Part shown: piece after piece, positions 1 to 64,000 of the stretch
Layout: the number at the start of each line of letters is the position of its first letter
How positions within the stretch are numbered: position 1 is the stretch's first letter
From: Haloflavibacter putidus
GTDB taxonomy: Bacteria > Bacteroidota > Bacteroidia > Flavobacteriales > Flavobacteriaceae
Direction of reading: 5' to 3'
Assembly: GCF_006546625.1 (NCBI RefSeq)
Contig: NZ_VIAR01000001.1
Span: 372,001 to 436,000 of the forward strand
Length of the DNA stretch: 64,000 nucleotides
The notes under the pieces: generated by a model
The model's database searches: none
What the model was told of the DNA's origin: nothing
Seen by the model: the letters and a program-made list of their open reading frames with translations, nothing else
Program-made: the position numbers and the translations under genes

Positions 1-1
1 C

Positions 2-76
2 AATAAAAAATCTGCTTTGTTATGGATAAAAAAATCGGCAACTACCTTTGAGCGTTGTATGGTAGTTTGGTGGTAA
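2..76 (+). CDS. Possible C-terminal end of a gene entering from the left edge
   Basis: One plus-strand frame is open from base 2 to a TAA at 74-76 and encodes about 24 residues ending in CMVVWW. It would converge on the methyltransferase that ends at 82. No ATG lies in this stretch on either strand that would explain it otherwise. The piece is far too short to assign a family, and an open frame of this length can occur by chance. Confidence 0.3.
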   Translation, partial: NKKSALLWIKKSATTFERCMVVWW

Positions 77-81
77 GTGCT

Positions 82-714
82 TTATTTTTCTAGGTAAACA
101 ATGCTGTCGTTAATAATTTCTAAATTTTTGTAATCAAATTTCTGGCGTATATAAGCAAAGCTTTTTTTATGGTAAAAAAATACATGCGTAAGGTCGTTTT
201 TATAATACCAATTTTCAAAATCTATCTTTTCGGAATAGATTGCTGTGCGGCAAAAGAGTTTTCCGTTTGGTTTTAATAAATCGCTTAAAAATGTAAATTC
301 TTGTTGTGGTTTATGAAAATGCTCAATCACTTCGCAACTAAAAATAAAGTCATATTTCTTTTCTAGAATACCTTTATCATCTTTAAAAAATGGGTCGTAC
401 AATTGTATATCGTACCCGTTTTCACGTAACAATTTTGCCGCTACCGGACCAGTGCCACAGCCATAATCTAAACCTTTATCAGTTGGTTGGGTATATTTTA
501 AAATTTGTTGTACCAAAGGTTCTACAAATTTTTGATAACCGACATTATTTACGTCATTTTCATGGGTTTGGTAACGCTCTTTTTCTTCTTGCGAAGACAA
601 AAAGTAAACCGGTGGAACAAAAATTCCCTTACAATATAAACATTGATAAAAAGTGCGCTTCGAAGTTGTAAAAAATTTGGAAGCTTTAGAAAAACATAAC
701 GGACAAACTTGCAT
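82..714 (-). CDS. Class I SAM-dependent methyltransferase with N-terminal zinc-ribbon-like motif
   Basis: 210 residues. The N-terminus has two CxxC pairs (CPLC at 4-7, CLYC near 25-28) that look like a small zinc ribbon. The Rossmann methyltransferase core follows, with motif I LDYGCGTGP near residue 82-90, an acidic strand end (YDP) and the motif IV-like stretch FIFSCEVIEHFHKP. CEVIEHF is the usual signature of Methyltransf_11/23 enzymes that act on small molecules or lipids. The substrate cannot be read from sequence. It is a single gene with a 154-base gap from the SulP gene; no operon partner is visible. Confidence 0.8.
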   Translation of the reverse strand: MQVCPLCFSKASKFFTTSKRTFYQCLYCKGIFVPPVYFLSSQEEKERYQTHENDVNNVGYQKFVEPLVQQILKYTQPTDKGLDYGCGTGPVAAKLLRENGYDIQLYDPFFKDDKGILEKKYDFIFSCEVIEHFHKPQQEFTFLSDLLKPNGKLFCRTAIYSEKIDFENWYYKNDLTHVFFYHKKSFAYIRQKFDYKNLEIINDSIVYLEK

Positions 715-838
715 GGCGTAAAAGCTAGATTATTGCTTTAAAATACAAATTAACCGGAAGGTGACCTGAGTTTTTTCAATAAAAAATAGGCTCGTTTCCT
801 TCTATTTTTACAAGGGATTTTTACCGAATTAGTCTTTT

Positions 839-860
839 ACAAGGGGTTTTAACCCCTTGT
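839..860 (-). terminator. Perfect inverted repeat downstream of the SulP gene
   Basis: Ten-base arms ACAAGGGGTT and AACCCCTTGT are separated by two bases, starting 9 bases beyond the SulP stop. The stem is strong for this AT-rich genome, but on the minus strand it is followed by AAAAG rather than a T-run, so an intrinsic terminator is only likely. A related copy of the left half (TTTTTACAAGGGATTTTTACC) lies about 30 bases further on, near 806-826. Confidence 0.45.
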
Positions 861-868
861 TGAAGAAA

Positions 869-2398
869 TTATACGTCGTCTACCACCACTTTATAATGCG
901 GATCTTCTATGATATTTACGTCTATAATCTTGTCTGCATTGTGCAAAAGTGTTCGACAATCTGGACTTAAATGTTTTAAATGAATTTTTTTACCTTGTTT
1001 TAAATAACGCGCGGTAAGTTTGTTTAAAGCTTCTATGGCAGACATATCTACCACCCGGCTTTCCGAAAAGTCTATAACCACTTCTTCGGGATCGTTTAAA
1101 ACATCAAATTTACTGTTAAAGACAGTTGTAGAACCAAAAAATAAAGGTCCGTAAATTTCGTAATGCTTTACGCCATTTTCGTCAATATGCTTGCGGGCAC
1201 GAATTCGTTTGGCGTTATCCCAGGCAAAAACCAAAGCAGAAATAATTACGCCAACCAATACGGCCAGAGCCAAATTATGTAAAAATATAGTTACCAAAGT
1301 TACCAACACCATTACCAAAATATCTGATTTTGGCATTTTGTTTATCGTGTTTAAACTTGCCCATTCAAAAGTACCAATAGCAACCATAATCATAACGCCG
1401 GTAAGCGCAGCCATTGGTAAAAGCGAAATTATACCAGAACCAAACATGATAAAAATCAACAACATTACAGCTGCTACAATTCCAGACAAACGCGCTCTTG
1501 CGCCGGAAGAAACGTTAATTAAACTTTGCCCTAACATTGCGCAACCACCCATACCAGAGAAAAAACCGGAAAGCATATTGGCAGAACCTTGCGCAATACA
1601 TTCTTTGTTACCATTGCCACGAGTTTCGGTAATTTCGTCTATAATATTTAAGGTAAGTAAACTTTCTATCAAACCAACGCCGGCCATAATTGCCGCATAC
1701 GGAAAAATAAGGCTTAAAGTTTCCCAATTAAATGGCACCATTGGAATGTGAAAAGGAGGGAAACCACCTTTTATAGAAGCAATATCTCCCACGGTTCTTG
1801 TATCTATATTAAAAACAACTACCAAACCAAAAACCACTAAAATTGCTGCTAAAGAAGAAGGAAATACTTTGGTTAGCTTTGGTAAACCCCAGATTATAAA
1901 CATCGTAATACCAACCAAACCTAATAAAATATACAGTGGCGTGCCGGTTAGCCAATTGCCGCTAGCATCTTTAAATTGATCGAGTTGTGACATAAAAATA
2001 ATTACCGCCAAACCGTTTACAAAACCAAAAATTACCGGATGCGGTACCAAACGCATAAGTTTACCCAAGCGTAAAACTCCCGCCAGAATTTGTAAAACTC
2101 CGGCCAAAATAACGGTTGCAAAAATATATTCTGCACCGTGCGAGATAGATAATGCTACAATAACAACGGCAACAGCTCCGGTTGCCCCGGAAATTTGCCC
2201 TGGACGTCCACCAAAAATAGCGGTTATTAAGCCCATAACAAAAGCAGCATATAAACCGGTTAATGGCGATAATTCTGCAATAAAAGCAAAAGCAATAGCT
2301 TCGGGAATTAAAGCCAAAGCTACGGTAAGTCCAGCTAAAATTTCTGTTTTGTAATTTACTTTCTGCTGAAAATCAAATAGATTGAATATTTTTTTCAT
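869..2398 (-). CDS. SulP family inorganic anion transporter with STAS domain
   Basis: 509 residues, the usual length for a bacterial SulP protein. A long hydrophobic core with about 10-14 helices begins with the family pattern GLTVALALIPEAIAFAFIA near residue 23. A soluble C-terminal STAS domain occupies roughly residues 410-500 (EEVVIDFSESRVVDMSAIEALNKL). SulP proteins import sulfate, bicarbonate or other anions at the inner membrane; the substrate is not resolvable here. Sulfate is tempting because a PAPS-forming operon lies in the same window, but it is 40 kb away. A -7 promoter word lies about 60 bases upstream. Confidence 0.9.
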   Translation of the reverse strand: MKKIFNLFDFQQKVNYKTEILAGLTVALALIPEAIAFAFIAELSPLTGLYAAFVMGLITAIFGGRPGQISGATGAVAVVIVALSISHGAEYIFATVILAGVLQILAGVLRLGKLMRLVPHPVIFGFVNGLAVIIFMSQLDQFKDASGNWLTGTPLYILLGLVGITMFIIWGLPKLTKVFPSSLAAILVVFGLVVVFNIDTRTVGDIASIKGGFPPFHIPMVPFNWETLSLIFPYAAIMAGVGLIESLLTLNIIDEITETRGNGNKECIAQGSANMLSGFFSGMGGCAMLGQSLINVSSGARARLSGIVAAVMLLIFIMFGSGIISLLPMAALTGVMIMVAIGTFEWASLNTINKMPKSDILVMVLVTLVTIFLHNLALAVLVGVIISALVFAWDNAKRIRARKHIDENGVKHYEIYGPLFFGSTTVFNSKFDVLNDPEEVVIDFSESRVVDMSAIEALNKLTARYLKQGKKIHLKHLSPDCRTLLHNADKIIDVNIIEDPHYKVVVDDV

Positions 2399-2458
2399 GT
2401 ACTTTTTGTCTATATATTTACTTTAGAATACAAGAAAAACCCTGTCTAAAATAGCGCG

Positions 2459-2490
2459 CAAAAGTAGTTATAATATTTTTTTTAGACAAG
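2459..2490 (-). promoter_or_regulatory. Bacteroidota-type promoter for the SulP gene
   Basis: On the minus strand TACTTTTG (2466 to 2459) matches the -7 consensus TAnnTTTG. A CTTG at 2490 to 2487 lies 20 bases upstream in the -33 position. The predicted start is roughly 50 bases before the SulP ATG. Confidence 0.45.
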
Positions 2491-2552
2491 CCTGATAGAT
2501 TGCCGTAAAATCTATACACTATGAAAGGTTATGTAATCGTTTTATCTTATAC

Positions 2553-2597
2553 AAGAAACTTAAGTCTCTTGGGAAAAACAAATAACTTAAGCTTCTT
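2553..2597 (-). terminator. Weak hairpin after the GNAT gene
   Basis: Arms 2553-2564 (AAGAAACTTAAG) and 2586-2597 (CTTAAGCTTCTT) pair with one mismatch around a 21-base loop, starting 20 bases past the GNAT stop. There is no clear T-run, so termination is uncertain. Confidence 0.3.
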
Positions 2598-2616
2598 AAA
2601 AAAATGCTGCTATAAA

Positions 2617-3066
2617 TTACTTTTCCTTACGCATTGCAATATGCGGAATGCCGTCTTCTAAATAGCCTTTTCCTGTAATAACAAAACCATGTTTTTCGTA
2701 AAATTTAGTAAGGTATTGTTGGGCAGAGAGTTTTACGGTAGTAGTTTGATAAACTTCTTTTATAGCTTGTAAGGAAGCTTCCATAAGTTGATGGGCGAAT
2801 TCTTGTTTACGTTCTTTTTCGCTAACCAAAACACGACCAATAGCTGCTTCTTGAAAGTAAAAACCAGGGGCAAAACATCGCGCATAAGCCACAATTTTAT
2901 CATCTTTTTTTCCAATTATATGTAGCGCTTCCGCATCTTTACCGTCTATATCTTGGTAAACGCAATTTTGTTCTACCACAAATATTTCTGAACGCAATTG
3001 CAGGATTGCATATAATTCTGTTAAGCTTAATTCTTCAAATATTTTAGAGCTAAGTTTTAATTTCAT
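2617..3066 (-). CDS. ElaA-like GNAT family N-acetyltransferase
   Basis: 149 residues, full length for ElaA-type GNAT proteins. The N-terminus LTELYAILQLRSEIFVVEQ, followed by YQDIDGKD, is characteristic of the ElaA branch. The acetyl-CoA-binding region is around IGRVLVSEKERKQEFAHQL (residues about 73-91), and the C-terminal FYEKHGF is the usual beta5 end. The physiological acceptor is unknown in this family. It lies 5 bases downstream of the CDF exporter on the same strand, so the two are probably co-transcribed. Confidence 0.85.
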   Translation of the reverse strand: MKLKLSSKIFEELSLTELYAILQLRSEIFVVEQNCVYQDIDGKDAEALHIIGKKDDKIVAYARCFAPGFYFQEAAIGRVLVSEKERKQEFAHQLMEASLQAIKEVYQTTTVKLSAQQYLTKFYEKHGFVITGKGYLEDGIPHIAMRKEK

Positions 3067-3071
3067 TCGTG

Positions 3072-3974
3072 TTAATCTTGTACAATTATATCTTTACTAT
3101 CGGGTTTATTGTATTCTGGCTGAATATTAACATGGTTGATGTTAAACTTGTCGTGGAGTAATTTTTCAATCTTAATTAAAATACGATCAAATTCAGAAAG
3201 GTTTATATTTTCAAAAAAATCTATATGCGCTTCTAAATGCACTTCGTCTTCATTCAATTGCCAAATATGTATATGGTGAATATTTTTTACTCCTTCTATT
3301 TTACAAGTTTCGGTTACAATGTCTTTGATAATAATTTCGTTGGGAGTAAAAAGCATTAAAACTTCAAACGAAGATTTTAATAAATCCCAACCCACAATTA
3401 TTAAATAAACAGCAATAGCCGCCGTTAAAACGCTGTCTAACCAATAAATTTGATAATATTTCATTAACAAACCACCTATTAAAACCGCCACAGAAGCCAG
3501 CATATCTGTTAACAAATGTAAATAGGCAGAGCGCATATTCATATTGGCTTTGCTGTCTTTTTTCATTATCAAGACGCTAATGCCGTTACCTACAATTGCC
3601 AAAATTGCCAACCAAATTACCAAACCGCTATCTATTTCTTGCGGATTTATAAATCGGGTAATAGCTTCTTTTATAAGTAAAGTAGCAATTACCATTAAAG
3701 AAGCAGCATTGATAAACGCAGCGATTATTTCGGCGCGTTTATAGCCAAATGTTTTATTTAAAGAAGCATCTTTTTTGGCCATTTTATTAGCCAATAAACT
3801 TATAAGAAGACTTACTACATCTGTAAAATTATGAAGCGCATCAGAAAGCAACGACAAACTACCACTTATAAAACCACCAATAACTTGCGCTACGGTAATA
3901 ATAACATTTAGCACAATAGAAATAACTAAATTTTTACTGCTTAACGCGGAAGAATGTTGGTGATCGTGGCTCAT
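3072..3974 (-). CDS. Cation diffusion facilitator (Zn2+/Co2+-type exporter)
   Basis: 300 residues. A short His-rich N-terminus (MSHDHQHSS) is followed by six predicted membrane helices. The transport-site pattern is present twice: DALHNFTD in helix 2 (near residues 46-53) and HLLTDMLASV in helix 5 (near 152). The C-terminal cytoplasmic domain has the metal-sensing HIHIWQL element. This is the CzcD/ZitB branch, which exports Zn2+ (often Cd2+ and Co2+) in exchange for protons. The run rpiB (7 bases away), CDF, GNAT on one strand suggests a single transcript. Confidence 0.9.
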   Translation of the reverse strand: MSHDHQHSSALSSKNLVISIVLNVIITVAQVIGGFISGSLSLLSDALHNFTDVVSLLISLLANKMAKKDASLNKTFGYKRAEIIAAFINAASLMVIATLLIKEAITRFINPQEIDSGLVIWLAILAIVGNGISVLIMKKDSKANMNMRSAYLHLLTDMLASVAVLIGGLLMKYYQIYWLDSVLTAAIAVYLIIVGWDLLKSSFEVLMLFTPNEIIIKDIVTETCKIEGVKNIHHIHIWQLNEDEVHLEAHIDFFENINLSEFDRILIKIEKLLHDKFNINHVNIQPEYNKPDSKDIIVQD

Positions 3975-3980
3975 TATTAT

Positions 3981-4412
3981 TTATTTACAAGCAATTTTTT
4001 CTACGCGACGTTCATGACGACCGGCTTCAAATTCTGTAGATAAGAATACTTTTAGCATTTCTAAAGCTTCATCTTCAGAAACATATCTGGCAGGAATGCT
4101 AAGTACATTTGCATTGTTGTGTTTTCTGGCCAGCTCGGCTATTTCTGCGTTCCAGCATAAAGCAGCACGCACATCTTGGTGTTTGTTGGCCGTCATAGCA
4201 GCGCCGTTTCCACTTCCGCAAATTATAATACCAAAATCTACTTTTTTATCTTCTACTTCTTTTGCCACCGGATGCACAAAATCTGGATAGTCTACACTAT
4301 CTTCAGAATCTGTACCGTGATTATTGGTGGTAATATTTTGATGTTTAAGATAATTAACAAGCGCTTTTTTGTAAGCCGTACCGGCGTGATCGTTACCTAT
4401 TGCAATTTTCAT
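3981..4412 (-). CDS. rpiB: Ribose 5-phosphate isomerase B
   Basis: 143 residues, full length for the RpiB/LacAB family. It interconverts ribose 5-phosphate and ribulose 5-phosphate in the pentose phosphate pathway. The N-terminus IAIGNDHAG carries the substrate-binding Asp-His, CGSGNG (near 65-70) holds the catalytic cysteine loop, and RHERRVEKI near the end supplies phosphate-binding residues. It is the first gene of the minus-strand run and has a good promoter directly upstream. The LacA/LacB subunit alternative is unlikely because only one copy is present and no lac context is seen. Confidence 0.92.
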   Translation of the reverse strand: MKIAIGNDHAGTAYKKALVNYLKHQNITTNNHGTDSEDSVDYPDFVHPVAKEVEDKKVDFGIIICGSGNGAAMTANKHQDVRAALCWNAEIAELARKHNNANVLSIPARYVSEDEALEMLKVFLSTEFEAGRHERRVEKIACK

Positions 4413-4436
4413 AAGTATAGTATTTATAGTGTTTTA

Positions 4437-4467
4437 CAAAGGTAAAGAAAGCATTTTCTACCCACAA
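4437..4467 (-). promoter_or_regulatory. Bacteroidota-type promoter for rpiB
   Basis: On the minus strand TACCTTTG (4444 to 4437) is a perfect TAnnTTTG -7 box. TTG at 4467 to 4465 sits 20 bases upstream. Transcription would begin around 4425-4430, giving a leader of about 15 bases. Confidence 0.6.
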
Positions 4468-4933
4468 TTTTTAGCTTGTTAATTAAAAAAGCTAATCTGT
4501 TAGTTTTCATAGGGCTAACCATTAACAGAAATTGTGCATAACTTGGGATTAGTTTTGATAAGCTATTTTTGTTTATTAGAAATATTTTTCAATAGGGACA
4601 AATTTTCGGTATATCAAAATAGATTTGTCAGAATTTCTTGAGAAGTTATCAAGAACCAAAACCTACTTATAAACATCTATTTTTAATTCAAAAAATAAAC
4701 AATTTTCACACATACTAGCTGTAAACAAATGTTGATAAAGTTTATAAATGCCTTTGTTGTCAAGTATTTACTATTAACATTTTCATAACACTTTGTTTAT
4801 GTTCTAGTATTATTGTAAATTCCTAATAGATATTAGTTTTAATATCCCGCTATTAACAAGCAATAATATACATCATTTTAGTTTTAAAAATTTATAAAAA
4901 AGAAAAGATGATTATATATAGTGTTAACAACAA
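4445..4933. other. Candidate origin-of-replication region (AT-rich, non-coding, DnaA-box-like words)
   Basis: This is the largest gene-free stretch in the window, clearly AT-richer than its surroundings. It contains TTATGCACA (minus strand, 4541 to 4533), which fits the DnaA-box form TTATNCACA, and TTATCAACA (minus, 4738 to 4730), one mismatch from TTATCCACA. Weaker relatives are TTATCAAGA (plus, 4646-4654) and TTATAAACA (plus, 4667-4675). The right end is nearly pure A/T (about 4860-4920) and could serve as an unwinding element. All genes to the left are on the minus strand and the genes just to the right are on the plus strand, as expected around an origin. Two parS-type sites lie 18-20 kb away. 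dnaA itself is not here. Confidence 0.4.
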
Positions 4934-5173
4934 CTAAACTTTTTTTAAAGGAGATTGATTTTTAAAGTCGGTTAAAATTTGCGTAGCTTCGCCCACATCT
5001 TCCGGATGAACTTTTAGGGCAATTCCGCCCAAAGCGTTAGAATAAAAAGGAGCTATGTTTACCAAGGTTTCATTTTCAAAATAAAAACGTAGACCCTCGC
5101 GCTGCAATAAGAGTTTTAAAACAGCATACTCAAAGGTATAGGTAAACCTTGCCAAACAAATGTAATTATGCAT
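4934..5173 (-). CDS. DUF2007-type small protein
   Basis: 79 residues. The sequence has the DUF2007 shape: an N-terminal strand with an aromatic, FEYAVLKLLLQREGL, then FENETLVNIAPFYSNALGGIALKV, and a C-terminal helix EATQILTDF. Family members are sometimes annotated as putative signal-transducing proteins (PII-like fold), but no function is established. It is a single gene between the candidate origin region and a 54-residue membrane protein. Confidence 0.75.
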   Translation of the reverse strand: MHNYICLARFTYTFEYAVLKLLLQREGLRFYFENETLVNIAPFYSNALGGIALKVHPEDVGEATQILTDFKNQSPLKKV

Positions 5174-5196
5174 ACAAATTTTCTGCTAAAGGTACG

Positions 5197-5204
5197 CAAA
5201 AATA
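5197..5204 (-). promoter_or_regulatory. -7 box for the DUF2007 gene
   Basis: The minus strand reads TATTTTTG (5204 to 5197), a perfect TAnnTTTG, 24 bases before the DUF2007 ATG. I see no convincing -33 TTG at the right distance, because that region lies inside the upstream small gene. Confidence 0.4.
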
Positions 5205-5209
5205 AAAAA

Positions 5210-5374
5210 TTAAGAAGTATAACTTACAGAAGCCGAAGGAGTTTGACGTGTAACTTCTGTAGGAATGGTATTATCTAAAGAAAGATTAATAAATACCATT
5301 ACCGTTACCAGTCCTACTAGGAAGATAATTATAAAATATAAAAGTAATTTTTTGGACTGTGACATAACGGTCAT
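5210..5374 (-). CDS. Small single-pass membrane protein, 54 residues
   Basis: Reading the minus strand from ATG at 5374 gives 54 codons to a TAA at 5210. An in-frame second ATG at 5365 could be the true start (51 residues). The protein has a short lysine-bearing head (SQSKK), one hydrophobic helix (LLLYFIIIFLVGLVTVMVF) and a Ser/Thr-rich tail of about 25 residues with no charged cluster. A TAnnTTTG box sits just upstream, and the DUF2007 gene follows 36 bases after the stop. I do not recognise a family. The positive-inside head and promoter placement make it a credible gene. Confidence 0.6.
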   Translation of the reverse strand: MTVMSQSKKLLLYFIIIFLVGLVTVMVFINLSLDNTIPTEVTRQTPSASVSYTS

Positions 5375-5389
5375 AAAATTATATAATTA

Positions 5390-5423
5390 CAAATTTATAA
5401 AAAATTAGTTTAATTTTAACAAA
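5390..5423 (-). promoter_or_regulatory. Bacteroidota-type promoter for the 54-residue protein
   Basis: The minus strand has TAAATTTG at 5397 to 5390 and TTTG at 5423 to 5420, 22 bases apart. The spacing is slightly long. The predicted leader would be very short (about 10 bases before the first ATG, or 18 before the second). Confidence 0.45.
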
Positions 5424-5536
5424 ATATTAAATTATTTTTAAGAGTAAATAACAAATAACTTTATAGATCCCGCGTCTTATTACTATTTGTACCGATTTGA
5501 TAGTAATTTTTTAATAATAATACCATAATCTTTACT

Positions 5537-5544
5537 TATTTTTG
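5537..5544 (+). promoter_or_regulatory. Possible -7 box for rnr
   Basis: TATTTTTG matches TAnnTTTG and is followed by GC, as at many flavobacterial starts, but no -33 TTTG lies at 19-21 bases. If used, rnr would have a leader of about 190 bases. Confidence 0.35.
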
Positions 5545-5743
5545 CAGCATTGCTAAAAATAAAACCGTAATTTCTCAATTAGTAAATAGACTTTTTGCTA
5601 TGCTTTACGGAAAAGTAATTAAAACCTTAACATTATTACCTTAGTTAGCCTAAAACCACTCTATACTTAACAAAACTTTAATGGCAAAGCCATTTCAAAT
5701 CAAATTTAAACCGTACTTTTAAAAAGGAAATAGAATTTTATAA

Positions 5744-7942
5744 ATGACAAGAAATAACAAGAACAAAAAGAAGAACAACAAAATAGCCAATCTGAGTAAA
5801 AAGATTTTAGATATACTCCGCAAAGAGAATAAAGCGCTAAACTACAAACAAATAGCTGCAAAATTAAAAGTAGATGATGCAAACAGCCGGAACCAAATTA
5901 TTAGAAAATTGGCGCACTTAGCCGGTAAAAAGCAAATTTTAGAAACAGATAAAGGCAAATTTAAAACCAACCAAAAACGAGATTATGTAGAGGGGATTGT
6001 AGATCTAACTTCTAAAAAAGATGCATATATTGTTGTAGAAGGTTTAGAACAAGACATTTTTGTACCCAATAAAAACCTAAATAAAGCCTTTGATGGTGAT
6101 TTGGTGCAAGTTTATATCTACAAAAGACGAGGAAACCGCAATAACGAAGGCGAAGTAACAAAAATTTTACAGCGTAATAAAACCAAATTTATAGGTATTT
6201 TACGTATGCAAAAAGATTTTGGGTTTGTAGAGGTAAAAGGCTCTAAAATGTATACCGATATTTTTATACCAAAAAAGAAAACCAAAGACGCGCCAGATAA
6301 TACCGTTGTAGTTGCAGAAGTAGAAGATTGGCCAAAATCTGCCGACTCGCCATTTGGTAAAATTGTAGAAATTTTAGGAGAACCCGGCGTACACGAAACA
6401 GAAATGCAAGCCATCTTGGCAGAAAATCAGTTACCGCACGATTTTCCTAAAGAAGTAGAAGAGTATGCGGCCAAATTAGACACCTCTATTCAGCAAAAAG
6501 AGATTAAAAAGAGGCGAGATATGCGTAAAACTTTAACTTTCACCATAGATCCTAAAGATGCTAAAGATTTTGACGATGCCTTGAGTTTTGAAGTTTTAGA
6601 AAATGGCAATTACGAGATAGGAATTCACATTGCAGATGTTGCGCATTATCTTGAGCCGGGCAGCATTTTAGACCAAGAAGCTTACGATAGAGCAACTTCT
6701 ATTTATTTGGTAGACAGAGTAATACCTATGTTGCCAGAAGTACTTTCTAATAATGCTTGCTCTTTGCGTCCCAACGAAGAAAAATATACTTTTTCTGCAG
6801 TATTCGAAATAGATAAAACCGCTAAGGTAAAAAACCAATGGTTTGGTAGAACGGTAACTTATAGCGACACTAGATTTGCCTACGAAGAAGCACAACATAT
6901 TATAGAATATAACAACGGAGAAATTCCGTCAAAAATTGCTATAAACGGAAAAGCTTATACCGCAGATCCTAAAATTGTAGAAGCAGTTTCTACTTTAAAC
7001 GGCTTAGCTAGAAAAATGCGGGCAAAACGTATGAGTAAAGGAGCTATTTCTTTTGATAAGGTAGAAGTTAAATTCAATTTAGACGAAAACAAAGAACCTA
7101 TTGGCGTTTACTTTAAAACAGCAAAAGAAGCCAATAAATTAATAGAAGAATTTATGCTGTTGGCCAATAAAAAAGTATCTGAGTTTGTAGGAAAAATGAA
7201 ACCAGAAAGAACTTTTGTTTACCGTTGTCACGATGAGCCGGACGACGAAAAATTAGCCGCTTTACAAAACTTGGTATCGCAATTTGGGCATAAACTCAAT
7301 TTAAAATCCAAAAAGAATATTAGTAGTTCCATTAACGGTTTGCTAAAAGATGTAGAAGGTAAAAAAGAACAAAATTTGGTAGATACTTTGGCAATTAGAA
7401 CAATGAGCAAAGCTTATTATAGTACCAAAAACATAGGGCATTACGGCCTTGCTTTTGATTATTATTCGCATTTTACTTCGCCCATACGTCGTTATCCAGA
7501 TGTAATGGTGCATCGCTTACTGCAAGCTTATTTAGATGGTAAAGAATCTAGAGATGAAGAGAAATACGAAGAAAAATGCGCGCATTGTAGCGATATGGAA
7601 GTCTTTTCTACCAACGCAGAACGCGATTCTATAAAATATATGCAAGTAAAATTCATGAAAGATCATGAAAACGAGCAATTTTTAGGCGTAATTTCTGGGG
7701 TGACAGATTTTGGTATCTTTGTAGAAATAGAGCAAAACAAATGCGAAGGCATGATCAGATTGCGCGATATTAAAGAAGATCATTTTGATTTTGTTCAAGA
7801 AAAATATGCCATTGTAGGAAGAAAAACCTCCAAAACCTATCAGTTAGGGGACGAAGTTTATGTAACGGTAAAAAATGCAGATTTGGTAAGACGCCAATTA
7901 GATTTTAATTTAATAGGCAGTAGAGAAGAAGTAGAAGTGTAA
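5744..7942 (+). CDS. rnr: Ribonuclease R (RNase II family 3'-5' exoribonuclease)
   Basis: 732 residues, full length. Order: a Lys-rich N-terminus with helix-turn-helix-like segment (about 15-75), two cold-shock OB domains (about 80-220), the RNB catalytic domain beginning near 257 with the Asp cluster DPKDAKDFDDAL (269-280) that binds the Mg2+ ions, and a C-terminal S1 domain (VTDFGIFVEIEQNKCEGMIR). HYGLAFDYYSHFTSPIRRYPD is the expected RNB active-site helix region. It degrades structured RNA and takes part in rRNA/tmRNA quality control. It is the first plus-strand gene after the strand switch. Confidence 0.95.
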   Translation: MTRNNKNKKKNNKIANLSKKILDILRKENKALNYKQIAAKLKVDDANSRNQIIRKLAHLAGKKQILETDKGKFKTNQKRDYVEGIVDLTSKKDAYIVVEGLEQDIFVPNKNLNKAFDGDLVQVYIYKRRGNRNNEGEVTKILQRNKTKFIGILRMQKDFGFVEVKGSKMYTDIFIPKKKTKDAPDNTVVVAEVEDWPKSADSPFGKIVEILGEPGVHETEMQAILAENQLPHDFPKEVEEYAAKLDTSIQQKEIKKRRDMRKTLTFTIDPKDAKDFDDALSFEVLENGNYEIGIHIADVAHYLEPGSILDQEAYDRATSIYLVDRVIPMLPEVLSNNACSLRPNEEKYTFSAVFEIDKTAKVKNQWFGRTVTYSDTRFAYEEAQHIIEYNNGEIPSKIAINGKAYTADPKIVEAVSTLNGLARKMRAKRMSKGAISFDKVEVKFNLDENKEPIGVYFKTAKEANKLIEEFMLLANKKVSEFVGKMKPERTFVYRCHDEPDDEKLAALQNLVSQFGHKLNLKSKKNISSSINGLLKDVEGKKEQNLVDTLAIRTMSKAYYSTKNIGHYGLAFDYYSHFTSPIRRYPDVMVHRLLQAYLDGKESRDEEKYEEKCAHCSDMEVFSTNAERDSIKYMQVKFMKDHENEQFLGVISGVTDFGIFVEIEQNKCEGMIRLRDIKEDHFDFVQEKYAIVGRKTSKTYQLGDEVYVTVKNADLVRRQLDFNLIGSREEVEV

Positions 7943-7954
7943 AAAATAAGCAGT

Positions 7955-9064
7955 GTGAAGATAAAATTGGTTTTTTTGGTGCTTGGGATGGGTTTGCTCT
8001 TAAACTTGACTTCTTGCCAGGTAGGCAGGTTTATTGTCTATAATTTTGCAGATGTAAAAGACCATAAAAAATTTCCAAAAAGAACCATTAAAGCTCCACA
8101 AACTACTTTTCACTTTACGGAAACGACAAATGCAAAAGTTCCTAAAAAATATAAAAACGACTCTACAGGAGTAGAAATGTCTTTTGAAAAGTATCTAGAA
8201 GAGCAAAATACGCTAGCCTTTCTTATTATTAAAAACGATACAATTCACTACGAAAAATACTTTGACGGGTACAAACAAAATTCTGTTGTACCCTCTTTTT
8301 CAATGGCAAAATCTGTTATTTCTATGCTTATTGGTATTGCCATAGAAGAAAAGTATATTGGTAGTGTAAACGATTCTGTAGGAAAATACGTAGACGATTT
8401 AAAAGATAAGAAACTGCAAAACACCAGGCTAGAAGAATTACTACAAATGACTTCCGGTTTAGATTTCAGCGAAAGCTATTACAGTCCGTTTGCAGATGCT
8501 GCCGCTTTCTATTACGGTAGAAATTTAGATAAAAAATCTAAACGCTTAAAAATAAACCCCAAAGCAGAAAACACTTTTGAATATACCAGCGGTTCTACCC
8601 AATTACTAACTATGGTTTTAGATCGTGCTTTGGGCAAAACAACAGTTTCAGAATATTTACAAGAAAAAATATGGCAACCAATTGGTGCAAAATATAATAC
8701 CAGTTGGAGTTTAGATAAGAAAAACGGCATAGAAAAAGGCTTTTGCTGTCTAAATGCAACAGCTATAGATTATGCCAAATTAGGAAGATTATACCTCAAA
8801 AAAGGAAAATTTCAAGAAAAACAAATAGTACCAAAAGATTGGGTAGAACGCTCAACCAAAATAGATACCAGCAATGGTAGTGCGGCTTATTACCAATATC
8901 AATTTTGGTTACCAACTGCTAATGGCGATTTTCTAATGGATGGTTTTTTAGGGCAATATGTCTATGTAAATCCAGAAAAAGAATTAATTATTGTACGTTT
9001 GGGTAAAAAAGAAGGCGATGTAGATTGGTGGAAGGTTTTTCCTTACTTAGCCAGTAAATATTAA
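7955..9064 (+). CDS. Serine hydrolase lipoprotein, beta-lactamase/class C family
   Basis: 369 residues from a GTG start at 7955, chosen because it supplies the Lys-rich head (KIK) of the lipoprotein signal peptide; an ATG at 7988 would leave a signal with no positive charge. The lipobox is LTSC at 18-21. The catalytic SxxK is SMAK (116-119) and the second motif is YTS (210-212). These place it in the beta-lactamase-related family (penicillin-binding-like esterases and peptidases), anchored in the envelope. True beta-lactamase activity cannot be claimed. It starts 12 bases after rnr and may be co-transcribed with it. Confidence 0.85.
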   Translation: MKIKLVFLVLGMGLLLNLTSCQVGRFIVYNFADVKDHKKFPKRTIKAPQTTFHFTETTNAKVPKKYKNDSTGVEMSFEKYLEEQNTLAFLIIKNDTIHYEKYFDGYKQNSVVPSFSMAKSVISMLIGIAIEEKYIGSVNDSVGKYVDDLKDKKLQNTRLEELLQMTSGLDFSESYYSPFADAAAFYYGRNLDKKSKRLKINPKAENTFEYTSGSTQLLTMVLDRALGKTTVSEYLQEKIWQPIGAKYNTSWSLDKKNGIEKGFCCLNATAIDYAKLGRLYLKKGKFQEKQIVPKDWVERSTKIDTSNGSAAYYQYQFWLPTANGDFLMDGFLGQYVYVNPEKELIIVRLGKKEGDVDWWKVFPYLASKY

Positions 9065-9074
9065 ATAATTAACA

Positions 9075-9752
9075 ATGAAAAATATACTTGGTTTATTACT
9101 CCTTTTTAGTTGCACTTTTGCAGTAAATGCGCAAAACGTAGAGTTTTTTATAGATAAAGACTTTACGGAAATCAAACTCTACAGCAAAATAGAAGCTACG
9201 TTAATAAAGAGCGACCAAAACAAGGTTGTAGCACAAAATATAGCAAAAGAAGACTTAAGCGTAAAGGTAAAAGATGGTACTTTACGGATTAAATCCGGCT
9301 TATCTGAAATTTTTGAAGACGATATAATTCAAATTAAAATTTATTATACCGGCGCAAAGCTTTTAGATGTAAACGAAGGTTCTGTTATAGAAGTGCAAGA
9401 TAAAATAGTACAACCAGAACTTACTTTATCTGCTCAAGAAGGTGCACAAATTATCACGCAATTAGAAGTAGAAAAATTAATTATTAAGGTGTATAGTGGC
9501 GGCCGTATATTAGCCAAAGGTACTGCCAAGCAACAAGAAGTAGCCGTAAAAGCCGGCGGTAGTTATGAAGCCAAAAAATTAGAAAGTATAACCACGCAAG
9601 TTAAAGTAAGTGCCGGCGGTAGTGCAGATGTTTTTGCCAGTAAATCTTGCGATGCTAAAGTAACCGCAGGCGGTACAATTTATATTTATGGCAATCCTTC
9701 TACTTTAAAACAAAAAACTACCTTTGGCGGAACGATTATCAGCAAAAATTAA
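9075..9752 (+). CDS. Secreted head GIN domain (DUF2807) protein
   Basis: 225 residues with a cleavable signal peptide (MKNILGLLLLFSCTFAVNAQ). The mature part is a right-handed beta-helix-like repeat typical of DUF2807/GIN proteins: short strands in which Gly-Gly turns recur (SGGRI, AGGSYE, AGGSAD, AGGTIYIYG). Such proteins are abundant in Bacteroidota and are thought to be exported, but their role is unknown. It lies 10 bases after the serine hydrolase and 38 bases before the LysE gene. Confidence 0.85.
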   Translation: MKNILGLLLLFSCTFAVNAQNVEFFIDKDFTEIKLYSKIEATLIKSDQNKVVAQNIAKEDLSVKVKDGTLRIKSGLSEIFEDDIIQIKIYYTGAKLLDVNEGSVIEVQDKIVQPELTLSAQEGAQIITQLEVEKLIIKVYSGGRILAKGTAKQQEVAVKAGGSYEAKKLESITTQVKVSAGGSADVFASKSCDAKVTAGGTIYIYGNPSTLKQKTTFGGTIISKN

Positions 9753-9790
9753 AAACGCAATAACGTTTAGGTTTAAAAAGATATAATTTA

Positions 9791-10480
9791 ATGTTTCAAG
9801 ATATACTCTCGGCCATACCCTTGGGATTTTTCTTGGCTTTTTTATTAGGCCCGGTTTTTTTTGTATTGTTAGAAACCGCTGCCATAAAAGGTTTTAGAGC
9901 TGCTGTTTTTTTTGATGTTGGCGTTATCCTATCAGATGTGGTATTTTTATCTATTGCTTATTTTAGTACCAGTAAACTATTAAACAGTATTAAAGACGAT
10001 CCGGCTTTGTTTGTCTTTGGCGGTTGTATTTTAGCCACTTACGGCATTATAACTTTTGTAAAAGAGAAAAAAATAGTTCCTAATCCAGAAGATACAGAAC
10101 TTAGAAAACTCAAAAAAAGCGATTTTATAGGGCTTATAGTAAAAGGCTTTTTACTGAATTTTGTTAATATAGGTGTTTTGGGTTTTTGGCTGGGTTTAAT
10201 TATAGTTTTTGGCCCCACGATGAATATGGATCCAGAGCGTCTTTTGGTATTTTTTATGACTGTGATAGGAACCTATTTTGTTCTAGATTTACTAAAAATA
10301 CTCTTAGCAAAAAAGCTTAACCATAAATTAACCCCCATTCGTATTTACCGTATTAAAAGAGGTATAAGCATTGCGATTATGGTCTTTGGTGCAATTTTAA
10401 TAAGCAGAGGCTTGTTTCCGTCAGAGCTAGAGCAAGTAGAAAACCAGGTAGAAACCATTCTACCAAACGGTAAGAAATAA
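9791..10480 (+). CDS. LysE/RhtB family amino-acid exporter
   Basis: 229 residues with about six hydrophobic segments. The start FLLGPVFFVLLETAAIKGFRAAVFFDVGVILSD matches the LysE pattern (GPxxxxV..... G ... G...G). LysE proteins export basic or neutral amino acids or related solutes. The specificity is unknown. A strong bidirectional terminator begins directly at the stop codon. Confidence 0.85.
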   Translation: MFQDILSAIPLGFFLAFLLGPVFFVLLETAAIKGFRAAVFFDVGVILSDVVFLSIAYFSTSKLLNSIKDDPALFVFGGCILATYGIITFVKEKKIVPNPEDTELRKLKKSDFIGLIVKGFLLNFVNIGVLGFWLGLIIVFGPTMNMDPERLLVFFMTVIGTYFVLDLLKILLAKKLNHKLTPIRIYRIKRGISIAIMVFGAILISRGLFPSELEQVENQVETILPNGKK

Positions 10481-10508
10481 AAAAATCTCTTAAAAATAAG
10501 AGATTTTT
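10481..10508. terminator. Bidirectional intrinsic terminator
   Basis: A 12-base-pair stem (10481-10492 with 10497-10508) encloses a four-base AAAA loop, with A-tract and T-tract inside and beyond the stem. It serves the LysE gene on the plus strand and the tRNA-Cys transcript on the minus strand. Confidence 0.85.
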
Positions 10509-10512
10509 TTTG

Positions 10513-10583
10513 AGGTGCCGAGCGGATTCGAACCGCTGTAGATGGTGTTGCAGACCACTGCCTAGCCACTCGGCCACGGCACC
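10513..10583 (-). tRNA. tRNA-Cys (anticodon GCA)
   Basis: The minus strand folds as a tRNA of 71 bases. The acceptor arms are GGTGCCG and CGGCACC, followed by discriminator T, as expected for Cys. The anticodon loop reads CTGCAAC with GCA in the centre, and the T-arm is GCGGTTCGAATCCGC. CCA is not encoded. The bidirectional terminator lies directly downstream. Confidence 0.97.
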
Positions 10584-10633
10584 TTTTGTAAGAGGAATGC
10601 AAATGTAATAAATTTTTGCAAATAGCAATAAAA

Positions 10634-10990
10634 TTATCGTTCTTTAGATAGACATATTGTAACGCTTTCTACATCTCCTCCCAAGGGTGGATTTAATTTA
10701 GAGACTTCTACGTCTGCTTTTATAACCTCTTCTTCCTCTTCAAATATTCTATCTAAAATTCGCTGTGCCACATGTTCTAGCAATTTAGAGCGTTTGGCCA
10801 TTTCTTTTTTTACTATTTTATTAAGAGAGACATAATCTATGGTATGCTCTAACTTATCGCTATAAGCAGATTTTTCTAAATAGCCGTATACGGTTAAATT
10901 TACCAAATAATCGCTACCAATTTTTTCTTCTTCTTTCAAGCAACCGTGGTAGGCATAAACCCTAATATTGTTTAAACGTATTTTTTCCAT
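10634..10990 (-). CDS. folB: Dihydroneopterin aldolase
   Basis: 118 residues, full length. FolB splits 7,8-dihydroneopterin to 6-hydroxymethyl-dihydropterin and glycolaldehyde in folate synthesis. The signature VYAYHGCLKEEEKIG sits at 10-24. The pterin-anchoring glutamate and catalytic lysine regions are ESSxx-like HTIDY (48-52) and VSKLNPPL (95-102). It is in a minus-strand pair with the ZIP transporter, 44 bases apart. Confidence 0.93.
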   Translation of the reverse strand: MEKIRLNNIRVYAYHGCLKEEEKIGSDYLVNLTVYGYLEKSAYSDKLEHTIDYVSLNKIVKKEMAKRSKLLEHVAQRILDRIFEEEEEVIKADVEVSKLNPPLGGDVESVTICLSKER

Positions 10991-11034
10991 AACAAATACT
11001 TCTTTTAAGTACTAAGGTAACTTTTTCTACGCGT

Positions 11035-11751
11035 TTAACCAATTAATTTCTCGCCTACAATACCAATTAAAAATCCTAAATTGGCACCTAAGGCCGGCAA
11101 CCAACTTTGTTCTAATTTGGCTTGTGGTGCAATATCTTCAAAAATTAAATATAAAATACCACCACTTGCAAAAAGCATTAAAGAAGAGGTTACTTCTGGT
11201 TGGTCTTGCAAAAAGAAATATCCAATTAACGAGCCCACAATACCACTAAAGCTCAAAGCAAACATAAGCCATAAAGTTTTTTGGTTACTAAAGTTGCTTT
11301 TACGTAAATCTTGGTAAGAGTTAAAGGCTTCGGGTAGGTTTTGTAAACCTATAAAAATAGCCAGCAAAATACCGGTTTTGGTATCTGTGGCAAAAATAGC
11401 TCCCAAGGCAATAGACTCGGGTATAAAATCCATTAACATAGCGAGAAGCTGTGCTATTTGACCGCCTTTTTTTTCTAAAAATCTATCGATAAGAAAAAAG
11501 GTTAACGAGCCCAGAACAAACCAAATTATAACCGGGGCTAAACTTAATTCTTCCATACCTTTAGGCACTAAAACCATGGCTAGGGCAGAAAGTATTATCC
11601 CACCACCAAAGGCGGTTATACTGTGGTTAAAAATGGTACGATGTTTACTTTGTTTAGATTTTTTGGTAAAATAGTGCGCTAAGAATCCGCCTATAATTAC
11701 GGTTATACCAGAAAAACCAGCGTATAATAAAATCTCACCCAATTCACTCAT
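11035..11751 (-). CDS. ZIP family metal transporter
   Basis: 238 residues with about eight hydrophobic segments. The two metal-site helices are recognisable as DFIPESIALGAIF and GLQNLPEAFNSYQD, each with the Pro-Glu of ZIP transporters. The histidines common in zinc-specific ZIPs are replaced here by Asp or Phe in the first and Gln/Asn in the second, so metal preference is uncertain. It probably imports divalent cations at the inner membrane. Confidence 0.8.
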   Translation of the reverse strand: MSELGEILLYAGFSGITVIIGGFLAHYFTKKSKQSKHRTIFNHSITAFGGGIILSALAMVLVPKGMEELSLAPVIIWFVLGSLTFFLIDRFLEKKGGQIAQLLAMLMDFIPESIALGAIFATDTKTGILLAIFIGLQNLPEAFNSYQDLRKSNFSNQKTLWLMFALSFSGIVGSLIGYFFLQDQPEVTSSLMLFASGGILYLIFEDIAPQAKLEQSWLPALGANLGFLIGIVGEKLIG

Positions 11752-11983
11752 AAACTATAATTTTAATGGTTCTACTTTTTAAAAAATTCCGCGAAAGCGA
11801 ACTTGAACACTTATTTTTCTAACTTCTTTTATCTTTAAGTTGGGGTAGGGGTTTAAAATTAAAAATTTTATGCGCGGATGTATATTTATATAACGTTAAA
11901 AATTCTGGTAGTAATAGTCGCTGAAATCTTAAATGGAGTTGGAAAAAACATTTGAAGTATAATTTTACTGAAATAGGTTTTTT

Positions 11984-12011
11984 TTCCGTAAAGAAATCTT
12001 CCGTAAAGAAA
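11984..12011. repeat. Tandem pair of TTCCGTAAAGAAA
   Basis: TTCCGTAAAG occurs at 11984-11993 and 11999-12008, each followed by AAA. Both are exact copies of a word that recurs in five other places between genes or within terminators in this window. Confidence 0.7.
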
Positions 12012-12080
12012 ATTTTACCTTCTTTATACTTTCCGATTATATTTTGAAAATACTTTAAACCTAGCGTTCTACAAGTTTTT

Positions 12081-12097
12081 TATTTTTGATAACTTTG
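12081..12097 (+). promoter_or_regulatory. Overlapping -7 boxes for glnS
   Basis: TATTTTTG (12081-12088) and TAACTTTG (12090-12097) both match TAnnTTTG and lie 20-36 bases before the glnS ATG. Neither has a clear -33 TTTG at the ideal distance. The second would give a leader of about 10 bases. Confidence 0.45.
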
Positions 12098-12116
12098 TTG
12101 CTTATACCTTGTACTT

Positions 12117-13790
12117 ATGACAGAGCAAAAAAAATCGCTTAATTTTATTGAGCAAATTATAGAAGAAGACCTAAAAAACGATTATAAAAAAGAAGATTTA
12201 AAGTTTAGATTTCCGCCGGAACCCAATGGCTATTTGCATATTGGGCACGCATCTTCGATAAATCTTAATTTTGGTTTAGGATTAAAATACAATGCGCCGG
12301 TAAATTTGCGTTTTGACGATACCAATCCTATAAAAGAAGAACAAGAATATGTAGATTCTATAAAACGCGATGTAGAGTGGTTGGGTTTTAAATGGGAAAA
12401 AGAATGTTATGCTTCAGATTATTTTCAGCAGTTGTACGATTGGGCGGTAAAGCTTATTAAAGATGGCAATGCGTATGTAGACAGCCAAACATCTGACGAG
12501 ATTGCGCAACAAAAAGGAACGCCTACAGAACCGGGAAAAGAAAGTCCGTACAGAAATCGTAGCGTAGAAGAGAATTTAGAACTTTTTGAAGCCATGAAAA
12601 ATGGCGAAACCAAAGAAAAAGCGCACGTTTTACGTGCGAAAATAGATATGGCTGCCGGCAATATGCTTATGCGCGATCCGGTTATGTACAGAACTTTGCA
12701 CCAAACACACCATCGCACAAAAGATAATTGGAAAATTTACCCAATGTACGATTGGGCACACGGCGAAAGCGATTTTATAGAAAGTATTTCGCACTCGTTT
12801 TGTACTTTAGAATTTTTACCGCACCGCGAATTGTATAACTGGTTTTTAGAAAAAATTAAGCAACCCGGCGATTTTTTACCGAAGCAACGTGAGTTTGCAA
12901 GACGTAATTTAAGCCATACGGTGGTAAGCAAGCGCAAATTGGCACAATTGGTAGAAAAAAATGTGGTAGAAAGCTGGGACGATCCCAGAATGCCAACTAT
13001 TTCTGGCTTACGCCGAAGAGGTTACACACCGCAATCTATAAGAAAATTTGCCGAATCTATTGGTGTTGGTAAGCGCGAAAATATGATAGACATGTCGCAT
13101 TTAGAATTTTGCGCCAGAGAAGATCTGAATAAAACCGCGCCGCGGGTAATGGGTGTTTTAAATCCGCTTAAAGTGGTAATTACCAATTATGAGCAAGAAG
13201 AAGAGTGGTTAGAGGCAGAAAATAATCCCGAAGACGAAACTGCTGGAAGCCGTGAATTACCTTTTTCTAAAGAGATTTATATAGAGCAAGAAGACTTTAG
13301 GGAAGAGGCAAACCGCAAATTTTTCCGTTTGAAGTTAGGGAAAGAAGTGCGGTTAAAAAATGCTTACATTATAAAAGCTAACGATTGTGTAAAGGACGAT
13401 GATGGTAATGTAATAGAAGTTCATTGTACATACGACCCAAAAAGCAAAAGCGGTAGCGATTTTGAAGAAGCAAAACGCAAAGTAAAAGGCACGTTGCATT
13501 GGGTATCTATAAAACACGCTTTACCGGTACAAGTTAACGAGTACGACCGTTTATTTACGGTAGAAGATCCAACTGCAGATAAAGAAAAAGAGTATTTAGA
13601 ATTTGTAAACCCAAACTCGTTAAATGTTACTACCGGTTTTGTAGAACCGAGTTTAAAAAGTGCTAAAACCTTAGATCGTTTTCAGTTTCAACGTATTGGT
13701 TATTTTTGCGTAGATAAGAAGAGTAGTGCAGAAAAATTGGTTTTTAATAAAACAGTAAGCTTGCGCGATTCTTGGGCTAAGAAAAAATAA
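12117..13790 (+). CDS. glnS: Glutaminyl-tRNA synthetase
   Basis: 557 residues, class I synthetase. PPEPNGYLHIGHASS (33-47) contains the HIGH motif preceded by the PEPNG element that marks GlnRS and non-discriminating GluRS. VVSKRKL near 271-277 is the KMSKS loop. The C-terminal beta-barrel anticodon domain covers about residues 350-555. Because a separate gltX is present in the window, this is the glutamine enzyme. It is a single gene on the plus strand. Confidence 0.95.
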   Translation: MTEQKKSLNFIEQIIEEDLKNDYKKEDLKFRFPPEPNGYLHIGHASSINLNFGLGLKYNAPVNLRFDDTNPIKEEQEYVDSIKRDVEWLGFKWEKECYASDYFQQLYDWAVKLIKDGNAYVDSQTSDEIAQQKGTPTEPGKESPYRNRSVEENLELFEAMKNGETKEKAHVLRAKIDMAAGNMLMRDPVMYRTLHQTHHRTKDNWKIYPMYDWAHGESDFIESISHSFCTLEFLPHRELYNWFLEKIKQPGDFLPKQREFARRNLSHTVVSKRKLAQLVEKNVVESWDDPRMPTISGLRRRGYTPQSIRKFAESIGVGKRENMIDMSHLEFCAREDLNKTAPRVMGVLNPLKVVITNYEQEEEWLEAENNPEDETAGSRELPFSKEIYIEQEDFREEANRKFFRLKLGKEVRLKNAYIIKANDCVKDDDGNVIEVHCTYDPKSKSGSDFEEAKRKVKGTLHWVSIKHALPVQVNEYDRLFTVEDPTADKEKEYLEFVNPNSLNVTTGFVEPSLKSAKTLDRFQFQRIGYFCVDKKSSAEKLVFNKTVSLRDSWAKKK

Positions 13791-13859
13791 TTAAGAATAT
13801 TTTAGCATAGGTATTTAAGATATTAACCGGTTATTAACAGCAAGAATACGAATGTTTTG

Positions 13860-13867
13860 TACTTTTG
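13860..13867 (+). promoter_or_regulatory. -7 box for the YtxH-holin operon
   Basis: TACTTTTG is a perfect TAnnTTTG 34 bases before the ATG of the YtxH gene. The -33 region has no clean TTTG. It follows the 3' region of glnS, where the imperfect palindrome TTAACCGGTTAT lies. Confidence 0.5.
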
Positions 13868-13901
13868 AGACAAATATATGTTAACTTAACAAACAATAAC
13901 C

Positions 13902-14273
13902 ATGGCAAATTCAGGAAATACTTTCTTAGCATTGATAACCGGAGCAGCAATAGGCGCGGGAATAGGTATGCTATATGCACCAGATTCTGGTGTAAAAACA
14001 CGTAAAAAACTTAATAAAGAAGCAAAAAAAGCAAAGGGTAGGTTTGATAAACAAATGAAGGAAACAACTTCACAACTAAGCGATACTGCTCAAAAGGCAA
14101 AGGTGAATTTTGAAACACGTTTAGAAGAAACCTTATCTTCTGCAAGTTATAAAGCAGACGATATTTTAAAGTCAATGGAGAGTAAATTGGAAGAGTTGCG
14201 TGAAAAAAATGCACGTTTACAAAAAGAAGTCCAAAAAGAAGAGGCTAAAACCAAAGGCAAAAAATTAGCATAA
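13902..14273 (+). CDS. YtxH domain-containing protein
   Basis: 123 residues. The N-terminal glycine-rich hydrophobic helix LITGAAIGAGIGMLYAPDSG followed by KTRKKL is the YtxH (gas-vesicle-like) signature. The rest is a charged amphipathic helix with coiled-coil character. Such proteins are often stress-induced and membrane-associated, but no biochemical role is proven. First of three short envelope genes in an operon; the next starts 6 bases later. Confidence 0.85.
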   Translation: MANSGNTFLALITGAAIGAGIGMLYAPDSGVKTRKKLNKEAKKAKGRFDKQMKETTSQLSDTAQKAKVNFETRLEETLSSASYKADDILKSMESKLEELREKNARLQKEVQKEEAKTKGKKLA

Positions 14274-14279
14274 AACTTT

Positions 14280-14711
14280 ATGGGTCTTTCCAATCTAACC
14301 AACCACATTAACGACCTTAATGAAAATATTCAAGCATACGTGCAAAGTATGCTTGAATATTATAAGTTGGATGCTTTTAAGAAAATTACAAAATTTTCTT
14401 CTGCTTTAATTAAGATTTTATTAATGGGTAGTCTTTTCTTTATGTTTCTGGCCTTTATATCTGTAGCCGGCGCATTTCTTATTGGTAACGCAATAGGAAG
14501 TTATACGTTAGGTTTTTTGATTATGGGAGGTATTTATTTCTTACTTTTCTTATTTATTTTACTTTTCGGAAGGCCTTTGATAGACAAAATTATACTCGAA
14601 AAAGTTTCGGCCTTATATTTTACATCAGATCAGCAAGAAGAAGTTTTAGATAAGACCTTAGAAAATCAGACCGTTAATAACCAAGAAAAACCGGACGATG
14701 AAAACTTATAA
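14280..14711 (+). CDS. Phage-holin-like superfamily membrane protein (DUF1469 type)
   Basis: 143 residues. Two adjacent long hydrophobic helices lie at about 38-65 and 72-98 with the glycine-rich turn GAFLIGNAIGSYTLGFLIMGG between them, as in Phage_holin_3_6/DUF1469 proteins. These are not phage genes in this setting; they travel with YtxH genes in Bacteroidota. The C-terminus is acidic. It overlaps the following gene by 14 bases. Confidence 0.7.
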   Translation: MGLSNLTNHINDLNENIQAYVQSMLEYYKLDAFKKITKFSSALIKILLMGSLFFMFLAFISVAGAFLIGNAIGSYTLGFLIMGGIYFLLFLFILLFGRPLIDKIILEKVSALYFTSDQQEEVLDKTLENQTVNNQEKPDDENL

Positions 14712-14937
14712 ATCTTATCACGAAGTAAACCACGACCTTAAAATTTTACGTTTGCAAACGCAAATAGATAAGGAAAAAATTAAACTTAGCATCAATGATG
14801 TAAAAGAAGACTTATCGCCTATAAATATTGCAACCAACGTAGCGGTTTCTATTGCAAAAAAAGCTTTAATATTAAAAGCAGTAAATAAAATTTTAGGTAT
14901 TCAGAAGGCTAAAATTGTAGGTAAAACCCGAAGCTAA
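14698..14937 (+). CDS. Small charged protein of the YtxH operon
   Basis: 79 residues. It starts MKTYKSYHEVNHDLKILRLQ and has a helical charged N-half, then a moderately hydrophobic segment NIATNVAVSIAKKALIL. It resembles small flavobacterial proteins (possibly the family called DUF6327) that follow YtxH and holin-like genes, but I am not certain of the family. The start overlaps the previous gene by 14 bases, indicating translational coupling. Confidence 0.7.
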   Translation: MKTYKSYHEVNHDLKILRLQTQIDKEKIKLSINDVKEDLSPINIATNVAVSIAKKALILKAVNKILGIQKAKIVGKTRS

Positions 14938-14950
14938 TTTTAGCTTTTTA
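14931..14950 (+). terminator. Intrinsic terminator of the YtxH operon
   Basis: AAGCTA (14931-14936) pairs with TAGCTT (14941-14946) around an ATTT loop, followed by TTT and AT-rich sequence. The stem overlaps the stop codon of the last gene. Confidence 0.6.
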
Positions 14951-14954
14951 AATT

Positions 14955-15974
14955 TTATTGGTCTTTATTTTCATCATACAAATTGTCATTATCTTCTTGC
15001 TCGTTTCTGTTATCTTTTAATTTTTTCTTGGCTTTATCTTTTCTATTTACAATGCCTTTAGCTTTGTTTTGTTCTTTCATTTTTTCGCCAATTTGGTTAG
15101 ATGCGGTAAAAGAAGCAATCATATTATTTAGCATATCGCTTCCGGCTTGAGGCGAGTTTGGTAATAAAATCAAATTAGTATCGGTTTCTTCACCAATAGA
15201 TTGTAGCGTATCGTAATGCTGGGTAACCACAATAAGCGCAGATGCTTCTTGCGAGTTTATACCTACGTTGTTTAAAACATCTACAGATTCTTCTAAACCA
15301 CGCGCAATTTCACGACGCTGATCCGCAATTCCTTGCCCTTGAAGGCGTTTACTCTCTGCTTCGGCTCTAGCCTTTGCAACTATCTTAATTCGCTCTGCTT
15401 CGGCTTCGTATTCGGCTGCAACTTTTTCTCTTTCAGAAGCATTAATGCGGTTCATAGCAGCTTTTACCTGTACATCTGGGTCAATATCTGTTACCAGGGT
15501 TTTAATAATATCATAGCCGTAATCTATCATTGCATCGTTTAGTTCTGCTTTAACGGCATTGGCAATATCGTCTTTGCGCTCAAAAACACTGTCTAATTTC
15601 ATTTTAGGTACTTCTGCTCTCACTACATCAAAAACGTAGGAAGTGATTTGGTCTTGCGGACTTTCTAATTTATAAAAAGCATCGTAAACGTTATCGCGTA
15701 ATACTTGAAATTGCACCGAGATTTTTAAACGCACAAAAACATCGTCTTTGGTCTTGGTTTCTACCAAAACATCTAACTGCTGAATACGTAAATTTATACG
15801 GCCGGCAATTTTATCTACCAATGGTATCTTTAACTGTAAGCCAGACCTTCTAATGCTTAAAAATTTACCAAAGCGTTCTACAACGGCTGCGGTTTGTTGT
15901 CTTACAGTAAAAATTCCGCTAATTAAAATAATTAATCCCAGTAAGACGATAAAGCCTAATAAAAACATTCCCAT
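14955..15974 (-). CDS. SPFH/band 7 (stomatin-like, QmcA-type) membrane protein
   Basis: 339 residues. One N-terminal membrane helix (about 3-22) is followed by the band-7 domain (RFGKFLSIRRSGLQLKIPLVD, then RIQQLDVLVETKTKDDVFV). A long Ala/Glu-rich coiled coil comes next (REKVAAEYEAEAERIKIVAK), and the tail is highly charged and Lys-rich. Such proteins form oligomeric membrane rings and organise microdomains or proteases. No NfeD partner is next to it. The C-terminal 40 residues are low complexity. Confidence 0.88.
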   Translation of the reverse strand: MGMFLLGFIVLLGLIILISGIFTVRQQTAAVVERFGKFLSIRRSGLQLKIPLVDKIAGRINLRIQQLDVLVETKTKDDVFVRLKISVQFQVLRDNVYDAFYKLESPQDQITSYVFDVVRAEVPKMKLDSVFERKDDIANAVKAELNDAMIDYGYDIIKTLVTDIDPDVQVKAAMNRINASEREKVAAEYEAEAERIKIVAKARAEAESKRLQGQGIADQRREIARGLEESVDVLNNVGINSQEASALIVVTQHYDTLQSIGEETDTNLILLPNSPQAGSDMLNNMIASFTASNQIGEKMKEQNKAKGIVNRKDKAKKKLKDNRNEQEDNDNLYDENKDQ

Positions 15975-16164
15975 AATAGTATAGTTTAAAAACGTGGTAA
16001 GATACTTAAATTTTTATTAGCGAAAGCGCAAATATTTTTGCTTTATAAAGTGTTTAAAGAGTTTTTAAAACCTTATTCGAGCAAGATTCCTTCCGTAAAC
16101 AAATGCAATAAAAGAATTTTAAAAGCTCTTTTTTACGAACTTCCATTCCGCGTAAAGCAATAAA

Positions 16165-16192
16165 AAAACCGCTTTTATATAAAAACGGTTTT
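16165..16192 (-). terminator. Intrinsic terminator of gltX
   Basis: AAAACCG (16165-16171) pairs with CGGTTTT (16186-16192), and inner A/T bases extend the stem. On the minus strand the hairpin is followed by TTTTTTTATT. It starts 28 bases beyond the gltX stop. Confidence 0.75.
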
Positions 16193-16219
16193 AAATTCTG
16201 TCAAATGAATAAATTTTTT

Positions 16220-17740
16220 CTAATCAAAATAATTAATAGCATAATCTATTCGCTTTAAGGTTTCTTCTTTTCCAATAGAAGCCATTATATGAAACAAGTC
16301 TGGGCCTTTCATCTCGCCAACAAGCGTTAGGCGTAAAGGTTGCATAACTTTTCCAAAACCAATACCTTGTTCTTTTATCCAAGGTTTTAAATTATTTGAT
16401 AGGCTATCTTGTGAGAAATCTTCTATTTTTTGTAATTGCTCTTTAACTTGTACCATTATTGTGGTAGTATTTTCTTTCCAGGCTTTTTTGGCTGCCTTGG
16501 AATCAAAATCTTTTGGAGCTTCAAAATAAAAAGAGCTTAAACTCCAGAAATCGCTAACAAATTCGGCACGTTCTTTAATGGTTTTTACTACTTCGGTAAC
16601 ATAATCTATAGTAGTTTTTACACCTTTCTCTTCTAAAATTTGAAAATATTGGGTTGCCAATTTTTTATTGTCTTCTTGCTGTAAATAATAGTGTTGAAAC
16701 CATTTTGTTTTCTCTGGATCAAATTTAGAACCAGATTTAGAAACGTGTGCTAAGCTAAAAGCTTCTACTAATTCCGGTAATGAATAAATTTCTTTTTCCG
16801 AACCTTCTCCTTCGTTCCAACCTAAAAACGCCAGCATATTTATTACCGCTTCTGGCAAATAACCTTCTTCGCGATAGCCACTGGCAACATCGCCGGTTTC
16901 CGGATTTTTCCATTCTAACGGAAATACCGGAAAGCCCATTTTATCGCCGTCTCTTTTGCTCAACTTTCCTTTTCCGGTTGGTTTTAAGATAAGCGGCAAA
17001 TGCGCAAATTTTGGCGCTTCCCAACCAAAAGCTTTATAGAGTAAAACGTGTAAAGCCATAGAAGGTAACCATTCCTCTCCGCGAATTACATGCGAAATTT
17101 GCATTAAATGATCGTCTACAATATTGGCTAGATGGTAAGTGGGCATGCCATCGCTTTTAAAAAGTACTTTATCGTCTAAAGTACTGGTATCAATTTGTAT
17201 TTCTCCACGAATTTCATCGGTCATATGCAAGGTTTCTTTTTCGGGAGTTTTAAACCTAATCACATACGGCTCGCCATTGCGCAATTTTTCGTGTACTTCT
17301 TGTTGCGATAATGCAATAGAGTTAGAAAGCTGTTTGCGGTTATGCCAATTATAAATAAAGGTTTTCTTTTCTGCTTCATAATTAACGCGTTGCAAATTTA
17401 ATTCTTGGGCAGTATCAAAAGCATAATAAGCGTGGCCGCTTTCTAAAAGTTTATCGGCATATTTTGCATAGATTTCTTTCCGGTCACTTTGACGATATGG
17501 CCCGTATTTGCCTTCTTGCTCCGGGCCTTCATCATAGGGAATATTAGCCCAAGCTAAAGCGTTTTTAATATATTTTTCTGCTCCTTCTACATAACGACTG
17601 GCATCTGTATCTTCTATTCTTAAAATAAACTGGCCGTCGTGGTGTTTTGCAAATAAATAATTAAAAAGGGCGGTGCGTAAACCACCAATATGTAATGGCC
17701 CGGTTGGGCTAGGGGCAAAACGTACTCTAACTGCTTGCAT
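16220..17740 (-). CDS. gltX: Glutamyl-tRNA synthetase
   Basis: 506 residues, class I. VRVRFAPSPTGPLHIGGLRTA opens the protein, with the HIGH-type motif HIGG at 17-20. KLSKRDGDK (near 258-266) is the KMSKS loop, and the C-terminal helical anticodon domain follows. It charges tRNA-Glu, which also feeds tetrapyrrole synthesis. It is a single minus-strand gene with its own promoter and terminator, in a largely plus-strand neighbourhood. Confidence 0.95.
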   Translation of the reverse strand: MQAVRVRFAPSPTGPLHIGGLRTALFNYLFAKHHDGQFILRIEDTDASRYVEGAEKYIKNALAWANIPYDEGPEQEGKYGPYRQSDRKEIYAKYADKLLESGHAYYAFDTAQELNLQRVNYEAEKKTFIYNWHNRKQLSNSIALSQQEVHEKLRNGEPYVIRFKTPEKETLHMTDEIRGEIQIDTSTLDDKVLFKSDGMPTYHLANIVDDHLMQISHVIRGEEWLPSMALHVLLYKAFGWEAPKFAHLPLILKPTGKGKLSKRDGDKMGFPVFPLEWKNPETGDVASGYREEGYLPEAVINMLAFLGWNEGEGSEKEIYSLPELVEAFSLAHVSKSGSKFDPEKTKWFQHYYLQQEDNKKLATQYFQILEEKGVKTTIDYVTEVVKTIKERAEFVSDFWSLSSFYFEAPKDFDSKAAKKAWKENTTTIMVQVKEQLQKIEDFSQDSLSNNLKPWIKEQGIGFGKVMQPLRLTLVGEMKGPDLFHIMASIGKEETLKRIDYAINYFD

Positions 17741-17756
17741 AATTTCTAATTTTTAA

Positions 17757-17764
17757 CAAATATA
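17757..17764 (-). promoter_or_regulatory. -7 box for gltX
   Basis: The minus strand reads TATATTTG (17764 to 17757), a perfect TAnnTTTG 17 bases before the ATG. No TTTG is seen at the ideal -33 distance. It lies back to back with the promoter of the next plus-strand gene. Confidence 0.45.
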
Positions 17765-17807
17765 CAATGAATGTTTGCGAATATTCTAGTGATGCAAAAA
17801 AGATATA

Positions 17808-17837
17808 TTGAAGGTAAAGTATAATATTGTATTTTTG
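17808..17837 (+). promoter_or_regulatory. Bacteroidota-type promoter for the methyltransferase gene
   Basis: TTG (17808-17810), 19 bases, then TATTTTTG (17830-17837): both elements and the spacing match the phylum consensus. This is one of the best promoters in the window. Confidence 0.65.
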
Positions 17838-17863
17838 TATTACCAATGAGTTGATACCTTACT

Positions 17864-18589
17864 ATGCTAATCGAGTTTCGGAATAAAGCAGCGTTTCCCG
17901 GTTGGGAACTAGCGCCCCAATTTTTAAGTACTTTAATTACTTCTTATCAAATCAAGAATGTATTGGAAATTGGTTCAGGAGCTAATCCTACACTCGATTC
18001 TGATACAGTATTGTCTTTGGGGATAAATTATACCACTAATGATTTATCTGCGGAAGAATTAAAAAAAGCGCCGAAGATATTTGCTACATGGGAGGCAGAT
18101 TTATGTAATACTCAAGAGATTAAAAATCATTCAAAAAAATATGATTTAATATTTAGTCGAATGGTAAATGAGCATATAGGAAGTGGCAAACAATATTATG
18201 AAAATATTTTTGAACTACTTGAACCGGGAGGAGTAACTGCTCATTGTTTTTCTACTTTGTATGCTTTGCCATTTTTGGTTAACAGAATTTTCCCAGAAAA
18301 ACTTTCCAATAAATTGCTAGATATATTTAATCCGCGCGATCGTCAACAACACGAGAAATTTCCTGCGCATTATAGTTGGAGTAGAGGGCCTTCTAAAAAA
18401 TATATTCAAAAATTTCACTCACTTGGATATGAAGTCCTTGAGTTTGTTGGCTATTTTGGCCATGGTTATTATAGAAAAAAACTCCCTTTTTTACATCTTT
18501 TAGAAAAGCGTAAAACGAACTACTTAGTTAAAAACCCTATTTCCTTCCTAACAAGCTACGCTCACGTTATACTTAAAAAACCGGAGTAA
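17864..18589 (+). CDS. Class I SAM-dependent methyltransferase
   Basis: 241 residues. Motif I is VLEIGSGANPTLDSD (33-47), and the motif IV region is YDLIFSRMVNEHIGSG followed by LLEPGG, which is Methyltransf_11-like. The substrate is unknown. The run NEHIGSGKQYYENIFELLEPGG resembles methyltransferases of cell-surface sugar loci, but no such genes are adjacent. It stands alone between gltX (divergent) and the DUF4175 gene, after a good promoter. Confidence 0.8.
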   Translation: MLIEFRNKAAFPGWELAPQFLSTLITSYQIKNVLEIGSGANPTLDSDTVLSLGINYTTNDLSAEELKKAPKIFATWEADLCNTQEIKNHSKKYDLIFSRMVNEHIGSGKQYYENIFELLEPGGVTAHCFSTLYALPFLVNRIFPEKLSNKLLDIFNPRDRQQHEKFPAHYSWSRGPSKKYIQKFHSLGYEVLEFVGYFGHGYYRKKLPFLHLLEKRKTNYLVKNPISFLTSYAHVILKKPE

Positions 18590-18762
18590 ATTTAGGGTAG
18601 TCGCTTGTCATATTTTTAAAAATGGATTAGTATAAATTATTCAAATCTCGAATATAAAACTGGGAGGATATTTGATTTACCTAGAAAGTTAAACCATTTT
18701 AGGTAAGCTTACTCTAAATTTTTTTATTGTACTTTTAAAGGTGAAAGAAAATTCAAGAGAAT

Positions 18763-21700
18763 ATGACTAATTACGGGCAAATTATTCAGAAATTAGAAGT
18801 TTTTATTAGACGTTTTTATGTAAACGAATTAATCAAAGGTGTAATTCTATTTTTTGCAATTGGCTTACTTTATTTTTTGTTTACCGTTTCTTTTGAGTAT
18901 TTCTTTTGGCTACAAAGTAGTGCAAGAAGGGTTCTATTCTGGTTATTTGTAGGAGTGGAAATTGCACTTTTTGCACGTTTTATTTTATATCCGGTAACAA
19001 AATTATTTAAACTTGCTAAGGGAATTAATTATTTTGAAGCTTCCAAAATAATCGGAAAACACTTTCCTGAAGTTAATGATAAACTTCTTAATGTTTTACA
19101 GCTTAAAACCTCTGAAAAAACTAACCAATCAGAACTGTTATTGGCAAGCATAGAGCAAAAAGCAGAAGAGTTAAAACCAATCCCTTTCCAGAAATCAATT
19201 GATTTTCGCACCAACCTAAAATTTTTAAAATATGCCTCTATTCCGTTATTGGTAATTTTGGCAGTTTATATTTCAGGCAATCAAGCACTATTTTCGGACA
19301 GTTATACGCGTGTTGTTAATTATAAGCAAGCCTACCAACCTCCTGCGCCATTAAAGTTTTTTATTCTAAACGAAGATTTAAAGGTTAATCAAAATCAAAA
19401 TTTTGAGCTAAAGGTGCAAACCTTAGGTAAAATACAACCGGAAGATGTAAAAATTGTTTTTAATCAAGATACTTACTATTTGCAAAAATTTAATAATCAA
19501 TACTTTGCTTATAATTTTATTGGTTTAGAGGAAGATGTTTCCTTTTATTTGGAAGCCAACGGCGTTCGCTCTCCGCAATACAATTTGGAGGTAACCGAAA
19601 TTCCGCGATTAATAGACTTTGAAATGTATTTAGATTACCCGGATTATTTAGGGAAATCTAACGAAACTTTAAAAGGAACCGGAAATGCAACCATTCCCGA
19701 AGGTACAAAGGTCAATTGGCAATTGCGCACGGCTGCAACCAATTTCGTAAAGTTATTTTATGCCGACACCATCTTACAATTTGAGCAAAACCAACCGGAA
19801 TTTAAATTGGAAAAGCAAATATTGTCCAACTTTCCTTATGAAATTACGACATCTAATAAGGCTTTAGAAAATTACGAACGTCTCAACTATCAATTAAAAG
19901 TTGTCAAAGATCAATTTCCGGAAATTGAAGTAGAGATGAAACGGGATAGCTTAAACGCAGATAAATTATACTTTAAAGGCAAATTGAGCGATGATCACGG
20001 TTTGCAAAGTTTGCAGGTAATTTACTATCCCACAAAAGAAACTAATAATAGAAAAACTGCCAGTATTGCTATAAATAAAGCTACTATAGATCAATTTGTT
20101 TATGCTTTTCCCAATGCCTTGGAAGTAGACGCAGGCAAAGATTATCAATTGTTTTTTAGGTTGCTGGACAACGACCGTATTAATGGTTTTAAAGCTACCA
20201 ATTCTACCGTTTTCAATTACCGAAAACTAACCGAAAATGAAAAGCGCGACGAGCAATTAAATCAGCAAGAAAAAATGATTAAAGGTATGGATAAATCCAT
20301 GTCTAAAATGCGCGAGAGTAGAGAAGAGTTTAAAGACTTAGATAAGTTGCAAAAAGAAAAAAAACAACTTAGTTATAATGACAGGAAAAAGCTAGAATCT
20401 TTTCTGCAGCGACAAAAGCAACAAGAAAAAATGATGCAGGAATATGCCAAGCAAATGAAAAAGAATTTAAAGGAAGCGCGAAAAGAAAAACCCGATGCCT
20501 TTAACGAAGAACTTCAAGAACGTTTAGAACGAACCCAAAAAAAGCTAAAAGAGAAAGAGAAGTTGCTGGAAGAAATAGAAAAGTACCAAGAAAAGCTTAA
20601 CAAAGAGCAGCTTAACCAAAAATTAGAGCAACTTTCTAAAAAAAATGAAAATCAACAAAAGAATCTAGAGCAGCTGTTAGAATTGACCAAGCGTTACTAT
20701 GTAGAACAAAAAGCTGAGAAAATAGCCTCAGATTTAGAAGAATTGGCTAAAAAACAGTCGCAACAATCTAAGCAAGAAAAGCAGGAAAACACTGCGGAAA
20801 AGCAAAAGAATTTAAATAAAGAATTTGAGGAAATCCAAAAGGAATTAGACAGTTTACAAAAGGAAAATGAGGCATTAAAAAAACCAATGGATATATCGCG
20901 CGATAAGGACAAAGAAGAATCTGTAAAAGAAGATCAAGAAGAGGCTACAGAAAACTTAGAAAAAGCCGAACAAGAAGAGCAAGACGCGCAAGAAAAACAA
21001 AAAGAATCGCCATCTTCTCAAAAAGCCAAGCAAAAACAAAAAAACGCTGCAAAAAAGATGCAACAAATGAGTGCCAAAATGCAACAAATGATGATGCAGG
21101 GCGGTATGGAACAACAGGCCGAAGACGCCAAAATGTTACGACAGATTTTAAAAAATTTGCTTATTTTTTCTTTTGAACAAGAAGATTTAATGGAAGTTTT
21201 TAAGACCATTAATAACCGCAATCCAGACTTTGGTAAACAATTACGCAAGCAAAATCTTTTACGAGAAAATTTTGAATTTATAGACGATAGTTTATACGCT
21301 TTGGCTTTACGGAACCCAATAATCTCTGATAAGATTACCGAAAAAATTGTGGATGTTGAATTTAATATGGATAAAGCTTTAGACAGACTAGCCCAAAACG
21401 AAATAAGAAAAGGAGTTTCTAATCAGCAATACGCTTTAACCGGCGCGAACGAATTGGCTAATATGCTTAATGAATCTTTGGACCAAATGAATGCGCAAAT
21501 GCAAGCGAACAGTCCCGGACAAGGAAATTCTAAACCCGGACAATCCGGTAATAGTCCGGGAAAAGGTTTTCAGTTACCGGATATAATCAAAAAACAAGGC
21601 GAATTAAGTGAGCAAATGAAGCAAGGTATGCAGGAAGGAAAGGGCGAAAAAGGAAAGAAAAAGGGCAAAGGCAAAGATTCTGGTGGACAAGAAGGCAAAC

Positions 21701-22179
21701 AACAAGGAAGCCAACAGGGAAAACAGCAAGGTCAAGGTAAGGGGCAAGGTCAGCAAGGAGATAATGGTGAAGAGCAAAGTAAACGCTTGTATCAAATTTT
21801 CCAAGAACAACAAATGCTGCGTATGCAATTAGAAGATATGATACGCAAAGAAGGTTTAGGGAAAAATGCTAAACGTCTTGCTAGAAAAATGGATTTTATT
21901 GAGAATAAATTGTTAGAAGATGGTTTTAATTCTGAAACCCAAAAAAGAATGCAGAATTTAGAGCATCAATTACTAAAGTTAAAAGAAGCCAATATAGAAC
22001 AGGGCAAAGAAAATAGAAGAAAAGCTGAAACCAATCAGAAACAGTATCAAAACACCTTAAACGAGCAGTTAAAAAAGGCTAAAGAATATTTTAATACTAC
22101 TGAAATTTTAAATCGTCAAAGCTTACCTTTGCGCGAAAATTATAAAATAATTGTGCAAGACTATTTTAAAACAAATTAA
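18763..22179 (+). CDS. DUF4175 large membrane-anchored coiled-coil protein
   Basis: 1138 residues. Hydrophobic helices near 23-45 and 50-72 and another near 154-172 anchor the N-terminus. An extracytoplasmic beta-rich region runs to about 490, and then a very long Lys/Glu/Gln-rich coiled coil (about 490-790) contains a Met/Gln segment (MQQMSAKMQQMMMQ). A low-complexity Gly/Gln/Lys stretch follows at about 960-1010 (GSQQGKQQGQGKGQGQQG). DUF4175 proteins are typical of Bacteroidota and are of unknown function. The stop overlaps the start of ybeY by one base, so the genes are coupled. Confidence 0.85.
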   Translation: MTNYGQIIQKLEVFIRRFYVNELIKGVILFFAIGLLYFLFTVSFEYFFWLQSSARRVLFWLFVGVEIALFARFILYPVTKLFKLAKGINYFEASKIIGKHFPEVNDKLLNVLQLKTSEKTNQSELLLASIEQKAEELKPIPFQKSIDFRTNLKFLKYASIPLLVILAVYISGNQALFSDSYTRVVNYKQAYQPPAPLKFFILNEDLKVNQNQNFELKVQTLGKIQPEDVKIVFNQDTYYLQKFNNQYFAYNFIGLEEDVSFYLEANGVRSPQYNLEVTEIPRLIDFEMYLDYPDYLGKSNETLKGTGNATIPEGTKVNWQLRTAATNFVKLFYADTILQFEQNQPEFKLEKQILSNFPYEITTSNKALENYERLNYQLKVVKDQFPEIEVEMKRDSLNADKLYFKGKLSDDHGLQSLQVIYYPTKETNNRKTASIAINKATIDQFVYAFPNALEVDAGKDYQLFFRLLDNDRINGFKATNSTVFNYRKLTENEKRDEQLNQQEKMIKGMDKSMSKMRESREEFKDLDKLQKEKKQLSYNDRKKLESFLQRQKQQEKMMQEYAKQMKKNLKEARKEKPDAFNEELQERLERTQKKLKEKEKLLEEIEKYQEKLNKEQLNQKLEQLSKKNENQQKNLEQLLELTKRYYVEQKAEKIASDLEELAKKQSQQSKQEKQENTAEKQKNLNKEFEEIQKELDSLQKENEALKKPMDISRDKDKEESVKEDQEEATENLEKAEQEEQDAQEKQKESPSSQKAKQKQKNAAKKMQQMSAKMQQMMMQGGMEQQAEDAKMLRQILKNLLIFSFEQEDLMEVFKTINNRNPDFGKQLRKQNLLRENFEFIDDSLYALALRNPIISDKITEKIVDVEFNMDKALDRLAQNEIRKGVSNQQYALTGANELANMLNESLDQMNAQMQANSPGQGNSKPGQSGNSPGKGFQLPDIIKKQGELSEQMKQGMQEGKGEKGKKKGKGKDSGGQEGKQQGSQQGKQQGQGKGQGQQGDNGEEQSKRLYQIFQEQQMLRMQLEDMIRKEGLGKNAKRLARKMDFIENKLLEDGFNSETQKRMQNLEHQLLKLKEANIEQGKENRRKAETNQKQYQNTLNEQLKKAKEYFNTTEILNRQSLPLRENYKIIVQDYFKTN

Positions 22180-22604
22180 TGATTAATTTTTTTAGTGAAA
22201 ATGCTTTTCGGTTGACGCACGCAGAAAAGTATCGCAATTGGTTAGAAGGGGTGGCAAAGTCAGAAGACTTTGTTACCGGCGAATTAAACTATATATTTTG
22301 TGACGATGCTTATTTACTTACCATCAACAAAAATTATTTAAACCACGATACCTATACAGATATTATTAGTTTTGATTATGTTGAGGGTAGTTTATTAAAC
22401 GGCGATATTTTTATCAGTACAGAACGGATAAAAGAAAATGCACAAGATTTTGGTGTGACTTTTGATGAAGAGCTGCGTCGAGTAATGGCGCACGGCATTT
22501 TACACCTAATGGGTTACAAAGATAAAAGCGCTCCCGATAAAGAAATAATGCGCAATAAAGAAGACGAAAAAATTAAATTGTTCCACGTGGAACAATCCGA
22601 ATAG
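22179..22604 (+). CDS. ybeY: Endoribonuclease YbeY (16S rRNA maturation factor)
   Basis: 141 residues. The metalloprotein motif is HGILHLMGYKDKS (about 111-123): two of the three zinc histidines of the standard HGxLHLxGYDH are present, while the third position reads Lys-Asp rather than Asp-His. This variant is usual in Bacteroidota as far as I recall. YbeY acts in 16S rRNA 3'-end maturation and ribosome quality control. The last codons (FHVEQ) encode the first parS-type palindrome. mnmG starts 7 bases later. Confidence 0.9.
   Translation: MINFFSENAFRLTHAEKYRNWLEGVAKSEDFVTGELNYIFCDDAYLLTINKNYLNHDTYTDIISFDYVEGSLLNGDIFISTERIKENAQDFGVTFDEELRRVMAHGILHLMGYKDKSAPDKEIMRNKEDEKIKLFHVEQSE
22577..22596. 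promoter_or_regulatory. parS-type centromere site 1
   Basis: A 20-base perfect palindrome contains the core TGTTCCACGTGGAACA (22579-22594). The core equals the known ParB-binding parS sequence of pseudomonads and differs only slightly from the B. subtilis consensus. It is embedded in the 3' end of ybeY. A second copy lies 1.9 kb further on. ParB-bound parS sites cluster near replication origins. Confidence 0.85.
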
Positions 22605-22611
22605 AAAGTTT

Positions 22612-24483
22612 ATGTTTGAAAAGGAATATGATGTAATTGTTGTAGGAGGCGGACACGCAGGAAGCGAGGCAGCCGCTGCCGCAGCTAATATGGGAAGCAA
22701 AACACTTCTAATAACTATGAATTTGCAAAATATCGCTCAAATGTCGTGTAATCCGGCTATGGGAGGTATTGCAAAAGGGCAAATTGTTCGCGAAATTGAT
22801 GCGTTGGGCGGTTATAGCGGTATCGTTTCAGATACTAGTGCTATTCAGTTTAAAATGCTCAACAAATCAAAAGGTCCGGCAATGTGGAGTCCGCGGGTGC
22901 AAAGTGATAGAATGCGTTTTGCAGAAGATTGGCGCTTAATGTTAGAGAATACCGAAAATCTTGATTTCTATCAAGAAATGGTTGCCGGCATTTTGGTTGA
23001 AAATAATCAAATTAAAGGAGTAAAAACTTCATTAGGTTTAGAGATTAAAGCTAAAACGGTAATTCTAACAAATGGTACTTTCCTTAACGGATTAATTCAT
23101 ATTGGAGATAAAAATTTTGGCGGAGGAAGAAGTGGCGAGCGCGCCGCAACCGGAATCACTGCAGATTTGATAGATTTAGGCTTTGAGGCCGGAAGAATGA
23201 AAACCGGAACGCCGCCGCGGGTAGACGGAAGAAGTTTAGATTTTTCTAAAATGATAGAACAACCCGGCGACGATGTACCGGCTAAATTTTCTTATTTAGA
23301 TATTACAAAACCGCTTACAGAACAGCGTTCTTGCCATATGAGTTACACTTCTCCGGAAGTACATGAAATTTTAAAAGATGGTTTTGATCGTTCTCCAATG
23401 TTTAATGGAAGAATTGAAAGTGTTGGTCCGCGATATTGCCCTAGTATAGAAGATAAAATTAATAGGTTTGCAGATAAAGATAGACATCAGTTATTTGTAG
23501 AACCGGAAGGTTGGAGTACAGTAGAATATTACGTTAACGGATTTTCTACTTCCTTACCGGAAGATATTCAGTTTGCAGCTTTAAAATCTGTAAAAGGTTT
23601 TGAAAACGTAAAATTTTTTAGACCTGGTTATGCGATAGAATATGATTATTTTCCGCCAACCCAGTTAACGCACACCTTAGAAACAAAACTGGTTAAAGGT
23701 TTGTTTTTTGCCGGACAAATAAATGGCACTACCGGATACGAAGAAGCAGCCTGTCAAGGGCTAATGGCGGGAATTAATGCAGCTCTGCAAGTTAAAAAAG
23801 AAGAAAGCTTTGTTTTGAGTAGAAATGAAGCATATATAGGCGTTTTAATAGACGATCTTATTACAAAAGGTACAGAAGAGCCGTATAGAATGTTTACGTC
23901 GCGAGCAGAGTATCGTACGCTTTTAAGACAGGATAATGCAGATTTCCGTTTAACGGAAAAATCCTATAAGATAGGATTGGCTTCCGAGAAGCGCTTGCGA
24001 AGAATGCAATACAAGAAAGAACAAGCCAATAAGTTCGTTGAGTTCTTTAAGGAAACCAGCGTTAGTCCAGAAGAAGCTAATCCGGTTTTAGAAGCAAATA
24101 AATCTGCTCCTGTAAAACAAAGCGGTAAAATGTTCAAAATTTTTGCACGACCGCAATTAGATTTATCTGACGTACGTAATTTCCGTAAAGTAGAGGAGTA
24201 TATTCGTGAAAACGATTTGGATAATGAAATTTTGGAGCAGGCTGAAATTCAAGTGAAGTATTCGGGTTATATCGAAAAGGAGAAAAATAACGCCGACAAA
24301 TTAAACAGACTGGAAAATTTGAAAATCCCGGTAAATTTTGATTATTTCAATATTCAGTCTATGTCTATGGAAGCCCGTGAGAAGTTAAATAAAATTCAAC
24401 CTAAAACGGTTTCGCAAGCTTCACGTGTTAGCGGTGTTAGTCCTAGTGATATTTCTGTTTTATTGGTTTATATGGGACGTTAA
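22612..24483 (+). CDS. mnmG: tRNA uridine-5-carboxymethylaminomethyl modification enzyme, FAD subunit
   Basis: 623 residues, full-length MnmG (GidA). VIVVGGGHAGSEAA (9-22) is the FAD Rossmann motif; GGIAKGQIVREIDALGG and the C-terminal helical domain (ISVLLVYMGR) are typical. With MnmE it modifies wobble U34 in several tRNAs. It is flanked by parS palindromes on both sides. In many bacteria gidA lies near oriC. Confidence 0.97.
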   Translation: MFEKEYDVIVVGGGHAGSEAAAAAANMGSKTLLITMNLQNIAQMSCNPAMGGIAKGQIVREIDALGGYSGIVSDTSAIQFKMLNKSKGPAMWSPRVQSDRMRFAEDWRLMLENTENLDFYQEMVAGILVENNQIKGVKTSLGLEIKAKTVILTNGTFLNGLIHIGDKNFGGGRSGERAATGITADLIDLGFEAGRMKTGTPPRVDGRSLDFSKMIEQPGDDVPAKFSYLDITKPLTEQRSCHMSYTSPEVHEILKDGFDRSPMFNGRIESVGPRYCPSIEDKINRFADKDRHQLFVEPEGWSTVEYYVNGFSTSLPEDIQFAALKSVKGFENVKFFRPGYAIEYDYFPPTQLTHTLETKLVKGLFFAGQINGTTGYEEAACQGLMAGINAALQVKKEESFVLSRNEAYIGVLIDDLITKGTEEPYRMFTSRAEYRTLLRQDNADFRLTEKSYKIGLASEKRLRRMQYKKEQANKFVEFFKETSVSPEEANPVLEANKSAPVKQSGKMFKIFARPQLDLSDVRNFRKVEEYIRENDLDNEILEQAEIQVKYSGYIEKEKNNADKLNRLENLKIPVNFDYFNIQSMSMEAREKLNKIQPKTVSQASRVSGVSPSDISVLLVYMGR

Positions 24484-24490
24484 AAGTAAA

Positions 24491-24508
24491 TTGTTCCACG
24501 TGGAACAA
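24491..24508. promoter_or_regulatory. parS-type centromere site 2
   Basis: An 18-base perfect palindrome contains the same core TGTTCCACGTGGAACA (24492-24507). It lies in the 36-base gap between mnmG and the lipoprotein gene, so here it is not constrained by coding. Confidence 0.88.
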
Positions 24509-24519
24509 ATACTGTAAAA

Positions 24520-25056
24520 ATGAAGAAAGTAGTTTTCTTAGTTGTTCTTTTGTGCTTGCAGTCCTGTTTTTATGTACATAGGGCTCCCGAGATACCTACC
24601 TATAAAATTGTAGAAAATCAGAAAAATCAAGATGCTTTAAATACGTATATTTTTGAATACAATGGCTCTTTTGCTCAAAAAACCAGACTAATCGAAGACT
24701 TTTTTGTTTTAACCGAAACACAAAATCCGTACTACTTTACAACCACCAGTTTGGTGGAAGGAAAAGAATTACGCGTAGATATAAGTCCGGTTTATGATTA
24801 TGACAAGCATTTTAATTTGTTGGAAGGTATTTTAGATGCCAAAGAGAATCGCGATAGCAAAACCCATGAGCAAAAACGGAGGAAAGCAATTCAGGATGCA
24901 AAAGATGATGAACGGAAGGAAAGACAAAATAAACACCAGTATTTATACATTCGGGTTATGGGAGAAAATGGCGAAGATCTTCTAAAAGGGAAAAGTTTAG
25001 AAAAACGAATGGTTCTTCTGCGCCTGCATGAATTCCGAAAAATTTTCAGCTATTAA
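24520..25056 (+). CDS. Lipoprotein of unknown function
   Basis: 178 residues with a lipoprotein signal peptide (MKKVVFLVVLLCLQSC, Cys at 16). The middle is beta-rich (YIFEYNGSFAQKTRLIEDFF), followed by a Lys/Arg/Glu/Asp-rich stretch at about 105-145. I do not recognise a family. It sits immediately after parS site 2 and one base before the next methyltransferase gene. Confidence 0.75.
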   Translation: MKKVVFLVVLLCLQSCFYVHRAPEIPTYKIVENQKNQDALNTYIFEYNGSFAQKTRLIEDFFVLTETQNPYYFTTTSLVEGKELRVDISPVYDYDKHFNLLEGILDAKENRDSKTHEQKRRKAIQDAKDDERKERQNKHQYLYIRVMGENGEDLLKGKSLEKRMVLLRLHEFRKIFSY

Positions 25057-25057
25057 T

Positions 25058-25912
25058 ATGAAATTACTTCAACCTTCTACCATTGCTTTTACTTGTAAAG
25101 ATTTTAGTGTATCGCAAGAAAATTTTGATCTTTATTATAATGATGATAAAAGTATTCTAATTACCCAACCGCAGCCTTCCGGAGAAAAACTAGCAGATTA
25201 TTATAAGAGCGAAGCCTATATTTCGCACACCGATTCTTCTAAAAGTTTTACCGATAAAATTTATCAAATGGTAAAGCGATTTATGCTGAAGAAAAAGTTG
25301 CGTTTATTAACAAAACAAAATAAACGCGAAAAATCGCTACTAGATATTGGTGCAGGAACCGGTGATTTTTTAGCTTTGGCAAAAGAAAACAATTGGCAAA
25401 TAAATGGAGTAGAGCCTAACCAAAAGGCACGGAGTTTAGCTAAAGAAAAAGGAGTGTTTTTAAATAATTCTTTGGAAGATGTAAAGAGCAAGTTTGCAGT
25501 AATTACTTTATGGCACGTTTTAGAGCATTTACCAAATTTGGAAGAGCAAATAGAAAATATAAAAAAACTGCTGCAAGACGACGGGAGTTTAATAGTTGCC
25601 GTTCCTAATTTTAAAAGTTACGATGCAGAATATTATAAGGAATTTTGGGCAGCTTACGATGTGCCTAGACATCTTTGGCATTTTTCGCCTGCAGGCATAA
25701 AAAACTTATTTTCTAAGTTTGATTTAGAATTGGTGCAAACAGAAGCTTTACCCTTTGATTCTTTTTATGTTAGTCTACTTTCCGAAAAGTATAAAAATAA
25801 GTCTAATAATTTTATAAAAGCTTTTCAAATTGGATTACAAAGTAATTTGAAGGCAAAAAAGTCCGGTAATTATTCATCTTTAATTTATATTTTAAAAAAT
25901 AAGCCAAATTAG
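25058..25912 (+). CDS. SAM-dependent methyltransferase with N-terminal extension
   Basis: 284 residues from the ATG at 25058, chosen because it lies one base after the upstream stop; an in-frame ATG at 25028 would add ten residues overlapping the lipoprotein. The N-terminal 80 residues resemble the family of proteins with a small preceding domain (YYNDDKSILITQPQP), and then SLLDIGAGTGDFL gives motif I. ITLWHVLEHLPNLEEQI and DDGSLIVAVPNF complete a Methyltransf_23 fold. Substrate unknown. Confidence 0.85.
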   Translation: MKLLQPSTIAFTCKDFSVSQENFDLYYNDDKSILITQPQPSGEKLADYYKSEAYISHTDSSKSFTDKIYQMVKRFMLKKKLRLLTKQNKREKSLLDIGAGTGDFLALAKENNWQINGVEPNQKARSLAKEKGVFLNNSLEDVKSKFAVITLWHVLEHLPNLEEQIENIKKLLQDDGSLIVAVPNFKSYDAEYYKEFWAAYDVPRHLWHFSPAGIKNLFSKFDLELVQTEALPFDSFYVSLLSEKYKNKSNNFIKAFQIGLQSNLKAKKSGNYSSLIYILKNKPN

Positions 25913-26084
25913 GTTATTTAAAGCATTATTGTAGCGTCTAGGTCTATTTATGCCTTAATTTTAAAGAAATTATCTATAATCGAAAAATACACCGTCATTT
26001 TTAATAATATTTAACTATAAATATAATTAAATTAATAGAAAATATTTATTCTATTTTAAAATAAGATTTTTGATTTAGGATGCT

Positions 26085-26092
26085 TATTTTTG
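26085..26092 (+). promoter_or_regulatory. -7 box for the OmpH-like gene
   Basis: TATTTTTG followed by GCG lies 21 bases before the ATG. The nearest TTTG (26069-26072) is only 12 bases upstream, so the -33 element is unclear. Confidence 0.5.
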
Positions 26093-26112
26093 CGTACAAA
26101 TAAAAATCAATC

Positions 26113-26652
26113 ATGAAAAAATTAATTTTAAGTATTGCGGCAGTTGCATTATTAGTTTCTTGTAATGAAACAGAAAAAACCGCCTATGTAGATAATACAG
26201 AGCTGATAAAAGAATATAAAGAAATGAAATCTACTGAAAGTAGGTTTAATAAAAAAATGGAAAAGCTCAAAACCGAATTAGATTCTGTAGCCAAGGTTTT
26301 TCAGCTAGAAGTGCAAGAATACCAACAACAAGCAGAAAGCATGTCTATGCAAGACAGACAGAAAAGAGAGCAAGAATTGATGCAAAAACAGCAAGTCTTG
26401 CAGCAGCAACAGCAAAGACAAAGTAATAGATTGCGTCAAGAAAGTGATGCGGTGATAGACTCGTTAATAGACACTGTAAAAGATTTTGTGGTAGACTACG
26501 GCAAAGAGCATAATTACACTTATATTTTTGGCTCTAACGAAACCGCCAATATTATGTATGCCAAAGAAGGCAAAGACATCACAGATGACGTTTTAAAAGC
26601 TTTAAATAAAGAAGATAATAAAACAGACAAAGCAGAAGATGTTAAAGAGTAA
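26113..26652 (+). CDS. OmpH/Skp-like periplasmic lipoprotein
   Basis: 179 residues with a lipoprotein signal (lipobox LVSC, Cys about 17). The body is a long helical hairpin, Gln/Lys/Glu-rich (QKQQVLQQQQQRQSNRL), ending with the OmpH-like beta element YTYIFGSNETANIMYA. Skp-type chaperones hold unfolded outer-membrane proteins. The lipid anchor is unusual compared with E. coli Skp, but it is common in flavobacteria. It has its own promoter and a shared terminator with convergent holB. Confidence 0.8.
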   Translation: MKKLILSIAAVALLVSCNETEKTAYVDNTELIKEYKEMKSTESRFNKKMEKLKTELDSVAKVFQLEVQEYQQQAESMSMQDRQKREQELMQKQQVLQQQQQRQSNRLRQESDAVIDSLIDTVKDFVVDYGKEHNYTYIFGSNETANIMYAKEGKDITDDVLKALNKEDNKTDKAEDVKE

Positions 26653-26664
26653 TTTCTAGTCGTG

Positions 26665-26714
26665 CAGCTTAGCGTATTTTTCTTTACGGAAATATGCTAA
26701 GCTGTTTCTTTTCT
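26665..26714. terminator. Shared terminator between the OmpH-like gene and holB
   Basis: CAGCTTAGC (26665-26673) pairs with GCTAAGCTG (26696-26704), and a T-rich tail (TTTCTTTTCT) follows on the plus strand. The right arm overlaps the holB stop codon. The loop contains one copy of CTTTACGGAA (26682-26691). Confidence 0.65.
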
Positions 26715-27854
26715 ATGCAATAAACGGGTTAGCTTTATAGACAAATCTGTAAGTACCATTTTAGAATTGGTATTGCGTTCTATATGATAAATGGCTTCTT
26801 CAAGCTGCGCTACTATCTCTATAATATTACCGCCATGCACAAAAGGTGCAAATTTCTCTAATTGAAATTTTTTCTCATTAGGTTCTAAATAAACCAATTT
26901 GCCTACCGTATAGTTTTGCAAAAGTGCTTGTCTAAAAAAGTCTAAGCAATAATATAAAAAACGTTTTTGCACTTCACGATTTTCTTTAGAAATTTCTTCG
27001 CTCCAATTTAGTAATGCGTTAATAGCGGTTTTATTTCCTTTTGCTCTAAAAGCAGTGCGTACCCAGTTTATAAACCATTTTTCAAATTGCGCATCCGTTT
27101 CGTCTTTTTCTAAAATATGCAAAGCATTTCTATAATTTCCTTGCGCCTGGTGTGCAATTTTTTTAGCTTCTTTTTGGTTTACTTGTTTAAAGTTGATAAG
27201 CGCTTCTTCTATTACTTTTTCGCCTAGAGGCGGAAAATGAATTACCTGACACCGCGAGCGGATGGTTTGTAAAATTTGCTGTTCATTATCGCTAATTAAT
27301 AAAAAAACGGTTTTTGTAGGTGGTTCTTCTATAAGTTTAAGCAGTTTATTAGAGGCTTCCATATTTAGTTTGTCTGCTCCCCAAATAAGCATTACTTTAT
27401 AACCGCCTTCATAAGCTTTTAACGACAAAGATTTTACAATATCTTGTGCTTCGTGTACGCTAATGTTACCTTGCTTTCTTTCTATACCAACCGCTTGGTA
27501 CCAATCAAATAAATTTCCGTATGGATTTTCTTTTACAAAATTACGCCATTCTTCCAAAAAATAACTGGATACCGGTTTGGTTTGTATTTTTGCAGTAGAG
27601 GCCACCGGAAAGGCAAAATGCAAATCTGGATGCGCCAATTTTTTAAACTTTAGGTTACAAGCTTCTTTTCCGGTAGTATTTTCAGAGTTGGTATTACTGC
27701 ATAAAATATATTGCGCATAAGCTATAGCCATGGGCAAAGTTCCGCTGCCAGACTTACCTACAAAAAGCTGCGCATGCGGTATACGACCCCTGTCGGCACT
27801 TCCGCAAAGGTGATTTTTAAGATGTTCTAAACCTAAAATTTCCGAAAACAACAT
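26697..27854 (-). CDS. holB: DNA polymerase III delta-prime subunit
   Basis: 385 residues. This is a clamp-loader AAA+ fold: the P-loop region reads VGKSGSGTLPMAIAYAQ with the Walker lysine replaced, as expected for a non-hydrolysing delta-prime subunit. Then comes HLH-type LNMEASNKLLKLIEEPP and TIRSRCQVIHF (sensor 1/SRC arginine finger). It helps open and load the beta sliding clamp. It is on the minus strand, convergent with the OmpH-like gene and divergent from pgk. Confidence 0.88.
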   Translation of the reverse strand: MLFSEILGLEHLKNHLCGSADRGRIPHAQLFVGKSGSGTLPMAIAYAQYILCSNTNSENTTGKEACNLKFKKLAHPDLHFAFPVASTAKIQTKPVSSYFLEEWRNFVKENPYGNLFDWYQAVGIERKQGNISVHEAQDIVKSLSLKAYEGGYKVMLIWGADKLNMEASNKLLKLIEEPPTKTVFLLISDNEQQILQTIRSRCQVIHFPPLGEKVIEEALINFKQVNQKEAKKIAHQAQGNYRNALHILEKDETDAQFEKWFINWVRTAFRAKGNKTAINALLNWSEEISKENREVQKRFLYYCLDFFRQALLQNYTVGKLVYLEPNEKKFQLEKFAPFVHGGNIIEIVAQLEEAIYHIERNTNSKMVLTDLSIKLTRLLHRKETA

Positions 27855-27913
27855 ATTCGGCTAAATTAGCCATTTTTAATTTATTTTGAAGCCCTAGAAA
27901 AGCAATAATTCTT

Positions 27914-27921
27914 TAAATTTG
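27914..27921 (+). promoter_or_regulatory. -7 box for pgk
   Basis: TAAATTTG is a perfect TAnnTTTG 16 bases before the ATG. TTTG at 27885-27888 is 25 bases upstream, longer than ideal. Confidence 0.45.
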
Positions 27922-27937
27922 GAAAAATTCGAAACCA

Positions 27938-29122
27938 ATGAAAACCTTAGACAATTATAATTTCAGTAATAAAAAAGCTTTAATTCGCGTAGACTTTAAC
28001 GTCCCACTAAACGAAAATTTTGAAGTTACCGATACCACCAGAATAGAAGCTGCAAAACCTAGCATAACCAAGATTTTAGAAGATGGTGGCGCAGTTGTTT
28101 TAATGTCGCATCTGGGAAGACCGGTTGGTAAAGAAGAAAAATTTTCTTTAAAACATATTACTTCTAAAGTTTCTGAGATTTTGGGTGTGCAAGTTAAATT
28201 TGTCGACGATTGTGTGAGTGACGAAGCTTTTGCAGCATCAGAAAAATTGGAGAATGGCGAAATACTTTTATTAGAAAACCTGCGTTTTTATCAAGAAGAG
28301 AAAGAAGGTAACGAAGATTTTGCACAGCAATTGGCCAAACATGGCGATATTTATGTAAACGACGCTTTTGGTACCGCACATCGCGCTCACGCTTCTACTG
28401 CCGTTATTGCCAAATATTTCGAAAACAAGCGTGCCGGCAGGTTATTAGAAAAAGAAATTAATAATTTGGATAAGGTTTTAAATGCAAAAGAAAAACCGGT
28501 AACTGCAATTTTGGGTGGCGCAAAAGTTTCTTCTAAAATTACGGTGATAGAAAATATTTTAGAAAAAATAGACCATCTTATAATTGGTGGTGGTATGACT
28601 TTTACTTTTATAAAAGCGCAAGGCGGAGAGATTGGTGATTCTTTGGTAGAAGAAGATAAACTCAATTTGGCCTTAGATATTTTAAAACTAGCTAAAAAGC
28701 GAAATGTAGAAGTGCATTTACCCGTAGACAGCGTGGTAGCAGATAAGTTTGATAAAAATGCCAATACCAAAACAATGCCGGTAGATGCAATAGAAAATGG
28801 CTGGATGGGATTGGATATTGGCACAAAAAGTGTTGCAAACTTTACGGAAATAATAAAGGCTTCTCAAATTATATTGTGGAACGGCCCAATGGGTGTTTTT
28901 GAAATGGAAAAATTTGCAGAAGGCACGATAAAAATAGGCGAAGCTATTGCCGCGGCAACCAAAAACGGTACATTTTCTCTTGTTGGTGGCGGAGATAGCG
29001 TTGCAGCCGTAAAACAATTTGGTTTAGAAAATCGCGTTAGTTATGTTTCTACCGGCGGCGGCGCTATGTTAGAAATGTTAGAAGGCAAATCTTTACCCGG
29101 CATTGCAGCTCTAGAAAATTAG
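27938..29122 (+). CDS. pgk: Phosphoglycerate kinase
   Basis: 394 residues, full length. [10 protein letters not shown] (17-26) is the N-terminal 3-phosphoglycerate-binding motif. [32 protein letters not shown] and the nucleotide-binding NGPMGVFE and GGGDSVAAV follow in order. It catalyses ATP formation from 1,3-bisphosphoglycerate in glycolysis. The lytic transglycosylase gene follows after 27 bases. Confidence 0.97.
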
Positions 29123-29149
29123 AAATACAAAAAACCCCTTTTATAAATT

Positions 29150-30736
29150 ATGCGAAACGTACTTTTTATTCTTTTCTTTTTACCAATAGTTGTTTTTGGT
29201 CAGAAAGAACTAAAAGAACAACCTATTAAAGAAACCGCTGCGCAAACGGCAAATCCGGATAGTACAGATTTGTTAATACCAGATTATACTACTATTTCGC
29301 CAATTCCTGAGATTTTAAAAGACTCGGTTGTTTTTGCTTTAAAAGATTATAAAAAAACTGCCGTAATAGATTCTTTATGGATAAAAGAACTTATAAATTC
29401 TGATTTGTATCCCAAAATGCGCAAAGCTATCAGTAAAATAGCCAAGAGTGAAGAGCTGGAAACCGAAGATGAAATTATAAAGCACGTTCCTACAGATACC
29501 TTAAAAAAACGTTTGGCAATGTTAGATGCCAAAACCCCGTTTAATATTAGTTATAATACTTCTTTAGAAAGCGTTATTCATTATTACCTAAAACGCGATC
29601 GTGAATCTATGGAACGGTTAATGGCTTTAAGCGCCTACTACTTTCCTATGTTTGAGCAAAAATTAGACAAGTACCACATTCCGTTAGAAATGAAATATTT
29701 GGCAATTGTAGAGTCGGCCTTAAATCCGCGTGCAAAATCGCGTGTTGGCGCTACCGGTTTATGGCAATTTATGTTTGCTACCGGCAAAATGCACGATTTA
29801 AATGTGAGCAGTTATGTAGACGAGCGCATGGATCCGTTAAAATCTACAGAAGCAGCAGCACAATATTTAAAAAGACTTTACGGAATGTTTAACGACTGGG
29901 ATTTGGCTTTAGCCTCTTATAACTCTGGTCCCGGAAACGTTTCTAAAGCCATAAGACGTAGTGGTGGCAATACAAACTATTGGGAAATGAGACGTTTTTT
30001 ACCACGTGAAACTGCAGGTTATGTACCGGCATTTTTGGCAACAATGTACATTTTTGAATTTTCTAAAGAACACGGTTTTGAGCCCTACAAGCCAGAAGTT
30101 ACTTATTACGAAACAGACACTATTAAGGTAAAACAATTATTAAAGTTTGAGCAAATTAGTAAAGTAACCGGTATAGATAAAGAATTGCTTTCGTTTTTAA
30201 ACCCGAGTTATAAACTGGGTATTATTCCTTTTATAAAAGGAAAAGACTACGCCATACGTTTACCTTTAAAAGAAACCGGCGTTTTTGTGGCTAACGAAGA
30301 TGTGATTTACAATTTTGTAGAAGAAAAACTAGAAGAAGAAAAAGAAAGTTTGCCGCGTTATGTAGAAGCAGATGCAAAAATTAGATATCGTGTTCGAAGT
30401 GGCGATTATTTAGGAAAAATAGCCGAGCGTTATGGTGTTGGCGTAAGTAAAATTCGCCGGTGGAATAATCTGCGCGGCAACAACATTAGAGTTGGGCAAT
30501 ATCTCACTATTTATCCGCGTAAGCCAGCTACAAATGTTGCTGTAACCGCTTCTAAAACAGAAAAGAAAAAGAAAACTGCTATAGACCAAAAAATATATAC
30601 GGTAAAAAGCGGTGACTCCCTCTGGAGCATTTCTAAAAAATTTCCTGGTATTACGGTTCAAAATATTCAAAAATGGAATGATATTCGCGGGCATAAGCTA
30701 AAACCCGGAATGAAGCTAAAAGTATCTGACGGGTAA
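29150..30736 (+). CDS. Membrane-bound lytic transglycosylase (MltD-like) with two LysM domains
   Basis: 528 residues with a signal peptide (MRNVLFILFFLPIVVFGQ). The SLT domain spans about 165-300, with catalytic Glu188 in AIVESALNPRAKS and GLWQFM following. Two LysM peptidoglycan-binding repeats are YRVRSGDYLGKIAERYGV (near 405) and YTVKSGDSLWSISKKFPG (near 478). It cleaves glycan strands with formation of 1,6-anhydro-muramic ends. It forms a cell-wall set with the M23 peptidase downstream. Confidence 0.92.
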   Translation: MRNVLFILFFLPIVVFGQKELKEQPIKETAAQTANPDSTDLLIPDYTTISPIPEILKDSVVFALKDYKKTAVIDSLWIKELINSDLYPKMRKAISKIAKSEELETEDEIIKHVPTDTLKKRLAMLDAKTPFNISYNTSLESVIHYYLKRDRESMERLMALSAYYFPMFEQKLDKYHIPLEMKYLAIVESALNPRAKSRVGATGLWQFMFATGKMHDLNVSSYVDERMDPLKSTEAAAQYLKRLYGMFNDWDLALASYNSGPGNVSKAIRRSGGNTNYWEMRRFLPRETAGYVPAFLATMYIFEFSKEHGFEPYKPEVTYYETDTIKVKQLLKFEQISKVTGIDKELLSFLNPSYKLGIIPFIKGKDYAIRLPLKETGVFVANEDVIYNFVEEKLEEEKESLPRYVEADAKIRYRVRSGDYLGKIAERYGVGVSKIRRWNNLRGNNIRVGQYLTIYPRKPATNVAVTASKTEKKKKTAIDQKIYTVKSGDSLWSISKKFPGITVQNIQKWNDIRGHKLKPGMKLKVSDG

Positions 30737-30759
30737 TTATCTATTCTAAACCTGTTATT

Positions 30760-31734
30760 ATGAAAAAAACACTGTTATTGTTGGGAGTGTTCTTAAGTCT
30801 ATTTGCCTGTAAAAACGGCGAAAAAAATGAAATTGTTTTATCTACTAGCACCGGGCGTATTAACCATTTAACGGTAATAACCGATAATGATTTGTGGCAA
30901 GGTAAAGTAGGCGAAGCTTTACGCGATACCCTGGCCAGCCCCGTAGAAGGTTTACCCCAGCAAGAACCTTTGTTTACCATTAGCCATATACCGTCTAAAG
31001 CTTTTAAAGGTTTTGTAAAAACCAATAGAACTTTCCTTAAAATAGAAAAACGCAAGCAAGCTTCTTTTAGAATTACCAAAGATACCTTTGCCAAACCTCA
31101 AACAGGAATATATATTGCAGGTCCTACTTCAGATACGATTATCTCGCTTTTTAAAGACAACAACCAGAAAATAATTAAAGCCTTAAAGCAAACCGAAATT
31201 TACGAGCAACAAAGAAGAATTTCAAAATCTTTGGAGAGTGATGCTTATTTAGAAGAAAATTTAGGCGTTTCCTTACGTTTTCCTTCGGCTTACCGTTATG
31301 CAAAAAAACAAGAAGATTTTGTTTGGATACGAAAAGACATTCCTAACGGCAGTATGGAAATGTTGATTTACGAAATTCCTATGCAGGTTATAGATAAAGA
31401 TACCAACGTTATTGCCAATATTATAAAAATGCGCGACTCTATTGGGCAGAAGTATATTCCCGGTCCCAACAAAGGCAGTTACTTAAAAACAGAAGATGCT
31501 TACGCCCCGTATTTGTTTGAGTCTAAAGTAGACGGACATTTTGCTTACGAAACCAAAGGCACTTGGGATGTAAAAGACGCATTTATGGCGGGACCATTTA
31601 TAAATTATGCCATTAAGGACGAAAAAAACAATAGATATCTAGTTTTAGAAGGTTTTATCTTTAGACCTTCTGCCAGCAAACGTGATCATATGTTTGAACT
31701 GGAATCTATTTTAAAATCTGCACGATTAGAATAA
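30760..31734 (+). CDS. DUF4837 family lipoprotein
   Basis: 324 residues with a lipoprotein signal (MKKTLLLLGVFLSLFAC, Cys about 17). The recognisable DUF4837 features are ITDNDLWQGKVGEALRDTLASP near the start, RFPSAYRYAKKQEDFVWIRKD, and the C-terminal FEGF-type stretch VLEGFIFRPSASKRDHMFELE. The family is confined largely to Bacteroidota and has no known function. It follows the lytic transglycosylase by 23 bases, probably in one transcript. Confidence 0.85.
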   Translation: MKKTLLLLGVFLSLFACKNGEKNEIVLSTSTGRINHLTVITDNDLWQGKVGEALRDTLASPVEGLPQQEPLFTISHIPSKAFKGFVKTNRTFLKIEKRKQASFRITKDTFAKPQTGIYIAGPTSDTIISLFKDNNQKIIKALKQTEIYEQQRRISKSLESDAYLEENLGVSLRFPSAYRYAKKQEDFVWIRKDIPNGSMEMLIYEIPMQVIDKDTNVIANIIKMRDSIGQKYIPGPNKGSYLKTEDAYAPYLFESKVDGHFAYETKGTWDVKDAFMAGPFINYAIKDEKNNRYLVLEGFIFRPSASKRDHMFELESILKSARLE

Positions 31735-31752
31735 AATAACTATTCGCTTTTC

Positions 31753-31822
31753 CTTTACGGAAGAAACTCGGATAGAAGAAATGTCTATATACTTTTTTAC
31801 ATCTTTTAATCTTTCCGTAAAG
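31753..31822. repeat. Inverted pair of CTTTACGGAA in the DUF4837-tatA gap
   Basis: CTTTACGGAA at 31753-31762 and its reverse complement TTCCGTAAAG at 31813-31822 face each other across about 50 bases. They could form a long-loop hairpin just before the true terminator. Confidence 0.6.
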
Positions 31823-31837
31823 CCAAAAAAAATAACT

Positions 31838-31880
31838 AAAAAAAGCTGAATAATGATTTAATCACTATTCAGCTTTTTTT
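31838..31880. terminator. Strong bidirectional terminator
   Basis: A perfect 15-base-pair stem (31838-31852 with 31866-31880) has A7 and T7 at its base, and its 13-base loop contains a further short pairing (TGATT/AATCA). It ends both the DUF4837 operon (plus) and tatA (minus). Confidence 0.9.
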
Positions 31881-31930
31881 ATTCCTTAACTAACAAATTA
31901 TTAAGAATTACATTTTATTATATAAAAAAA

Positions 31931-32125
31931 CTAATTTTTATTCTCTTTCACTTTTTGTTCTCCGTTGTTATCATCGTCTTTAGAAGCGTCTTTAAATTCT
32001 TTAATCCCGCTACCAAGACCTTTCATTAATTCGGGTATTTTTTTACCTCCAAACAAAAGTAAAATAACAACACCAATAATTACGTATTGCCACACCCCAA
32101 CGACTAAAAATATTCCTAAAGTCAT
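31931..32125 (-). CDS. tatA: Twin-arginine translocase subunit TatA/TatE
   Basis: 64 residues. One N-terminal membrane helix ([21 protein letters not shown]) is followed by the amphipathic-helix hinge [19 protein letters not shown], the TatA signature, and an acidic tail. It forms the variable-size pore of the Tat system, which exports folded proteins. No tatC is nearby. The single gene converges on the DUF4837 operon. Confidence 0.93.
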
Positions 32126-32148
32126 AATTTCTAAGTTTATTATAGCTA

Positions 32149-32156
32149 CAAAATTA
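32149..32156 (-). promoter_or_regulatory. -7 box for tatA
   Basis: The minus strand reads TAATTTTG (32156 to 32149), matching TAnnTTTG, 24 bases before the ATG. The -33 element is not clear. Confidence 0.4.
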
Positions 32157-32218
32157 CTAATTAAAATTTAATTTGTAGGTAATACCAAGCATAAATCGTT
32201 CACAATTATAGAATATCC

Positions 32219-32226
32219 TATATTTG
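32219..32226 (+). promoter_or_regulatory. -7 box for the M23 peptidase gene
   Basis: TATATTTG is a perfect TAnnTTTG 18 bases before the ATG. No TTTG lies at the ideal -33 distance. Confidence 0.5.
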
Positions 32227-32243
32227 TAGAGTAAAATTTAGCA

Positions 32244-33119
32244 ATGCAGAAAAAAAAGCCCAAAAAGAAGTTAACCAAGAAATTACTGCATAAATACCGT
32301 TTGGTAATTTTAAATGAAGACACTTTTGAAGAGCGGTTTGCTTTTAAGTTAACCCGTTTAAATGTGTTTGTTAGTGTTGGGCTTTCGGTAATAATTTTAA
32401 TTGCGCTTACTATTTTGCTAATTGCTTTTACCCCGTTGCGTGAATATATTCCCGGCTATTCTTCTGCGGCATTACGTGTAAAAGCTACCAATTTGGTTTA
32501 CAAAACAGATTCTTTACAACAAGTTATTCATAAGCAAAACCAATACTATAACTCTATTAGAAAAGTATTAACGGGAGAAGTAAGTCCGGGAGAAATACCT
32601 TCTGAAGATTCTATAGAAGAATTAAGGAACCAAAGTTTGCCCAAGCATATAGATTTAAGCGCTTCTGCGGCAGATTCTATTTTGCGGCATCAAGTGGAGC
32701 AAGAAGACAAATACAACGTTTTTGAAGAAGCCGTAGCAAAAACAGAGTTTAAATTGTTTGCCCCGGTAAAAGGAAAAATATCGCAAGAATACAACGCTGC
32801 AGAAAAACATTATGCCGTAGATATAACCACCAAAATCAATACGCCCGTAAAAGCTACAGCAGATGGCACGGTAATTTTTTCTGAGTGGACCACCGAAACC
32901 GGTTATGTAATTATTTTAGAACACAGTTATGGTTTGATTTCGGTGTATAAACACAACGCTTCTTTAACAAAAGAACAAGGAGAGTTGGTAAAAGCAGGAG
33001 AAGTAATAGCAATGGTTGGTTCTACCGGAGAGTTTACCACCGGTCCGCATTTACATTTTGAGTTGTGGAGCGACGGGTATCCGGTAAATCCAACAGATTT
33101 TTTAGAATTTGAAAAATAA
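32244..33119 (+). CDS. M23 family peptidoglycan endopeptidase
   Basis: 291 residues. A basic cytoplasmic head (MQKKKPKKKLTKKLL) precedes a membrane helix (about 40-63), a linker, and the LytM/M23 domain at about 170-288. The zinc ligands are visible: His189 and Asp193 in HYAVD, and His269/His271 in PHLHFE. These enzymes cut peptide cross-links in the cell wall, or act as degenerate activators; here the metal site is intact. The next gene starts 3 bases later, so they are coupled. Confidence 0.92.
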   Translation: MQKKKPKKKLTKKLLHKYRLVILNEDTFEERFAFKLTRLNVFVSVGLSVIILIALTILLIAFTPLREYIPGYSSAALRVKATNLVYKTDSLQQVIHKQNQYYNSIRKVLTGEVSPGEIPSEDSIEELRNQSLPKHIDLSASAADSILRHQVEQEDKYNVFEEAVAKTEFKLFAPVKGKISQEYNAAEKHYAVDITTKINTPVKATADGTVIFSEWTTETGYVIILEHSYGLISVYKHNASLTKEQGELVKAGEVIAMVGSTGEFTTGPHLHFELWSDGYPVNPTDFLEFEK

Positions 33120-33121
33120 GT

Positions 33122-34615
33122 ATGTCTGTAAAAACACTTGCCGCCAAAATATTTGCAAAAATAATTAAAGCCCAACAAAAAAAGTGGGCTTCTAATCCGG
33201 TAATTACCCAAGAAAAAGTTTTTAAACAATTGGTAAAAACCGCGCGTAGAACTGCTTTTGGCAAAGACCATAAATTTGATAAAATACACGAGCACCAAGA
33301 TTTTGTAAACAATGTGCCCGTACGCGATTACGAAGCTTTAAAACCTTATATAAACAGAGTTGTAGCGGCAGAAGAAAATGTTTTATGGCCGGGCAAGCCT
33401 TTATATTTTGCCAAAACTGCTGGTACAACCAGCGGCTCTAAATTTATTCCGTTAACCAAAGCTTCTATGCCAACGCACATAAGCGGAGCCAGAAATGCTA
33501 TTTTAAATTATATTGCAGAAACCGGAAAAACAGATTTTGTAAAAGGGAAAATGATTTTTTTACAAGGCAATCCGCAATTGCAAGAAAAAAACGGTATAAA
33601 AACAGGAAGGCTGTCCGGTATTGTAGCGCATTTTGTACCACCATATTTACAAAAAAACCGTTTGCCAAGTTGGGAGACCAATTGTATAGAAGACTGGGAA
33701 GAAAAAGTACAAGCCATTATAAAAGAAACCTTACCGCAAGATATGACGGTTATTAGCGGTATACCTTCTTGGGTGCAAATGTATTTTGAAGAAATAAAGA
33801 AAAAGACCGGAAAGAAGATAAAAGAGGTTTTTCCTAACTTTAATCTATTTATCTACGGCGGTGTAAATTTTGAACCTTACCGCGAAAAGTTTGAAAGCAT
33901 AATAGGCAAAAAAATTCCAAGTATAGAACTTTTTCCGGCTTCCGAAGGCTTTTTTGCATTTCAGGACAAACAAGATCAAAAAGGCATGTTGTTGCGTTTA
34001 AATGCCGGGATTTTTTATGAGTTTATAAAAGCCGATGAATTTTATGACAAAAATCCCAAACGCTATACAATTGGCGAGGTAGAAACCAATGTAAATTATG
34101 TAATGATAATTTCTACCAATGCCGGCCTTTGGGCTTACAACCTTGGCGATACCGTGCAATTTACCAGCACAAAACCTTACCGGGTAATAGTTTCTGGGCG
34201 TATTAAACATTTTACCTCTGCTTTTGGAGAGCACGTTATTGCTAAAGAAGTAGAATTTGCCATGCAAGAAGCTTCCGCGGAATTAAAAGTAAAAATCAAC
34301 GAGTTTAGCGTGGCACCACAAACCAATCCGGAAAAGGGTTTGCCCTACCACGAATGGTTTATAGAATTTGATACAGAACCCAATAATATAGATATATTTG
34401 CCCGGAAGTTAGATAAAGTTTTATGCGAACAGAATTCATATTACGCAGATTTGATTTCCGGTAAGATTTTAAAACCTTTGGTAATAACAAAAATAGAAGC
34501 CAATGGTTTTCAAAAATATATGAAATCTGTAGGAAAACTGGGCGGTCAAAATAAATTACCCCGCTTATCTAACGACAGAAAAATAGCCAACCAATTAAAA
34601 AATTGGAAAGTATAA
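33122..34615 (+). CDS. GH3-like adenylate-forming acyl-amido synthetase
   Basis: 497 residues. AKTAGTTSGSKFIPLT (near 99-114) is the phosphate-binding loop of the GH3 family of the ANL superfamily. YGGVNFEPYREKFE and TIGEVETNVNYVMIISTNAGLWAYNLGDTVQF give the later adenylation motifs. Plant GH3 enzymes join amino acids to hormone acids. Bacterial homologues are widespread in Bacteroidota with unknown substrates. It is tightly linked to the M23 peptidase and the phosphorylase-like gene, which suggests an envelope or cell-wall role, but this is inference. Confidence 0.88.
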   Translation: MSVKTLAAKIFAKIIKAQQKKWASNPVITQEKVFKQLVKTARRTAFGKDHKFDKIHEHQDFVNNVPVRDYEALKPYINRVVAAEENVLWPGKPLYFAKTAGTTSGSKFIPLTKASMPTHISGARNAILNYIAETGKTDFVKGKMIFLQGNPQLQEKNGIKTGRLSGIVAHFVPPYLQKNRLPSWETNCIEDWEEKVQAIIKETLPQDMTVISGIPSWVQMYFEEIKKKTGKKIKEVFPNFNLFIYGGVNFEPYREKFESIIGKKIPSIELFPASEGFFAFQDKQDQKGMLLRLNAGIFYEFIKADEFYDKNPKRYTIGEVETNVNYVMIISTNAGLWAYNLGDTVQFTSTKPYRVIVSGRIKHFTSAFGEHVIAKEVEFAMQEASAELKVKINEFSVAPQTNPEKGLPYHEWFIEFDTEPNNIDIFARKLDKVLCEQNSYYADLISGKILKPLVITKIEANGFQKYMKSVGKLGGQNKLPRLSNDRKIANQLKNWKV

Positions 34616-34631
34616 CAATTTTATAGTTTTT

Positions 34632-36320
34632 ATGAGTAATATAAAACAACAAGGCAGAAACAGAGCGCAAGAAAGCTCTAATGCAATAGAAAGGCTGTAC
34701 ATAACTATGCGGCACTTATTTAACCGCGGTTTTTACAAACCTATGGGCGTTTCGGGAGAAACCCTGCGCGAAGCTTTATTAACCTTAAGACCAGAAATAT
34801 ATGGTTCTGTAGGCGAAGATAAAATGGAATTAAGCGGTTTGTTGTACGTAATAGACCGTTTACCAATTGGTATAGAAGAATGCAGGTTTATCAACCTTAC
34901 CAGTGATGAAGGTTACGGCAACTCGCATTTTAAACCAATTATTCCTTCAAAGAGAAGACGCAATTGTTACCGTATAGACCAAGAGCAGATGAATATTGAG
35001 GTAACCCGCGGAAGATCTGAAATTTACGATATACTTACCCATTTTACGTTTTTGTTTATAGAATCGCATAAAATTATGCGTCGGGTAATGATTAATGAAA
35101 AAGGCAACGTTACCAGAGATTGGAAAAAGTTAGAAGCGGCCGTAAATCAAAAAGAATTAAGTCAAGCAGAACGAGAAGTTGCATTAACACATACCGCGAA
35201 TATTTTGGGGCGTACTTTTGATCAAGTAACCGGTATCTATCCCTTATTTAGTGTACCCGGTAATAACGATAGGTTTTTAGAAATTATTTATAATTTGGGT
35301 AGGTTAGCTATAGATGAAGTGGTAAATAACAACAAACGCATTGTTACTTTTAGTCCGGTATTGCGCGAGCGTTTAGGGCATCACCTTCACGGCGAAATTT
35401 GGGCCAACCACATAAAAGAAAAACTGGCAGAAAACGGTCTTCTTAATAGAGAAATACATATTATTAGTGCCAATATGCACAGCGTTATGAACACGCTTTT
35501 TGCACCTTTAGCCTTAAAAGAAGAATTAAAAGAAAAACCGTTAAACAGTATTTACGAAGCCTTGAGCAATTCCGCCAACGGTAATTTGCGCAACAAGCTT
35601 ACAAAAGCTGCTTTAGATAACGGCATGATTTATTTAGAAGATAAAAGTGGCACCAATATAAACGTACAAATTTTTGATACAGCCAAAACAAATTATCCGG
35701 AAAACCGTTTTCAAACCAAAGTAGAAAATGCGCCGGTAATTGTGGTGATGGATTACGCTTTTGGCGAGCAAGCTTACGAAACGATTGATGAGCTTTTAAA
35801 ACCTTTTGAGACAGGAAATAAGAAAATTCATCTTGATGTTGGCTCAATTTCTATAATGGGAAAAGCTGGTATTTTAGAAGGAAAAAAAGGCGACATTATG
35901 ATTCCTAACGCACATTTATTTGAAGGTACGGCAGATAATTATCCGTTTGAAAACGAATTAAAGAAAGAAGATTTAGACGGCCAAGGAATAGATATCTGCA
36001 GCGGTGCTATGATTACCGTTTTAGGAACTTCTTTGCAAAACAAAGATATTTTACGGTTCTTTCATGAATCTACGTGGAATGTTATAGGTTTGGAAATGGA
36101 AGGAGCGCATTATCAAAAAGCCATTCAGGCAGCTTCTAAATTGCGTGGCAATATTAAAAAAGACGTAAAAGTACGTTACGCATATTATGCTAGTGATAAT
36201 CCTTTAGAAACCGGTAGTACTTTGGCCTCGGGAGGTTTGGGTACGGCAGGTGTAAAACCTACTTATTTGATAACCGAGAAAATATTAGAACAAATTTTTT
36301 TAGAAAGAAATGGAAAATAA
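34632..36320 (+). CDS. Uncharacterised protein with nucleoside-phosphorylase-like C-terminus
   Basis: 562 residues, no signal peptide. The N-terminal half (about 1-290) is helical and matches nothing I can name; I think the family is called DUF6909. The C-terminal 200 residues resemble the PNP/UDP phosphorylase and MTA/SAH nucleosidase fold: VIVVMDYAFGEQAYET, ICSGAMITVLG and above all NVIGLEMEGAHYQKAI, which corresponds to the substrate-binding Met-Glu of that superfamily. It probably acts on a nucleoside or related compound, or is a regulator derived from such an enzyme. It overlaps the Wzz-like gene by 11 bases. Confidence 0.7.
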   Translation: MSNIKQQGRNRAQESSNAIERLYITMRHLFNRGFYKPMGVSGETLREALLTLRPEIYGSVGEDKMELSGLLYVIDRLPIGIEECRFINLTSDEGYGNSHFKPIIPSKRRRNCYRIDQEQMNIEVTRGRSEIYDILTHFTFLFIESHKIMRRVMINEKGNVTRDWKKLEAAVNQKELSQAEREVALTHTANILGRTFDQVTGIYPLFSVPGNNDRFLEIIYNLGRLAIDEVVNNNKRIVTFSPVLRERLGHHLHGEIWANHIKEKLAENGLLNREIHIISANMHSVMNTLFAPLALKEELKEKPLNSIYEALSNSANGNLRNKLTKAALDNGMIYLEDKSGTNINVQIFDTAKTNYPENRFQTKVENAPVIVVMDYAFGEQAYETIDELLKPFETGNKKIHLDVGSISIMGKAGILEGKKGDIMIPNAHLFEGTADNYPFENELKKEDLDGQGIDICSGAMITVLGTSLQNKDILRFFHESTWNVIGLEMEGAHYQKAIQAASKLRGNIKKDVKVRYAYYASDNPLETGSTLASGGLGTAGVKPTYLITEKILEQIFLERNGK

Positions 36321-37290
36321 TAAGTCCACTCAAAAACAGGAAGAAGAAATAGATCTTGGAGATTTGTTTCGGTATTTAAGAAACGGTTTCAACAATCTTG
36401 GAAATACCTTGTTGCATTTTATTAATTTTTTACTGAAAAATGCACTACTGCTAATTATTCTAATTGTTATAGGAGCAGTTATTGGTTATTTTCTAGAAAA
36501 AAATACAAAAGAAATCTATAAAACCGAAGCAGTAGTGGCTACAGGTTTTGGTAGTGCAGAATATTTATACGGCGCGGTAAACGAAGTTAATTTTAAATTT
36601 AAAAAGCAAAATCAAGCTTTTTTAGATAAGCTACAAGTAGAAAATTTTGACGGATTTTCTTTAGAAGTAAAACCAGTTGTTTCTCTGGATAACACAACCA
36701 ATGAGCAGCAAAATTTTTACGACCTTATTAGGGAAAGTGAACTGCTGGACCAAGAAAGCCAAAGAAAGGTAATTGCTACCAGTTTTGAAAAGCATAATCT
36801 AATTTTATACCATCCTACAGATGCGGCTTCTCAAAAAATATTAAAACATATTATAGAATATTTACGGGATAACGAGTACTATCAAGCTTTCCATAAAGAT
36901 TATTTAGCCAATATTGAAAGCCGTATTACAGAGAATAAATTAATGATTCGTAGAATAGACAGTTTGGTTGGTGGCTATACCAAAAGCTTAAAAGAGACAC
37001 CCGGAGCATACCAACAACTTCAATATTATAACGCTGACAATTCTTTAGATCTTGGAGAGGTTTTGGCCAATAGATTAACCCTACAGCGAGAAAACAGAAA
37101 TTTGATACAAGACCGCTCTATGTATTCAAACTTTTTGAATATCATAAAAATAGGCTCTCCTAAAGAGTTAGAGAACAAAGGTATTTCTAGTAACTACATT
37201 GTAATTATTCCATTTGTATTAATACTGTTGTTCTTTGTTTTTATCTTATTACAAATAGTTTTCCGTAAAGCACGAGCATTAAAAAATTAA
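36310..37290 (+). CDS. Wzz-like polysaccharide chain-length determinant (PCP)
   Basis: 326 residues. It has the topology of a polysaccharide co-polymerase: a cytoplasmic head EEEIDLGDLFRYLRNG, membrane helix 1 (about 43-65, LLLIILIVIGAVIGYFL), a periplasmic helical middle with KTEAVVATGFGS, and membrane helix 2 (about 298-320). There is no Walker kinase, so it is a PCP-1-like rather than a Wzc-like protein. It would set the polymer length in a Wzy-dependent pathway. It begins the polysaccharide locus and is coupled to the upstream gene through an 11-base overlap. Confidence 0.75.
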   Translation: MENNKSTQKQEEEIDLGDLFRYLRNGFNNLGNTLLHFINFLLKNALLLIILIVIGAVIGYFLEKNTKEIYKTEAVVATGFGSAEYLYGAVNEVNFKFKKQNQAFLDKLQVENFDGFSLEVKPVVSLDNTTNEQQNFYDLIRESELLDQESQRKVIATSFEKHNLILYHPTDAASQKILKHIIEYLRDNEYYQAFHKDYLANIESRITENKLMIRRIDSLVGGYTKSLKETPGAYQQLQYYNADNSLDLGEVLANRLTLQRENRNLIQDRSMYSNFLNIIKIGSPKELENKGISSNYIVIIPFVLILLFFVFILLQIVFRKARALKN

Positions 37291-37294
37291 TTTT

Positions 37295-38305
37295 ATGAAA
37301 ACAATTTTAGTTACCGGTGGGGCCGGATTTATAGGTTCTAATTATATAAATTATCTTTTGCAAACCAATAAACCGGTGCAAATTGTAAATTTAGACAAAC
37401 TTACCTATGCCGGCGATAAAAACAATATAGAGAATCCTAAGCATCCCAATTATACCTTTGTAGAAGGAGATATTTGCGATATAGAACTGTTAAAAGAGCT
37501 TTTTGATAAATACCAATTTCAGGAAGTGGTACATTTTGCGGCAGAGTCGCACGTAGATAATTCTATCTTAGATCCCTCTGCTTTTATAAAAACCAATATA
37601 GACGGAACTTTTAATTTATTGCAAACCGCTTATAAATTATGGATGGAAGAACCTTTTCGGTTTACCAAAAGTTTTGAAAATGCACGTTTTTTACACGTTT
37701 CTACAGATGAGGTTTACGGTACGCTAGGAAAAAATGGTTTGTTTACAGAAAAAACACCTTACGCTCCCAACAGTCCGTACAGTGCTTCTAAAGCAGCTTC
37801 AGATATGTTGGTGCGCAGTTATTTTCATACCTATGGTTTGCCGGTTGTTACTACCAATTGTTCTAATAATTACGGCCCGCACCAACATGACGAAAAGTTG
37901 ATACCGGTTATAATTAGAAAAGCTTTAAATGAAGAAGAAATTCCCATTTATGGCGATGGTAAAAACATTAGAGATTGGCTTTACGTAACAGATCATTGTA
38001 AAGGTATTTATAGAGTTTTGGAAAAAGGAAAACTTGGTGAAACCTATAATATTGGCGGCAAGAACGAAAGAGAAAATCTTTACATTGCCACTACAATTTG
38101 TGAAATTTTAGACGAGATAAATCCGCGAAAAAACAAGCAATCCCACAAAGACTTGATTAGTTTTGTAAAAGACCGTCCGGGACACGATTTTAGATATGCC
38201 ATAGACGCTTCTAAGTTAGAAAAGGAGTTAGGTTGGAAAGCAGATGAAACGTTTGAAACCGGCATACGAAAAACCGTGGCTTGGTATTTAAATAAATATA
38301 AATAA
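37295..38305 (+). CDS. rfbB: dTDP-glucose 4,6-dehydratase
   Basis: 336 residues, extended [14 protein letters not shown] (7-17) binds NAD+. STDEVYG (136-142) and the catalytic Tyr162-Lys166 in YSASK are in place, and the ESHVDNS element is typical of RfbB. It is step 2 of dTDP-L-rhamnose synthesis. The gap to rfbA is one base. Confidence 0.96.
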
Positions 38306-38306
38306 T

Positions 38307-39155
38307 ATGAAAGGAATTATTTTAGCAGGAGGTTCAGGAACCCGTTTACACCCGTTAACCCTATCGGTTAGCAAACAGTTAATGCCGGTTTACGACAAAC
38401 CCATGATTTATTATCCTTTATCTACTTTAATGTCTGCCGGAATTAGAGAAATTCTTATCATTTCTACCCCAAAAGACTTACCGCTATTTAAAGAATTGCT
38501 AGGCGATGGTAAAAACCTGGGCTGTGATTTTCAATATGCGGTACAAGAAGATCCTAATGGCTTGGCCGAAGCTTTTATAATTGGCGAAGATTTTATAGGA
38601 GACGAAAAAGTAGCGCTTATTTTAGGCGATAATATTTTTTACGGTACTGGTTTAAATAAACTGTTACAAAGCAATATAAATCCGGACGGTGGTATTATTT
38701 ATGCTTATCACGTACAAGACCCAAAACGTTATGGCGTGGTAGAATTTGATAAAGACGGAACTGCTATTTCTATAGAAGAAAAGCCAAAAGAGCCAAAATC
38801 TAATTATGCCGTGCCCGGAATTTATTTTTACGATAACGATGTAGTAGAAATTGCAAAAAATATCAAACCCAGTGACCGCGGCGAGTTAGAAATTACAGAT
38901 ATCAACAATGCCTATCTTAAAAAAGGAAAATTAAACGTAAGTATTTTAGATAAAGGCACCGCTTGGTTAGACACCGGTACGTTTAAATCGCTTATGCAGG
39001 CTTCTAATTTTGTGCAGGTAATAGAAGAACGCCAAGGCTTAAAAGTTGGCGCCATAGAAGAAGTAGCTTTTGAAATGGGTTATATAAACGCCCAAGAATT
39101 AAATGCCTTGTTAAAACCATTAACCAAAAGTGGTTATGCCAAAAACATCCGCTAA
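38307..39155 (+). CDS. rfbA: Glucose-1-phosphate thymidylyltransferase
   Basis: 282 residues. [16 protein letters not shown] (3-18) is the nucleotidyltransferase signature, and the dTTP-binding [18 protein letters not shown] follows. ILGDNIFYG contains the catalytic Asp. It forms dTDP-glucose from glucose 1-phosphate and dTTP, the first step of dTDP-rhamnose synthesis. The gap to rfbC is 3 bases. Confidence 0.96.
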
Positions 39156-39158
39156 TTT

Positions 39159-39704
39159 ATGCAGATAGAAAAAACGCCCTTACAAGATTGCCTGTTAATT
39201 ACCCCTCGTGTTTTTACCGATAACAGAGGTAGTTTTTTTGAAGTTTATAACCATCAAAAATTTAAGGAAGCCACCGGTATTACTAAAGATTTTGTACAAG
39301 ATAACCAATCTTCTTCGCAATATGGCAGCTTACGCGGATTGCATTTGCAGGTGGGAGATTATGCACAAGCAAAACTAGTTAGGGTAGTAAAAGGAAAAGT
39401 GTATGATGTGGCGGTAGATTTACGGAAGAATTCGCCGAGTTTTAAAAAAGTTCACGGAGCAATACTTTCAGAAGAAAACCATAAACAACTATTTGTGCCG
39501 CGCGGTTTCGCCCATGGTTTTGTTAGCCTTTCTAAAGAGGTTATTTTCTCGTATAAATGTGATAATTACTATAATAAAGCTTCTGAAAGAGGTATAATTT
39601 ATAACGATCAAGATTTAGATATAGACTGGAAAATTCCTGAAAAAGATATTATCCTTTCGGAAAAAGATGCTGAATTACCCACTTTAAAACAATTTTTACA
39701 ATGA
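39159..39704 (+). CDS. rfbC: dTDP-4-dehydrorhamnose 3,5-epimerase
   Basis: 181 residues, cupin fold. QDNQSSSQYGSLRGLHLQ (47-64) contains the catalytic His, and VPRGFAHGFVSLS (near 110) is the second signature. Third step of dTDP-L-rhamnose synthesis. It overlaps rfbD by 4 bases (ATGA). Confidence 0.95.
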   Translation: MQIEKTPLQDCLLITPRVFTDNRGSFFEVYNHQKFKEATGITKDFVQDNQSSSQYGSLRGLHLQVGDYAQAKLVRVVKGKVYDVAVDLRKNSPSFKKVHGAILSEENHKQLFVPRGFAHGFVSLSKEVIFSYKCDNYYNKASERGIIYNDQDLDIDWKIPEKDIILSEKDAELPTLKQFLQ

Positions 39705-40552
39705 AAAGCGTTTTAATAACCGGCGCAGGCGGCCAACTAGGTATGTGTTTGCAAAAAATAGCTAAAAACCATAAACAGTTAAAGCTCATTTTTAAAACCG
39801 AAGCAGATTTAGACATTACTTCCAAAAGCGCGGTAGAAGAAACTTTTGCCCACTATCAACCCGATTATTGCATTAATTGCGCTGCTTACACCAATGTAGA
39901 AGAAGCCGAAAATGCAAAAGAAAAGGCCTTTAAAATAAACGAAAAAGCAGTAGAAAATATAGCCAACGCGTGTATACAGCAAAAAAGTGTTTTAATACAT
40001 ATTTCTACAGATTATGTGTTTAATGGCGACAGCGACAAGCCGTATAAAGAAACAGATCTTCCTAACCCAATAAATATTTATGGCGCTTCTAAACTTGCGG
40101 GAGAAAAAGTGGTACAGGAAAAATTAGAGCGCTATTTTATTTTTAGGACAGCTTGGTTATACTCAGAATTCGGGCATAATTTCTTTAATACCATGCTCAA
40201 AAAAGCAGAAGAAAAAGACGTTGTTTTAAAAATTACCACAGCGCAAAAAGGCACGCCCACCAATGCAAACGATTTGGCTTCGGCAATTTTAGAAACCATA
40301 GATTCCGGTTCAAAAAAATATGGTTTATACCATTTTAGCAACGCAGGCGAAGCTACTTGGTATAGTTTTGCAAAAGAAATTTTTAGCAATGCAAAAAAAT
40401 TAGATAAGGTAAATTTAATTGCATCAAATGCGTATAAAACCAAAGCAAAAAGACCGGTAAATAGTGTGCTTTCTAAAGAAAAAATCAAAAAAAATCTAAA
40501 TATTGCTATAATAGACTGGCAGGAAAGTTTAAAAAGTTTACAACAAAACTAG
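39701..40552 (+). CDS. rfbD: dTDP-4-dehydrorhamnose reductase
   Basis: 283 residues, SDR. ITGAGGQLGM (6-15) binds NAD(P)H, INCAAYTNVEEAE is the RmlD signature, and STDYVFNG is followed by the catalytic YGASKLAGE. It completes dTDP-L-rhamnose. With rfbB, A and C it forms a contiguous set, so L-rhamnose (or a close derivative) is expected in the polymer. Confidence 0.94.
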   Translation: MKSVLITGAGGQLGMCLQKIAKNHKQLKLIFKTEADLDITSKSAVEETFAHYQPDYCINCAAYTNVEEAENAKEKAFKINEKAVENIANACIQQKSVLIHISTDYVFNGDSDKPYKETDLPNPINIYGASKLAGEKVVQEKLERYFIFRTAWLYSEFGHNFFNTMLKKAEEKDVVLKITTAQKGTPTNANDLASAILETIDSGSKKYGLYHFSNAGEATWYSFAKEIFSNAKKLDKVNLIASNAYKTKAKRPVNSVLSKEKIKKNLNIAIIDWQESLKSLQQN

Positions 40553-40579
40553 TTTTAAAAACTCCCCTAAAACCGCCAA

Positions 40580-41044
40580 ATGAATAGAAAAATATCCCAA
40601 AAACGGCATATTGCAAAAACCATCACCTGGCGTGTGGTTGGTACTATAGATACCATTTTGATAACTTGGTTGGTTTCGGGAGATATTATGATAGGTTTGG
40701 GAGTAGGTTCTTCCGAAACTATTTCAAAAATTATTTTATATTATTTGCACGAACGGCTTTGGGTTCGGGTAAACCTTAAAAAACTACTTGGCTCGCAAGA
40801 AAGCAAAGTCCGGCACATTACCAAAACCATTACCTGGCGTATAATTGGTACCACAGATACTATAATTTTGGCATGGGTAATTTCGGGCAATCCGTACACA
40901 GGATTAAAAGTTGGTTTTATAGAAGTAATTTCTAAAATGCTGTTATATTACCTGCACGAAAGAGCTTGGTATAAAATAGATTACGGATTAAAATACGAAC
41001 GTTCTTCGGAAGAAGAAGAAGCAGAAAAGCAACATGAGCACTAA
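40580..41044 (+). CDS. Tandem DUF2061 membrane protein
   Basis: 154 residues made of two DUF2061 repeats: HIAKTITWRVVGTIDTIL followed by ISKIILYYLHERLW in the first, and HITKTITWRIIGTTDTII followed by ISKMLLYYLHERAW in the second. Each has two short hydrophobic segments. The function of DUF2061 is unknown. Here it overlaps cysC by 11 bases and heads the sulfate-activation block, so an involvement in sulfate or PAPS handling at the membrane is a fair guess. Confidence 0.88.
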   Translation: MNRKISQKRHIAKTITWRVVGTIDTILITWLVSGDIMIGLGVGSSETISKIILYYLHERLWVRVNLKKLLGSQESKVRHITKTITWRIIGTTDTIILAWVISGNPYTGLKVGFIEVISKMLLYYLHERAWYKIDYGLKYERSSEEEEAEKQHEH

Positions 41045-41639
41045 TATTGTAAAGCAAGATTATAACGTTAACGTTAAACAAAGGCGGGAGCAAAACAAGC
41101 ATAATTCCAAATTAATTTGGTTTACGGGTTTGTCCGGTTCCGGCAAATCTACTTTGGCAAATCAGGTAGAAGTTTATTTGCACAAGCAAGGCAAAAAAAC
41201 CTATGTTTTAGATGGCGATAACATTAGAGGTGGTCTAAACAAAGATTTAGATTTTACGCCAGAAGGCAGAGAAGAAAATTTAAGACGCATTGCAGAAACC
41301 GCAAAGTTGTTTATCGATGCCGGAGTTATTACCTTAGCAGCTTTTATAAGTCCGATGCAAAAAGACAGGGACAAAATTAGAGAAATAGTTGGCAAAGAGA
41401 ATTTTATAGAAGTGTTTGTAAACGCCAGTGTAGAAGCTTGCGAAAAGCGCGATGTAAAAGGTTTGTACAAAAAAGCCCGCGCCGGAAAAATACCAAATTT
41501 TACCGGTATTAGCGCGCCGTACGAAAAACCCGAAAACCCAACAATACAAATAAATTCGGATTTTGAAAGTATAGAAGATTCGATAAAAAGAATTATTAAA
41601 GTCATTAACCCGGAATTAGAATTACCCAATCATGAGTAA
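41034..41639 (+). CDS. cysC: Adenylylsulfate (APS) kinase
   Basis: 201 residues. Walker A GLSGSGKS is at 32-39; LDGDNIRGGLNKDLDF and FISPMQKDRDKIREIVG are the APS-binding elements. It phosphorylates APS to PAPS. Being a separate protein, it needs CysDN for APS. It overlaps DUF2061 by 11 bases and cysD by 8, indicating translational coupling. Confidence 0.95.
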   Translation: MSTNIVKQDYNVNVKQRREQNKHNSKLIWFTGLSGSGKSTLANQVEVYLHKQGKKTYVLDGDNIRGGLNKDLDFTPEGREENLRRIAETAKLFIDAGVITLAAFISPMQKDRDKIREIVGKENFIEVFVNASVEACEKRDVKGLYKKARAGKIPNFTGISAPYEKPENPTIQINSDFESIEDSIKRIIKVINPELELPNHE

Positions 41640-42537
41640 ATATTATTTAAATTATTTAGATGAATTAGAGTCGGAAGCTATATATATTCTTCGCGAAGTA
41701 TATGCGCAATTTCAAAATCCGGTAATACTTTTTTCCGGAGGAAAAGATTCTATTTTGGTAACCCATTTGGCCAAAAAAGCATTTTATCCCAGCAAAATAC
41801 CTTTTGCATTAATGCACGTAGATACCGGGCACAACTTTCCGGAAACCATTGCTTTTCGTGATAAATTGATAAAAGATTTAGATGCGCGTTTAATCGTAGG
41901 TTCGGTTCAAGAATCTATAGATAAAGGTCGCGTGGCCGAAGAAAAAGGAAAAAATGCTACGCGTAACAAATTACAAATCACAACGCTTTTAGATGCTATT
42001 GAAGACAACAAAGTAGACTGCGCTATTGGTGGCGGTCGGCGTGATGAAGAAAAAGCTCGGGCAAAAGAACGTTTCTTTTCGCACCGGGATGATTTTGGAC
42101 AATGGGACCCAAAAAATCAGCGACCGGAATTATGGAATATCCTTAACGGAAAATATTTTGAAGGCGAGCATTTTAGAGCTTTCCCAATAAGCAACTGGAC
42201 AGAAATGGACGTGTGGAATTACATTCAGCGCGAGAACATTCAAATTCCGTCGCTTTATTTCGCCCACGAGCGTGAAGTAGTAAAACGTCAAGGTTCTTGG
42301 ATACCAAATTCAGAATATTTAAAATTGGACGAAAATGAAGAAATCGTAACCAAAAAAATACGTTTTAGAACTTTGGGAGATATTACCATTACCGGCGGAA
42401 TAGAAAGCGAAGCAGACACGGTAGAAAAGATAGCAAAAGAGGTAGCCGCAATGCGCGAAACAGAACGCGGCAACCGCTCAGACGACAAACGCTCTGAAAC
42501 CGCTATGGAAGATAGAAAGAAAGAGGGGTATTTTTAG
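41632..42537 (+). CDS. cysD: Sulfate adenylyltransferase subunit 2
   Basis: 301 residues. FSGGKDSILVTHLA (34-47) is the ATP-pyrophosphatase loop, and GGGRRDEEKARAKER and WNYIQRENIQIPSLYF are family signatures. With CysN it makes APS from sulfate and ATP. The next gene should be cysN, but a 524-base stretch with a four-helix-bundle gene lies between them. Confidence 0.95.
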   Translation: MSKYYLNYLDELESEAIYILREVYAQFQNPVILFSGGKDSILVTHLAKKAFYPSKIPFALMHVDTGHNFPETIAFRDKLIKDLDARLIVGSVQESIDKGRVAEEKGKNATRNKLQITTLLDAIEDNKVDCAIGGGRRDEEKARAKERFFSHRDDFGQWDPKNQRPELWNILNGKYFEGEHFRAFPISNWTEMDVWNYIQRENIQIPSLYFAHEREVVKRQGSWIPNSEYLKLDENEEIVTKKIRFRTLGDITITGGIESEADTVEKIAKEVAAMRETERGNRSDDKRSETAMEDRKKEGYF

Positions 42538-42610
42538 GTAGCGTTTTGCGCTGCTTTAAGCCTTAAGCAGCAGGCTGTAAGCAAAGAACCTAATGCATAA
42601 TTAAAAAATA

Positions 42611-42624
42611 AAGCTTAAAGCCTA
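42611..42624 (+). repeat. Direct repeat, left copy (AAGCTTAAAGCCTA)
   Basis: Identical to 43017-43030. It lies 17 bases before the ATG of the four-helix-bundle gene. Confidence 0.8.
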
Positions 42625-42641
42625 GAGCTGGACTATAGAAA

Positions 42642-42995
42642 ATGAGAGATTTTAATAAGTATGAAGTTTGGAAATTGTCTCATCAACTAACAATAAAGAT
42701 ATATGAGTTAACGGCAAATTTTCCCGATAGCGAAAAATATCAAATGGTATCGCAAATGCGCAGAGCAGCATATTCTATTCCTGCTAATTTTTGTGAAGGT
42801 TGCGGAAGAAATTCCGATAAAGATTTTAATCGGTTTGTTCAAATAAGTTTAGGGTCTGCTCACGAATTAGAATATTTTATTCTTTTAAGTAGAGATTTAA
42901 AACTTTTTGATGATAAAATTTACAACTTGCTCACAGAAAAAGTGAACCATATAAAAGGAAAGTTATATAATTTGAGTAAAAAACTTATAGCATAA
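42642..42995 (+). CDS. Four-helix-bundle protein (S23/IVS-encoded type)
   Basis: 117 residues. The family pattern is clear: FNKYEVWKLSHQLTIKIYELT, then QMRRAAYSIPANFCEGCGR and an Asn/Asp-rich turn before FVQISLGSAHELEYFILLSRDL. Members are encoded in 23S rRNA intervening sequences in some bacteria and as free genes in Bacteroidota. The DGR accessory protein Avd has the same fold. The biochemical role is unknown, with nucleic-acid binding suspected. No reverse transcriptase or template repeat is present here. It is inserted between cysD and cysN. Confidence 0.9.
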   Translation: MRDFNKYEVWKLSHQLTIKIYELTANFPDSEKYQMVSQMRRAAYSIPANFCEGCGRNSDKDFNRFVQISLGSAHELEYFILLSRDLKLFDDKIYNLLTEKVNHIKGKLYNLSKKLIA

Positions 42996-43016
42996 CTAAA
43001 AATTCGAAAAAAAATT

Positions 43017-43030
43017 AAGCTTAAAGCCTA
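43017..43030 (+). repeat. Direct repeat, right copy (AAGCTTAAAGCCTA)
   Basis: Identical to 42611-42624; it is followed by CGGCATAAAGCTTATAGC, a variant of the same theme, and then by the cysN start 31 bases later. Confidence 0.8.
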
Positions 43031-43061
43031 CGGCATAAAGCTTATAGCTAAAAAAAATATC

Positions 43062-44318
43062 ATGCATATAGATAAAAATCAATTATTACGTTTTACCACG
43101 GCAGGAAGTGTAGATGATGGCAAAAGTACCTTGATTGGGCGTTTGCTTTTTGACTCGAAGTCTATTTTTGAAGACCAGATGAAAGCCGTAGAAAATTCTA
43201 GTAAGAAAAAAGGACACGAAGGTGTAGATCTGGCCATGTTTACAGATGGTTTACGCGATGAGCGTGAGCAAGGTATTACCATAGATGTTGCTTACCGTTA
43301 TTTTACCACGCCAAAACGTAAATTTATTATTGCAGATACACCGGGGCACATTCAATATACCAGAAATATGGTTACCGGCGCATCTACGGCAAATGCAGCC
43401 ATTATTTTGATAGATGCCCGCCACGGAGTTATCGAGCAAACCAAAAGACACGCTTTTATCGCTTCGTTATTGCAAATTCCGCATATAATTGTGTGTATCA
43501 ATAAAATGGATTTGGTAGAACATTCCGAAGAAACCTATAACAAAATTGTTAGTCAGTTTGAAGAGTTTTCTTCTAAGCTAATCATAAAAGACATTCGGTA
43601 TATACCTATTAGCGCTTTGTATGGTGACAATGTGGTAAACCGCTCACAAAATATGGACTGGTATCAGGGTTCGCCTTTATTGCACGAGTTAGAAACCATA
43701 CATATTGGTAGCGATATTAATAAAATAGACGCGCGTCTCTCCGTGCAAACAGTATTACGCCCACAGCGCGAAGGCTTTATAGATTACAGAGGTTATGCCG
43801 GTAGGGTTTCTAGCGGTATTTTTAGACCGGGAGATGCAATTACTGTTTTGCCATCTGGTTTTACTTCCAAAATAAAAAGTATTAACCTGTACGAAAAAGA
43901 GATAGAAGAAGCTTTTGCGCCAATGTCTGTAGCCGTATCCTTAGAAGACGATATAGATATTAGCCGGGGAGATATGATAGTTAAAACCAACAACCAACCG
44001 CAAACCTCGCAAGATATAGATGCTATGATTTGTTGGTTAAATACAGACGATGCCAAACCGAGAACAAAATATACAATTATGCATACGTCTAACGAGCAAA
44101 AAGCTTTAATAAAAGAGGTATTGTATAAAATAGACATTAATACCTACGATAGGATTACAGACGATAAAGATTTTAAAATGAATGATATTGGCCGGGTAAA
44201 AATAAGAACCACCCAGCCCTTGATGGCAGACGAATATAGAGACAATCGCGATACCGGAAGTTTTGTTTTAATAGATGACAATACCAACGAAACCGTTGCT
44301 GCGGGAATGATTATCTAA
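43062..44318 (+). CDS. cysN: Sulfate adenylyltransferase subunit 1 (GTPase)
   Basis: 418 residues, EF-Tu-like GTPase. GSVDDGKS (15-22) is the P-loop, ADTPGH the G3 and NKMD the G4 motif. Two beta-barrel domains follow. GTP hydrolysis drives APS formation by CysD. It is not fused to an APS kinase, in keeping with the separate cysC. Confidence 0.95.
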   Translation: MHIDKNQLLRFTTAGSVDDGKSTLIGRLLFDSKSIFEDQMKAVENSSKKKGHEGVDLAMFTDGLRDEREQGITIDVAYRYFTTPKRKFIIADTPGHIQYTRNMVTGASTANAAIILIDARHGVIEQTKRHAFIASLLQIPHIIVCINKMDLVEHSEETYNKIVSQFEEFSSKLIIKDIRYIPISALYGDNVVNRSQNMDWYQGSPLLHELETIHIGSDINKIDARLSVQTVLRPQREGFIDYRGYAGRVSSGIFRPGDAITVLPSGFTSKIKSINLYEKEIEEAFAPMSVAVSLEDDIDISRGDMIVKTNNQPQTSQDIDAMICWLNTDDAKPRTKYTIMHTSNEQKALIKEVLYKIDINTYDRITDDKDFKMNDIGRVKIRTTQPLMADEYRDNRDTGSFVLIDDNTNETVAAGMII

Positions 44319-44384
44319 AATAAATGCTAAAGCTACCAGTCGGCTAAAAAAATGCATTATCTTTTTGGCTTAAAAAAACTTGTT

Positions 44385-45143
44385 ATGAATGTAAAAGAAT
44401 ATATTCCCTTAATCATAGACGCGGCTAGAGATGCCGGCATTAAAATTTTAGAAGTCTACAATTCTGACGATTTTGGGGTAGAAATCAAGAAAGATGACAG
44501 TCCGCTTACTATTGCAGACAAAAAAGCAAACGATGCAATTGTCGAAAAGTTGAAGCAAACAGATTTTCCTATCCTTTCGGAGGAAGGAGCAAAAATTCCG
44601 TACAGCGAGCGTAAAGATTGGGAATATTTCTGGATGGTAGATCCGTTAGACGGCACCAAAGAATTTGTAAAACAAAACGGTGAGTTTACCGTAAATATTG
44701 CTTTAATACATAAAAACGCACCAATTTTGGGCGTGGTTTACGCTCCGGTTTTAGATAAACTTTACTTTGGCGGAAAAGAAATAGGCGCATTTATGGACGA
44801 AAATATGGATCCGCAGCACAAATTAGAACTCATTAAAAACGAAACCGGTAATATACGTATTGTAGCTTCGCGTTCGCATTTAAACGATGAAACCAAAAAA
44901 TACATAGAGCAATTTGACAACGCCGAAACCGTTTCTATGGGTAGTAGTTTAAAATTTATGCTTATTGCAGATAGCGAAGCAGATATCTATCCGCGTTTTG
45001 CTCCAACAATGGAGTGGGATACGGCGGCAGCACACGCTATTTTAAAAGGTTTAAATCTGGAAGTTATCAATATGGAAGACGAGAAACCTTTGCGTTACAA
45101 CAAAGAGAATTTACTCAATCCAAATTTTTTGGTGAAACGATGA
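44385..45143 (+). CDS. cysQ: 3'(2'),5'-bisphosphate nucleotidase
   Basis: 252 residues from the ATG at 44385; an upstream in-frame ATG at 44352 would add an unlikely hydrophobic head, and the family begins near VKEYIPLIIDAARDAG. The metal-binding DPLDGTKEF (86-94) and the C-terminal EWDTAAAHAIL are inositol-monophosphatase-family motifs. It hydrolyses PAP, the by-product of sulfotransferases, to AMP. Its presence here supports PAPS use for sulfation. The stop is one base from the flippase start. Confidence 0.93.
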   Translation: MNVKEYIPLIIDAARDAGIKILEVYNSDDFGVEIKKDDSPLTIADKKANDAIVEKLKQTDFPILSEEGAKIPYSERKDWEYFWMVDPLDGTKEFVKQNGEFTVNIALIHKNAPILGVVYAPVLDKLYFGGKEIGAFMDENMDPQHKLELIKNETGNIRIVASRSHLNDETKKYIEQFDNAETVSMGSSLKFMLIADSEADIYPRFAPTMEWDTAAAHAILKGLNLEVINMEDEKPLRYNKENLLNPNFLVKR

Positions 45144-45144
45144 A

Positions 45145-46458
45145 ATGAAAAAACGGCTTCAAAAACTTTTACAAGATAATGACCAAAAAGAAATCCTTAC
45201 CAAAGGATTTTCTTTTTTGGGCTTTAGACTGGGCGGTACGTTAATAGGTTATCTCTTTACACTTTTTATCACAAAAAAATTTGGCGCAGACATTTATGGA
45301 ATTATCGCGCTGGGTTTTTCTATGTTTTTAATTCTAAGTGTAATAGGAAGGCTTGGTCTGGATATTAATCTGGTGCGGTTTTTTTCAGATGAGCGTAACG
45401 ACTCCGAAACCGGTATTTTTTACAAATCGGTTTTAAAATCTTTTTTTGTAAGCACTATTTTGGCCGGTCTGCTTTATCTTTTTAGAGAGCCAATTGTTAT
45501 GCAGGTGTTTCGGGAGCCAAAACCGGAATTATTACCTTATTTACCGTGGATTTTAGCTGCAATCCCCTTTTGGTCGCTAACTTTGGTAAGCTCCAGCTAT
45601 TTTAGGGCAAAAAAACAAAACCACATTTTTGCTTTTTTCGATAATCCTAGTCGGTTTTTGTTTGGTTTACTGTTATTGGTTATTTTTTACACCTTCAGTA
45701 AAAATCCAATTATTATCGTGCAAGCGCATTTTTATGCCATTTTAATAACCAGTTTACTAAGTTTGGGGATGGTAATTGCCAAGATTAATACCCTTAGTTT
45801 TAAGACTAAAAACAATTCCTGGTATTTTTTAAAAGACTCGCTTCCCATGATGCTTTCGTCGTCTATTCTGGTTTTATTGGGCTGGATGGACACCTTTGTA
45901 ATGGGTATTTATGAAGAAAGTAACGATGTAGGTATTTACAATATAAGTTTAAAAGTGGCGACGCTTACCACCTTTACGCTACAGGCCATCAACTCTATTT
46001 TGGCGCCAAAAATTGCAAAAAGTTATGCCGCAAACGAAGAAGACGTGTATAAAAAACTAATACAGTTTTCTACCAAACTCAATTTCCTGATTACGGTTGC
46101 AGTTTTGGCGGTTATTTTGGTTTTTCACGATTTTCTACTGGGTATTTTTGGCGAAGAATTTAAAGCCGGTTATATAATTCTGTTTATATTTTGCGCCGGC
46201 CAGTTGGTCAACTCGCTCTCCGGCTCTGTTGGCGTTATTATGCAAATGATTGGCAAACAAAAGGTTTATCAAAACTTTGTACTTGCCGCGCTGTTTATCA
46301 ACCTTTTGCTTACTTTTGTGCTTACGCCATTATATGGCGGTATTGGTGCCGCAATCGCAACAGTATGCAGTATGGTTTTTTGGAATGTGGGTTGTGCACT
46401 TTACCTAAAAATAAAATTGAACATTACCTCTTTTTATAATCCTTTTTTGGGAAGGTAA
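45145..46458 (+). CDS. Oligosaccharide flippase (Wzx-like, MOP superfamily)
   Basis: 437 residues with about 12-14 hydrophobic segments. It begins GFSFLGFRLGGTLIGYLFTLFITKKFGADIYGI, the usual Polysacc_synt/MurJ-like opening. It would move lipid-linked repeat units across the inner membrane. It is the only flippase in the locus and so probably the Wzx of this pathway. Confidence 0.88.
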   Translation: MKKRLQKLLQDNDQKEILTKGFSFLGFRLGGTLIGYLFTLFITKKFGADIYGIIALGFSMFLILSVIGRLGLDINLVRFFSDERNDSETGIFYKSVLKSFFVSTILAGLLYLFREPIVMQVFREPKPELLPYLPWILAAIPFWSLTLVSSSYFRAKKQNHIFAFFDNPSRFLFGLLLLVIFYTFSKNPIIIVQAHFYAILITSLLSLGMVIAKINTLSFKTKNNSWYFLKDSLPMMLSSSILVLLGWMDTFVMGIYEESNDVGIYNISLKVATLTTFTLQAINSILAPKIAKSYAANEEDVYKKLIQFSTKLNFLITVAVLAVILVFHDFLLGIFGEEFKAGYIILFIFCAGQLVNSLSGSVGVIMQMIGKQKVYQNFVLAALFINLLLTFVLTPLYGGIGAAIATVCSMVFWNVGCALYLKIKLNITSFYNPFLGR

Positions 46459-46470
46459 AATCGTTTTTAA

Positions 46471-47412
46471 ATGGATTGGTTAGAAAAAATAAAAAATAGT
46501 ATTCCGGCGGGAGCGATTTCTTTTTTGGTTAAATCAAATCTAAGTTGGCGGTTTTTAACCAAAAGAAGGAAAATAAATACCATTCATGATTTTAAAGAAC
46601 CATTTTTTATAATTGGTTTTGGTCGTTCTGGAAATACTTTATTGCGTTCTATGTTGGTGGCAGGTGATGAGGTGGTTATTCCACCAGAATCTTATGTCCT
46701 ACCGCGTCTAATTAAACTATACAAAACCTATGATTTTTTACCGTGGAATGAATTATCATCTTTATTAATTGGTGAATTTGAAGCCTATAAAGAATTTTAC
46801 ACCTGGGAAACTGACTTATCTTCTTTAAAGAAAGAAATTAGAACACTGCCTAAAGAAAAACAAACGCTGTCTAATTTAATTAACGAAATATACGCAACAT
46901 ATAGTTTGCAGAAATATGGAAAAATTATGTATTGGGGCGATAAAACTCCAGTAAATACACGCTTCATAGATAAGGTTTATGAAATTTATCCTAAAGCGAA
47001 ATATATTTATATGAAGCGTGACCCAAAAGATGCTATAGCTTCTGCAGTAAAAAATCAGATTTTTCCAGATATCCAAACAGCAGCAAAAATTTTTTTAATT
47101 TATTATCGTAAGACTGCTTGGCTTAAAAAGAAATTACCAGAAGATCAATTTCTTGAAGTAGAATATGAGTCTTTAGTGTCTAATACAGAAGAGGTTTTAC
47201 AAAATGTATCCAAGTTTTTAGACATTAATTATAAATCCACAATGTTAAATTTTTGGAAGAACGCAGATAATTTGGGAGATACGAAAGTGCATACTCATCA
47301 CAAAAATATAAGTAAACCTATAAATGCTAATAGTATTGGTAAATGGCGAAAGACATTAAGTGCAAAAGAAGCCAAAGAAATAGACGCTATTTTGGCACAT
47401 ATACGTGAATAA
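46471..47412 (+). CDS. PAPS-dependent sulfotransferase
   Basis: 313 residues. FIIGFGRSGNTLLRSML (46-62) is the 5'-phosphosulfate-binding loop, and KYIYMKRDPKDAIAS (177-191) is the 3'-phosphate-binding motif. The later EVEYESLVSNTEEVLQNVSKFL is typical of Sulfotransfer_1/3 proteins. It transfers sulfate from PAPS to a carbohydrate or lipid. It lies directly after cysQ and the flippase, so its likely acceptor is the repeat unit of this polysaccharide. Base composition is visibly more AT-rich than the flanking rfb and cys genes. Confidence 0.87.
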   Translation: MDWLEKIKNSIPAGAISFLVKSNLSWRFLTKRRKINTIHDFKEPFFIIGFGRSGNTLLRSMLVAGDEVVIPPESYVLPRLIKLYKTYDFLPWNELSSLLIGEFEAYKEFYTWETDLSSLKKEIRTLPKEKQTLSNLINEIYATYSLQKYGKIMYWGDKTPVNTRFIDKVYEIYPKAKYIYMKRDPKDAIASAVKNQIFPDIQTAAKIFLIYYRKTAWLKKKLPEDQFLEVEYESLVSNTEEVLQNVSKFLDINYKSTMLNFWKNADNLGDTKVHTHHKNISKPINANSIGKWRKTLSAKEAKEIDAILAHIRE

Positions 47413-47446
47413 TTGTATTTTGAAGCCGTTACATAGAAGAAAAATT

Positions 47447-47454
47447 TAACTTTG
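47447..47454 (+). promoter_or_regulatory. Internal -7 box before the asparagine-synthetase-like gene
   Basis: TAACTTTG is a perfect TAnnTTTG in a 67-base gap, the largest gap between 45.1 and 61.7 kb. TTTG at 47419-47422 is 24 bases upstream. It may allow separate expression of the second half of the locus. Confidence 0.4.
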
Positions 47455-47479
47455 TTTAATACATTCTAAATTATTTAAG

Positions 47480-49207
47480 ATGGCTGGCATTTATGGAGTG
47501 CTATTAAAAAATAATCACCAAAAAGATATTTGTAATAACTTCTATAACAGTAAATTTAAAAATACGGTTCAAGAAGAAATTACTTATAAAGATTTCCGTT
47601 TTGGCAGGTCTGTTTTAAATAAATTTCAACAAGATAGGTTCTTTTATGAAAATGAAAATTATCTTATTTGCTTTGAAGGGATTAATTATTCTTCAACAAA
47701 AACTCCCAAAGAAATAATAGCAGCTTATGAAGAAAGGGGAGATTTTTTTATAGAAAAAGTCAAAGGTAATTTCTCATGTTTTCTTTACGACAAACGACAG
47801 CAGAGCTTAAAAGTTTATACAGATCCCTTGGCATCAAAGAGTATTTATTATTTTTATGATAAAAAACACGGTTTTGCTTTTGCTTCCGAAATGCATGTGC
47901 TTTCAAAATTACTTAGGGAACATAAAATCCCTATAACCTATGATTACGATGGAATTTACTCCTTAGCATTATATGGGCAGATGTTTAAGGAATATACTTT
48001 GGTGAGAGAAATAAAACGATTGTCTTATGGCAGCGTATTAAATTATTTTATAGATGATAAGATTTTAGAAAAACATCAATATTATAAGTTTAAGAAAAAG
48101 CAAGTTTCTTTATCTAAGAAAGAGATAATCAATCAAATTGATGATTTAATGCTGAGTGCTGTAAAGCGAGAGTGGGATAAAGATGAAGAATATGCTTACA
48201 CAAATAAGATAGCCTTAATTAGTGGTGGTATGGATTCTCGCGTAAATGCTTTATTGGCAGACAAGCTTAACTACCAATCTATAACAGGTTACACCTTTGG
48301 GAATCCAAATTCTAGTGATGTGAAAATTGCTTCAGATATTTCCAAAAATCATTTTCAAATTCATTTACAGACTCATTTGTATAATGGAAAGTTTTTTACC
48401 CAAAATATTTTAGAAAATTATATTAAATCTAATGATGGTTTGGTTCACTTTACACCAAGTTCTATCATATATAATGTTTATAAAAACATAAATTTTAGCG
48501 GTTACGGTCAGATTCATTCAGGACAAATAGGAGATGCTTTGTTTGGTTCTTTGCTTAAACCTAATTTTAGCTTTAAACAAAATAAAGATAAGATAGGTTT
48601 AACAGGATTTATAAAACATCTTGATATGATAAAGAAAATCAAAGCAATAGATGATATTTTGGAAGAATTTGAACTATCAGATTATGAATTGTTTGCCTAT
48701 CAAGAAAGGGTTGTAAATGGAGCTCTAACTGGAGATAAACAAATTAATAATTTTATAGATCATAGCTCTCCTTTTTTTGATACAGCTTTAATTAATTTTA
48801 TGCTCTCAGTACCCAATAAATTTAAAATTAATCAACAAATTTACTTCGATTGGTTAAAAGATAAACACCCGGAAATTTTAAATTATAAATGGGAAAAAAT
48901 TGGATTGAAACCCAACACTAATTTTAAAATTAATTATGGGCGCTATATAAAAAAATACGTAAATGGAGGCAAAAAATACTTTGGTTTAAAGTATGATAGC
49001 ATGAACCCTATTGCTAACTGGCTTCAAAATGATAAATACATTTTACAGGAATTTGATAAATTATTCAAAGAAAATCTACCATTAATTAACAACGCTGAAT
49101 TAAAACAAGATTTAGAAAAAATATATAGTGAAGATATTTTTGAATACCGAAATAGATTTGCGGTATTAACCGTAGTTTTAGCTATAAAACTTCATTTTGA
49201 AAGTTAA
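47480..49207 (+). CDS. Asparagine-synthetase-like amidotransferase lacking the glutaminase cysteine
   Basis: 575 residues with the two-domain AsnB layout. The N-terminal Ntn glutaminase-like domain (about 1-190) begins MAGIYG, whereas active class II amidotransferases begin Met-Cys-Gly: the catalytic Cys2 is Ala. The C-terminal synthetase domain has the ATP-pyrophosphatase loop ISGGMDSR (247-254). It should still adenylate a carboxylate but would need free ammonia or another amine. In polysaccharide loci such proteins can amidate uronic acids. The genuine substrate is unknown. The gene is AT-rich for this genome, which hints at recent transfer. Confidence 0.8.
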   Translation: MAGIYGVLLKNNHQKDICNNFYNSKFKNTVQEEITYKDFRFGRSVLNKFQQDRFFYENENYLICFEGINYSSTKTPKEIIAAYEERGDFFIEKVKGNFSCFLYDKRQQSLKVYTDPLASKSIYYFYDKKHGFAFASEMHVLSKLLREHKIPITYDYDGIYSLALYGQMFKEYTLVREIKRLSYGSVLNYFIDDKILEKHQYYKFKKKQVSLSKKEIINQIDDLMLSAVKREWDKDEEYAYTNKIALISGGMDSRVNALLADKLNYQSITGYTFGNPNSSDVKIASDISKNHFQIHLQTHLYNGKFFTQNILENYIKSNDGLVHFTPSSIIYNVYKNINFSGYGQIHSGQIGDALFGSLLKPNFSFKQNKDKIGLTGFIKHLDMIKKIKAIDDILEEFELSDYELFAYQERVVNGALTGDKQINNFIDHSSPFFDTALINFMLSVPNKFKINQQIYFDWLKDKHPEILNYKWEKIGLKPNTNFKINYGRYIKKYVNGGKKYFGLKYDSMNPIANWLQNDKYILQEFDKLFKENLPLINNAELKQDLEKIYSEDIFEYRNRFAVLTVVLAIKLHFES

Positions 49208-49208
49208 G

Positions 49209-50465
49209 GTGAAATTACTAAAATTAAAATATAAAAGTTCTTATTTCTTTCTATTACTAGTAAGCATCATCGCCTTATCGCTCAACTTTTTCGGCGAAAT
49301 TTTGAACGGGATGTTTCAGTTGGGAGTAACCGATGAGTTAGCAATATTATTGGTTTACGGAATGGGTTTTTTGGTTTTATTGCTCAAACACAAACTAAAA
49401 ATTTATCAACCGGAATTTATTATTATTTTTAGTGTTCTTAGTTTTATCTACTTACTCTTCTATTACGAAAATTTTATAAGCTTCTTCTACGAATATTACA
49501 AGTTAATGGTGTTTATGTGTTTTATACCATTTTTAAATAATTTTAGAATAGAAAGCATTTCTTCACTATTACTGTCCTTGCGTCGATATTTTATTTTTGT
49601 TCTTGGGTTTAATTTTATTTTTATAATCCTTCAGATTTATACCGATAATCAAATTTTAGCAGCCATTGGTTATAGCGAATTGCGCGTAAGTGGTTGGACA
49701 AAAATTGGGCGGTTTACCGGCTTATTTGATGTGGGTACTTTGGGAGCCACGGCCTTGATTATGCTTTTATTAAACGAAATGCCGGGAAAAAAAAATAAGG
49801 CTTATTATATTTTATTGGTTTTAGGGATATTGTCAATACTTTTTTCTAGCTCCAAAACCAGTTACATCATTTTTATTGTTTGGATATTAATACTCTACCG
49901 TCGTTATCTTTTAAAGCATTTTATAAAAATAGCTATTGCAATTGCTAGCTTTATAGCTATTGCAATATATTATACTTATGATGCTATTATTTCTAAAATA
50001 GAGCAGTACACCTATTTTTTTAAAAGCATAGAGCATCCGTTCTTAATAAACCTTGGCGTAGTAGAAATGCGTGCTATGTTTTGGGCACAAGCTATAAAGA
50101 TATTTTTAAAACATCCGTTTGGTTTAGGTTTAGGTACTTTTGGCGATGCTTCTGCAAATTACAATCCAAATGCTTTTAAAATGTCGCCCAATTTATGGCC
50201 GGATAGAGTGGTGGTTTTGTCAGACTCGTCTCTTTCGCATTTATTGGCAGAGCAAGGTTTGGTTGCACTAATTTATTTATTATTGGTGGTATATCCTTTA
50301 GCAAAGGCTAAAAAGCTTAAAACCTACGCATATATGCTATTGAGTTTTTATTTTATACAAATTCCGTTTACGATGGGGTTTTCGGCGGGTACTTGGCCGT
50401 TACTTTTTGCTTTGGCATATGCTATAATTTATTACGAAAAAAAGTTTGGTGATGTTTCAAGATAA
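49209..50465 (+). CDS. O-antigen polymerase/ligase-like membrane protein 1
   Basis: 418 residues from a GTG at 49209, two bases after the upstream stop. A TTG at 49197 would add four residues, and no ATG occurs until about residue 35, so the start is uncertain. About 11-12 hydrophobic segments are seen. The periplasmic-loop signature of the Wzy/WaaL superfamily is present as KHPFGLGLGTFG and SLSHLLAEQGLVALIYL. It would polymerise repeat units or attach them to lipid A or another carrier. One of four such proteins in the locus. Confidence 0.75.
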   Translation: MKLLKLKYKSSYFFLLLVSIIALSLNFFGEILNGMFQLGVTDELAILLVYGMGFLVLLLKHKLKIYQPEFIIIFSVLSFIYLLFYYENFISFFYEYYKLMVFMCFIPFLNNFRIESISSLLLSLRRYFIFVLGFNFIFIILQIYTDNQILAAIGYSELRVSGWTKIGRFTGLFDVGTLGATALIMLLLNEMPGKKNKAYYILLVLGILSILFSSSKTSYIIFIVWILILYRRYLLKHFIKIAIAIASFIAIAIYYTYDAIISKIEQYTYFFKSIEHPFLINLGVVEMRAMFWAQAIKIFLKHPFGLGLGTFGDASANYNPNAFKMSPNLWPDRVVVLSDSSLSHLLAEQGLVALIYLLLVVYPLAKAKKLKTYAYMLLSFYFIQIPFTMGFSAGTWPLLFALAYAIIYYEKKFGDVSR

Positions 50466-51390
50466 AAAATACATATACATTCTTGTATTTGCGATACTTA
50501 TTCTGGCGAGCGGAATAGACTTTTTTATAGGTTTAAAAAAAGATAATTTTTTTAGGTTGAAGTTCGATTTAGATAAAACCGAGTTCTTTCAAACAGAAAA
50601 ATTTCAACTCATTAATTTTGAATACAATTCTTTAAGCTTAAAAAGCGAAAAAAACACATTAGAACCAAATACTACTTACGCCTTAAATTTTGAAGCCGAT
50701 GAAGAAGTATATTATTTTGCGTTTTCCGATAAGAAAGTAAACGAAGACGCTGTTGTACTTAACGGTTTGGTTTGGTACTTTAATATGCCTTTAAATACAG
50801 AAAACAAAAAAGTTAATATAACCCAAGTTTCGCTTAAAGAAAAAAAAGAAGGCAAACTTAAAGTGGCTATGCTTACAGAACAAATGGGCTGCTGTCTAAT
50901 ATTTGGTAAGAAGTTGCGCTATTTGTGGAACAAAAAAAATGATGAAGTAAACTTTATAGGGAATAAGAAAGACGTTTATAATTATAAATATTACGGCGCC
51001 AAAAATATAAAATCTAGCGGAATTGCGCGCCTTTCGCAAGAGGTAGCCCCGGCAGATGTTTACGTAATTTGGACGGGTAGAAATGAAATTGACACTAAAG
51101 ATCTTGTAGCAAATATTAAAAATATCGTCACAAATTTAAAAATCCAAAATCCGCATGCTAAGATTATTTTAATGTATCCCGCGCCAAGTCCTGTAAAAAA
51201 AATAGACAAAAATATTGGCAGGAACGTAGAAGCACTTGAAAATAAGGACTTTGATGGCATAACAAGCATAAACGTTTATGAAAAAATAAAAGAAAAGAAA
51301 AACTGGAAATCAGAGTATTTTAAATACGATTACGCTTTATCGGAAAAAGCTTATAAATTTATCGTAAAATGTTTGGAAGATGCAATTTAA
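50452..51390 (+). CDS. Membrane-anchored protein of unknown function, SGNH-like remnants
   Basis: 312 residues from ATG at 50452 (GTG and TTG alternatives lie 3 and 6 bases before). An N-terminal signal anchor (YIYILVFAILILASGIDFFIG) is followed by an extracytoplasmic part. A beta-rich domain to about residue 130 precedes an alpha/beta part with VYVIWTGRNEID and ILMYPAPSP, which fit the block III region of SGNH hydrolases. The expected GDS serine block and the final DxxH are not recognisable. It may be a degenerate esterase or acetyl-binding protein. It overlaps both neighbours. Confidence 0.6.
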   Translation: MFQDKKYIYILVFAILILASGIDFFIGLKKDNFFRLKFDLDKTEFFQTEKFQLINFEYNSLSLKSEKNTLEPNTTYALNFEADEEVYYFAFSDKKVNEDAVVLNGLVWYFNMPLNTENKKVNITQVSLKEKKEGKLKVAMLTEQMGCCLIFGKKLRYLWNKKNDEVNFIGNKKDVYNYKYYGAKNIKSSGIARLSQEVAPADVYVIWTGRNEIDTKDLVANIKNIVTNLKIQNPHAKIILMYPAPSPVKKIDKNIGRNVEALENKDFDGITSINVYEKIKEKKNWKSEYFKYDYALSEKAYKFIVKCLEDAI

Positions 51391-52573
51391 TTCAGCCTTA
51401 TTCAACCAGTTATCCATTTTCTTGCTGAACTTAATTTTCATCAGCTTAGCATTTCCTTCGCCGCCCATTACCACTATTGCCATAATTCTTTTTTTGCTTT
51501 TGGGTTTAAAAAATATTAAAACGCAAAAATGGAGCTTCTATTCTAAGGTTTTTATCGGTCTTAGTTCTATTTACTTTTTAAGTAGTTTGCTAAGTCATAT
51601 CTTGTATGATGAGGTTTTATGGATTAACCAATTTACTAAAAACTTTTATTTTTTATTACTTCCTATAGGTTTTTTGCTCCACGCAGATAGCATCAATAAA
51701 AAGGTTAAAAAAGACACCTTAAAACTATTTGCAATAAGTGTCTTGGTATTCAGTTTTTTGGGTTTATTAAAAATAATTTATTTGCACCAGCTGCAATTGG
51801 TCAATAAAATATTTTACGAATCCTATGCGCAAGCTTTAAAAATTCATTCTACCTATTATTCGCTTTTAGTAGTTATAGCTTTTACTTATTATATTAATAG
51901 GTTTTTAAGCTATACGCGAAAGAATAAAAAAATACTTTATTTTTCTGCCACCATATATTTATTAGCTATTGCTTTTTTACTTTCTGCCAGAATTGGTCTT
52001 ATAACAATTCTAATTATAAGTGTATTTAGCTTCTTTAAGCAGAGAAAAAATATTGGTAAAAAAACCTTGATTTTGTTTGGGTTAGTGTTTCTGGGAATAA
52101 GTGCTATTTTTTTTACCGGCGGTTATGCTGCAAAAAGAATTAGCAATACCGTTTTTAAAAACGAAGCAGGAAAATCAGACTCCGAAAATAGGTTGGTGCT
52201 TTGGCAAAATGTTATTTGTGCGTATAAAAAAGGACCATCCAATTTATTAGGGGGCGGCTTAGAAAAAAGTCAATCCAGATTGAACCAATGTTATAAAGAA
52301 AGTGGTTTTTTTGGTTATGAAAATAAATACAATGCACATAATCAATATTTACAAAATTTAATGGAAAATGGTGTAATAGGTTTGTTAATCATCTTTTCTA
52401 TATTAGCATCTGTTCTTTACTTTAGTTTTAAACATGATTTAATATACTTACAATATATTAGTTTTATATTCATCTTATTCTTTGTTACAGAATCTGTTTT
52501 AGAACGCCAATTAGGTATTACCACCTTTCTCGCATTTGTCTCTTTGTTTATAGCTGCCAAAAATGAAAATTAA
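51380..52573 (+). CDS. O-antigen polymerase/ligase-like membrane protein 2
   Basis: 397 residues with about 10-11 hydrophobic segments. KYNAHNQYLQNLMENGVIGLL (near 312) is the conserved His-containing loop of the Wzy_C/WaaL family. It overlaps its neighbours by 11 bases on each side. Whether it is the polymerase or the ligase cannot be decided from sequence. Confidence 0.85.
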   Translation: MQFNSALFNQLSIFLLNLIFISLAFPSPPITTIAIILFLLLGLKNIKTQKWSFYSKVFIGLSSIYFLSSLLSHILYDEVLWINQFTKNFYFLLLPIGFLLHADSINKKVKKDTLKLFAISVLVFSFLGLLKIIYLHQLQLVNKIFYESYAQALKIHSTYYSLLVVIAFTYYINRFLSYTRKNKKILYFSATIYLLAIAFLLSARIGLITILIISVFSFFKQRKNIGKKTLILFGLVFLGISAIFFTGGYAAKRISNTVFKNEAGKSDSENRLVLWQNVICAYKKGPSNLLGGGLEKSQSRLNQCYKESGFFGYENKYNAHNQYLQNLMENGVIGLLIIFSILASVLYFSFKHDLIYLQYISFIFILFFVTESVLERQLGITTFLAFVSLFIAAKNEN

Positions 52574-53627
52574 ACTGCTTTCCAATATGTATCCTTCTAA
52601 ACAAGACCCACTTTTTGGGATTTTTGTAAAGAAAACTGTCTTGGCTTTAGAGGAAAACGGAGCAGTTTTTACCCAAAAAATTGTAATAAAAGGGAAGCGT
52701 TCTTCTTCACTCCAAAAGTTAATTACCTATATCCAATATTATATAAAAGCTGTATTCGGGGTTTTTTACAATCGGCATGAGATGCTTTATGTGCATTTTC
52801 TCACCCATAATTTACCATTAATTTATTGGTACAGTTTGTTTCAAAATAAACCTATTATAATCAATTTGCACGGCTCAGATATTAGTACCGTACAACCAAA
52901 TACAAGCTTAGATAAACTACAGGAAAAGGCTTTACAAAAAGCAAATGCTGTGGTCGTGCCATCGCTGTATTTTAAAACAGTGGTGCAAAAGCGTTACCCC
53001 AATATAGACCTTTCTTTTTATATTTACCCTTCCGGGGGAATTGACACGGCTGTATTTAAACCCGAAATCAGTAAACGAAAAGAACTAAACATTGCTTTTG
53101 TTTCCAGAATAGACAAAGGAAAAGGATGGCGTGATTTTCTATCTATCTTTACCGCCTTGCAAGAAAATGGCATACAAGCAAGGGCAATTATGGCAGGAGA
53201 CGGCGCCGAGAAAGAAATTTTGTTGGCTAGCTTGAAAAAACATCCTTATAAAGAACTAATTCAATATAAAGGTTTTCAATCCAAACAAGAATTAGCCGAA
53301 ATTTATCAAACTTCAGAGCTGTTTATCTTTCCTACCCAATTACTGGAAAGTTTAGGTTTGGTTGGCTTGGAGGCTATGGCCTGTAAAAATGTAATTTTTG
53401 CGCGCAATATTGGCGGCCCAACCGGATATGTTCAAAACGCTAAAAATGGCTTTTTATTTAAAACCGTAGAAGAGGCTGTGCAACAAATTAAAAATTACTT
53501 AGCTTTACCACAGGAATCCAAACAAGCCATGCAAAACAAAGCTTTAGCAACAGCCAAAGCTTATGATACCCAACAAGTAGCCGCTAATTTATATACCAAT
53601 TTTAAAAAACTATGTTCCACAAGCTAA
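52563..53627 (+). CDS. Glycosyltransferase family 4 protein
   Basis: 354 residues, GT-B fold. [21 protein letters not shown] opens the N-domain. The C-domain has [18 protein letters not shown] and the EX7E-type region [21 protein letters not shown], with the two Glu 8 residues apart. It is a retaining transferase using an NDP-sugar on the cytoplasmic side; the specificity is not predictable. It overlaps the acetyltransferase gene by 16 bases. Confidence 0.9.
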
Positions 53628-54124
53628 AACTCTTTTTGTATTACGCTTTTGTGCAGCATTTGCCGCATTCTAGGTTGGTAGGCTTTTCTAATACCGTTCG
53701 GGTTTGGTACGTGGCAAAAATTTTAGGCATTACAACATTCGATAAAAAAACCAAAATAGAGCATAAGGTTTATCTTTCTAATGCCAAACACACAAGAATT
53801 GGTCGCAATTGTCGTATAAACGAAAATGTTTTTATACAACAAGCCATTATAGAAGATGAGGTCCTAATTGCTCCCAATGTGGCTATTTTAAGCGTGTCGC
53901 ATAAGCACGATCGTACAGATATAAGTATTGTAAACCAAGGCGATACCCAACCCAATCCGCCAAGCATAAAAAAAGGCGCGTGGTTGGGAAGAAATGTAGT
54001 GGTTTTGCCCGGGGTAAGCATAGGAGAAGGAGCAATTGTGGCTGCCGGGGCTATTGTAAATAAAGATGTGGCGGCTTTTACAATTGTTGGTGGCGTGCCG
54101 GCTAAATTTATTAAGAAAAGATAG
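53612..54124 (+). CDS. Left-handed beta-helix acyltransferase (WcaF/LbH type)
   Basis: 170 residues. Hexapeptide repeats run from about residue 65 to 160 ([46 protein letters not shown]). The catalytic His is in ILSVSHKHD. The protein probably O-acetylates a sugar of the repeat unit using acetyl-CoA. A maltose/WcaF-type acetyltransferase is the closest match by pattern. Confidence 0.88.
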
Positions 54125-54126
54125 AG

Positions 54127-55395
54127 ATGAAAAGCTTGAATCATATACTCCCAAAAATCACCTTTGTTTGCATTGTGGTAGCAAGTTTTTTCCTGCCTAT
54201 AAAAACCTCTATTAGCAATATTGGGCTTATTGGGTTGGTAGTAACTACCTTTTTATCTTTTGGTTTAAATGGTTTTCAAAAGAAAGGAAAATTAAGTTAT
54301 TTTATTTTATTCTCGCCAATGGTGTTTTTTCTGCCATTGTTGTGGGGGTGGCTTTATTCTCCCGTAAAAGCAGACGCCTGGTACGAAATAAGTAAATACA
54401 TCTTTTTAGGAATAACCCCGTTGTTTTTATTCCGTAAAGACATTGCCGCAAGTACTTTTAGAAAATATGCGTGCTACGGCATTTTAAGCGGAACGGTATT
54501 AAGTGGTTTATTTTTATTAGTACTTAATTTCTATAACTACAGCCAAACTAATTATCCGCTGCATTGGTTGCTTAATTATACTTTTACCAGTTTTAATTTT
54601 TTAAGTCCGTTAAAAGATATGCACCCCATTTATATGGGAATGTATTTTAGTATGGCCTTGGCCATTTTGTTATTTGCCAAGTTAAAACTGTCCAAAATAG
54701 TACAGGTTCTTTCGTTTGTAGTGTTAACGCTGGCAATTGTATTTTTTGCGTCGCGTATAATTTATGCCATTTTTATCTTGTTGGTTTTGCTTTATCTATT
54801 ACATAACTTATCTTTTAAATCCTTTGCGGTTCTAATAACCGGCGTACTTATTTTGGTGGTTTTGGGTTTTAATTTTGTGCAAAAAACCTATTTATATCAA
54901 AAAACCGTGAACAACACTATTTGGGAGCTGCAAGAAAATGCGGGTACGATTAATACAAGCAAAAGTCAAAAAGTAGATTCTCGCTGGTCGCGTTGGCAAG
55001 TGGCGGTAGAAACCATAAAAGAAAAGCCAATTTTGGGCTATGGCGGAGGTGCAGAAAACGAAATTTTGTTGGAGAAATACCAACAATACCAAATGAAAAA
55101 CTCGGCCGAGATGCATTACAACGCACACAACCAGTTTCTAGGCTTTTTTATACGTTTTGGGGTTGTGGGTACATTACTTCTATTGCTCTATTTTGTTAGA
55201 AACGGCATTACAGCATTTAAATATCAAAACCTGCTTTTTTTGTGTTTTCTAACCATTCTATTTTGGGCGTTTATGGTAGAGAATATTTTAGATCGTAATA
55301 TGGGAATAAATTTCGTAGCGCTTTTCGGAACGCTTTTTTATGCTGAATTTTTAGCGAAAGAAACCAAAAACAAAGAAGATGAGGTGGCTAACTAA
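54127..55395 (+). CDS. O-antigen polymerase/ligase-like membrane protein 3
   Basis: 422 residues with about 11-12 hydrophobic segments. HYNAHNQFLGFFIRFGVVGTL (near 330) is the Wzy_C/WaaL loop, and SRWSRWQVAVETIKEKPILGYG is the preceding conserved loop. It is similar in layout to protein 2 but clearly distinct in sequence. It overlaps the next gene by 17 bases. Confidence 0.85.
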   Translation: MKSLNHILPKITFVCIVVASFFLPIKTSISNIGLIGLVVTTFLSFGLNGFQKKGKLSYFILFSPMVFFLPLLWGWLYSPVKADAWYEISKYIFLGITPLFLFRKDIAASTFRKYACYGILSGTVLSGLFLLVLNFYNYSQTNYPLHWLLNYTFTSFNFLSPLKDMHPIYMGMYFSMALAILLFAKLKLSKIVQVLSFVVLTLAIVFFASRIIYAIFILLVLLYLLHNLSFKSFAVLITGVLILVVLGFNFVQKTYLYQKTVNNTIWELQENAGTINTSKSQKVDSRWSRWQVAVETIKEKPILGYGGGAENEILLEKYQQYQMKNSAEMHYNAHNQFLGFFIRFGVVGTLLLLLYFVRNGITAFKYQNLLFLCFLTILFWAFMVENILDRNMGINFVALFGTLFYAEFLAKETKNKEDEVAN

Positions 55396-56545
55396 AGTTT
55401 CTAAAACAGAGGTTTTATTCTTTTTCCTGTTGCTGTTTTTCGGTATCGAATTTCTAAACAAAATCCAACTACACATTTGGGGATCTGAATTTCTAATTCA
55501 AAAAATTATAAAATCCGTTTGTTTGGCTTTTATGCTTGTTTATATGCTGTTTAGAGAACCCAAAAAACTTATATGGCTGGCAGCGATAAGCTTTGTGTTT
55601 TTATTAGGACAATACTTTTTAAATAATTCTTTTAGTTATTTTAGTATTGTTGGTTTTGGCAGGTATTTTTTCTTTTTAAGTATGATGCTTTTTTTTCATC
55701 CACTTATACAAAGTGGTAAACAAGAACAGGAGAAAGTGTTTGGTTGGTGGGAAAAACTATTGTGGCTAAACAACACTATAATTCTTATTGGTCTACTTTT
55801 CGGTCTGGAGATTTTTCGTTCGTATGGCGGAGAGCGTTGGGGATATAATGGTTTATTAATGGCTTCGGCCAACAGTACTTATTTTTATATTGCTGCTTTA
55901 ATTTATTTTTTAATTCGGTATAAAAAAGATTATTTTAAAAAAAGCTTGTTTTGGTTTACGCTTATCGCCAGTATATGCACGGGTACAAAATCTGTTTATT
56001 TAGGAATATTACTGCTTGGTTTAATAGGCTTATTCCATTTAAACCTTCGCAAAAAAACAAAATCTGTTTTGCTAGCAGGTGTTGTTTTGCTTGGTTTTAT
56101 TAGTATGTATATCCTGTTTACTTCCAAATTGTTTACAAGAATTGTTCGCGAGGATGGTTGGCTGTCGGCTATTTTATCCTATCGTGATACCAAGTTTACC
56201 CAAGAAACCATTCCTTACGTGCACGAAAACTGGCATACAATACATTATCTTATCGGTGGTCTATCCAATCCGTTTATTCGGCCACAAATGGAATTAATCG
56301 ATTTATTTCTGTATTTCGGAGTCTTGGGCAGCGCATTATTCCTATATATATTTGCCCAGTTTTATTTTGATTTATTTCTTAGCAACTACCAAAAGTTAGT
56401 ACTTTTAATCTTGCTCTTAATCCCAATTATCACAGGCAATTTTTTCTACAATGCTTCCGTTCCTATTTATTTAATCGTTCTAAAACTTGCTATAATAAAT
56501 AAGACAAATTCCAAACCAAGGATTTTAAGCCAAAAATCCCTTTAA
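55379..56545 (+). CDS. O-antigen polymerase-like membrane protein 4
   Basis: 388 residues with about 10-11 hydrophobic segments and a periplasmic loop WHTIHYLIGGLSNPFIRPQ, followed by MELIDLFLYFGVLGSALFLY. It lacks the HNxxL loop of the WaaL type and looks more like a Wzy polymerase (EpsG/Wzy group). It is the last gene before a short gap with a promoter. Confidence 0.65.
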   Translation: MRWLTKVSKTEVLFFFLLLFFGIEFLNKIQLHIWGSEFLIQKIIKSVCLAFMLVYMLFREPKKLIWLAAISFVFLLGQYFLNNSFSYFSIVGFGRYFFFLSMMLFFHPLIQSGKQEQEKVFGWWEKLLWLNNTIILIGLLFGLEIFRSYGGERWGYNGLLMASANSTYFYIAALIYFLIRYKKDYFKKSLFWFTLIASICTGTKSVYLGILLLGLIGLFHLNLRKKTKSVLLAGVVLLGFISMYILFTSKLFTRIVREDGWLSAILSYRDTKFTQETIPYVHENWHTIHYLIGGLSNPFIRPQMELIDLFLYFGVLGSALFLYIFAQFYFDLFLSNYQKLVLLILLLIPIITGNFFYNASVPIYLIVLKLAIINKTNSKPRILSQKSL

Positions 56546-56560
56546 AATCTTCTAAAACCG

Positions 56561-56568
56561 TACTTTTG
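56561..56568 (+). promoter_or_regulatory. Internal -7 box before the wecG-like gene
   Basis: TACTTTTG, a perfect TAnnTTTG, lies in the 37-base gap, 15 bases before the ATG. The -33 element is not clear. It could start a separate transcript for the wecG-ugd-uxs-priming-transferase-GT2 group. Confidence 0.45.
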
Positions 56569-56582
56569 AATTTTTTAAATAT

Positions 56583-57326
56583 ATGGCGGCAGAACGCATA
56601 AAAATATTAAACACCTACATAGATAACCTCAGCATGCAAGAAACCCTGGCCTTGATAGATGCTAAAATTCAAGCTGAGGAATCTTTGCATCATACTGTTG
56701 TAAATGCCGGCAAAATTGTTGCGATGCAAAAAGATGAAAACTTACGAAAAAGCGTAAACGAAGCAGATCTCATTAATGCCGATGGGCAAGCGGTAATCTG
56801 GGCATCAAAAATTTTAAACAAACCGTTAAAAGAGCGTGTTGCCGGTATAGATTTATTTGAAAATTTAATCGGTTTGGCGCAAAAGAAAAAGCACAGCATT
56901 TATTTGCTTGGCGCGAAAGAAGAAGTGGTAAGCAAACTGGTAAAAATAATCCAGAAAAAATACGGCAAAGATGTAATTGCCGGTTTTAGAAATGGTTATT
57001 TTTCGGCAGAAGAAGAAAAGAAAATAGTAGAAGATATTGTGGCTAGCAATGCAAATATGTTATTTGTAGCCATGAGTTCTCCTAAAAAAGAGATATTTTT
57101 GCACCAGCATAGAAAAACCCTAAAGTCTGTTAATTTTATAATGGGCGTTGGAGGCAGTTTTGATGTCTTGTCCGGAAAAACCAAAAGAGCGCCACTTTGG
57201 ATGCAAAAAGCCGGCTTAGAATGGTTTTACCGATTTCAACAAGAACCCAAACGAATGTGGAAAAGATATTTGGTGGGAAACACAAAATTTATAACCTTAG
57301 TACTAAAAGAAAAAATTAAAGCATGA
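56583..57326 (+). CDS. WecG/TagA/CpsF family glycosyltransferase (GT26)
   Basis: 247 residues. VNAGKIVAMQKDENLRKSVNEADLINADGQAVIWA (about 39-73) is the GT26 signature with the NAD-like Asp-Gly; LLGAKEEVVSKL and FVAMSSPKKEIFLHQH follow. WecG and TagA transfer ManNAc or its acid to a lipid-linked GlcNAc. The presence of wecB in the window agrees with a ManNAc-type donor. It overlaps ugd by 4 bases. Confidence 0.9.
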   Translation: MAAERIKILNTYIDNLSMQETLALIDAKIQAEESLHHTVVNAGKIVAMQKDENLRKSVNEADLINADGQAVIWASKILNKPLKERVAGIDLFENLIGLAQKKKHSIYLLGAKEEVVSKLVKIIQKKYGKDVIAGFRNGYFSAEEEKKIVEDIVASNANMLFVAMSSPKKEIFLHQHRKTLKSVNFIMGVGGSFDVLSGKTKRAPLWMQKAGLEWFYRFQQEPKRMWKRYLVGNTKFITLVLKEKIKA

Positions 57327-58630
57327 AAATAACCGTAGTAGGAACAGGCTATGTAGGTCTGGTAACAGGAACTTGCCTAGCAGAAACCGGCAACGAAGTA
57401 GTTTGCGTAGATATAGACAAAGCAAAAGTAGAAAAAATGCGCAATGGGCAAGTACCCATTTACGAACCGCTTTTAGAAAGCTTGTTTGAACGTAATATAG
57501 AAGCTAACCGACTTAGTTTTACAACCAATCTACACGAAGGCTTAGACCACGGCGAAATTATTTTCTTAGCTTTACCAACACCAGACGGTGGCGATGGCTC
57601 GGCAGATTTGTCTTTTGTACTTAATGTAGCAGAAGATATTGGTAAATACATTACCTCTTACAAAGTAGTGGTAGATAAAAGTACAGTTCCCGTTGGTACC
57701 GCAGACAAAGTACGCGAGACAATTGCTAAGTTTACGGAAACAGAATTTGATGTGGTTTCCAACCCGGAATTTCTACGCGAAGGTTTTGCCGTAGACGATT
57801 TTCTTAAGCCAGAACGCATTGTTGTAGGTTCCGAAAGTCCGCGCGCAATAGATTTGATGGAGCGTTTATACAAACCTTTTGTACGCTCTGGCAATCCTAT
57901 TTTAATTATGGATGAAAAATCTGCAGAGCTTACAAAATACGCGGCCAATTCCTTTTTGGCAACCAAAATCACCTTTATGAACGAGATTGCCAACTATTGC
58001 GAAAAAGTTGGCGCAGATGTAGACAAAGTAAGAATTGGTATGGGCACCGACTCTCGTATTGGTAAACGCTTTTTGTTTCCCGGTATTGGTTACGGCGGCT
58101 CTTGTTTCCCTAAAGATGTAAAAGCTTTAAAAAATTCTGGTAAAGAAGCCAACTACGATTTTAAGATTTTAGAATCTGTGGTAGATGTAAATACCAAGCA
58201 AAAGACTAGTTTACTTCCTAAAATAAAAGAATATTTTAACCAAGATTTAAACGGAAAAACCATTGCTTTATGGGGCTTATCTTTTAAACCGGAAACAGAC
58301 GATATTCGCGAAGCGCCATCTTTATATATGATAGAGGAATTGCTTGCCAACGGAGCGAAAGTAGTTGCTTTTGATCCTGAAGCTATGCAGAATGTAAAAG
58401 ATAAAATTGGAGACAAAATCTCTTACACTTCAGATATGTATGCAGCCTTAAAAGATGCAGATGCTTTGGTTATCGCTACAGAATGGAGTATTTTTAGAAC
58501 TCCCGATTTTAAACGAATAAAAGAAAGCTTGGTAAATCCGGTGATTTTTGACGGACGTAACCTCTACGAAATAGAAGAAATAAAAGAAGCAGGATTTCAA
58601 TATTATTCTATAGGGAGAAAAACAGTATAA
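57323..58630 (+). CDS. ugd: UDP-glucose 6-dehydrogenase
   Basis: 435 residues. [17 protein letters not shown] (4-20) binds NAD+, STVPVG is the middle signature, and [16 protein letters not shown] contains the catalytic Cys. The fit is to UDP-glucose rather than UDP-ManNAc dehydrogenase, judged by the FLREG and [12 protein letters not shown] elements and by the UXS partner next to it. It supplies UDP-glucuronate. Confidence 0.93.
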
Positions 58631-59622
58631 TGATGAGCAAACGCATTTTGATTACCGGTGCCGCCGGATTTTTGGGTTCGCATTTATGCGATAAATTTAT
58701 AAAAGAAGGTTATCGCGTAATCGGAATGGATAACCTTATAACCGGCGATCTAAAAAATATAGAGCATCTTTTTGGCGACGAAAACTTTGAGTTTGCCCAC
58801 CACGATGTTACCAAATTTGTACACGTGCCCGGCAAACTAGATTATATCTTGCATTTTGCGTCGCCGGCAAGTCCTATAGATTATTTAAAAATTCCTATCC
58901 AAACCTTAAAAGTAGGCAGTTTAGGTACGCATAATTTATTAGGCTTGGCCAAAGAAAAAAACGCAAGAATATTAATTGCCAGCACCTCAGAAGTTTATGG
59001 TGATCCGCAGGTGCATCCGCAAACAGAAGAATATTACGGAAATGTAAACGCCATTGGTCCGCGCGGAGTTTATGACGAAGCCAAGCGTTTTCAAGAATCT
59101 ATAACTATGGCTTATCACCGTTTTCACGGATTAGAGACGCGCATAGTAAGAATATTTAATACCTACGGACCAAGAATGCGCCTAAACGACGGGCGCGTAA
59201 TTCCTGCCTTTATTGGGCAAGCTTTGCGCGGAGAAGATTTAACCGTTTTTGGAGACGGCTCGCAAACCCGTTCTTTTTGCTATGTAGACGATCAAATAGA
59301 TGGTATTTATAAACTCTTGCTTAGCGATTATAGCAATCCGGTAAACATTGGCAATCCATACGAAATTACCATAAAAGATTTTGCCGAAGAGATTATAAAA
59401 CTTACCGGAACAGAACAAAAAATAACCTATAAGCCTTTACCAAAAGACGACCCAATGCAACGCCAACCAGATATTAGTAAAGCCAAAGAGGTGCTTGGTT
59501 GGGAGCCAAAAGTAGATAGGGAAGAAGGTATGCAAAAAACCTACGCTTATTTTAAAACCTTATCTGCAGAAGAATTGCAGAAAAAAGAACACAAAGATTT
59601 CTCTAAGCACATTATAAAGTAG
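58630..59622 (+). CDS. uxs: UDP-glucuronate decarboxylase (UDP-xylose synthase)
   Basis: 330 residues, extended [23 protein letters not shown] (7-26) binds NAD+, [14 protein letters not shown] is the UXS-specific stretch, and the catalytic Tyr-Lys is in YDEAKRFQE. It converts UDP-GlcA to UDP-xylose. The start overlaps the ugd stop by one base. The pair suggests glucuronate and/or xylose in the polymer. Confidence 0.94.
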
Positions 59623-59630
59623 CCAAAAAA

Positions 59631-60986
59631 ATGCTGGTAAAGCAAGGAAGATATTCGGGATATTTACGACCGTTGGCTTATATTATAGATCTAGCCATCA
59701 TTCTTGTATTTGCTTTACAGTTTAATTTTGGATTGGTAGATTACTTCAATTACGCCATTTTTGTATCTATTGGCTGGCTGGTACTTTCGCTAAAATCTAA
59801 CTTTTACGAAGTTTACCGTTTTACCGGTCTTACCAAAATATTATCGCTTAGTTTTTTACAATTTGTTCTTTTTGGCCTTGTAGTTTTCTCTTTTTTCGGA
59901 CTTTTTGAAGAATTAAGTAGACCCGCCTGGCGAATTTTTAATTACATAGGCAAGGTTTTCTTGCTTATTGTAGCTTTTAAACTTACAGTTTTTTACCTGC
60001 TAAAACCCTATAGAAAACTTTTGGGTGGTAATTTTAGAAAGACAGTAATTATTGGTAAAAACAGCAAAACTAGACGTCTTAAAGATTTCTTCGATAAGAA
60101 TCCGGTTTATGGTTATAAATGCGACAAAGTATTTGCCCTAGATCAAAATGAAAATTTTCTTATAGAAGACTGCTTTGCTTATATTATAGAAAACAATATT
60201 GACGAAATTTACTGCTCTATCTCAGAGCTTACCAACGTACAAACACATAAAATAATAGACTTTGCAGACAACAATCTAAAAGTACTTAAATTCTTACCAG
60301 ACAATAAAGATATTTATTCCATGCAAACCAAAATGGAATATTATGGCTATTTACCTATTTTATCTTTACGGAATATTCCTATAGAAGATCCCATAAATCA
60401 ATTTATAAAACGCAGTTTTGATATTTTAGTTTCGCTTTTTGTAATTGTTTTTATTCTCTCTTGGCTAACGCCTATTTTGGCAATATTCATCAAATTGGGA
60501 TCCAGAGGACCGGTTTTTTTCCGTCAACGCAGAAACGGCTTAGATTACAAAGAGTTTTACTGTTATAAATTTCGCTCTATGAAGTTAAATCCGCAAGCGA
60601 ATTTGCATCAAGTATCACGCAACGATAAACGCATTACCGGCATTGGTAAATTTATGCGTAAAACCAGCATAGACGAGATGCCGCAGTTTATAAATGTTTT
60701 ATTGGGAGATATGTCGGTAGTTGGTCCGCGACCGCATATGGTAAGCCACACACATATGTATGCAGAGCGTATAGATAAATTTATGGTGCGGCATTTTGTA
60801 AAACCCGGCATTACCGGTTTGGCACAAACCAGTGGTTTTCGCGGTGAAGTAGAAAGCGATTACGATATTATAAACCGTGTAAAATACGATATTTTTTATA
60901 TAGAAAACTGGTCGCTTTTACTCGATTTAAAGATTATATTCCAAACAATTTTTAATGCCCTTAAAGGGGAAGAAAAAGCGTATTAG
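59631..60986 (+). CDS. Polyprenyl glycosylphosphotransferase (WbaP/WcaJ type)
   Basis: 451 residues. Four N-terminal membrane helices (about 10-110) precede a CoA-binding-like middle domain with GKNSKTRRLKDFF. The C-terminal Bac_transf catalytic domain starts with KRSFDILVSLFV (near 256), followed by GPVFFRQRRNGLDYKEF, FRSMK and VGPRPHM. It primes synthesis by moving a sugar phosphate onto undecaprenyl phosphate. It is the only priming enzyme in the locus. Confidence 0.93.
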   Translation: MLVKQGRYSGYLRPLAYIIDLAIILVFALQFNFGLVDYFNYAIFVSIGWLVLSLKSNFYEVYRFTGLTKILSLSFLQFVLFGLVVFSFFGLFEELSRPAWRIFNYIGKVFLLIVAFKLTVFYLLKPYRKLLGGNFRKTVIIGKNSKTRRLKDFFDKNPVYGYKCDKVFALDQNENFLIEDCFAYIIENNIDEIYCSISELTNVQTHKIIDFADNNLKVLKFLPDNKDIYSMQTKMEYYGYLPILSLRNIPIEDPINQFIKRSFDILVSLFVIVFILSWLTPILAIFIKLGSRGPVFFRQRRNGLDYKEFYCYKFRSMKLNPQANLHQVSRNDKRITGIGKFMRKTSIDEMPQFINVLLGDMSVVGPRPHMVSHTHMYAERIDKFMVRHFVKPGITGLAQTSGFRGEVESDYDIINRVKYDIFYIENWSLLLDLKIIFQTIFNALKGEEKAY

Positions 60987-61739
60987 ATGAACGATAAAGT
61001 CTCGATAATAACGCCAACCTATAATTCTGCAAAATTTATTCTTCAAACCATTAAATCGGTGCAAAACCAAACGCATCATAATTGGGAAATGCTGCTTACA
61101 GATGATTGCTCTACAGATAATACAGCAGAAATAATCAAAACCGAAGCAGAAAAAGACCCAAGAATCAAGCTTTTTACCTTAGCGGAAAACTCCGGTCCGG
61201 CAGTTGCCAGAAATAATTCTATTAAAAATGCAACGGGAAAATATATGGCTTTTTTAGACGCAGATGATATTTGGTTTGATTTTCATTTAAAAAATAGCAT
61301 TAAAACCATTCAAGAAACGGGCGTAGGTTTTGTTTTTGCTTCTTACAAGCGTTCTAACGAAGCTTTAGAATTTGTACACTCTGATTTTATAGTACCGGAA
61401 AAAGCCACCTATACAGATATCTTAAAATCGAATTCTATCTCTTGCCTGACTGCTTTTTTAGATATAGAAAAATTGGGTAAAAAATATATGCCGTTGGTTA
61501 GAAAACGTCAAGATATGGGACTTTGGTTAAGCTATTTAAAAGAAGTTCCTCACGCAATTGGTATAAAAGAATGCCACGCCATTTACAGGATGCGAGATGA
61601 TTCTTTATCTCGCGATAAAAAGAAGCTAATAAAATACCAATGGGAATTTTATAGAAAGGTAGAAAAACTCAATCCAATTCAATCTGCTTATTATTTGATG
61701 AACTGGATGTATTTAGGTTATAAAAAATATAAAAATTAA
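60987..61739 (+). CDS. Glycosyltransferase family 2 protein
   Basis: 250 residues, GT-A fold. VSIITPTYNSAKFILQTIKSV (4-24), LTDDCSTDNT and AFLDADDIW (the DxD metal site) are all present. Inverting cytoplasmic transferase; the sugar is unknown. The start is immediately adjacent to the stop of the priming transferase. It is the last gene of the plus-strand locus. Confidence 0.93.
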   Translation: MNDKVSIITPTYNSAKFILQTIKSVQNQTHHNWEMLLTDDCSTDNTAEIIKTEAEKDPRIKLFTLAENSGPAVARNNSIKNATGKYMAFLDADDIWFDFHLKNSIKTIQETGVGFVFASYKRSNEALEFVHSDFIVPEKATYTDILKSNSISCLTAFLDIEKLGKKYMPLVRKRQDMGLWLSYLKEVPHAIGIKECHAIYRMRDDSLSRDKKKLIKYQWEFYRKVEKLNPIQSAYYLMNWMYLGYKKYKN

Positions 61740-61764
61740 GGTTTTCTGTTTTTTACAACTGCAA

Positions 61765-61784
61765 CTTTTACAAAAAAGTAAAAG
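61765..61784. terminator. Possible hairpin between convergent GT2 and wecB genes
   Basis: CTTTTAC (61765-61771) and GTAAAAG (61778-61784) form a seven-base stem around A6. The stem is AT-rich and weak, but it lies in the 81-base convergent gap where a terminator is expected. Confidence 0.4.
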
Positions 61785-61820
61785 CTTAATTCTTTAAATC
61801 TATTATTCGAGAATTAGCCG

Positions 61821-62927
61821 TTAAACTGCTTGAATAGTATATAATTCGATCAAATGCTTCACAATCCTTTCCGAAGTTTTACCATCCCACAAATCTGGGG
61901 CAGAAGCTTTTTTCCACTTACCGGAATTTAAGGTTTTAAAAGCTTGTTTAATTTTTTCCAAATCAGAGCCTACCAATTCATTTGAGCCAATTTCGCAAGT
62001 TTCCGGACGCTCGGTCGAGTCTCTAAAAGTTATGCAAGGAATGTTCAGCATTGTGGTTTCTTCCGTAATGCCACCAGAATCGGTTAAAACCGCAAAGGCA
62101 TTTTTTATCAAATAAATAAAATTAAGATACCCCTGGGGTTCTACATAATGCAAATTGTCGTAGTTGAGGTTTAAATTTTGCAGCAACTTTTTGGTACGCG
62201 GATGTACCGGAAAAATAATAGGCTTTCCTTGCGATTTTTCTACAATAGTAGAAATTAACGATTTTAACTGGGTTTCTTCGTCCACGTTAGATGGTCTGTG
62301 CAAGGTCATAACATAATACGATTTTTCTTGCAAGTTTAGCTTGTCATAAAAAGCTGGTTTTTCTATGCGATCCAGATTTTTAAAAAGCGTGTCTATCATT
62401 ACGTTTCCTACCAAGAATAATTGCTTTTCGGTTTTACCGGAAGCCAACAAGTTTTGGTTCGCCAGCTTGGTAGTTGTAAAAAAATAATCGGTAATACTAT
62501 CGGTTACAATGCGGTTTATTTCTTCGGGCATTTTCATATCGCCAGAGCGTATTCCGCCTTCTACGTGGGCAACATCTGTGTTTAACTTTTTGGCTACAAT
62601 AGCACAAGCCATCGTAGAGGTAACATCGCCAACCACCAAAACCAAATCTGCCGGATTCTCGAGAAGTTCCGTTTCAAACTTAGTCATAATTTGCGCGGTT
62701 TGTTCGGCTTGCGAGCCACTTTTTACTTCCAAATTGATATCTGGATGCGGAATGTTAAGTTCTTCAAAAAAAGTAGCACTTAACCTTTTATCGTAATGTT
62801 GCCCGGTATGTACCAAACGGTAACCTATATTTTTACCCTGGTTTTTTGCGTGGTTAATAGCTGCAATAATAGGCGCAATTTTCATAAAGTTGGGTCGCGC
62901 ACCGGCAATGATGGTTATTTTAAGCAT
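61821..62927 (-). CDS. wecB: UDP-N-acetylglucosamine 2-epimerase, non-hydrolysing
   Basis: 368 residues. IIAGARPNFMKIAPII (4-20) opens the GT-B-like fold, HVEGGIRSGDMKMPEEINR contains catalytic His/Glu residues, and DSGGITEETTMLNIPCITFR is the C-terminal signature. It interconverts UDP-GlcNAc and UDP-ManNAc. It would supply ManNAc for the WecG-like transferase. It overlaps the upstream CapK-like gene by 8 bases. Confidence 0.93.
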   Translation of the reverse strand: MLKITIIAGARPNFMKIAPIIAAINHAKNQGKNIGYRLVHTGQHYDKRLSATFFEELNIPHPDINLEVKSGSQAEQTAQIMTKFETELLENPADLVLVVGDVTSTMACAIVAKKLNTDVAHVEGGIRSGDMKMPEEINRIVTDSITDYFFTTTKLANQNLLASGKTEKQLFLVGNVMIDTLFKNLDRIEKPAFYDKLNLQEKSYYVMTLHRPSNVDEETQLKSLISTIVEKSQGKPIIFPVHPRTKKLLQNLNLNYDNLHYVEPQGYLNFIYLIKNAFAVLTDSGGITEETTMLNIPCITFRDSTERPETCEIGSNELVGSDLEKIKQAFKTLNSGKWKKASAPDLWDGKTSERIVKHLIELYTIQAV

Positions 62928-64000
62928 CTTGATTTACTTTTGATATAAACTGTTTGAGTTTACCACTTTTAGAACGCTCTAATTGCTTAAATCTTTTAAA
63001 TTTTAATTTTAATCCTGGTTCTAAATAAGTGGCAATAGCTTTTGTTATTTTATCTTTCTTGGCGTCTGATAAATCTTCTTCCGCGCAGTATTCTATATGA
63101 AATTCGGCTGTTGTTTCTTGTATTATTTTTATTTCTTTTACCAAGCCGGCATCTTCTATAACAGATTTGGTTACGTAATAAAAACTAAGCGCAGGCACTT
63201 TTTTTCCGCTTGGTAAAAGCGCAAACTGATTGGTTCTGCCTATCAATTTTTTTAAAATAGGTTTCTGTGGCGTACTTTTTTTGTCTAAAACCCCAATATC
63301 GCCAATTTTATAACGAATAAACGGATGCGCTTGATTATAAAGCGAAGTAATTACCACAGCCCCTTCTTCGCCGTAAGGCAAAACATTACCTATATCGTCT
63401 ACAATTTCTACAAATAAAGTTTTATTGTTTACAAGCCAATCTCCTTTTGGGTTTTCAAAAGCTATAATGTCTAATTCGCTTGCGCCATATTCGTTTACAA
63501 TAGGAATGCCTAATTGTTTTTGCAATAAAATTTTATCTTTTTCAAAAAGCATTTCGCTAGTGGTAATGCAAACTTTTAAGCTAGGACAAACTACTTTTAA
63601 GACGATGTTTTTCTTTTGTAAAAATTTAGCAAAAAGCACGATAGAACTGGTGTAACCGTTAAGAAGCTCGAAAGGTTTTTTCTGAAAGCGTTGTAAAAAA
63701 CCTTCCAGTTTTTTATCCGATAAATCAAAAATATCCAACCGAAAGCGATTGGCCATAAAGTCTTTCAATCGCTCTTTATAATACCCTTTAAAATCTTTCG
63801 GAATTCCGTAAAAACGCGCTTCTAAAGAAGAACCCATTTTTATATTGTACTGCGAGTAAAGCCAAATAATATGCGCCCAAGTTAATGCGTGTGCATATTT
63901 GTCTTTTGCAAAAACAAACGGATTACCGCTAGAACCAGAAGTTTTGTTTACAAAAATGTCTTTTTTATTGTAATTTTCACTTAGTCGTTCGTCTAAAGGT
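62920..64000 (-). CDS. CapK/phenylacetate-CoA ligase-like adenylate-forming enzyme (5'-truncated by the window)
   Basis: The frame stays open through the right edge (base 64000), so the in-frame ATG at 63837 is not the true start. The visible upstream residues include VNKTSGSSGNPFVF, the Ser/Gly-rich ATP-phosphate loop of the ANL superfamily. The visible part also has NEYGASELDIIAFE and RYKIGDIGVLDKKS, typical of CapK/coenzyme-F390-synthetase-like proteins found in capsule loci. It could activate a carboxylate for attachment to a sugar or lipid. It is upstream of wecB in a minus-strand operon that continues beyond the window. Confidence 0.85.
   Translation of the reverse strand, partial: PLDERLSENYNKKDIFVNKTSGSSGNPFVFAKDKYAHALTWAHIIWLYSQYNIKMGSSLEARFYGIPKDFKGYYKERLKDFMANRFRLDIFDLSDKKLEGFLQRFQKKPFELLNGYTSSIVLFAKFLQKKNIVLKVVCPSLKVCITTSEMLFEKDKILLQKQLGIPIVNEYGASELDIIAFENPKGDWLVNNKTLFVEIVDDIGNVLPYGEEGAVVITSLYNQAHPFIRYKIGDIGVLDKKSTPQKPILKKLIGRTNQFALLPSGKKVPALSFYYVTKSVIEDAGLVKEIKIIQETTAEFHIEYCAEEDLSDAKKDKITKAIATYLEPGLKLKFKRFKQLERSKSGKLKQFISKVNQDA

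Follow-up and report, generated by a model that had tools for sequence, protein, structure and literature searches.

A putative mobile cassette with heptamer-repeat arms and an S23-type four-helix-bundle gene between cysD and cysN of Haloflavibacter putidus

The insert that separates cysD from cysN in Haloflavibacter putidus (positions 42538–43061 of the window, the 64,000-nucleotide stretch of DNA analyzed here) is probably, though far from certainly, one copy of a mobile cassette, a relative of the intervening sequences (IVSs) of 23S rRNA that lives in the mRNAs of operons. Such a cassette would consist of a heptamer array, a sense-oriented gene for an S23/IVP four-helix-bundle (4HB) protein, and an inverted second array, all placed between a stop codon and a start codon. 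With this strict architecture of inverted heptamer arms, sense orientation, and operon junctions, PF05635 genes become an element whose edges are defined and which can be tested, and it would link the PF05635 family to both the rRNA intervening sequences and the Avd fold of retroelements.

Layout of the insert and its protein

A preliminary description of this DNA had remarked on a gap of 524 nucleotides between cysD and cysN in a locus where most genes overlap. Both genes were named by NCBIfam at the positions listed in Table 1, which gives exactly that gap, and cysC and cysD indeed overlap (41632 versus 41639). The single S23-type 4HB ORF described for the insert was verified by PF05635 (121 bits, cut-off 33.8) and by TIGR02436. 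It is the sole ORF of at least 60 aa within the insert, where no transposase or recombinase was found. A search of Rfam over 41632–44318 gave zero matches up to E 1, so that neither an rRNA gene nor the core of a group I or group II intron was detected in the region. Promoters and terminators around the insert were not predicted above the level of shuffled sequence. The extent of the segment was defined by comparison with a related genome, G005 (G000 denotes the genome holding the window, and other G numbers denote the related genomes compared). The right end of the swapped segment lies a few bases 5' of the cysN start codon, where ATCATG is common to G000 and G005.

Table 1. Coordinates of the features in the cysD–cysN region of the window.
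Feature	Position	Strand	Basis or remark
cysD, upstream host gene	41632..42537	+	NCBIfam CysD; swapped segment bounded on the left by its stop codon (comparison with G005)
Left arm block 1, heptamers TTTAAGC CTTAAGC AGCAGGC TGTAAGC	42555..42582	+	[AG]GC register
Left arm block 2, heptamers ATAAAGC TTAAAGC CTAGAGC	42608..42628	+	[AG]GC register; includes left 14-mer
S23/IVP four-helix-bundle (4HB) gene, 117 aa	42642..42995	+	PF05635, TIGR02436; predicted fold
Right arm, heptamers ATTAAGC TTAAAGC CTACGGC ATAAAGC TTATAGC (35 nt)	43014..43048	+	[AG]GC register; includes right 14-mer
cysN, downstream host gene	43062..44318	+	NCBIfam CysN; comparison with G005

The 117-aa protein was predicted to form four helices with a mean pLDDT of 95.6. 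Its best solved match was 2gsc (TM 0.94), followed by 2rld, and Avd (4dwl) was matched with a TM of 0.79 at a Foldseek E of 0.06, together with retroelement complexes at TM 0.68–0.79 and weak E-values. In the literature, the protein of 2gsc has been described as a homopentamer (PMC4990558; reference title in PMC10053308), the homology between 4DWL and 2GSC has been noted (PMC10053308), and the function of PF05635 is stated as unknown (PMC4990558). The 4HB ORF is under purifying selection, as estimated from a dN/dS of 0.05–0.18 in 11 same-lineage pairs, in some of which synonymous change is near saturation; a twelfth pair was saturated.

Heptamer arrays at the insert and beside other 4HB genes

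On both sides of the ORF, [AG]GC recurs with a spacing of 7 nt, four and three times in the two blocks to the left of the gene and five times to its right, a feature absent from the preliminary description. The triplets start at 42559, 42566, 42573, and 42580 in the first left block (where an additional triplet starts at 42569), at 42612, 42619, and 42626 in the second left block, and at 43018, 43025, 43032, 43039, and 43046 in the right arm. The left flank exhibited a lag-7 score of 13, which was reached in none of 1000 shuffles, and the right flank a score of 10, which was equaled in 66 of 1000 shuffles and is hence only suggestive on its own. The direct repeat of 14 bases noticed previously, AAGCTTAAAGCCTA, is exact at 42611–42624 and 43017–43030 and occurred twice in 0 of 100 shuffles of the window; some exact 14-mer repeat was present in 10 of 500 shuffles of the insert. 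The repeat is itself array sequence lying in the 7-nt register and is hence unlikely to be an insertion footprint or a target-site duplication; the relatives compared include no closely related empty site. The complementary words at the insert ends were recovered, GCTTTAAGC on the left being the reverse complement of GCTTAAAGC on the right, and a repeat search also paired 42553–42565 with 42609–42621, both on the left side of the ORF.

It had further been suggested to look for the same flank word near other 4HB genes of this genome; the other copies in G000 use other words. The pattern AAGCTTAAAGC has 10 matches in G000 against 0 for its reversed form, and two of them belong to the window element. 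The coordinates of the remaining eight place none of them close to a PF05635 match, and they were not taken as sister elements; three of them read as unrelated coding or intergenic sequence, and five are on the minus strand. Of the 11 PF05635 matches in G000, two are the parts of a single split gene and another two contain an in-frame stop; the flanks of these genes hold degenerate arrays with differing words, which are often inverted between the two sides. Apparent arrays of the AGC-type word of the window element were also seen without a 4HB gene at the contig ends of C22 and C15 and at C11:30490–30535 of G000, and one of this group adjoins an apparent 5S rRNA gene at a contig end.

The association of arrays with 4HB genes was evaluated on 120 stretches, together 2.28 Mb, taken from 22 genomes that belong to the same order as the window; most of the stretches were centered on PF05635 matches, plus 17 G000 stretches placed irrespective of PF05635. 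A 4HB profile made from 23 sequences gave 116 4HB ORFs, including partial ones and halves. A lag-7 score of at least 9 was obtained for 56% of the 195 gaps beside 4HB ORFs versus 10% of the 1100 other gaps, a score of at least 12 for 36% versus 6%, and a score of at least 16 for 15% versus 3%; the remaining 44% of the 4HB-side gaps score below 9. No excess beside 4HB ORFs was detected in the same gaps at lags 3–6 and 9–13 at score 9, and lag 14 (40% versus 8%) and lag 8 (12% versus 4%) carry part of the lag-7 signal. The 17 G000 stretches, which have no 4HB ORF, gave only 4 of 187 gaps with a score of at least 11, with 0–4 at the control lags.

Such arrays were also observed in three broad sets, consisting of 29 loci found in 148 genomes drawn from the phylum, 66 loci of named Bacteroidota, and 13 loci from outside the phylum (including Geobacter, Anaerolineae, Omnitrophota, SAR324, Atribacterota, a Clostridia bin, Nomurabacteria, Nitrospirae, and a Methanophagales bin). 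A lag-7 score of 9 was reached by 47%, 53%, and 54% of the arms, respectively, and lags 4–6 and 9–13 by only 0–5%; on 29 viral contigs it was reached by 43% of the arms, with 36% at lag 14 and 0–3% at other lags, although many of the broad-set and viral records are metagenome bins whose taxon is perhaps misassigned. A PF05635 match was present in 116 of the 148 genomes drawn from Bacteroidota. The median gap in 100 intact elements is 51 nt on each side and the median insert 470 nt, and the number of units in 105 detectable arrays peaks between four and five. No conserved core was found inside the heptamers of the 67 arrays tested out of these 105, in which mismatches are even over the seven positions, an argument against a core that is conserved for recognition. 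At the locus of Geobacter sp. AOG1, there is a long GC-rich heptamer array resembling the published G. metallireducens elements. Arrays were matched at 18 places in that genome (at most two mismatches) versus 2 for the control, and nine of the 18 fall within the one element.

Exchange of cassettes at operon junctions

The CysD comparison covered 27 loci in 26 genomes. Empty sites, which the preliminary description had suggested looking for in relatives, do exist, as a 4HB gene is located at the cysD–cysN junction in only three of the 27 loci (G000, G005, and G008). Arrays with a score of at least 12 but no 4HB gene were detected at this junction in G003, G017, G018, and G028, and the remaining 20 loci have neither a 4HB gene nor arrays, the scores of G021 (11) and G026 (10) being matched by a control lag. 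In G018, the gap up to the CysN motif is 633 nt long, and the arrays are reiterated in units of approximately 90 nt. The 4HB genes of G000 and G008 are of the same type and that of G005 is of an unrelated type, with a CysD of G005 that is 99% identical to that of G000. The flanks of G000 and G005 are 97% (last 60 nt) and 95% (first 60 nt) identical up to the edge, indicating that the exchanged segment begins at the stop codon and ends a few bases 5' of the start codon. Related but distinct 4HB types (similarity 0.53) were found for the same two genomes at another locus, loc0, between flanks of 90% and 93% identity. At loc2, G010 and G011 carry unrelated types between flanks of 91% and 79% identity; the latter rises to 95% deeper in the downstream gene, so that a short stretch of this flank may have travelled along. 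Proteins of the same locus fall in separate groups of a 100-protein tree, and a single clade per locus was rejected by the AU test for loc0 (p = 0.0007), loc2 (1.2e-8), loc3 (5e-7), and loc11 (2.4e-4); the loc4 proteins are already one side of a tree branch. These comparisons of sequence show that close relatives have different cassettes at one and the same operon junction. The earlier suggestion of a mobile insert is strengthened by these differing types and by the rejection of one origin at four loci, and we infer that the cassette is mobile.

The 116 4HB ORFs of the order-level set were assigned to 49 loci. They are co-directional with both neighbors in 107 of 114 cases, as compared with 1113 of 1746 for other genes, and the same holds for 22 of 28, 61 of 62, and 10 of 12 loci of the broad sets for which both neighbors were found. 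Eight junctions could be named on both sides: CysD/CysN, 3-hydroxyacyl-CoA dehydrogenase/thiolase, thiolase/acyl-CoA dehydrogenase, 2-oxoacid dehydrogenase acyltransferase/E1, coproporphyrinogen oxidase/porphobilinogen synthase, 3-oxoacid CoA-transferase A/B, PaaA/PaaB, and HisH/HisA. They are no measure of a preference for subunit genes because they were picked by eye, and they illustrate that subunit-gene junctions (CysD/CysN, 3-oxoacid CoA-transferase A/B, 2-oxoacid dehydrogenase E2/E1, and PaaA/PaaB) can host exchangeable inserts. No rRNA was detected near the 4HB genes of 20 loci (13 of other phyla and 7 of the 29 viral ones), and one tRNA was found. In an Anaerolineae bin (L301), the 4HB gene is located upstream of a pheS-like ORF, behind a leader that appears T-box-like by eye and has no match in Rfam.

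The arms are inherited together with the protein. Between elements at different loci, more similar proteins tend to have more similar words (r = 0.147 for 4055 pairs of 92 elements), and 1000 permutations gave a mean of 0 with an sd of 0.014 and a maximum of 0.052. This cross-locus effect is genuine, if of modest size, and may stem from co-inheritance and not from recognition. For pairs at the same locus, the mean word similarity is −0.09 with dissimilar proteins (n = 18), 0.03 with intermediate proteins (n = 38), and 0.24 with like proteins (n = 75). The word thus goes with the protein and not with the locus, which indicates that the arms and the ORF behave as one cassette. The nearest relatives of the window element elsewhere are those of G003 and G008 at loc4, which likewise use an AGC word.

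Arm pairing, known systems, and alternative explanations

Pairing between the two arms of the same element was evaluated at a mean of −23.8 kcal/mol (90 of the 116 ORFs were usable), as compared with −11.7 kcal/mol for permuted partners, for which the best of 2000 permutations gave −13.5 kcal/mol. The left arm paired with the reverse complement of the right arm at a mean of −16.4 kcal/mol, which indicates that the heptamer words are partly self-complementary. The arms of the window element gave −30.1 kcal/mol, the fifth best value among 90 candidate right arms, and the whole insert gave an RNA fold z of −2.11; in its minimum-energy fold, the left arm folds on itself and the ends are joined by four pairs only. 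Among 74 same-locus pairs, own arms paired more strongly in 50 and less strongly in 23, with 1 tie, and this gain comes from pairs with different words. Within a lineage, swapped arms pair as well as own arms, so base-by-base compensation was not seen. The cysD–cysN cassette of G005 has a lag-7 score of 6 with no clear arrays, and its arm pairing (z = 0.2) is not above background. The left arms are G-rich (82:12) and the right arms C-rich (66:20), in which they differ from ordinary tandem gaps before a start codon (259:395). In the operon transcript, the arms could pair and loop the ORF out like the stems of a 23S rRNA IVS, and the looped insert might be tolerated or trimmed by a double-strand RNase (RNase III), leaving both cistrons usable. 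The 4HB protein, which has a pentameric solved relative and relatives by fold (Avd) in retroelement RNA complexes, would probably bind the arms or serve movement.

The kinship to 23S rRNA IVS proteins that had been pointed out previously is upheld by the membership in PF05635, the same S23p family, and, for the cassettes as a group, by their complementary ends. Unlike these IVSs, the cysD–cysN insert lies between protein-coding genes and not inside an rRNA gene, and its arms consist of heptamer arrays, with a word that varies from one element to the next. In PMC4990558, the rRNA element of Coxiella is described as having three tandem heptamers and a degenerate fourth one 5' of the S23 ORF, as being cut by RNase III in vitro, and as carrying an ORF that is not produced in vivo and is decaying. 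The heptamer arms may accordingly be common to the IVS and the cassette. Unlike the Coxiella ORF, the cassette ORFs are under purifying selection. The Avd of diversity-generating retroelements shares the four-helix-bundle fold only, with weak E-values, and G000 has no PF00078 reverse transcriptase; the insert also differs from insertion sequences and transposons in the lack of a transposase or recombinase. Heptamer arrays have been published for Beggiatoaceae (TAACTGA), Xanthomonas (GGGAATC), and Geobacter metallireducens (GGACCGG and MTYCTGA) (PMC4679880, PMC4692102, PMC2700814). They are similarly described as tandem 7-nt repeats between genes with lineage-specific words, and one Geobacter class has five tandem heptamers. 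The texts available for the three papers mention neither four helix nor S23 and tie no protein gene to the arrays, and an account of a heptamer-armed 4HB cassette was not found in the open-licence literature, judged by titles, abstract starts, and passages.

Four other explanations were considered. A host regulator, in which a pentameric 4HB ring binds approximately five mRNA heptamers, one per subunit, and sets downstream translation, seems rather unlikely. Such binding would be TRAP-like, and the purifying selection on the ORF, the arrays of mostly four to five units (exactly five in the right arm of the window), and the four of eight junctions, picked by eye, that separate subunits of one enzyme or complex would all suit such a regulator; however, 4HB types replace one another at one junction, most relatives lack the gene at cysD–cysN, and no position within the heptamers is conserved. 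We regard as distinctly unlikely a DNA-level transposable unit, whose arms would serve as ends with several binding sites for the 4HB protein and which would be moved by an enzyme of the host or by an unlinked one. Neither the near-uniform sense orientation nor the opposite G/C skew of the arms is expected of double-stranded ends, and the insert has no transposase, even though inverted ends, inheritance as a unit, and exchange at fixed sites are all consistent with such a unit.

In an RNA route, the RNA of the cassette would become linked to other transcripts, and a reverse transcriptase acting in trans would copy it back. Such a route would fit the sense orientation, the location within transcripts, and the Avd-like fold, but is considered very improbable. 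PF00078 has no match in G000 despite its 11 PF05635 matches, nor in G022 (16 PF05635 matches), G021 (11), G004 (9), G007 (8), or G010 (7), although more divergent reverse transcriptases could escape this profile. It is scarcely credible that chance or replication slippage creates heptamer arrays anywhere and that 4HB genes are bystanders. Heptameric repeats are reported to be over-represented in bacterial genomes (PMC4692102), and the even spread of mismatches would fit slippage; against it stand the concentration of arrays at 4HB genes (56% versus 10% of gaps), their near absence from the G000 stretches without a 4HB gene, and arms that are complementary and travel with the protein. Chance as a sole explanation is contradicted by this enrichment, by the arm pairing, and by the arms of the broad sets.

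The reading of the insert as a mobile relative of the 23S rRNA IVS is retained, for a cassette that encodes no known recombinase and no known reverse transcriptase. It may tentatively be extended to a new class of recombinase-less, heptamer-armed cassettes, which would settle and replace each other exactly between stop and start codons, in transcript sense, in many phyla and phages. The rRNA IVS would then be the best-known special case of this class, the bacterial excess of seven-base repeats, for which the cassette is a candidate cause, would be in large part the trace left by these cassettes, and the ring of S23 subunits would determine the 7-nt period.

The 4HB genes are themselves interrupted in places. 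Three different ones are split at one conserved codon, after the Asn of S-I/V-P-x-N, by a cassette of approximately 300 bp (L172 9617–10270 in G000:C7, L179 9699–10345 in G005:C1, and L363 in G001:C5), whose ends are inverted repeats, with one mismatch in G000. Its 87-aa ORF is presumably a GIY-YIG nuclease, and the arrangement suggests a homing nuclease that exploits 4HB genes. At L364 (G015:C52), the 87-aa ORF adjoins the start of a sugar-nucleotide epimerase-like gene instead.
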